From IMG/VR virus record IMGVR_UViG_3300027859_000072, positions 1 through 26,217 of that record: a DNA stretch of 26,217 bases; one strand, 5' to 3'. Positions 1 to 26,217 of this stretch are shown here, piece by piece. Position numbers and translations under genes: made by a program. Numbering within the stretch: the stretch's first letter is position 1; each line of letters begins with the position of its first letter. Below the pieces are notes generated by a model. It saw nothing but the letters and a program-made list of their open reading frames with translations, was not told the DNA's origin and made no database searches. Origin of the DNA: a virus.

Positions 1-3000
1 GTAAACTAGTGTTTGCACCATTTAAAGATGCAGTACCAGTAAAAAATGCTTTATCAAATGTAATAGCTTTTGCACCTGCACCACTACTTATAGCTGTAGC
101 ACTTTGTTCTGTTCTTCTTTGAAATGTTGCTGTATAACCTAACTGAGTAACTTTTATATCCTGTGCAGGGTCACTACTTGTTAACTTTGCTCTAAATTGT
201 AAACCTCTTGCCTTATATGTACCATTAGCAAAAGTTTGAAATGCAGTATAGGTAGGTGAGCCAGATGGGTCTGTTTGTGTTGTTCTTACAAGTAGTTCAG
301 CATTTACTGCAGTAGCTTCTGTACCATCAAAATCTGTATAGTCATCTATTAAACCTCTTGCATCTAGTAAATTACTAGGTAAAAAACCTTCTGTTAAAAA
401 ATGTCTTTGCAGGTCAACAGAAAATACACCGCCTAAATCTAATGTTGTAGCAAAATCATAAGTACCTAAAGGTACAATGCCACCAAAATCATCTAATGAA
501 GATACTAGATCAAAGTCTGTAATATCATCAAAATTACCACCACCTACTAAATTTAAAGAAGTTGTTGTTGCATCATAGGCAACATTAGTTTTTGTACCTT
601 GAAACTGTGGGCTGTCTGTATCTTCTCTCCTGGTCTGTGCTAATAAAGACCCTTGTGTATCAGGTAAATCTAAAATTATAGAAGTAGAACTAGCACTTAA
701 TATTCCTGAGTCATCAGCAAACCTTAGTAAATATTCACCTTCTAATCTAGGTACAGTAGCTTCTGTTGTATTACCTGCTAATGCTTCTATAAGGTCTACT
801 GCATTAGAAAATGTACCACTACCATCTGTTTTTGTAGAATGACGTACATAAACCCTACCACCATGTGTTACGTCTACATCTGTAGATAAATCCCACCTTA
901 GTCTTATAAGTTTTTCAGATATTGGTTCTGCTGTAAGGTTACTTACATTTGCAGGTACAGCAGTTTTACCAACAGCATTAAAAGTTAAATCAGATGATGT
1001 TGCACTAATTTCTAACGCTGCATTATATGCAAATACCTGTATCTCATAAACACCTTTTTCTGTATTGAATATCTCGTAATCAGGTCTACTTACTGTCTGT
1101 GAAGTGTAGTTACCATTATTAAACCTATAGTTAACCTGATATTGTGTTACTCCTGTGATTGGTTGCCAACTTATTATTAATTTTGCTACCGCCTGATTGT
1201 TGATTACTACAATCTTTTCATTAGCAATAACATTATTAGGTGGGTCTACAGGTTGGTTAAGTATTGATACTGTTCTTGTGGGTAATGCAGTACCATTTTC
1301 TATAAATGCATATTTTTCTGGTACATAAGATAAAGCACTAATTGTATAATTTACCTCGTCTTGTTCTTCTATAGCTATTACCCTAAATTTTTGTGCAACA
1401 ACTGTTGTATCTTGTATTAACCAGATTGTATTAACATTAGGTGTTGTACTAAATGCACTATCTACAGTAACAACAGCACCAGATATTCCTGTTATATTTT
1501 TAGTCTCTACTGTGCCATCAGGCATAATAACGCTTATTGTAGGGCTGTTTGTAGTTGGTAGGTCAGTATTAGCAGTATCATCAACAGTAATTGTTGTTGT
1601 TGTAGCTGCATTTACCCTTCCACCTCTACGTACACCTGCCCTTACAGGGTCATTTATTTCTATGACAGCACCAGGTCTTACAATAATACCGCTATCTATA
1701 GATGTTGAAAAAGATATTATTTCACTTTCATTCTGTTCTGCAAATAATATTGCCCTACCTAATCTTGCAGCCTGACCCCTTGATGTACACGCAAATGCTT
1801 TTACCTGTTTTAAATTAACACCTATCTTACTTACAGCAGTACTATCTTCTACAACTTCAAAATCTATTTCCTGTGTGTCCATATTAAAGTAGGAAACACT
1901 TACTACACTATGTCTTTGTTTTAAATCACTACCAGAATAAGAAAAACCATCTTCCAATACATTAGATAGGTTAAATAAATAACTTGCATCTGTTGGTTTA
2001 TCTTGCGTTATGGTCATAGAACCTGCTGACCAGATAGGCATACAACGCATTACACCTGATAAGTCATTAATTAAATCAAATGCTTCATCTGCAGATTGTA
2101 AAAGCACATTTGCACTCATTCTTGCTTCCTGACCACCTAAACCATCATCAACAAGAGTATTTGCATATTTAGATGCAGTAACAAAAGAAAATAAATCTAA
2201 TGATGCATCTGTTATATGAGAACCTAAACCAAAACGTGTATTCGTGAGCAAATCGAGTAACACCATACTAGGGCAATTACAATATGTAGCTGCACCCATA
2301 ACACCATTAAAAATATAACCATCAGGGTACACTATGCGACCAGTAGCGTTATCCACAGTAGGTGTACCTGAGCTATTAGCACCTGCACCTGGTATTCTTA
2401 CCTTTACACCTCTTAACCTGTATTTTCTACTAGGTATTGAACTAAATTGTTGTGAATCAATACGTAAAGATAGATATGCACTATTAGCGTAAGTTTGTTT
2501 ATCGTCTATTATTTCTGAAAAACTTGACCATTGAAATGCATCTACTAATGATGATGATGTACTGTCAGCAGTTATTCTTGTAATTCTAATATCAATAGGA
2601 AAAGCACCTGTAATATCTACCCTGTAATCTTTCTGATATGCATCAGCAGTTCTACCTGTAATAGTATCTGTAATAACGTCAGTAAAGCCACCAGAATTAT
2701 ATTGTACAGATATTTTAAATTGAACAGTAGAACCTAACAAATCACCTGCATCTGTAGCTCTTTGTAGTTGTGGTAATGTTATTGATACCTTAATAGCATC
2801 TACTGATGTATTAGTAATAGTTCTTGTAACTGGTGATGCTTTTGTTACCACTACACCTACTGCTGTTGTAGATTCAGAACTTTCAATACCAGGTATATGT
2901 GTTTGATTAGCAGTACCAAATCTAGGTGTAAAGCCAACATTCTGAAAATTGAAATCAGTTGTATTAGGGCTAGATGAAGATGCAGTAGATTTTAATACAG

Positions 3001-3229
3001 CAGTATTATTAAGAAAAACATCTTTTAGTGCAGCATTATTATATGCAGTTGTACCTTTTGTTAGTCCTTCTTTTGATGCAGTTGCAAAACCTTCTATCTC
3101 ACCTTCTGATACTAAATCTAAAAATGTAGCAAACTGCCTACTATGTAAAGTATCAGGTGTTCTTGTAGGTTGTGGTGGCTGTGGTGGCGATGGATTACCG
3201 CCTGCACCCTGTATATATTTTTTTGTCAT
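1..3229 (-). CDS. J: Tail tip / host-specificity protein, lambda gpJ-like (3' end outside window)
   Basis: This open frame runs without a stop from an ATG at 3229-3227 to the window edge, so about 1,076 codons are visible and the C-terminus is missing. Lambda gpJ proteins form the central tip fibre that binds the host receptor and starts DNA ejection. The N-terminal part is gpJ-like: a glycine/proline-rich start, then a segment with FLDLVSEGEIEGF, and a middle region with a conserved CNCPSMVLLDLLTN stretch typical of the tail hub-like portion. Further on are fibronectin-III-like beta segments (around WQPITGVTQYQVNYR and LRWDLSTDVDVTHGG). The start overlaps the stop of the upstream gpI-like gene by four bases (ATGA), indicating translational coupling. 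It is the last gene of the lambda-ordered tail operon, as J is in lambda. Receptor and host cannot be read from it. Identity is strong from order and motifs. Confidence 0.93.
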   Translation of the reverse strand, partial: MTKKYIQGAGGNPSPPQPPQPTRTPDTLHSRQFATFLDLVSEGEIEGFATASKEGLTKGTTAYNNAALKDVFLNNTAVLKSTASSSSPNTTDFNFQNVGFTPRFGTANQTHIPGIESSESTTAVGVVVTKASPVTRTITNTSVDAIKVSITLPQLQRATDAGDLLGSTVQFKISVQYNSGGFTDVITDTITGRTADAYQKDYRVDITGAFPIDIRITRITADSTSSSLVDAFQWSSFSEIIDDKQTYANSAYLSLRIDSQQFSSIPSRKYRLRGVKVRIPGAGANSSGTPTVDNATGRIVYPDGYIFNGVMGAATYCNCPSMVLLDLLTNTRFGLGSHITDASLDLFSFVTASKYANTLVDDGLGGQEARMSANVLLQSADEAFDLINDLSGVMRCMPIWSAGSMTITQDKPTDASYLFNLSNVLEDGFSYSGSDLKQRHSVVSVSYFNMDTQEIDFEVVEDSTAVSKIGVNLKQVKAFACTSRGQAARLGRAILFAEQNESEIISFSTSIDSGIIVRPGAVIEINDPVRAGVRRGGRVNAATTTTITVDDTANTDLPTTNSPTISVIMPDGTVETKNITGISGAVVTVDSAFSTTPNVNTIWLIQDTTVVAQKFRVIAIEEQDEVNYTISALSYVPEKYAFIENGTALPTRTVSILNQPVDPPNNVIANEKIVVINNQAVAKLIISWQPITGVTQYQVNYRFNNGNYTSQTVSRPDYEIFNTEKGVYEIQVFAYNAALEISATSSDLTFNAVGKTAVPANVSNLTAEPISEKLIRLRWDLSTDVDVTHGGRVYVRHSTKTDGSGTFSNAVDLIEALAGNTTEATVPRLEGEYLLRFADDSGILSASSTSIILDLPDTQGSLLAQTRREDTDSPQFQGTKTNVAYDATTTSLNLVGGGNFDDITDFDLVSSLDDFGGIVPLGTYDFATTLDLGGVFSVDLQRHFLTEGFLPSNLLDARGLIDDYTDFDGTEATAVNAELLVRTTQTDPSGSPTYTAFQTFANGTYKARGLQFRAKLTSSDPAQDIKVTQLGYTATFQRRTEQSATAISSGAGAKAITFDKAFFTGTASLNGANTSL

Positions 3230-3822
3230 GCCCTTACCTGTTCAGTATCAATACCTGCACTTATAACAACACTACCTGTAAACACTTCTCCATAACATAT
3301 AGGGTGGCTACTACCTGCCCTTGAACTTTGTTGTATACCACTAAAACCGAATGATATTCTAGGGTCTTGTTCATTACTAAATTCTTTTGGTTTTGGTACA
3401 GGAAATAATAAACCACTAACACCAGATAAAGCCAAACCAACACCTAAAAAACCAACAGCCTTAGATACAAGTATTGGTGTACCTCCAAAAGTACCAATAG
3501 CTGCTGTACCAAAAGGGTTAACAATAGCTAAACCTATTAATGCTGCACCTAATAATATTTTGCCTGTATTACCACCTGCACCAGATATTACAGGTACAAA
3601 TGATATTTCTTGTCTACCAGTAGGTTCATGTATCTGTGTCTCATCAATCTCATATTTATTTATTAATACTTTATAGTATCTTTTTGCCATGTAGCCTTCT
3701 GTTTCTGGGAAGTTATTAATTAAAAAACTAACAGCCTGTGCAACAGAATTTACCTTTACATCAAATTGTTTATGACCTACAAAGTCTGCAAGATCACCAT
3801 ATAGTTTTACCTTAGATAGCAT
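3226..3822 (-). CDS. I: Tail assembly protein, lambda gpI-like
   Basis: This 198-residue protein matches the lambda gpI family in size, position (between K and J) and architecture. The N-terminal half (residues about 1-80) has a ThiS/beta-grasp-like pattern beginning VKLYGDLADFVG and ending in ISFVPVISGAGGNTGK. After it come glycine/alanine-rich hydrophobic stretches (about 85-105 and 117-140) that could be membrane-interacting. In lambda, gpI is needed for tail-tip assembly but is not clearly present in the finished particle. Its start lies 11 bases inside the end of the K-like gene and its stop shares ATGA with J, so the three are translationally coupled. Family assignment is from recalled family features and synteny. 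Confidence 0.85.
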   Translation of the reverse strand: MLSKVKLYGDLADFVGHKQFDVKVNSVAQAVSFLINNFPETEGYMAKRYYKVLINKYEIDETQIHEPTGRQEISFVPVISGAGGNTGKILLGAALIGLAIVNPFGTAAIGTFGGTPILVSKAVGFLGVGLALSGVSGLLFPVPKPKEFSNEQDPRISFGFSGIQQSSRAGSSHPICYGEVFTGSVVISAGIDTEQVRA

Positions 3823-4513
3823 ACCTGTACCTCTTGCCTGTGCATTTTAGCAACCATTCATTATAAGGTTCTCTTGTACTTAGTCTATCTGCTAAATGAT
3901 GTAATATCTCATCACCTAAAAAAATAGCCACATGATTTAAGGTAGGGTGCAATATTGACATTAACAATACATCACCTTTCTGTAGTTTTTCATCTTTATT
4001 TAATTCTTTAAAACCAGTTCTTTCTGCATATTGTTCAAATAATGGATTATCTAAAAAATCCTGTGGTGTTATAGGTCTTTGATAGTCCAACAGTTGTATA
4101 TTATGTTGTTCTTTATAATAATCTCTAACTAATGACCAACAATCTGTAACACCCCATACCCATTGTCTACCTATTAATGGTGGTTTATATCCTGTTGGTT
4201 CACAATAACCCCATGTTTCTGTTTTTGGATTGACAATATGCCATTTTAAACCACTTTGCTCACAAGATACTTTATCTGCCTGTGATGGTGATGGTGGTGT
4301 AACAGGGTGACTATGAACAATGGCTGTTATTTCACCTAATGCATCTGCTTTTACATAATCTTCTGGGTCTAAAATAAAACATTGTTGACTATATGTAGAT
4401 AGGTTATTACATGGATAATATTGTTCTTTTCCTTTTATTACTATCAGTACCCCTACTGATTCTTTAGGGTCTTGTTCTTTTGCGTGTTTTAGTGCTGCGT
4501 CTTTCCAGGTCAT
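3812..4513 (-). CDS. K: Tail tip assembly protein with JAMM and NlpC/P60 peptidase domains, lambda gpK-like
   Basis: The 233-residue protein has the two-domain layout of lambda gpK. Residues 1-95 form a JAMM/MPN metallopeptidase: Glu18, then HSH at 67-69 followed seven residues later by Ser77 and Asp80, a complete HxHx7SxxD zinc-binding motif. Residues 110-233 form an NlpC/P60 cysteine peptidase with catalytic Cys125 in TDCWSLVR and His194 in LNHVAIFLG. In lambda the protein acts in tail-tip assembly, and the NlpC/P60 part is thought to open peptidoglycan locally. All key residues of both domains are present, so both may be active. Its start overlaps the L-like stop by four bases (ATGA). Confidence 0.93.
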   Translation of the reverse strand: MTWKDAALKHAKEQDPKESVGVLIVIKGKEQYYPCNNLSTYSQQCFILDPEDYVKADALGEITAIVHSHPVTPPSPSQADKVSCEQSGLKWHIVNPKTETWGYCEPTGYKPPLIGRQWVWGVTDCWSLVRDYYKEQHNIQLLDYQRPITPQDFLDNPLFEQYAERTGFKELNKDEKLQKGDVLLMSILHPTLNHVAIFLGDEILHHLADRLSTREPYNEWLLKCTGKRYRYAI

Positions 4514-5496
4514 GCAATAAATGTACCAATACTAGGAAATAAATCTCTTGTACATTGTCTACCTACCCTTACACCTGCCAAATCAAAAGGTGCAGCTAAT
4601 TCAAAAGATACAATATCTCTATTTTCTGTAGATTTTCTTGCAATAGTATATGTAATTTCTTCTTTTGCTGTAGGGTCAGGTGTACCTAATGGGTTTACCT
4701 GTTGAGTAGAAGTTGTAGTAGTTGTTTGCGTTGTTGTATTAGGGTTGTTCATTGTTATTGTATTACCCATAGCATTACCATGAACAGAACAATAATATCT
4801 AAGGTCACTAGGTGCAGAAGGATATACAGGTTGATAGGTTACAGTTGCACCTGCATTACCTGCAGTACCACTAACAACTACAGTTTCATTACCACCTGCA
4901 TCTGATTTTATTAACAAGGGGTGATTATTATTTGTTGCATCTGCCTGGTTAAATATATAGGTACTACCACGTTTCATAGTAATTACAGGATTAGTACTCC
5001 CATTTATTGCAAAATAATTACTACCACCAACATTAACAACTGTAACTGTATAGGTAACACTTTCTGCATCTGCAGGGTCAGCTATGGTTGTAGTTGATGT
5101 AGAAGATGTAGTTGTAACTGGAAAATTTACAGCGTCAATATATCTAGCTGACGTTCTTATACGTTTTACAGTTGCACCTGTTAAATCATTACCTGTTGTT
5201 ACTGTATTTACATTTAATAATATTGCTGTGATTGTACCTAATGCATTACTTACAGATAATGTAGGTCTGGGTATTTGACCACGTTGATATGCAAAACCTT
5301 CTGCAGTTACAGGAAAACGTAAATATTGATTACCGCCAAATACTAACTGACCATTAAGGTTAAGATTACTACCTGCATGAAATCTATAAGTTTGTGTAGA
5401 ACCATGTAATGTTGCGTCAGTTGTCAGTTCAAATAATTCAATTACAGCAGATGGATTAATACTTTGTAGGTCAGTAATAATAGGTGCTGTACTCAT
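4510..5496 (-). CDS. L: Minor tail protein, lambda gpL-like, with inserted cupredoxin-like domain
   Basis: Residues 10-128 match the lambda gpL core, including PRPTLSVSNALGTIT and ARYIDAVNF, and the flank after about 275 resumes the gpL fold (YTIARKSTENRDIVSFELAAPFD). Between them, bracketed by Thr/Ser-rich linkers at about 128-138 and 253-264, sits a roughly 110-residue cupredoxin-like domain. His192 (NNHPLL), Cys236 and His239 (YYCSVH) and Met243 are arranged like a type-1 copper site. Lambda gpL ends in a cysteine-rich domain that binds an iron-sulfur cluster; here the protein stops soon after the first equivalent cysteine (Cys315) and lacks the rest. The frame cannot continue, because the K-like gene starts in the stop codon. 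The protein has 328 residues against about 232 in lambda because of the insert. The gpL identity is firm; copper binding is inferred. Confidence 0.9.
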   Translation of the reverse strand: MSTAPIITDLQSINPSAVIELFELTTDATLHGSTQTYRFHAGSNLNLNGQLVFGGNQYLRFPVTAEGFAYQRGQIPRPTLSVSNALGTITAILLNVNTVTTGNDLTGATVKRIRTSARYIDAVNFPVTTTSSTSTTTIADPADAESVTYTVTVVNVGGSNYFAINGSTNPVITMKRGSTYIFNQADATNNNHPLLIKSDAGGNETVVVSGTAGNAGATVTYQPVYPSAPSDLRYYCSVHGNAMGNTITMNNPNTTTQTTTTTSTQQVNPLGTPDPTAKEEITYTIARKSTENRDIVSFELAAPFDLAGVRVGRQCTRDLFPSIGTFIA

Positions 5497-5843
5497 GGTT
5501 CAAACACCTCCCTAAATGTAGCTGTAATTGTAGCCCTGTTAGGTACGTTTATCTGTTTCTGCCAAGTATCACATACAAATTTAGATGATGCACTTTCACC
5601 AGGTGGTGTGTAATCAAAACTAGCCCTGTCATCTGCCCTATCATCTAAGAATGTTTCTATGGTATCGCTATCTGTTTCTGTAATATTATTCCATGCAAGA
5701 TTATATTCTTTTGGGTTTTGGTGTTCACTTAGTCCTAGTTGTACTCTATGTTCATAACCATCTGCAAATTTTATAATTCTTGTTTTTGGTGTAGAATTTT
5801 TACGTAAACCATAACTAGCTTCTATAGAAGGAAAAGTTGCCAT
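5493..5843 (-). CDS. M: Minor tail protein, lambda gpM-like
   Basis: A 116-residue protein, close to the 109 residues of lambda gpM and in the same place between the tape measure and L. It shows the family pattern of an early FPSIEASYGLRK segment, a central RIIKFADGYEHRVQLG strand pair, a hydrophobic NLAWNNIT and a C-terminal ATFREVFEP. gpM helps build the tail-tip complex on which the tube polymerises. Its start codon shares one base with the tape-measure stop (TAATG), and its stop shares ATGA with L, so it is embedded in a coupled series. Confidence 0.85.
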   Translation of the reverse strand: MATFPSIEASYGLRKNSTPKTRIIKFADGYEHRVQLGLSEHQNPKEYNLAWNNITETDSDTIETFLDDRADDRASFDYTPPGESASSKFVCDTWQKQINVPNRATITATFREVFEP

Positions 5844-7579
5844 TATGCTAATAACCCTCCTGGTCTTTTTTGTTTTACTAACTCTGATTGTATAGCAACT
5901 GCTATAACCCTTCCTAGTTCTCTACCACCCTGTTCACTTCCTTCTACAGAACTACCAGATGCATCAACACTAACATTAATATTACCAAAACCACCGCCAG
6001 TAGATTGTACCCCTAACTTACCATTACTACCCCTACGTAAAGGTAAAATTGCTTCTGCACCTGCTTCACCCATAAGACCCATGCCATTAGCCATAGGAAA
6101 TAATGTAGGTTTTTTGACGATACCACCATAAGCATATTTTTCTACCTTTCCATCTACAAATGCATTACCATTTGCGTTACCAAATAAACCATCTAAAAAG
6201 TTGGTAAAAGGTTTTGTTATTGTCTGTTGTATTGCAATACGTGCCATATCTGCAATCATTGAATTTGCTAAATTTCTGAAACTTAGCTTTCCTGTAGTAA
6301 CAAAATTAACAAGTGCATCTTCCATTCCTTTTATTCCTTTTATAACTACATCTGCCATGCTTTCCTTTAAACCTTTAATACCATCACCAAAAGTTTTTAA
6401 TTTATCTCGCATTGTCTGACCAAATGATTTATCAATAGAATCACCTGCACCATCAGCACTATCTTTTATATCTTGAAAATAACTAGCAGGGGCGTTTGTA
6501 CTGCCACTAAATAATTCTTGTATTTTATTGAAACTTTCAGTAAACCTATCAGAAAAACCTTTTGTAAAATCTTCTCCTAATAATGAAGTTAAATTACTTT
6601 TCTGCTGCGTTTTAAATCTATTACCTAAATCTTTTGCAATATTGCCAGCACCACCTAATAATTTCTGTACAAACGGTGGTATTTTTATACTGTCAAAAAA
6701 GCCCTGTACACGTTTTGCTGCTGTTCCTAAAACTCTAATTACTTCATCTACTAATTTTACAGTTGCAAATATTCCAATAGATATACCTCTAATACCTATT
6801 TCAATAGCCTTAAAAAATCCACTAAAATCATTTTCTGCACTAAACAATTCAGTAAATACACCAACAATAGTATTTAATGATGGTAGTAATGCATCTGTAA
6901 GTTGTTTTCTGAATCCATCAAACTGTATAGCTAAAACTGCTATCTGATCATTAAAAAACTCTGCGTTTTGTGCAAATTCATCTGATACTGCATAATTAAA
7001 TTCTTCTAATGATGCTGCACCACCATTAAGTAGGTTTATTAAATTAGCCCCTGACCTACCAAATATTTCCATAGATATAGCTGCTTTTGTTGCACCATTT
7101 TCCATAGTTGCAAACCTATCTGCAACTTCTCCTAATACCTGTTCACTTGTTTTAAATGTGCCATCTGTACCTCTTACAGATATTCCTAATGAATCAAAAC
7201 TATCTTTATAAGTAGCAACACCCTGGTCTGCTTCCCTCATAGATTGTGCTAATCTTTTTAATCCTTTATCTATAGTTTCCTGACTAACACCTGCTAATTT
7301 ACCAGCGTTTACATATGCCTGTAATGTATTAGCTGCAATACCAGTTTGATCTGCCATCTTGCCAAAACTATCCGCACTATCTATTGCACCTTTTACAAGA
7401 CCAACAAAAGCACCACCAGATATTAATAAACCAAAAGCAGCAAAGGTTTTATTTAAACCACCCATTGCTAACCTTAAATTTTTAACCCTTCCTGATACAC
7501 CCTGCATAGAGTTACCAAGACGTTTTATAGAACCTGCCCCTACAGTTTTTGCTGCTACTACTAAATCAAACTTTGCCAT
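5843..7579 (-). CDS. H: Tail tape measure protein, lambda gpH-like
   Basis: The 578-residue protein lies directly after the frameshifted G/T pair, the universal place for the tape measure. The N-terminal 120 residues carry helical segments and a hydrophobic, possibly membrane-spanning stretch (about 44-66, AAFGLLISGGAFVGLVKGAI). Then come predicted helices with DQTGIAANTLQAY and SMEIFGRSGANLINLL, typical of lambda-like tape measures. The C-terminal third has GLMGEAGAEAILPL, a conserved tape-measure tail motif. If it is mostly helical at about 0.15 nm per residue, the tail would be roughly 85-90 nm, shorter than lambda's. It starts one base after the stop of the T extension (TAA-T-ATG). Confidence 0.92.
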   Translation of the reverse strand: MAKFDLVVAAKTVGAGSIKRLGNSMQGVSGRVKNLRLAMGGLNKTFAAFGLLISGGAFVGLVKGAIDSADSFGKMADQTGIAANTLQAYVNAGKLAGVSQETIDKGLKRLAQSMREADQGVATYKDSFDSLGISVRGTDGTFKTSEQVLGEVADRFATMENGATKAAISMEIFGRSGANLINLLNGGAASLEEFNYAVSDEFAQNAEFFNDQIAVLAIQFDGFRKQLTDALLPSLNTIVGVFTELFSAENDFSGFFKAIEIGIRGISIGIFATVKLVDEVIRVLGTAAKRVQGFFDSIKIPPFVQKLLGGAGNIAKDLGNRFKTQQKSNLTSLLGEDFTKGFSDRFTESFNKIQELFSGSTNAPASYFQDIKDSADGAGDSIDKSFGQTMRDKLKTFGDGIKGLKESMADVVIKGIKGMEDALVNFVTTGKLSFRNLANSMIADMARIAIQQTITKPFTNFLDGLFGNANGNAFVDGKVEKYAYGGIVKKPTLFPMANGMGLMGEAGAEAILPLRRGSNGKLGVQSTGGGFGNINVSVDASGSSVEGSEQGGRELGRVIAVAIQSELVKQKRPGGLLA

Positions 7580-7580
7580 A

Positions 7581-8242
7581 TTATTTATCTTTATTTAATG
7601 CCTGTAATGCTGCAGCTTCCATAACTTGTAAGTTTTCTAGCATAGCAACAGTATCTTCTACTAAATACAGTTTAATCATTTCTATCACAGATGTATAGTC
7701 TAATCCAATAATTCCACTCATTCCTACACGCCATTGTGTCTGACACCGCAAAAACATTTGTACAGTTTCCCAATTTTGTAAATATACATAATAATTATTA
7801 TCTATTTCCTTCTTTTCTACTTTTATACCTAATACTGCATCATCTTCTGCTGTTTTATCTATGACAGTAGAGCCAACAGCCCAATACTCACCTGCCCCTA
7901 TTAGTTTTTTTCAAAAATCTGTTGATTTGATTCCATAAATGCAAAACCTACAGCAGTAGCAAAACCTCTTACCTCACATAACTTATTAAGGTTAGATTTA
8001 TTAAATTCTACCTGTGTACCATCAGCAGCTTCCATATCTTCCCAACCTACTAATATTTCTTTTGTTACATCAATATCATCTATCTGTTTATCTTCTACCA
8101 TTTTTATCATTTCCTTAAATCTTGACTGAGTAATATTTTTAAATAAAGCAGTAAATACTTCTGTATGTACAGTTCCATCTTTATTAACATTTACTTCTAC
8201 TTTCCATTTATAAGAAGGTTTCTGATCTAAAACAAAAGGCAT
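7581..8242 (-). CDS. GT: Tail assembly chaperone GT, made by -1 ribosomal frameshift
   Basis: Translation starting at 8242 in the G frame and slipping back one base at the A_AAA_AAC heptamer (7910-7904) enters a frame that stays open for 107 more codons to the TAA at 7583-7581, giving about 220 residues. The T part begins LIGAGEYWAVG and holds QNWETVQMFLRCQTQWRVG and GIIGLDYTSV, the pattern of the DUF1799/gpT family (QWR...G..GLDY). T has no nearby start codon of its own that would give a complete domain. In lambda, G and GT together in a fixed ratio coat the tape measure and recruit tube subunits. The gap that would otherwise lie between G and the tape measure is fully explained by this product. 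Confidence 0.9.
7901..8242 (-). CDS. G: Tail assembly chaperone G (unshifted product)
   Basis: This 113-residue protein is the zero-frame product and ends FEKN directly at the slippery site. It is mixed alpha/beta with charged helices (NITQSRFKEMIKMVEDKQIDDID) and GWEDMEAADGTQVEFN, as in other phage tail chaperones. It lies between the tail tube and tape-measure genes, the invariant position of this family. It should be the major product, with GT as the minor one. The ATG is preceded by no clear Shine-Dalgarno; instead a hairpin and a run of T sit immediately upstream (8243-8266), which may limit its expression. Confidence 0.88.
   Translation of the reverse strand: MPFVLDQKPSYKWKVEVNVNKDGTVHTEVFTALFKNITQSRFKEMIKMVEDKQIDDIDVTKEILVGWEDMEAADGTQVEFNKSNLNKLCEVRGFATAVGFAFMESNQQIFEKN
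7904..7910 (-). promoter_or_regulatory. Programmed -1 frameshift slippery heptamer A_AAA_AAC
   Basis: On the minus strand the last G codons read GAA AAA AAC TAA. The heptamer A_AAA_AAC is in the correct phase for simultaneous slippage, and the stop codon follows directly, which favours pausing. The -1 frame then continues as CTA ATA GGG GCA into the T domain. Lambda uses a GGGAAAG-type site. No strong downstream stem was recognised by eye, and none is needed in some phages. Confidence 0.9.
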
Positions 8243-8266
8243 AAAAATCTAGTAACTATTTACTAG
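8243..8266 (-). terminator. Hairpin with T-run between tail tube and G genes
   Basis: Minus-strand reading shows CTAGTAA, a four-base loop (ATAG), TTACTAG, then ATTTTT running into the ATG of gene G. The stem is seven perfect but AT-rich pairs, so termination would be weak or partial. It follows the gene of the abundant tail tube protein and could reduce transcription of the chaperone and minor tail genes. It also overlaps the GGGTATACCC palindrome by two bases. It could instead act on translation of G. Confidence 0.5.
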
Positions 8267-8277
8267 GGTATACCCTA
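8264..8277. promoter_or_regulatory. Palindrome TAGGGTATACCCTA (site 1 of 3)
   Basis: A perfect 14-base palindrome in the 37-base gap between the tail tube stop and gene G. The core GGGTATACCC recurs in only two other places seen in the window, both also intergenic (21291-21300 and 23031-23044). This suggests a binding site for a dimeric regulator. The protein is unknown. Confidence 0.55.
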
Positions 8278-8279
8278 AT

Positions 8280-9215
8280 TTAGGTAAATACAAGGCTAAA
8301 TTCATTATTAGCTGATGCTGTAGGTGTTGCGTAGTATGGAAGGCTTAACATTTGTACACCATCTGAATCTTCATAGGTAGGCTGTCCTAAATCTGTTTGT
8401 GGACAAGATACAGTTACTTTATTACCTGCAACAGTTCCATGTAGCCATGTGTTTGTACCTGTTGATGTGCCAGTATAATCTGTAAAGAAGTTATGGGCTG
8501 ATAAGGCTACAGCTTCTACTACAAGATTACCAGCAGGTTTACGGTCTGTAATTATAACTTCTTTTGTACCACCTACTAATTCTCTATAGATAATTTCATT
8601 ATTAAAATCTAATGACCATGATTGTAATGCTGCAGCATAACCAAAAATAGCAAAGTTAGATGTACTGCCATTTTTAAATATTAATGGTGATGCCTGATTA
8701 CTGATAGTTGGTGTAGGTGCTGCAGAATCAGTAGGTGCGTTAAATATACCTGTTAATGAAAATGAAATTGTAGGTATCTGGTTTACTTCACAATTAATAC
8801 TAAAAGTACCCCTGCAACCTGTAACCATATGTCTAACACCATCATAGTTAACAAACAAAGTAACACTAGAAGAAGGTGTAGTAACTGGGGCATAAGTTAC
8901 TGATGTAGAACTAACAACTGTTTCTGATAATGCACACGCTTTTAATATTGCTCCATACTTAGGTGCTGTACCAGCAGAACCACTACCAGACATTTCTACA
9001 CTAAAAGTTACATTAACTCTTGTATTAGCAGGGATAACTTCATAATTACCCATATATGGCCTTATTAAATCTCTACTAACTTCATCACTAACTATAGGTT
9101 CTATATTTAATTCAGTAACTTGAATATAATTTGCTGAACCAGTTGGTGTAGGGTTTGTGCCATAACTAGATTCAGCTTTAGCTAACAAGCTCCTTAATTT
9201 TTGTCTTTTAGGCAT
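8280..9215 (-). CDS. V: Major tail tube protein, lambda gpV position
   Basis: The 311-residue protein is rich in beta-strand-forming Ser/Thr/Val segments and has the look of siphophage tube proteins of the long (about 300-residue) type. An N-terminal LLAKAESSYGTNPTPTG start, common in this family, is followed by IEPIVSDEVSRDLIRPYMG and VEMSGSGSAGTAPKYGAILKA. Gene order (after the terminator protein, before G/GT) supports the call. Many copies polymerise to form the tail tube around the tape measure. The 56-base gap upstream is the largest inside the tail block and contains the AT-rich minus-strand stretch TTTATTATATAGA, a possible promoter -10, though no convincing -35 was seen. Confidence 0.88.
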   Translation of the reverse strand: MPKRQKLRSLLAKAESSYGTNPTPTGSANYIQVTELNIEPIVSDEVSRDLIRPYMGNYEVIPANTRVNVTFSVEMSGSGSAGTAPKYGAILKACALSETVVSSTSVTYAPVTTPSSSVTLFVNYDGVRHMVTGCRGTFSINCEVNQIPTISFSLTGIFNAPTDSAAPTPTISNQASPLIFKNGSTSNFAIFGYAAALQSWSLDFNNEIIYRELVGGTKEVIITDRKPAGNLVVEAVALSAHNFFTDYTGTSTGTNTWLHGTVAGNKVTVSCPQTDLGQPTYEDSDGVQMLSLPYYATPTASANNEFSLVFT

Positions 9216-9271
9216 TGTTAATTTTTGTCAGTATGTCTATATAATAAACCTTTTCTAGTAATAAACACCAT

Positions 9272-9697
9272 CTATTGCGTTAAATCAGCAACTTCTGTTC
9301 TATATCGCACTATATATTCTACCCCGATTACTCCACCTGGTTGGTCTGCATCTAGTAATTCAAATGATGTATCAGATGGTTCTACATCTATTGCTAAATT
9401 ATTTACTGTTAAATCTGCCATTATTTTACTGTGCAAACTTTCTACAGTTGCATCTGCCACATTGTCAGGAATATCACCCCTTACTATTACACTTACCCTT
9501 ACTGTTAAAGAATGGTCAAGAGTAGGTAATGATGTGTTTTGTTCAACAGTATCACTAACAGGTTCTAATATTAATGCAGGTGATTCACCCCTTGTTAATG
9601 GTACTGTTCTACTTCTATAAATACGTGTACTAACCCCTGTAGTATTTGCAAGAACTGTTAATAGTCTTGCCATAATTTGCTCACGTTTAGTTGTCAT
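9272..9697 (-). CDS. U: Tail terminator protein, lambda gpU-like
   Basis: A 141-residue protein in the lambda U slot between the head-joining protein and the tail tube. It starts with a helix (TTKREQIMARLLTVLANTTGV), then has the strands RIYRSRTVPLTRGESPALILEP and LTVRVSVIVRG, and ends with IGVEYIVRYRT, a pattern common in gpU/tail-completion proteins. This family forms a hexameric ring that stops tube growth and provides the surface for joining to the head. Its start overlaps the upstream stop by four bases (ATGA). Confidence 0.8.
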   Translation of the reverse strand: MTTKREQIMARLLTVLANTTGVSTRIYRSRTVPLTRGESPALILEPVSDTVEQNTSLPTLDHSLTVRVSVIVRGDIPDNVADATVESLHSKIMADLTVNNLAIDVEPSDTSFELLDADQPGGVIGVEYIVRYRTEVADLTQ

Positions 9698-9981
9698 GTT
9701 TTCTGTATACTGATTTCACAAAATGTACCATCATCTAATTTTCTAACCTCTCTTACTGTATAAGCAACACTATCTACTGTTATTGATGCACCAGCAATTA
9801 AACTACCAAAATCACTTGTTTTTGCTGTTAACTGATAATCTGTACTGACAATTTGATTACCTGCCAATACTAAATCAGGTTGTTCTAATATTCCATTTGC
9901 TGTAGTACCACCTGATGTACAACTAACACCATAATCATTAAGGTATGCAGATTGTGTTGTACTGTCCTCTACAAATGCCAT
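9694..9981 (-). CDS. FII: Head-tail joining protein, lambda gpFII-like
   Basis: A 95-residue protein between the small FI-slot protein and the U-like gene. Like gpFII it has an N-terminal flexible part followed by a small beta barrel: DYQLTAKTSDFGSLIAGAS, ITVDSVAYTVREVRKLDDG and a C-terminal CEISIQKT strand. gpFII connects the finished head to the tail in lambda. Its ATG follows the previous stop with no gap (TAAATG). Family membership is from pattern and order, not from a search. Confidence 0.72.
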   Translation of the reverse strand: MAFVEDSTTQSAYLNDYGVSCTSGGTTANGILEQPDLVLAGNQIVSTDYQLTAKTSDFGSLIAGASITVDSVAYTVREVRKLDDGTFCEISIQKT

Positions 9982-10146
9982 TTAATTTTTATTTACTATT
10001 TTTTTTACCTTTGGTTTTGGTGTATAAACTTCAACTCTTCCCATAGAAATTAATAATTCTGCATCTGTTTCTGATACATCATAAGTTTGCCCTGCTTCTA
10101 GGCTTATGCCACTAGCACAAACATTTTTTAAACATTTAATTTTCAT
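9982..10146 (-). CDS. Small head protein in the FI slot (54 aa)
   Basis: Reading minus from ATG 10146 gives 54 residues starting MKIKCLKNVCASG and ending VKKIVNKN. The pattern, a short strand, GISLEAGQTYDVSE, then DAELLISMGRVEVY, resembles the small phage proteins of about 55-65 residues often found just after capsid genes. Their function is not well established. Its stop abuts the FII-like ATG (TAAATG), a close translational link. The start codon touches the T-run of a hairpin terminator (10147-10173), so little room remains for a ribosome binding site. Confidence 0.7.
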   Translation of the reverse strand: MKIKCLKNVCASGISLEAGQTYDVSETDAELLISMGRVEVYTPKPKVKKIVNKN

Positions 10147-10173
10147 AAAAAAAAAAGGGGTTTTTACACCCCT
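10147..10173 (-). terminator. Rho-independent terminator or attenuator after the capsid gene
   Basis: On the minus strand: AGGGG, an eight-base loop TGTAAAAA, CCCCT, then a run of T. There are ten consecutive T in total, the first of them closing the stem. It lies 13 bases after the capsid stop codon at 10187 and ends exactly at the ATG of the next gene. The form is classical. Because essential head and tail genes lie downstream with no clear new promoter, partial termination that lowers their level relative to capsid is the likely role. Confidence 0.8.
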
Positions 10174-10186
10174 AATAGTAAACCAA

Positions 10187-12766
10187 TTATGTGGTTACGT
10201 CTAAGATTGCAGCAAATGATTGTGCATGGCGAACAGCAACATCAAATGCAACTACACCCTTTATAGAAACTAAGTTCTTAGCAAAGTCATCTGAATCTTC
10301 ACCAGCAGTAATTTCAATACCAGAACCAAATAATCCTAATATTGCCTGTGAGAAGTCACCCATAACAACAGCAGAACAAGAACCAGAAGTAGAACCTTTT
10401 GTAAGGTTGCTAGGTACTTGGTTTGTCATAGCTAAAGGATAACCATTAACAACTAATGGTGTACCACCTCTACCTATTGCCTGTAGGTTGTTATTTACTA
10501 AGTACTCACCACCAGATGTTTTTAGTTTCTTAATAGCACCTAATACTTTAGCGTTAGTTACATAAGAAATAGAGTCAGCATTAACAGCAGCATTATCTTC
10601 CATCATGGCTGTTTCTAGGTCTACTAAAGCATCTACTGTAATAGCACCACCGTTAGTACCCATAGCAACAGAACCAATACCAGAAGTTTGCATGATACCT
10701 GTAGGCTGTCCTGATGAACCAGTACCATTTAAGATACCTAAATCAAGACCAACATTAATACCATCTAAGATGTCAGTTCTAACTAAATCTTCAATACCAG
10801 GTGTTGCTTGAATAAGCATATTCCTAGAGAATTTTGACAATGTTCCTAAAGTTTTAGGTGTCATTGAAATTTGATCAAAGGTACTTTCTGCTTGGCTGAG
10901 AGCAGCAGTTTCACTTGATAGATAGCCAGTTGATGCAACGCCTGATCTTCTAGGTATCGCAACATCACCAACTAAACCTGATAATGTTTGTACACCTAAA
11001 CCAACCATTACTGTGCTGTTTCTTAGTGCTTCAATAAAGTCATCAGCAAGTAAATCTGTTGCAACAATATTTCCACCAGTAGTAGCACTTGAGGTTACGT
11101 ATGTTGCCCTTTTTGCTAATGCACCATAAGGAATAAACAAAGATTGACTGCTGTTAGATCTTTGTGAATCTTTTGCAATCTGTTGTGAAATTTCTCTAGC
11201 AAAACCAGATGCCTTATCTGACCAATCATTAGTTAAAAGACCTCTGATACCAGATGTGATTTTGTAATCTTTAGCAAACTGCTGTCTTTCTTTAGGTGAT
11301 AACTGTTCTTCAATAGGCTTTGCAGTTTCAATAGGCTTTGCATCTATTCTTTCTAAGATTGCCTGCCTGCATGAATCTACAGATGAGCCATTGTTGATTA
11401 GTTGATCTGCAAGATCATCAAAACCACGCTTATTACACATGGCGTTAATTTCTTTAATTCTTGTGCGTTCTGCTGATTGAGCCTTTTTAGAAGCTTCACT
11501 ACGCACAACCTCTAAATCTGGTTGTTCTTTGGACATAGTTTCTGTTTTTTTAGAAATGGACAGTTGTGCATCATGTGATGCAGCGTTTACACGCTTATCT
11601 TCTACTATATCTTGTTTTTTAGCACTAGGCATGGTGTTTTCATCAATTAACCCTCTAGATATACCTACATCTGGTGCTGCTGGACTTGCAACAACACTAA
11701 CTTCATGAGGTTCCCATCTTGTAGCTAAAAATGCGTTAGTTCCATCTATTTCACGTTCTTCCATCTCTAAAATCCGATAACCTACGCTTATTGCTGACAA
11801 AATGCCATCATCTATATCTCTTTTAACTTCCTGTGCCTTTGCATTTCTGCTTAATTCAACAACTGCCCTGCCCTTTTTCTTATCTTTATCCAAATATGCA
11901 TTACGAACAATACCTATAACAGAATCCATATTGTGATTCCATAATACAGGTGCAACCCCTCCATTTAATCTGCCAAAATCTATAGAACCCTCGTCATGGC
12001 TTAGTATTTCAGTACCAAATGTACGTTCTACAGGGTATTCAGAACTAAAGCTAAATTCATAGGTGTTATCTTCCTGTGCAGAAAAAGATGTTTCACCACT
12101 TCTTTTTAAAACAGTTGTAATACTTCTTAACGAATCTATCTTAGTTAGTGTGCTGAACTTGTGACCAACCTGTACATCTGTCTTTTCATATTCTCCATCA
12201 TCTTCTCTAAATACACTAATTAATGCAGCAGGGTCATCTTCTGTACCAGTAATTTCAAATGAGCTATCAGGTACATTTATAGTTCCATCACGTTCAATAC
12301 TATCTATCTGCCCTCTTGCAATACCACCGCTTGCGTTCCATCTGACATAATCACCTACAGATAATTCATTTGGTTCTGCACGTTTAGCTTTTGCACGTTT
12401 TGTTTTTGGCATAGCGTCATTATTTCTTAATTCTTTTATTCTAGCTGATTTTGCATCAGAAAAACTTTTACCTGCTGCCCCTCCCCATGCTGCGGCTGAA
12501 ACTCTACCTTTACTTGGATAGCCTTCTTCCCCTGGTCTATATCCTTCTGCTTCCTGATCTACAGCGTGTCTTGCGTGCCATGCTGACATTTCAATAACAA
12601 CCTGTGGACTTAATTGATTACCACTTAGTATTTGTGTTGCCCTTCTACGTGCAACTTCTGTACCGCCAGCTTCTCCTTCTGCTTTCCAATCTCTATATCT
12701 TTGTGCTTCTTCCCTCATACCTTTTGTAGGCATAAGGTCTATTTCTGTACCATTAATAGTTGCCAT
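10187..12766 (-). CDS. Fused prohead protease - scaffold - HK97-type major capsid protein
   Basis: The 859 residues form several modules in one frame. Residues 1-110 (MREEAQRYRDWKAEGEAGG, ARHAVD, GYPSKGRVSAAAWGG) match a domain known beside phage head proteases. Residues 134-200 look like the Tudor-like DUF2945 (LSVGDYVRWNASGGIARG). Residues 225-370 are an HK97-type U35 prohead protease with His278 (VLWNHNMDSVIG), Ser327 (AISVGY) and a candidate third residue Glu355. Residues 375-500 are charged and helical, as in scaffolds or delta domains. Residues about 500-859 are an HK97-fold capsid protein (SLFIPYGALAKRA, MLIQATPGIEDLV, ILNGTGSSGQPTGIM, C-terminal AVRHAQSFAAIL). It occupies the lambda C-Nu3-E positions. 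Self-cleavage must release the capsid subunit. The start overlaps the portal gene by 14 bases. Confidence 0.93.
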   Translation of the reverse strand: MATINGTEIDLMPTKGMREEAQRYRDWKAEGEAGGTEVARRRATQILSGNQLSPQVVIEMSAWHARHAVDQEAEGYRPGEEGYPSKGRVSAAAWGGAAGKSFSDAKSARIKELRNNDAMPKTKRAKAKRAEPNELSVGDYVRWNASGGIARGQIDSIERDGTINVPDSSFEITGTEDDPAALISVFREDDGEYEKTDVQVGHKFSTLTKIDSLRSITTVLKRSGETSFSAQEDNTYEFSFSSEYPVERTFGTEILSHDEGSIDFGRLNGGVAPVLWNHNMDSVIGIVRNAYLDKDKKKGRAVVELSRNAKAQEVKRDIDDGILSAISVGYRILEMEEREIDGTNAFLATRWEPHEVSVVASPAAPDVGISRGLIDENTMPSAKKQDIVEDKRVNAASHDAQLSISKKTETMSKEQPDLEVVRSEASKKAQSAERTRIKEINAMCNKRGFDDLADQLINNGSSVDSCRQAILERIDAKPIETAKPIEEQLSPKERQQFAKDYKITSGIRGLLTNDWSDKASGFAREISQQIAKDSQRSNSSQSLFIPYGALAKRATYVTSSATTGGNIVATDLLADDFIEALRNSTVMVGLGVQTLSGLVGDVAIPRRSGVASTGYLSSETAALSQAESTFDQISMTPKTLGTLSKFSRNMLIQATPGIEDLVRTDILDGINVGLDLGILNGTGSSGQPTGIMQTSGIGSVAMGTNGGAITVDALVDLETAMMEDNAAVNADSISYVTNAKVLGAIKKLKTSGGEYLVNNNLQAIGRGGTPLVVNGYPLAMTNQVPSNLTKGSTSGSCSAVVMGDFSQAILGLFGSGIEITAGEDSDDFAKNLVSIKGVVAFDVAVRHAQSFAAILDVTT

Positions 12767-14336
12767 CAGAACCCTCTGCTACGTTTTCTGCATCTTCACC
12801 TGTAGGTGCTTCTGTATTACCAAAAGGGTCAACAGTATTAATAGGTTTAAACTGAGAGCCACCCGATTTGTTGGTTGCACTTGGGTCACTATCGGTAATA
12901 ATATTCATTTCATCTAGTTTTGCCAATTCTGTTTGTCTAGCTATTAAAAGTTCTTCTATATCACCACCATTTTCTGATACAACATCAGTTAAAGTTTTAA
13001 AACCACATCTAACTGCTTCTTTTTGTGCAGCAATTTCTTTTTGTGGGTCTACATAGCTATAACCCCTACAAACCCATCTAACTTTTTCATAAACTTCGGG
13101 TGTTGTTGAATATGTAGGCAAAGATAAAGTACCACTTAATACTGCCATTTCTAACCATTGTTCAAATATAGGTTGGTAGAAACTTTCTTTTAGCATTTTC
13201 TGTATTGTTCTCCAATGGTCTCTATCCTGTAACATTGCCAACCTGCTACTGCTGTAATTAGATTGTGAATAGTCAGAACTTATAGCTTCAAAACTGCAAC
13301 CTAGACCACTAGCCATACTACGTAACATAGCCCTAACAAATGGTTCAAATTCACCATTAGCTTTATCTAAATCAGGTACAGATATACTTTCTCCTGGTGC
13401 TAAATATTTAAATGTGCCTGGTTCAAATCCACTAACACGTTCATAATCAAATACCTCACCACCTACATCAAGTTCACCTTCTGGACTTGTAATAAATCCC
13501 ATTAAGGCACTACTTGCACGTTGTCCTACAACTGTTGCTTCGATATAGCCATCTAATTGATGTAAATGGTTTATTGCACTAGCTAAAAATGGTACACCCC
13601 TATGCTGCCCTGGTCTTAATGGCAAAAATAAATGTACAACATCTTTTGCAGCTACAATAATATGCCTGTTTTCTTCTGGAATTGTTGCAAAATTAGTATC
13701 TCCAGGGTGTTTTTTTAGAAATGCATAACTAACAGCCCTACCTTCTGGACTTAGTTCTATTCCTAAACGCCATACATTCTTATTACTTTTAGTAGTGCCT
13801 TTATAATCTTCATCTAACTGTTCTGCTTCTAAGATTTCTAATGAAAATGGTATTTTACTTCTACCATAGGCTTTTCTATGAATAACAATAAAACATTCTC
13901 CACTTTCTATCATTGATCTAACAGCTAATCTTTCCAGTTCAGAAAAACAAAGAACACCACGTATATCACAACTATCTTTTCTACCCCATCTACTCCATTC
14001 ACTCTCTATACTTTCATTTATTCTTGTATTAGGTGTACCTCCACGCTGACTTTTAATTTGTGCTTGCATTGTTACACCCTGACCTACAATTTGATTAGTT
14101 GCATATCTTATGGCCTGTGATGCATAATTATTATTACGTACTAAGTCATGTACACGTTTTCTAAGAGTATTAATAGAATTTTTATAACTTTGATCAGGTG
14201 AAGATAAAGGTGTAACCCAACTCAAGTTTGTGCGGTCAAATTTTGCACCTGCATACATTCTTTTTAAGCGGTTTCTACGCTTATTTAGATCATCATTAGA
14301 GGAAATTAACCCCCTCCAAGCATTAATTAAACCCAT
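12753..14336 (-). CDS. B: Portal protein, lambda gpB family
   Basis: The 527-residue protein has the features of lambda-type portals: an N-terminal RVHDLVRNNNYASQAIRYATNQIVGQG region, then ESGECFIVIHRK, LEILEAEQLDED, a VVHLFLPLRPGQHRGVPFLAS motif and FEAISSDYSQSNYSSSRLAMLQ. These are hallmarks of the Phage_portal_2 family. Twelve copies make the ring at one capsid vertex through which DNA is pumped and ejected and to which the tail joins. It sits between the W-like and protease-capsid genes as in lambda. The C-terminal 50 residues are polar and probably disordered. Confidence 0.95.
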   Translation of the reverse strand: MGLINAWRGLISSNDDLNKRRNRLKRMYAGAKFDRTNLSWVTPLSSPDQSYKNSINTLRKRVHDLVRNNNYASQAIRYATNQIVGQGVTMQAQIKSQRGGTPNTRINESIESEWSRWGRKDSCDIRGVLCFSELERLAVRSMIESGECFIVIHRKAYGRSKIPFSLEILEAEQLDEDYKGTTKSNKNVWRLGIELSPEGRAVSYAFLKKHPGDTNFATIPEENRHIIVAAKDVVHLFLPLRPGQHRGVPFLASAINHLHQLDGYIEATVVGQRASSALMGFITSPEGELDVGGEVFDYERVSGFEPGTFKYLAPGESISVPDLDKANGEFEPFVRAMLRSMASGLGCSFEAISSDYSQSNYSSSRLAMLQDRDHWRTIQKMLKESFYQPIFEQWLEMAVLSGTLSLPTYSTTPEVYEKVRWVCRGYSYVDPQKEIAAQKEAVRCGFKTLTDVVSENGGDIEELLIARQTELAKLDEMNIITDSDPSATNKSGGSQFKPINTVDPFGNTEAPTGEDAENVAEGSDGNY

Positions 14337-14345
14337 TTAAGTAAC

Positions 14346-14927
14346 CTAAAAGCGAACATAGAGGTTTTTAGGGTCTCCTAAACCCTGACTAATGTAACTA
14401 TACCTCTTTTCACTTGCAACTCTACTTCTTAATTCAGCCCTTAACTCTTTTAATTTATCTAAATCAATTCTTTTAAATGTTCTATTACCAATACTGTATT
14501 CCTGTGCTTTATCTGCAACCATATCCCTAATAGCTGTTTCTACACTATCAAGATCTTTTTCTGTTTGTGTTCTGTTATCAATAGCAGCAGGTGTACCAGT
14601 ATATTGTAATGATTGTTTTACTGTTAATTCACCACTACCAATTTCAAATACTTTTGCACCCTTAAATGCTCTAACTGACCAAAACCAATTACCTGCAATA
14701 AATTCTGCACTTGCAGTAGCACTTATAGAAAACTGCCAACCAGAACTATTTGAATATTGTGTACCTGTTGCTGTATGACCTTCACTAGAAGTATTAGTAC
14801 GTAAGTAATATTCTAATGTCCAATCAGGACTACTAATAGTTTCATTTATTCCAGCAGTAGTTGCTTCATCTACCCATTCAATAGTAGTACCAGCAGTTAT
14901 TTCACTAGGTAAATCAGATTTAAACAT
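14346..14927 (-). CDS. gpW-like head completion domain fused to an N-terminal beta domain
   Basis: The protein has 193 residues where lambda gpW has 68. Residues about 120-175 (DSVETAIRDMVADKAQEYSI, then a short hairpin, then LDKLKELRAELRSRVASEKR) follow the helix-hairpin-helix pattern of gpW, which plugs the portal after packaging. The position between TerL and portal is the W slot. Residues 1-115 are a Ser/Thr-rich all-beta domain of a type seen in phage accessory and baseplate proteins (DWTLEYYLRTN, GWQFSISATAS, AGNWFWSVRAFKG, GSGELTV). The fusion gives W an extra exposed module of unknown role. The gpW call rests on pattern and position. Confidence 0.68.
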   Translation of the reverse strand: MFKSDLPSEITAGTTIEWVDEATTAGINETISSPDWTLEYYLRTNTSSEGHTATGTQYSNSSGWQFSISATASAEFIAGNWFWSVRAFKGAKVFEIGSGELTVKQSLQYTGTPAAIDNRTQTEKDLDSVETAIRDMVADKAQEYSIGNRTFKRIDLDKLKELRAELRSRVASEKRYSYISQGLGDPKNLYVRF

Positions 14928-14931
14928 AGTT

Positions 14932-16797
14932 TTACCAGTTGGTTACAAAATCAGTTTTACGTGTTCTCTTTATTGTACCTTTTTTTTGTTTAACTACATT
15001 ATCTGTTTCATTAATTTTATTTTCTAACTGTTCCCATACTGTGTTTCTATTGAATTTACTAATATATAACGACATTGCAGCATAACTATATACCCATGTA
15101 TCTAAACATTCATTTCTAACACCTGCCTTTTTTACCCATTGTGGAACCTGAAAACCACTCCTGTTAGTTTTTAATATCTGTCTTTCTGCTGTTAGCTGTT
15201 TAAAAAATTCTTCTGTAGTACTTGCATGAAAATGTACATAACCATAACTACCAATTTTATTATTCTTTAATCTACCCATCAAAGTATTTTTTATAGTATC
15301 TACACCTAATGGATAAACCTGCCCTCCTTTTTTTATTGCCCTGTTTGCTTTCCTAAAATTAATATCTACTCTTGTAGGTCTACCTATAGCAGGTTTATTA
15401 GCCTGTGATTGACCTTTAATAGCAATAACACCCTGTGCTACTTTCTCTCTAGCAAATTGGTATACCTCGCTTGTATGTAAACCACCTGAGTCAACAGCCG
15501 TAATAACAGGTACTAAACTTTTGCCATTCTCATGTTCATACTGTTGATTTATTACTATCTCTAGCTGCTTCCATACTTCTGCCTGGTGTGGGTCACCATA
15601 TAACACAATATGATCTATAAAAAATGATTCCTCTCCTTTACCCCAACCCCATGTACTAACTTCTAATCTGTCTACCTGACAATCAACACCCTGTGTAAGA
15701 AATAAAACACCTTCTGGACAAGTTGCCTGTTCATAACTTTCACATCTTTTTAATAACCCTTCTGCACTCATGGCACTTACATAGTCGGTCTCGAATGTCT
15801 CTGCAAGCCTGGTATTTACAAAAGTTTTTATTAATGGTGCATCTCCTTTTGCCTTATTAAATTCCATAACCGCTTCTTTCCAACTAAACCAACCTAGTGG
15901 ACTATATAAACCATTTAATCTAAAACCTGCTGTTATACCATCACCTTCTTTCATTGCCCTCCATTCACCCTGTCTTAACATCTTTGTTTTATGGCTCTCA
16001 TCAAATAAACCTTCACAATGTATACATTTATATTGCACATTATTTACATCTTCTTTCTGTAATTGTTTCCAGCGTAAATCCTGATACTCTCCACAAATCG
16101 GACAAGGTACAAAATATAATCTCTGGTCACTTGTTAGGTATTCACTTTCTATTCTTGAAAAATCTTTGATTGTAGGTGTAGATGTTAGTAATACTTTTTT
16201 ACGTGTACTAAATGTTGTTGCCCTCTTTTCCGCAAGAGCTACAGGGTCACCTTCACCTGACGCATCAGATGGAAACGCATCTACTTCATCACAACTTATA
16301 TACTTACATGGTGTTGATCTTAGTCCTGTTGCTGAGTTAGCACCTGTTATTAACATCATTCCACCAGGGAACTCTTTACTGCTTAAGGTATTACCACTAT
16401 CCCTACTCCTAGATGGTGCAATCTTTTCATTTAGACAAGGGGTATCAGTAATCATACTTTCTAATCTTTGCTTACTTAATCTCTTACCCATCTCTAACGT
16501 AGGTTGCACTAACAACATAGGTGCAGGGGCATGGTCTATTACATAACCCAACCAACAGTTTTGAGCCTCCGTTTTACCAGTTTGTGCAGCAAACATTAAC
16601 ACCACACGTTGAACAGGACTTTGTGTACCTAAACAATTCATAGGCTCTTTTAAGTATGGTGTTCTACTTGTTCTCCATTTACCTGGTTCACTACTTGCTT
16701 TACTAGACAGAATCCTATAAGTATCAGCCCATTCAGAAACAGTTAAGGCTTTTTCTGGTCTTAACCCTGCTAAGAATCCCTCTTCCCATGCGTTCAT
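14932..16797 (-). CDS. A: Terminase large subunit, lambda gpA family
   Basis: The 621-residue protein is the packaging ATPase and nuclease. A Walker A-like AAQTGKT lies at 70-76 and a Walker B YISCDEVDAF with Asp170/Glu171. A zinc-binding pair follows, CPIC at 232-235 and CIHC at 258-261, typical of gpA-type terminases. The C-terminal nuclease region shows GVDCQVDRLEVSTWGWG and ITAVDSGGLHTSEVYQF with its acidic residues, and ends in the family's ECLDTWVYSYAA helix. Length agrees with lambda gpA (641). Its start overlaps the TerS stop (ATGA). This family usually cuts at cos sites, so cohesive ends are the default expectation. Confidence 0.96.
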   Translation of the reverse strand: MNAWEEGFLAGLRPEKALTVSEWADTYRILSSKASSEPGKWRTSRTPYLKEPMNCLGTQSPVQRVVLMFAAQTGKTEAQNCWLGYVIDHAPAPMLLVQPTLEMGKRLSKQRLESMITDTPCLNEKIAPSRSRDSGNTLSSKEFPGGMMLITGANSATGLRSTPCKYISCDEVDAFPSDASGEGDPVALAEKRATTFSTRKKVLLTSTPTIKDFSRIESEYLTSDQRLYFVPCPICGEYQDLRWKQLQKEDVNNVQYKCIHCEGLFDESHKTKMLRQGEWRAMKEGDGITAGFRLNGLYSPLGWFSWKEAVMEFNKAKGDAPLIKTFVNTRLAETFETDYVSAMSAEGLLKRCESYEQATCPEGVLFLTQGVDCQVDRLEVSTWGWGKGEESFFIDHIVLYGDPHQAEVWKQLEIVINQQYEHENGKSLVPVITAVDSGGLHTSEVYQFAREKVAQGVIAIKGQSQANKPAIGRPTRVDINFRKANRAIKKGGQVYPLGVDTIKNTLMGRLKNNKIGSYGYVHFHASTTEEFFKQLTAERQILKTNRSGFQVPQWVKKAGVRNECLDTWVYSYAAMSLYISKFNRNTVWEQLENKINETDNVVKQKKGTIKRTRKTDFVTNW

Positions 16798-17294
16798 TGT
16801 GATAAATTCTCTAGTGCTTCTCTATGTTCACTATTGATAATTTTATAAATAACAGTTGCATCATCTTCCCCTGCCAACTGATGACTTAACCTATCTGCTA
16901 AATTTATAAGTTGCTCTCTTATAGCTCTAGCTTTTGCAAAACTGCTTTTTTTTATCTCTTCTACACTAACTAATTCTTTCTTCTTTTCTAATACATCTAA
17001 CTTTGCTAATTCTGCTAAATAAAATTCTCTTTTAGCTTTACTTTCTGCAAAATCTGGTATGGAATCAGATGGCAAACTATCTATCTTATCTCTTAACTCC
17101 TTTTTTGTTGTTGGTTTTGGAATATTTACATCATTCTTTTCCCATAGTTGTAAAGCTATCTCAGAATTTAGTACCTCTTTTCCATTGTGCTTTACAATAG
17201 CTTTATTAAAAAAACCTCTACGCTTTCTGTCGTAAATCGCTTGCCTTGACACGTTTTTTAGTGTTGCTAAATCTGCAAATGATATTAAACTCAT
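16794..17294 (-). CDS. Terminase small subunit, Nu1-like
   Basis: This 166-residue protein precedes TerL directly. Residues 1-50 form a winged helix-turn-helix (SFADLATLKNVSRQAIYDRK then RRGFF) like that of lambda Nu1, which binds cosB. The remainder is helical and charged (AESKAKREFYLAELAKLDVLEKKKELVSVEEIKKSS), the usual oligomerisation and TerL-contact region. Three copies of a CTTTACA repeat lie immediately upstream of its start codon and could be its binding sites. No Shine-Dalgarno is visible before the ATG. Confidence 0.88.
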   Translation of the reverse strand: MSLISFADLATLKNVSRQAIYDRKRRGFFNKAIVKHNGKEVLNSEIALQLWEKNDVNIPKPTTKKELRDKIDSLPSDSIPDFAESKAKREFYLAELAKLDVLEKKKELVSVEEIKKSSFAKARAIREQLINLADRLSHQLAGEDDATVIYKIINSEHREALENLSQ

Positions 17295-17301
17295 AAATAT
17301 T

Positions 17302-17340
17302 TGTAAAGGCTGTATATTTTCATTGTAAAGCGTGTAAAGG
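17302..17340. repeat. Three TGTAAAG direct repeats upstream of TerS (candidate cosB R sites)
   Basis: TGTAAAGG occurs at 17302-17309 and 17333-17340 and TGTAAAG at 17324-17330, all in the 133-base gap in front of the terminase genes. In lambda, Nu1 binds three R repeats in cosB, between the cohesive-end nick site and gene Nu1. If this is the same arrangement, the cut site would lie between here and about 17427. The copies are short and overlap a promoter-like sequence, so this is a suggestion only. Confidence 0.45.
17311..17338 (-). promoter_or_regulatory. Sigma70-like promoter candidate for the terminase/structural operon
   Basis: On the minus strand a -35-like TTTACA (17338-17333) is separated by 16 bases from a -10-like TATACA (17316-17311), placing the transcript start near 17304, only about ten bases before the TerS ATG. 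The two hexamers match consensus at five and four of six positions. The -35 is part of a repeated CTTTACA motif, so a binding protein could control it. Confidence 0.4.
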
Positions 17341-17427
17341 TACTTGTGAACTCCACGCTAAATAATAATCGTGCTTTCAGATGACCCACGTAAATATAGC
17401 TAGAAAGAACCTAGTGGTAGCAAGGCA

Positions 17428-18156
17428 TTACGCCTTACGCTTCAGATTATTAGCAACATTAACCTGTAATTGTCTACGTAGGTATATGCCAAAAGTTTTT
17501 TGTATAGCATCTTCTGCTTCTTTCTTAGCAGGGAATATTGCAGGGTAGGTTGCGTTAGGTTGAGCAATAAATAATGCACGTAGCTTAAAATTTCTCTCCC
17601 TTCTGTAAACACCTGCAGGTCTGTTGCCACCTTTAGGTTTACCAATAAAGATGTTATTACCTGTGGTCTTACCAGTTCCAACTGCAGTAATAATTTTATT
17701 TATTGTGGACTTAGTAATGTTGCCATACTTATCACGCTTAACAGCCTGTGTTGGTACTAATACGCTGTTACCTGGTATGTTTGTAGCTGTTGAATGTTTA
17801 ACAAATAAGGCATCATACTTTTGTTTTCTGTCACCACCAAATATATTTTGATCTATATATCTACCCATGTTATAGGGTCTGTCCTTAGTCTTTATTACAG
17901 AAGTAAGTGTTGCCTTTCTAGCTACTGTTGCCCTAAAACCTTTTTGTGTTTGTTTCTTAGGTCTATCTAGGTAACGCCTTGATGACCCTGCCAGCCTGTT
18001 AAGTGCTGACTTTTGTTTACTACCTGCTATAAACTTAGACCCCTGCACAGAAGCATTAATAGCCTGTGCAATAGAGAAGGGCAACTGTTTTGTATGTTGG
18101 TTAGTCCACTTAGCTGCCTGTGGTAGTTCTGACTTTATACTTAACCTGATACCCAT
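17428..18156 (-). CDS. Basic protein resembling minor tail / tail-completion protein gpZ
   Basis: The 242-residue protein is strongly basic and has QLPFSIAQAINASVQ near its N-terminus, then many Lys/Arg-rich strands, and ends with YPAIFPAKKEAEDAIQKTF. This layout (a 'lPfAiakAln' helix, a variable basic middle, a C-terminal amphipathic helix) recalls phage tail-completion proteins including lambda gpZ. In lambda Z lies between FII and U; no gene is in that slot here, and this one lies upstream of TerS next to SSB. A hairpin (AAGGC/GCCTT) spans its stop codon. It starts directly after the SSB stop. Function is inferred and could be different, for example DNA binding. Confidence 0.45.
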   Translation of the reverse strand: MGIRLSIKSELPQAAKWTNQHTKQLPFSIAQAINASVQGSKFIAGSKQKSALNRLAGSSRRYLDRPKKQTQKGFRATVARKATLTSVIKTKDRPYNMGRYIDQNIFGGDRKQKYDALFVKHSTATNIPGNSVLVPTQAVKRDKYGNITKSTINKIITAVGTGKTTGNNIFIGKPKGGNRPAGVYRRERNFKLRALFIAQPNATYPAIFPAKKEAEDAIQKTFGIYLRRQLQVNVANNLKRKA

Positions 18157-18501
18157 TTAGAAGGGAATGGTAGCTGTATCTAGTGTAGCTGCTTGTGTTT
18201 GTTCTGTACGCTTCTCAGGAAATACAAACTGGTCTACATTTAATCTGAATTGGTATTTTTCTTCACCATTTTCTGTTTCAAACTTTCTATATTCACCCTG
18301 TCCTGATACTGCAACTAAGGAACCTTTTTTATAGGCATTAAGTATATATTCAAATTTTTTACCCCATACCTGACAATCTATAAAAGAAGTTTTATCACGC
18401 CCATGTGATACAGCAATAGTAAATACTGCCATGTCATAAACACCTGCTTTTTTATATTCAGCGTCTTTGGTTAAACGCCCTGCAACTGAAACATTAAACA
18501 T
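18157..18501 (-). CDS. ssb: Single-stranded DNA-binding protein (SSB)
   Basis: A 114-residue OB-fold protein: it begins MFNVSVAGRLTKDAEYK and continues with VYDMAVFTIAVSHGRDKTSFIDCQVWG and YKKGSLVAVSGQGEYRKFE, the standard order of bacterial and phage SSB strands. The C-terminus ends IPF, matching the end of the SSB tip that binds partner proteins, although it has only one acidic residue nearby. It protects single strands during replication and recombination and lies next to the ERF annealing gene, a common pairing in phages. Confidence 0.9.
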   Translation of the reverse strand: MFNVSVAGRLTKDAEYKKAGVYDMAVFTIAVSHGRDKTSFIDCQVWGKKFEYILNAYKKGSLVAVSGQGEYRKFETENGEEKYQFRLNVDQFVFPEKRTEQTQAATLDTATIPF

Positions 18502-18508
18502 TGTTTTG

Positions 18509-18709
18509 TTATAAGTAATTGGAAATCAGGTTGTTAATACCTGATGAGTAGTTAAGGTTATTGTCTTTGCAATATTTAAGAAACTTCTTATGGTTTTCTG
18601 TAGATAACTTTGCAGATACCAGGTGTCTATTTTTCCAATTAGATACTGCCACGCCAATAGGTCTTGTTTCGAGAGGTTTGTTAGGTTCATTAATCATTTG
18701 TGTAAGCAT
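18509..18709 (-). CDS. Small ribbon-helix-helix-like protein (66 aa)
   Basis: After an N-terminal tail, residues 30-66 read HLVSAKLSTENHKKFLKYC, then a turn, then GINNLISNYL: one strand followed by two helices, the pattern of Arc/CopG-type DNA-binding dimers. Such proteins bind short palindromes and often regulate phage genes. It lies between ERF and SSB; its start overlaps the ERF end by 20 bases (an internal Met at codon 5 would reduce this to 8). Its target is unknown, but the GGGTATACCC palindromes are candidates. The fold assignment is by eye. Confidence 0.6.
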   Translation of the reverse strand: MLTQMINEPNKPLETRPIGVAVSNWKNRHLVSAKLSTENHKKFLKYCKDNNLNYSSGINNLISNYL

Positions 18710-19346
18710 CTAACCAAGTCTGTATGTATGTTACGTGCTTTGGTTCTTGTATGTAATCGCTAAATTTACCTGATGTTTTATCAAAACCATATTCTACATA
18801 CATAGCTTCTGTAAGTTGTTTATATAAATCAGTACTGTTTAGATAAAGTTCACCAACTTTTTTAAGGTAATGATCTCTAGTATCTTTATCAAGAATGGTT
18901 GGCATACCAACAGTTTTATTCTTTGTTATTGGTATTACTTTATCTGGTTCTTCATCAGGGTTATATACCTGTCCGTCATGGTCTGGAATACCTGCAGTAA
19001 GGTTTAACAATCCTAGTAATAAGTAGCGTTTAAAATATGTAAGTGCCTGACCTGTACTATATAGTTCATTCTTAGCAATACCTTTAGGTAATAGTATTTC
19101 AGAAGGTGGTAATGATTCACCAGATATATGCAGAAGTTGTACAGAAAGGATATTTTTATCTTCTGTAATTTTTGTTGTGTTGGTAACTATTAAACCATTC
19201 TTTGCTAATACAGGATTTACAACAGAAAGTACTGTTGAAAGATCAGCAAAATTATCATATTGTGCCTTTGATTTTTCTTCTATTGTGCCTACTTCTTGTA
19301 TGAACTTACATAAGGCTGCTGTTATTTCTTTAGTCAAGGTCAGCAC
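18690..19346 (-). CDS. erf: ERF-family single-strand annealing recombinase
   Basis: The 218-residue protein starts at GTG (19346-19344) and has the core of the ERF superfamily: YDNFADLSTVLSVVNPVLAKNGL, then ILSVQLLHISGE, and a signature ending in STGQALTYFKRYLLLGLLNL followed by GIPDHDG. ERF proteins form rings that anneal complementary single strands in phage recombination and replication. The C-terminal 80 residues are polar and variable. It begins inside the end of the upstream 56-residue gene and partners with SSB downstream. Confidence 0.88.
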   Translation of the reverse strand: MLTLTKEITAALCKFIQEVGTIEEKSKAQYDNFADLSTVLSVVNPVLAKNGLIVTNTTKITEDKNILSVQLLHISGESLPPSEILLPKGIAKNELYSTGQALTYFKRYLLLGLLNLTAGIPDHDGQVYNPDEEPDKVIPITKNKTVGMPTILDKDTRDHYLKKVGELYLNSTDLYKQLTEAMYVEYGFDKTSGKFSDYIQEPKHVTYIQTWLDAYTND

Positions 19347-19500
19347 CCCATTGAATACCTGATACTCCTACTGTTGTTGTGTAATAGGTTTTGTAGCTTT
19401 CTTTTAAACCACTATTTATACAAGCAGCAACTACGGAACTATATTTCATGTTGCCTGTTTCTGTATCCCAAAACAAACCAGGTTCTATTTGTTTAATCAT
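19330..19500 (-). CDS. Small hypothetical protein (56 aa)
   Basis: Reading minus from ATG 19500 gives 56 residues, starting MIKQIEPGLFWDTETG and ending IQWGADLD. It resembles no family I recognise. Its 3' end overlaps the ERF GTG start by 17 bases in another frame, the kind of coupling common in this genome, which supports it as a real gene. No Shine-Dalgarno is visible. Confidence 0.55.
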   Translation of the reverse strand: MIKQIEPGLFWDTETGNMKYSSVVAACINSGLKESYKTYYTTTVGVSGIQWGADLD

Positions 19501-19527
19501 TAACTAAATATATTTTTCTTAGTATAA

Positions 19528-19689
19528 CTATGGTTTACCCTTATGGCAATCATGGGTGTTAATAATATGTCTTAATCGTTCATTATCAGCTAATGCTTCT
19601 GCCAGTAATTCAAAGGGGTCATTTATCCCTGCTAACTCACTTCTTAGCATTTTTGTACGTCTATTCTTATCAGCTAATGTACAGGACAT
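19528..19689 (-). CDS. Small helical protein, first gene of the leftward transcript (53 aa)
   Basis: The frame opens at an ATG at 19722, but that ATG overlaps a perfect TATAAT (19726-19721), so the next in-frame ATG at 19689 is a better start and gives a 53-residue protein MSCTLADKNRRTKM... It is mostly predicted helix, with Leu-rich segments (FELLAEALADNERLRHII). It has no recognised family. As first gene after the divergent promoter it may be regulatory. Confidence 0.5.
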   Translation of the reverse strand: MSCTLADKNRRTKMLRSELAGINDPFELLAEALADNERLRHIINTHDCHKGKP

Positions 19690-19831
19690 AGCAAAGTAGA
19701 CTTTATGTGCTAAACATAACATTATATATAGTGTTTGTAAAGTTTTAATTCAATATATCTAGTGTGCTGTTGTATTACTCATTTGTATGTGTTCAATTAA
19801 TGTACAAATATTTACCATTTTATGTACACTT
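19690..19831. promoter_or_regulatory. Divergent control region between leftward and rightward transcripts
   Basis: All genes to the left are leftward and those to the right rightward, so both transcripts should start here. The leftward -10 is a perfect TATAAT at 19726-19721, although no good -35 is present. Rightward, TTGTAT (19783-19788) with AATATT 18 bases on is a weak candidate. A TGTAAAG copy (19736-19742), as found upstream of TerS, and two TGTACA palindromes (19801, 19823) also lie here. Activity of either promoter is inferred from layout. Confidence 0.6.
19801..19828. promoter_or_regulatory. Two ATGTACA operator-like half-turn-phased repeats
   Basis: The palindrome TGTACA occurs at 19801-19806 and 19823-19828, 22 bases apart (about two helical turns), each preceded by A and followed by A or C. 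Both lie just before the ATG at 19832, which fits binding of a dimeric regulator on one DNA face. The ribbon-helix-helix-like N-terminus of the next gene makes autoregulation possible, but this is inference. Confidence 0.4.
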
Positions 19832-20386
19832 ATGAGCATTTTTAGACCAGTTCTTGATCAAGACCTAATAGCAAAGATATTAGAGTTAAAGCCTAAATAC
19901 ATGACAGCCACAGTATTTTTAAATTCAATGCTAGAAGATGCATACAAATCAAGATGCAAAGAATTACAATATATGGCACAATATATATATAAAGATAAAG
20001 AATTAGACAAGAAAGGTTTAGAAGGAAAAGAACAAAAAGAAAAAATTAATAAAAAAGAAAAACAAGAAAAGATAATACCAGAAGATTTACAACACTTACA
20101 AACACTTATAGATGACTTCTGGAAAGTTAAGAAGGGTTCTAAATCGTTACAGGCTTGGAAATTACAGATAACAGAATATAGAAAGTTTATAGATAAATAC
20201 TCTGAACAGATATTAAAAGACCAGTTAGAAGCAGGTATTTTGGCAGGTACATGGAAGGGTTTGAAACTTAGTCATTATGAAGAACAGCAGCAACGTATGA
20301 ACAGGTTTAATAAAGAACCAGAAACAAGTGCAATGCACCCTAACCAGAAGGTTGTACAGTTTGATGATATGGGGAACTTAATCTAA
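19832..20386 (+). CDS. Probable replication helper / DNA-binding protein with RHH-like N-terminus
   Basis: An earlier in-frame ATG exists at 19787, but it would translate the operator-like sequence into MCSINVQIFTILCTL; I prefer ATG 19832, giving 184 residues. Residues 1-40 (MSIFRPVLDQDLIAKILELK, then TATVFLNSMLEDAYKSR) look like a ribbon-helix-helix fold. A Lys/Glu-rich linker follows. Residues about 85-150 (LIDDFWKVKKGSKSLQAWKL and LEAGILAGTWKGLKLSHYEE) resemble the helical 'FW..yP.K..k..A...W' segment of phage replication proteins. It is the first gene of the rightward block, consistent with an early regulator or replication organiser. The stop overlaps the next start (TAATG). Confidence 0.6.
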   Translation: MSIFRPVLDQDLIAKILELKPKYMTATVFLNSMLEDAYKSRCKELQYMAQYIYKDKELDKKGLEGKEQKEKINKKEKQEKIIPEDLQHLQTLIDDFWKVKKGSKSLQAWKLQITEYRKFIDKYSEQILKDQLEAGILAGTWKGLKLSHYEEQQQRMNRFNKEPETSAMHPNQKVVQFDDMGNLI

Positions 20387-20658
20387 TGGAAAGAATATTT
20401 AATGGTAGTGCCAAAAGAACACTACAGAAAATGGTTAATAAAGGTCTTATGAAGGTATCAGATTTAGATACACCTTCAGAAGGTTGGTTTATTGCTATGG
20501 GTTATGACAGGGAAAACAAAACAGGAAAGTGGAAACGTTTATTACGTACAAAATGTGGTGCAACACCATCTCTACGTTTAGAACAAATACCAAAATGGAC
20601 TAATACTCTTACAGGTAAAGTAACTTTTGACCCTGTGGAATATGAAAAGCAAAATTAA
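20386..20658 (+). CDS. Hypothetical protein (90 aa)
   Basis: A basic 90-residue protein with GWFIAMGYDRENKTGKWKRL and a single Cys, starting MERIFNGSAKRTLQKMV. It overlaps the preceding stop by one base and the next gene by 17, so it is held inside a coupled operon with replication and recombination genes. I recognise no family. Confidence 0.65.
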   Translation: MERIFNGSAKRTLQKMVNKGLMKVSDLDTPSEGWFIAMGYDRENKTGKWKRLLRTKCGATPSLRLEQIPKWTNTLTGKVTFDPVEYEKQN

Positions 20659-21271
20659 AGATATTCTTATACGAGACCCTTTTGTACGCTTTGACCCTGA
20701 ACCACATAAATACTACGATTTAAAACGTAAGAAATATGTAGCACGTTCTATATCTGAAGTAATAAAAGAAACTACCTATGTTAGTAAAGCAATGGAAAAG
20801 GCTGCTGTAAGGGGTACAGCCATACATGAAGCAGCACAGATATGGTGTGAAACAAAAGATAAGACATTAGCACTAGCTTATGCAAAAGATTATGCAAAAT
20901 GGGTAGAACATTTAATTAATTACAGAATGTGGAATACCTGGGAATGTGTTGTTAATGAGTTACGTATGATTGATAGAAAAAGAGATATTGCAGGTAGTTG
21001 TGATGTGATATTGCAGCATAAAGATACTGGTGTTTTATGTTTAGCAGATTTTAAAACACAAGAAGTTTATAAAAAGAAAAACCATAGGTTGCAGATGGGT
21101 GGTTATGTTTCTTTGCTATATCAAAACTATCCACAAATAGAATTATGGTCATGCAGGGTTATATATATTACCCCTGATGGAATAAAAACCCAAGACTATA
21201 ACCCACAGGAATGTATGTACGATTATGAAGAAGCAAGAGGTTTGTACTTTGGTAAACAGTTACCATTTTAG
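20642..21271 (+). CDS. PD-(D/E)XK nuclease, RecB/YqaJ-like
   Basis: The ATG at 20642 gives 209 residues; a TTG five codons upstream is possible but unneeded. Conserved nuclease elements appear in order: AVRGTAIHEAAQIW (helical motif with His), an Asp in DIAGSCDVIL, then LADFKTQ supplying the D-x-K active site, and RLQMGGYVSLLYQNYP, the QxxxY motif of RecB-type nucleases. Such enzymes act as exonucleases in phage recombination, often paired with annealing proteins such as the ERF found on the other strand here. The N-terminal FVRFDPEPHKYYDLK is common in YqaJ/Cas4-like phage members. Confidence 0.85.
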   Translation: MKSKIKDILIRDPFVRFDPEPHKYYDLKRKKYVARSISEVIKETTYVSKAMEKAAVRGTAIHEAAQIWCETKDKTLALAYAKDYAKWVEHLINYRMWNTWECVVNELRMIDRKRDIAGSCDVILQHKDTGVLCLADFKTQEVYKKKNHRLQMGGYVSLLYQNYPQIELWSCRVIYITPDGIKTQDYNPQECMYDYEEARGLYFGKQLPF

Positions 21272-21290
21272 TAGAGGTTGCATATTGTAA

Positions 21291-21300
21291 GGGTATACCC
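21291..21300. promoter_or_regulatory. Palindrome GGGTATACCC (site 2 of 3)
   Basis: A perfect ten-base palindrome in the 68-base gap between the nuclease gene and the next small gene. A weak promoter-like TTGTAA (21285-21290) abuts it, so a protein bound here could block RNA polymerase. The core is shared with sites at 8264-8277 and 23031-23044. Confidence 0.5.
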
Positions 21301-21339
21301 CATACTAAATATGTAATTGTTCTTTATTTGTTATTAGCT

Positions 21340-21501
21340 ATGTCATTTGAAGAAGAACTAGAACAAATTGACAGGGAAGAATGGTTAAGTAAATTTGATG
21401 ATATACAAATTATGAACGCTGCAAAAATGTATTTAGAATGGTTAGTAAATTTACCTGATGATTACCAGCCTGACCTTTATCCAGAATATAGATTTTATTA
21501 A
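21340..21501 (+). CDS. Small acidic hypothetical protein (53 aa)
   Basis: ATG 21340 opens a 53-residue frame starting MSFEEELEQIDREEWLSKFD and ending DLYPEYRFY. It is acidic and probably helical. It is first after the GGGTATACCC gap and is followed after two bases by the next gene, so it likely heads a transcription unit. No family is recognised. Confidence 0.6.
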   Translation: MSFEEELEQIDREEWLSKFDDIQIMNAAKMYLEWLVNLPDDYQPDLYPEYRFY

Positions 21502-21503
21502 TT

Positions 21504-21818
21504 ATGAATGTACAACCAGAACAGTTATTAAGGCAGATTAGAGTTGCACAATTGCAAAAAAAAGAATTAGAAACACAAATTACTGAGAAGAAAATGATTT
21601 TAGAAAAGTATTTTCAAGAAAGTATTATTATGAGTACTTTTAGTATTGATAATGTAAAGGCTGTACGAAAACGCAAACCAGAAAAGTGGGAATATAGTGA
21701 AGAATTAGTAGGTTATAAAAAAGAAATTGCAAGAGCTATAGAAGATAGAGAACAACAGGAAAGAGAAGAAGGCATTGCTAATAAAATAGATACTGGTTTT
21801 ACATGGGCTATCAGATAA
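21504..21818 (+). CDS. Coiled-coil hypothetical protein (104 aa)
   Basis: Residues 5-40 (QLLRQIRVAQLQKKELETQI, then EKKMILEKYFQ) form a long charged helix likely to be a coiled coil; the C-terminal half has AVRKRKPEKWEYSEELVGYK and IEDREQQEREEG. The form recalls small phage proteins in recombination operons (Gp157-like), without firm identity. The stop overlaps the next start (TAATG). Confidence 0.65.
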   Translation: MNVQPEQLLRQIRVAQLQKKELETQITEKKMILEKYFQESIIMSTFSIDNVKAVRKRKPEKWEYSEELVGYKKEIARAIEDREQQEREEGIANKIDTGFTWAIR

Positions 21819-22084
21819 TGAAAACAACAGAAAGAGTAGAACAGGCATTTAAAAGGGTAAAAGAGTTACTTAATTTAGTTGCTGATTGGACTAAGAACCC
21901 AAAAGAAGATGAATTAACAAAAGAATTTAAAGAAAAGAAGCAAAAAATGATAGATGATTTACATAATCAATTAGGTGCTTTAAGTGATCGTTATATGTTT
22001 AACCATAAATCAGAATTTGCGACAAAAGAATATTTAGTAGAGTATGAAGCACTAAAAAAGAAAATAAAGGAATTAGAAAAATGA
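21818..22084 (+). CDS. Helical hypothetical protein (88 aa)
   Basis: An in-frame ATG at 21803 exists, but the ATG at 21818 uses the TAATG overlap typical of its neighbours. The protein is almost all charged helix (RVEQAFKRVKELLNLVADW; YEALKKKIKELEK), probably a small coiled-coil protein. It ends in an ATGA overlap with the next gene. No family is recognised. Confidence 0.62.
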   Translation: MKTTERVEQAFKRVKELLNLVADWTKNPKEDELTKEFKEKKQKMIDDLHNQLGALSDRYMFNHKSEFATKEYLVEYEALKKKIKELEK

Positions 22085-22485
22085 CTAATAATATAATTTC
22101 AGAATCATTATCACTTGAAGAATTAGATCTTTTAAATGACTTACTGCCTGAAAATTATATTGTTTTAGGTAAATGGGATGCTGCTAATATTGGAGATATA
22201 CAATTTACAAATAACATTTTTACTAGATTAGAAGATATTGATATTATTGAAGCTGATTACTTTAATGAATGGTCTATAATCGACAAACAAGTTTATAATC
22301 TATTGAAAGAGTACAAAGAAGAATACAAAGATAAACCAAATTATAAAGAATACGAAAATGGTTATAAAGAATTAGATTTTTTTGATGTAGCTTACAGGCT
22401 TACTTCTGTGGGTAAATTGTTAATGCAAGATAAAAAATTTCACTTAGAAACTTTTAAAAATATGTTAAAAAGCTATTCTAAATAA
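22081..22485 (+). CDS. Acidic hypothetical protein (134 aa)
   Basis: A 134-residue acidic protein starting MTNNIISESLSLEELDLLND, with a tyrosine- and lysine-rich centre (VYNLLKEYKEEYKDKPNYK). It shares overlapping start and stop bases with the genes on both sides, so it is part of the operon. I recognise no family or motif. Confidence 0.62.
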   Translation: MTNNIISESLSLEELDLLNDLLPENYIVLGKWDAANIGDIQFTNNIFTRLEDIDIIEADYFNEWSIIDKQVYNLLKEYKEEYKDKPNYKEYENGYKELDFFDVAYRLTSVGKLLMQDKKFHLETFKNMLKSYSK

Positions 22486-22829
22486 TGACAAACCCACAAA
22501 AAAACAAAGGTGATAAAGCAGAAAGGGAAGCCTGTGCATTGTTAACAGAATTTACTGGTTATGAAGTTGAAAGACGTTTTGGGGCAGGTATGGAAAATGA
22601 TAAAGGTGATCTTATTGGTATACCTGATACTGTTATACAAATAGCAAACTGGAAAGATACAAACGCTGCGGTATTACAGAAGCCTAGAGAAGCAGAACAA
22701 CAAAGAATAAATGCAAATGCTAATCATGCAGTTACATTAGTTAGATATAAAAAAAGACCAGGTTGTAAACATGGTGATAATTGGCGTGTTGTTCTTACTC
22801 TTGAACAGTATGCAAGATTAATTAAATGA
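22485..22829 (+). CDS. Putative Holliday-junction-resolvase-like PD-(D/E)XK nuclease (114 aa)
   Basis: It begins MTNPQKNKGDKAEREACALL, a lysine-rich start followed by the E-containing helix typical of small phage resolvases of the PD-(D/E)XK group. The core reads FGAGMENDKGDLIGIPDTVI and then QIANWK, which supplies an acidic residue and a Gln-x-x-x-Lys pair at the active-site strand; the usual E-x-K is altered to Q-containing, so activity should be checked. A C-terminal VTLVRYKKRPG strand fits the fold. Resolution of recombination intermediates is the likely role. Confidence 0.6.
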   Translation: MTNPQKNKGDKAEREACALLTEFTGYEVERRFGAGMENDKGDLIGIPDTVIQIANWKDTNAAVLQKPREAEQQRINANANHAVTLVRYKKRPGCKHGDNWRVVLTLEQYARLIK

Positions 22830-22993
22830 ATTGTTTATACTGTAATACTGAACTTATTATTGGCTGTAATGTAGATATTGATGAAAGTATGAACCCTAGT
22901 TTATTTGAGGAATATTCTGTAATGACTAATTTAAGTTGCCCTAAATGCTATTCAAATGTTGAGGTACTAAAAAAAAGAGATGCGTATGATTAA
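22826..22993 (+). CDS. Zinc-ribbon protein (55 aa)
   Basis: ATG 22826 overlaps the previous stop (ATGA) and opens 55 residues. Two CxxC pairs, CLYC at 3-6 and CPKC at 38-41, make a probable four-cysteine zinc site, in the style of small phage zinc-ribbon proteins. It may bind nucleic acid or a host polymerase, but no specific role can be assigned. It is the last gene before the gap holding palindrome site 3. Confidence 0.7.
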   Translation: MNCLYCNTELIIGCNVDIDESMNPSLFEEYSVMTNLSCPKCYSNVEVLKKRDAYD

Positions 22994-23011
22994 TAATACT
23001 TTTGTTACTAT

Positions 23012-23044
23012 TTGTTAACAATACCTTTATAGGGGTATACCCCT
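23012..23044. promoter_or_regulatory. Two palindromes: TTGTTAACAA and AGGGGTATACCCCT (site 3 of 3)
   Basis: The gap 22994-23087 contains a perfect ten-base palindrome TTGTTAACAA (23012-23021) and, nine bases on, a perfect 14-base palindrome AGGGGTATACCCCT (23031-23044). The second contains the GGGTATACCC core also found at 8264 and 21291. They precede the last group of rightward genes, consistent with operators or an unusual promoter. Confidence 0.55.
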
Positions 23045-23087
23045 GATGTATATTAAGAATGTACCAAACAACCGAGAGGTTTTCCAA

Positions 23088-23456
23088 ATGACAAACGATT
23101 TCAACACATGGCTTAATTCACCAGAAAGAGCAGAAATTCTTTCTAGAAAAAAATCAATAACTGAACATACAGATAAATTAATAGAGCATCTTAATAACAA
23201 TTTACCATCAGATACAGATATACATTATTGTTTTGATTGGGGTAATAAGTTTCATAGAATAGCAATCTATACAAATAATAAGGATAATTCATATTCTAAG
23301 GTTATGGCTGATGACAGAGTATTTTGCTTTATAGATCAGGAAACAGGTGATGTACTTGCACCTAAAGGTTGGAACAGAAGGGCTAAGGGTGTACGTTTTA
23401 ACATCTTAGATGACGCATCAAGAACAGATTTATTTAACGCAAAGGAGGTAGCATAA
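23088..23456 (+). CDS. Conserved phage protein with GDV-type C-terminal motif (122 aa)
   Basis: An ATG at 23046 lies one base after the palindrome; the ATG at 23088 is preferred because GAGAGGT (23074-23080) sits seven bases before it and because MTN is also how two neighbouring genes begin. The C-terminal half, VFCFIDQETGDVLAPKGWN and RRAKGVRFNILDD, matches a widespread small phage protein pattern ('FVd..tGdv..a..w..pAkg.R.nI') with no established function. The stop overlaps the next start (TAATG). Confidence 0.65.
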   Translation: MTNDFNTWLNSPERAEILSRKKSITEHTDKLIEHLNNNLPSDTDIHYCFDWGNKFHRIAIYTNNKDNSYSKVMADDRVFCFIDQETGDVLAPKGWNRRAKGVRFNILDDASRTDLFNAKEVA

Positions 23457-23596
23457 TGTCTAACTTTCTAATGATGTTAGCAGCGTCAGGGTTGTTTTAT
23501 ACAGCCCTCTCATCTTCTCTATATGACATGACAGTTACAGCGTGTGAGAGTCAGGTAGGTAATTATGAACTAGCTTGTAAGGAGGTAAACAAATAA
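23456..23596 (+). CDS. Small membrane or exported protein (46 aa)
   Basis: A perfect AAGGAGGT (23442-23449) lies six bases before this ATG, one of the strongest ribosome sites in the window. The 46 residues start MSNFLMMLAASGLFYTALSS, a hydrophobic segment likely to cross the membrane or act as a signal, followed by a polar tail with two Cys (ACESQ, ELACKEV). Function is unknown. Its last codons contain a second perfect AAGGAGGT. Confidence 0.62.
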   Translation: MSNFLMMLAASGLFYTALSSSLYDMTVTACESQVGNYELACKEVNK

Positions 23597-23712
23597 AAAA
23601 ATTAGTCCTAGATATGACTATAAAAGGTCTATACATATCCGTTAAGGATTTACACACTCATTCCGTTAAGGTATTTTATTATGGCACTAAACAGCTATCA
23701 AGTAACAGTTAA
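23593..23712 (+). CDS. Possible small protein starting at AUA (39 aa)
   Basis: AAGGAGGT at 23579-23586 is followed, at the same six-base spacing as the preceding gene, by ATA AAA AAA TTA GTC CTA GAT. The frame stays open for 39 codons (starting IKKLVLDMTIKGLYISVKDL) and stops at 23710-23712, 32 bases inside the next gene. The sequence reads like a natural N-terminus with Met replaced by Ile. It may use AUA as start, be a gene broken by a start mutation, or start later at ATG 23614. It could also be chance. Confidence 0.3.
   Translation: MKKLVLDMTIKGLYISVKDLHTHSVKVFYYGTKQLSSNS
23638..23671 (+). repeat. Direct repeat TCCGTTAAGG upstream of the 211-aa gene
   Basis: TCCGTTAAGG occurs at 23638-23647 and 23662-23671, 24 bases apart, ending nine bases before the ATG at 23681. 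Each copy contains the inverted pair CC...GG around GTTAA. The spacing of slightly over two helical turns and the position in front of a start codon suggest a binding site or translational control element. Confidence 0.4.
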
Positions 23713-24316
23713 TGGTACTGCTGGCTTACTTTGTTCAAACGTTCAAAACTCTGACCCATTAGGTACAGGTGCAAAACAAAAAGCATTTTTTTCAAGTAAA
23801 AAGAAGAAGAATGATGAAGATCATTTATGTCTTAGAGCATTAGATTGGGTCTTCTCTGGTTATTGGAAACAAGAAGGAAAAGTAAAAGTAAACGAAACTA
23901 AAAACTCTATTGAGTTTGATGGATTTTCTGACCCATATATGCCTGGTGCTAACTTCTTACGTTGCCTAAGAAATGCTGCAACAAAATGGAAACTAGGTAA
24001 AGATGTTTTACGTTCTGTTGTTGTTACTAATGACCCTATAATTGAATATCAAGGTTCAAAAGATGCTTTAGAAATGTACACAAAAGATCAAAGTTATTTT
24101 TCTAATACAGCATTTACATCTAGAGGTGTTTGGGTTCAGAGGTTATTATTTCCAGATTGGAAATGTACTTTTGAACTAATGGTTGATGATGAGATATTAA
24201 GTGTATCTCAACTAAATAGAATCATTACAATGGCAGGTAAAGCAGAAGGTTTAGGTACATGGAGACCTCGATTTGGTAGATTTTCTTCATCTGAATTAGT
24301 GGAGGTAGCAGAATAA
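23681..24316 (+). CDS. Conserved phage protein with C-terminal GLGxWRPRFGRF motif (211 aa)
   Basis: The protein starts MALNSYQVTVNGTAGLLCSN. Residues about 85-110 (GFSDPYMPGANFLRCLRNAA) and the C-terminus (IITMAGKAEGLGTWRPRFGRF) match, from memory, a family scattered through phage genomes, with an invariant glycine-rich end and a 'P..pg..l...lr.Aa' helix. No activity is established that I know. The Gly-rich loop after an alternating alpha/beta layout recalls RAMP-like RNA-binding folds, but I cannot support that beyond resemblance. It overlaps the next gene by one base (TAATG) and likely works with it. Confidence 0.65.
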   Translation: MALNSYQVTVNGTAGLLCSNVQNSDPLGTGAKQKAFFSSKKKKNDEDHLCLRALDWVFSGYWKQEGKVKVNETKNSIEFDGFSDPYMPGANFLRCLRNAATKWKLGKDVLRSVVVTNDPIIEYQGSKDALEMYTKDQSYFSNTAFTSRGVWVQRLLFPDWKCTFELMVDDEILSVSQLNRIITMAGKAEGLGTWRPRFGRFSSSELVEVAE

Positions 24317-24804
24317 TGTCAAACCCAAGAATTGACGGCATTGATTGGAGATCACTTGAAAAAGGTGATCTTATACCAGAAGAACACATTCTAGATTATT
24401 GGAATACTTGTTATCCAAAAAAGGAATGGGATAAGTTTAGTATGGTTACTGTTAAAGCTAACATTGAAAAACTCCGTGAAGGCATTAACAGACCACTTGT
24501 TTTAAAAGAAGTAAAAGGTTCTTTAGTTGTACTTACTGATAAAGAGGCTGTTGATTATTCAGCAGCCCAAGCAAATGCAGGTATCAAAAAACATCATCGG
24601 CATACTCGTAGGTTATTTACACACATAGACCAAACTAATTTAGACCAAGCAAAAAAGCGTGATTTAGAAACTAAACAGATACATCATGCGTTTATAGCTT
24701 CTGCTGCTGATGGTGCTAGAAAAGAATCTTTGCAATTGCAGAGAAAAGGAGAAAGACTTCCTAAGTCTTTAATTGAAAAGTCAGAGTTTAAGAAATCTTC
24801 TTAG
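24316..24804 (+). CDS. Conserved phage protein, partner of the preceding gene (162 aa)
   Basis: GGAGGT at 24301-24306 precedes this ATG by nine bases. The protein has an N-terminal GIDWRSLEKGDLIPEEHILDYW segment, a middle LRXG-type strand region (LREGINRPLVLKEVKGSLVVL), then a highly basic helical part with a histidine cluster (KKHHRHTRRLFTHI) and Lys/Arg-rich C-terminus. The basic half suggests nucleic-acid contact. It is the last rightward gene before the long noncoding stretch. I recognise no named family. Confidence 0.6.
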   Translation: MSNPRIDGIDWRSLEKGDLIPEEHILDYWNTCYPKKEWDKFSMVTVKANIEKLREGINRPLVLKEVKGSLVVLTDKEAVDYSAAQANAGIKKHHRHTRRLFTHIDQTNLDQAKKRDLETKQIHHAFIASAADGARKESLQLQRKGERLPKSLIEKSEFKKSS

Positions 24805-24934
24805 CGACTCCATTCATATCTTTTTATCGCACCTTCTGTCTTCTCATCGCCCAGCTACTTGCGTCAACGTGTCGTCACTCGCCACCTTTCATCTCGAAAC
24901 ATCTCAATTTCTTTCGCCTTAACGTCACTCCTCA

Positions 24935-24963
24935 CAATCGTTGTCAGTTTACGATTAAAACTG
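24935..24963. ncRNA. Pseudoknot-like element, copy 1
   Basis: Two interleaved inverted repeats are present: AATCGT (24936-24941) with ACGATT (24951-24956), and CAGTTT (24945-24950) with AAACTG (24958-24963). Order A-B-A'-B' is the topology of an H-type pseudoknot on either strand, with six pairs in each stem. A second copy with compensating changes lies at 25079-25108. Confidence 0.45.
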
Positions 24964-25078
24964 TCTTTAACACTTCTATGACTTAATAAGTTTGCGAAGT
25001 GATCTCAACATTTCAGCTTTTTGTCCCGCCCTTTGCATCGTAGTGCTTCGTTTCCCTTTGCCGTACCTCTACTCAAAT

Positions 25079-25108
25079 CAATCGTTGTAAGTATTACGAT
25101 AAACTTAC
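25079..25108. ncRNA. Pseudoknot-like element, copy 2
   Basis: It shares CAATCGTTGT with copy 1. ATCGT (25081-25085) can pair with ACGAT (25096-25100), interleaved with GTAAGT (25087-25092) and ACTTAC (25103-25108). The second stem differs from copy 1, but both halves change together (a C-G pair becomes A-T), so pairing is kept. Confidence 0.45.
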
Positions 25109-25120
25109 ATAATATTTATA

Positions 25121-25230
25121 GTCGGGAAGCCTGATAGTTAGTTGAGTAGTGTTTACTAACTTGAAAGTTATAGAATACCTACCGCCATAGGAAAGACAGG
25201 GCAAGCGTTGGACTTGATCGATCTCCCGAC
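25121..25230 (+). ncRNA. Candidate structured RNA domain closed by GTCGGGA/TCCCGAC
   Basis: Perfect seven-base arms GTCGGGA (25121-25127) and TCCCGAC (25224-25230) close a 110-base segment. Inside are AGTTAGT/ACTAACT (25136-25142 with 25155-25161), CCTA/TAGG (25178-25181 with 25188-25191) and CAAG/CTTG (25202-25205 with 25213-25216), giving a three-armed multiloop. Purines exceed pyrimidines among G and C on the + strand (29 G, 21 C), favouring that strand. It is not a tRNA (no T arm). No known RNA class was recognised. Confidence 0.45.
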
Positions 25231-25236
25231 ATACAA

Positions 25237-25268
25237 AAACCCTCTAGGGGAATCCATCTAAAGGGTTT
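25237..25268. terminator. Stem-loop, possible terminator of convergent transcripts
   Basis: AAACCCT (25237-25243) pairs with AGGGTTT (25262-25268); a further TAG/CTA pairs inside after one mismatch. On the minus strand the stem runs into TTTTTG, a short U-run, so it could stop leftward transcripts from the genes at 25337-25799. There is no U-run on the + strand. Alternatively it is a further arm of the RNA domain beside it. Confidence 0.5.
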
Positions 25269-25272
25269 AAGT

Positions 25273-25299
25273 TGCCTATTGCTTTGCATATCATAGGCA
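25273..25299. other. Stem-loop TGCCTAT/ATAGGCA
   Basis: Perfect seven-base arms at 25273-25279 and 25293-25299 enclose a 13-base loop. It lies five bases after the previous stem-loop and just before the stop of the leftward gene at 25337. It is probably part of the same structured or terminating region. Confidence 0.45.
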
Positions 25300-25336
25300 T
25301 ACCAAAAGTAAATTATAATTACACCTAATGCAAGTG

Positions 25337-25519
25337 CTATCTAGGTAAACTGCTAATCTTTCTACCTGGGAATAGTTGCTGTTCCAAAAATAAAACAGCC
25401 TTGTCATCTAAATCATTAGATGTTTTTTTACATATTTCCTTTAATAAATCTACTATTAACTGCTTTATTGCAGAACTAGATAAAAACGCTAATAGTATAG
25501 GTTTTAAAATTTTTAACAT
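25337..25519 (-). CDS. Small hydrophobic-start protein (60 aa), possibly lysis-associated
   Basis: The 60-residue protein starts MLKILKPILLAFLSSSAIKQ with a hydrophobic or amphipathic helix, then IVDLLKEICKKTSNDLDDKA and a polar end. Similar short proteins occur in phage lysis regions, but I know no proven function. It lies 49 bases after the 76-residue membrane protein and reads towards the stem-loops at 25237-25299. Confidence 0.5.
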   Translation of the reverse strand: MLKILKPILLAFLSSSAIKQLIVDLLKEICKKTSNDLDDKAVLFLEQQLFPGRKISSLPR

Positions 25520-25568
25520 ACTAAAAATACAAACATATCTGAATATTAGCAGTAATACCTTTTATACA

Positions 25569-25799
25569 CTACCTTTTAGGTTTTAGTGATGCTACACCTA
25601 TTTCTACACCATTTAATCTTGCATAAATATCACGCATATCATCATGCATAGAATCCATTTTATCTGACATTAATTCTACCTTTGTTATTAGGGTTACTAC
25701 ATCTTCTCTATTTTTTTTACCTCTATAGCTAAGTGAACCTGCTGATATAAATATTGCAGATAATAAAGCACCACTTGTAGCTGCTAATAGTTCTATCAC
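25569..25799 (-). CDS. Holin-like small membrane protein with coiled coil (76 aa)
   Basis: Residues 3-24 (ELLAATSGALLSAIFISAGS) form a membrane segment; then comes a basic SYRGKKNRED and a heptad-like helix (ITKVELMSDKMDSMHDDMRD). One membrane helix plus a coiled coil fits small holins or holin partners, although spanin-like or other membrane roles are possible. It is divergent from the next gene with only 28 bases between starts, so regulatory sequences must overlap coding DNA. Confidence 0.5.
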   Translation of the reverse strand: MIELLAATSGALLSAIFISAGSLSYRGKKNREDVVTLITKVELMSDKMDSMHDDMRDIYARLNGVEIGVASLKPKR

Positions 25800-25827
25800 T
25801 TTGCCTATCTAAGGTTCTATAGCTATT

Positions 25828-26217
25828 ATGACAGAAAAAAGAGTTATGCAAGCAGAAAGCTCAAAGAAAATGAAAGAACTTGATGATGAAAAACCTGATT
25901 ATCAAGAAAAAATTACTTTTCTAATTTCTACAGTTGCACAAGGTTTTATTCTTGCCTGGTGTCTATTAGTTTTATCTTTAGGGTATATAAAGTTGCCTAA
26001 TAAACTTTTTGGAATTGATATACCAGACCAGCCTCGTGTGGATAGCACTTTTGCCGCAGGACTTTTAGGCTCAATTCTGGGCGGTTTAGGAATTAGTGTT
26101 AATGCTGCACAAGGTGCAAAGAAGAAAAAGAAAGAAGGAGAAAATAGTACTATTAGTAACTCTAATGGTGGTGTACAAACTATTATTATTAAACAGCCAA
26201 TAGAACTAATTACAACT
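25828..26217 (+). CDS. Two-helix membrane protein, possibly holin-related (3' end outside window)
   Basis: ATG 25828 opens a frame of exactly 130 codons that reaches the window end without stop. After a charged N-terminus there are two hydrophobic segments (ITFLISTVAQGFILAWCLLV and STFAAGLLGSILGGLGISVN), then a Lys-rich cytoplasm-type tail (AKKKKKEGE) and a Ser/Asn-rich part. The pattern resembles hairpin-type small phage membrane proteins including holins. No sequence family is recognised, and the upstream coiled-coil protein may be its partner. Confidence 0.55.
   Translation, partial: MTEKRVMQAESSKKMKELDDEKPDYQEKITFLISTVAQGFILAWCLLVLSLGYIKLPNKLFGIDIPDQPRVDSTFAAGLLGSILGGLGISVNAAQGAKKKKKEGENSTISNSNGGVQTIIIKQPIELITT

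Follow-up and report, generated by a model that had tools for sequence, protein, structure and literature searches.

A probable VIPR guide-RNA array with a Y-K-Y pentamer scaffold in a putative marine picocyanobacterial phage

VIPR is a CRISPR-like system carried by phages against rival phages. A 2026 report on phages of E. coli and Pseudomonas presented it as a forerunner of CRISPR (PMC13142463). The system is described there as a RAMP protein with an accessory gene, together with guide RNAs in which 9-16 YNNGG pentamers are followed by a structured tail, which is a pseudoknot in the SUSP1 clade. The same paper states that double-stranded DNA is recognised via the NN pairs with one base skipped, and that rival phages are thereby repressed.

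The DNA analysed here (the window) is a viral stretch of 26,217 nucleotides in which a gap at positions 24805-25336 is flanked by the stop of a + strand gene (24804) and the stop of a convergent - strand gene (25337). We consider it very probable that this gap is a VIPR guide-RNA (vrRNA) array lying downstream of a phage-encoded vipr gene. The features of the locus are as follows.

23681-24316, + strand: vipr gene, second gene upstream of the gap; 211-aa RAMP/Cas7-like protein, phrog_4652
24316-24804, + strand: candidate accessory gene (vap) for a mostly helical protein of 162 aa; overlaps the vipr stop
24816-24936, + strand: guide 1, NN-YKY pentamers in one phase
24881-24930, + strand: guide 1 core, ten pentamers, NN = GC-CT-AT-GA-AT-AA-CT-GC-AA-CA
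24937-24963, + strand: vrRNA 1 tail, H-type pseudoknot, ATCGT TGT CAGTTT ACGAT TA AAACTG
24971-25001, + strand: internal-loop hairpin forming the second part of the vrRNA 1 tail; six outer pairs; z -2.4
25005-25080, + strand: guide 2, phase-locked pentamers
25025-25074, + strand: guide 2 core, NN = CC-CC-GC-GT-GC-GT-CC-GC-AC-TA
25081-25108, + strand: vrRNA 2 tail, H-type pseudoknot, ATCG TT GTAAGT ATTA CGAT AA ACTTAC
25121-25230, + strand: separate RNA with a four-way junction, closing stem GUCGGGA/UCCCGAC; matched by the model over 25121-25234
25237-25268, + strand: terminator-like hairpin after the four-way-junction RNA; outer stem of 7 bp, lacking a long T run; z -2.0

As in the SUSP1/Felixounavirus VIPR (type II in PMC13142463; ESCO50, L160), a Vipr RAMP is followed by a small gene and by tandem-pentamer guide units with an H-type pseudoknot tail, and the one-base-skip rule is shared. 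The window system differs in having a Y-K-Y scaffold where theirs is GGY and an extra tail hairpin, and its family has arrays of 2-8 units in what are probably picocyanobacterial phages. The SUSP1-like ESCO50 locus itself contained GGYNN guides ending in an H-type pseudoknot, in the same layout as in the window. The VIPR-like locus of Gordonia phage Trine (L161) likewise encodes a Vipr homologue, at 33% identity, and has a pentamer array directly downstream of it. Unlike in the window the scaffold is GGC/NN, and the GGCNN array comprises 12 units (3125-3184). Since the ESCO50 and Trine arrays are GGYNN and GGCNN, the window system keeps the architecture while the scaffold alphabet has changed from GGY to YKY. 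A literal GGY scaffold was not found in the window system, where Y-K-Y, mostly YTC, takes its place; as PMC13142463 allows "or a related consensus", we regard literal GGY as a subtype marker and not a defining feature. With the Cas7 effectors of CRISPR types III and IV (Csm3, Csf2) the locus shares the RAMP fold and a variable guide with a constant handle. It differs from them in that no CRISPR repeats or other cas genes were seen near the array, the period is 5 nt and not 6 nt, and the guide is a degenerate repeat with non-contiguous reading.

The vipr gene, its neighbour and the host

A profile of the 211-aa product matched PDB 36pp chain D, "SUSP1 Vipr protein" (E 2.3e-21), and hhalign of the window Vipr with the Felixounavirus ESCO50 homologue gave 99.5% (E 4e-22). 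The AF2 model had a pLDDT of 88 and its top Foldseek matches were Csm3/Cas7 RAMPs at probability 1.0, with modest TM-scores of ~0.4-0.5. By profile, alignment and fold the product is thus a Vipr protein, which belongs to an ancestral type of RAMP with an RRM core and a G-loop. No Vipr was found in 400 Prochlorococcus-family genomes, a set without a positive control, or in a profile search of genome contigs.

The 162-aa gene had 50 relatives in IMG/VR and, in the relatives inspected, was conserved after vipr and adjoining the array; its product gave no credible match to the ESCO50 gene which follows vipr. PADLOC returned no match for the two genes, and no cas family was found among the ten genes scanned around the array.

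Terminase and portal were closest to those of Synechococcus phages S-CBS1/S-CBS3, the gene at 25337-25519 had relatives in Prochlorococcus phages (up to 71% identity) and that at 3226-3822 had relatives in MED4-117/184. From these similarities the host is most likely to be among the marine picocyanobacteria.

Guide units and tails

The gap had been described in an earlier note as gene-free, with raised G+C and a C-over-G bias which turns round near 25080. It is indeed real and non-coding, and a composition scan bore out both biases: G+C was about 0.42-0.46 across most of 24780-25080, and C exceeded G up to ~25080 (skew -0.32 to -0.46), after which the skew reversed. Both pseudoknots listed in the note were recovered (24937-24963 and 25081-25108), with stem 2 covarying in relatives, and so was its 110-base domain with a seven-pair closing stem (25121-25230), which also covaries. 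Two further stem-loops had been credited with seven pairs each; both exist, the one at 25237-25268 having seven outer pairs and the one at 24971-25001 having six.

The pseudoknots of the window recurred downstream of relatives of the 24316-24804 gene as units ~180 nt apart, with fast-changing C-rich stretches between them. The number of units varied, with two in the window and up to 8 per locus in relatives. Further scans, one by pattern and one more by protein, raised the total to 593 units, a redundant count because loci overlap; distinct guides numbered ~300 and came from about a hundred phage records. Autocorrelation of TC in the spacers was 2.0-2.7 at lags of 5-30 that are multiples of five and below 0.9 at other lags, and this five-nt period was absent from the upstream coding sequence. 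The phase was locked to the first base of the pseudoknot over at least 100 nt. Across 304 distinct guides the pentamer read N-N-Y-K-Y, N1 and N2 being near-uniform, while the scaffold positions were 82% Y (S1), 63% T and 24% G (S2, 87% T/G) and 65% C and 32% T (S3, 97% Y). The guides are thus tandem pentamers in which a conserved trinucleotide alternates with a hypervariable NN, as in VIPR. For guide 1 the phase score was 57 (24805-24936) versus 42.6 +/- 2.35 in dinucleotide shuffles, none of 2000 reaching 57; the score of guide 2 was matched or exceeded in 23 of 2000.

In 19 distinct tails sharing one layout, stem 2 of the pseudoknot showed 25 both-sided changes against 7.8 when shuffled (0/500), and pairing fell from 90% to 29-45% when the 3' partners were slid. 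Covariation therefore establishes a structured 3' tail of the kind described for the SUSP1 clade, a pseudoknot. The hairpin at 24971-25001 was found by inspection, with no formal count, to occupy the same position in relatives with compensating changes in its stem.

Some variation in layout was observed among relatives. In the more distant L131, L133 and L136 one guide unit also lies upstream of vipr, as reported for SUSP1. In L034 and L088 the array runs as far as the stop codon of a convergent gene, which by eye reads as a putative integrase, and the last pseudoknot overlaps the 3' end of that gene. Upstream of vipr in L046, positions 1558-1658 matched Rfam sRNA-Xcc1 weakly over the full length (31 bits, E 0.064).

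Decoded matches and alternative readings

Conservation was compared in 46 clusters of orthologous guides, picked by total identity and not by NN identity. Mismatch at NN was 26% of the unrelated-pair rate versus 33-43% at scaffold positions, and the raw NN mismatch rate was below the scaffold rate in 32 of the 46 clusters (Wilcoxon p 0.045). This relatively stronger conservation of NN among orthologous guides is moderate evidence that the pentamer code may be under selection.

Five guides were scanned as exact NN patterns against IMG/VR. Four gave only chance-like matches, and the fifth, from cluster 5 (conserved in 18 related loci), matched tRNA-Leu genes with matching that ran past the pattern, a result to be read with the abundance of tRNA genes and its arrival with the fifth guide scanned in mind. 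The complete guide set was next compared with tRNAs from Prochlorococcus MIT 9314 and from parts of a second Prochlorococcus genome. With a skip of one base the best scores were 19/20 at tRNA-Leu (antisense, cluster-5 guide), 18/20 with a variant of that guide, and 17/20 at the 3' end of tRNA-Ser with eight consecutive NN pairs, versus at most 16/20 for skips of 0, 2 and 3 against the same tRNAs. Among 400 shuffled guide sets none reached 18 and none had three at 17. L038 has an orthologous guide, displaced by one pentamer, with the same tRNA-Ser match, and the two are counted as one lineage. The one-base skip was thus recovered computationally in two guide lineages of relatives and not in the window's own guides, for which no target was found in the IMG/VR exact scans or in relatives; guide 1 also had none in 400 picocyanobacterial-family genomes. 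Scoring of all guides against the sequences of relatives gave nothing above controls. A 17/20 match to the 3' end of 16S rRNA and two matches of 17-18/20 at L537 were set aside as not clearly above chance.

The tRNA-Leu stretch also occurs in phages. In Prochlorococcus podovirus P-SSP7 (L610) it lies at 5868-5896, with a 19/20 match to the relatives' guide, between the integrase gene (ending at 5768) and the RNA polymerase gene (starting at 6039), 143 bp before the latter; we take this stretch to be an att site matching the host tRNA-Leu gene. It is also present upstream of RNA polymerase in P-SSP2, and in P-SSP3, while many T4-like cyanophages carry related tRNA-Leu genes (18/20 in the two checked). 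As the sequence is common to both, the true target may be the host gene or the phage copy.

If the gap acts as a VIPR array, it would either share a transcript with vipr and the candidate accessory gene or have a promoter of its own, and would yield two vrRNAs of ~10-16 pentamers each, in which two variable bases precede the Y-K-Y scaffold (mostly YTC). Each vrRNA would be capped by its H-type pseudoknot, unit 1 adding the hairpin. Vipr subunits may line the pentamers, hold the scaffold bases away from pairing and offer the NN pairs to double-stranded DNA; recognition would skip one base between NN pairs, and transcription of rival phages could be blocked in this way, presumably also by the window's own two guides. 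We further think it reasonably probable that the locus belongs to a VIPR branch of marine picocyanobacterial phages in which Y-K-Y replaced GGY while the pentamer code, pseudoknot and one-base skip were kept, with long arrays and a tRNA-Leu guide whose site lies just upstream of the RNA polymerase gene in T7-like cyanophages.

The earlier note had instead proposed one large ornate phage RNA of the GOLLD or ROOL kind, arguing that several structured elements fall within 530 nt and that both families are known from phages. Its view of the gap as structured non-coding RNA and not a decayed coding sequence holds; the single RNA and its proposed kind do not. The gap is two tandem guide units, then the separate ~110-nt four-way-junction RNA, then the terminator-like hairpin. 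The search it had suggested for GOLLD and ROOL gave no match to their covariance models, and neither gathering nor lax thresholds produced anything credible in Rfam 15. Its folding-energy check failed too, as the whole region folded no better than shuffles (z -0.89 on the + strand, -0.03 on the - strand), a test which is insensitive here because pseudoknots are unscored and the majority of the gap is unpaired guide sequence. The reading is already contradicted by the variable unit number (2 to 8 per array) and by the independent occurrence of its parts, the 110-nt domain being found alone elsewhere, and we judge it extremely unlikely. BLASTN of the gap against phage records gave no match, and identical repeats with unique spacers of the CRISPR type were absent from the region.

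The C>G bias, the YC motifs and the place between convergent genes would also suit a series of Rho-dependent terminators, with C-rich, G-poor rut-like stretches between convergent operons. Rho, however, requires neither conserved NN bases nor a 5-nt phase that holds exactly over 100 nt in register with a covarying pseudoknot, and the likely hosts are cyanobacteria, which are not known to have Rho, so that this explanation has scarcely any probability. A VIPR-derived array could have taken on another role, such as that of a decoy or sponge for a different RNP, its guides being inactive on DNA; that no targets were found for most guides, including both of the window, would fit. Against this, the NN bases have changed relatively less than the drifting scaffold letters, and two guide lineages could be decoded to real sites with a skip of one base but not with the other skips, which makes repurposing very unlikely. 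Pseudoknot arrays of type III toxin-antitoxin systems and integron attC arrays were set aside because the units are ~180 nt apart, carry a 5-nt code and have Vipr next to them.

On the VIPR array reading, the system would be widespread in ocean cyanophages with a different scaffold alphabet, and the protein-RNA code itself would then be evolvable. The base specificity of Vipr could be mapped by comparing GGY and YKY readers, and cultured cyanophages (P-SSP7, P-SSP2) and their host would offer a testable natural target. VIPR would also be linked to competition among phages of the most abundant photosynthetic organisms.

The separate four-way-junction RNA

The five starting homologues of this RNA gave 20 pairs with 98% of cells paired and 6 both-sided changes versus 1.2. 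With a covariance model 19 members were gathered. They come from cyanophages, among them the isolates MED4-117 and MED4-184, and from genomes of the Synechococcus family, some of which carry multiple copies, up to seven in one. Aligned to the model, 18 distinct rows showed 81 both-sided changes versus 22.9 when shuffled (0/500). The RNA had no match in Rfam 15. Copies of ~95-135 nt include L204:9547-9675, L209:3430-3547, L214:6297-6417, L223:7685-7819, L339:16345-16464 and L340:13799-13918, with others in L602-L609. Of the 19 copies, seven begin 6-23 nt past the stop codon of an ORF in the same orientation, and one more abuts such an ORF. Our guess is that the RNA may be a 3'-end stability or processing element. 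In several copies it is followed by a hairpin with a T run.
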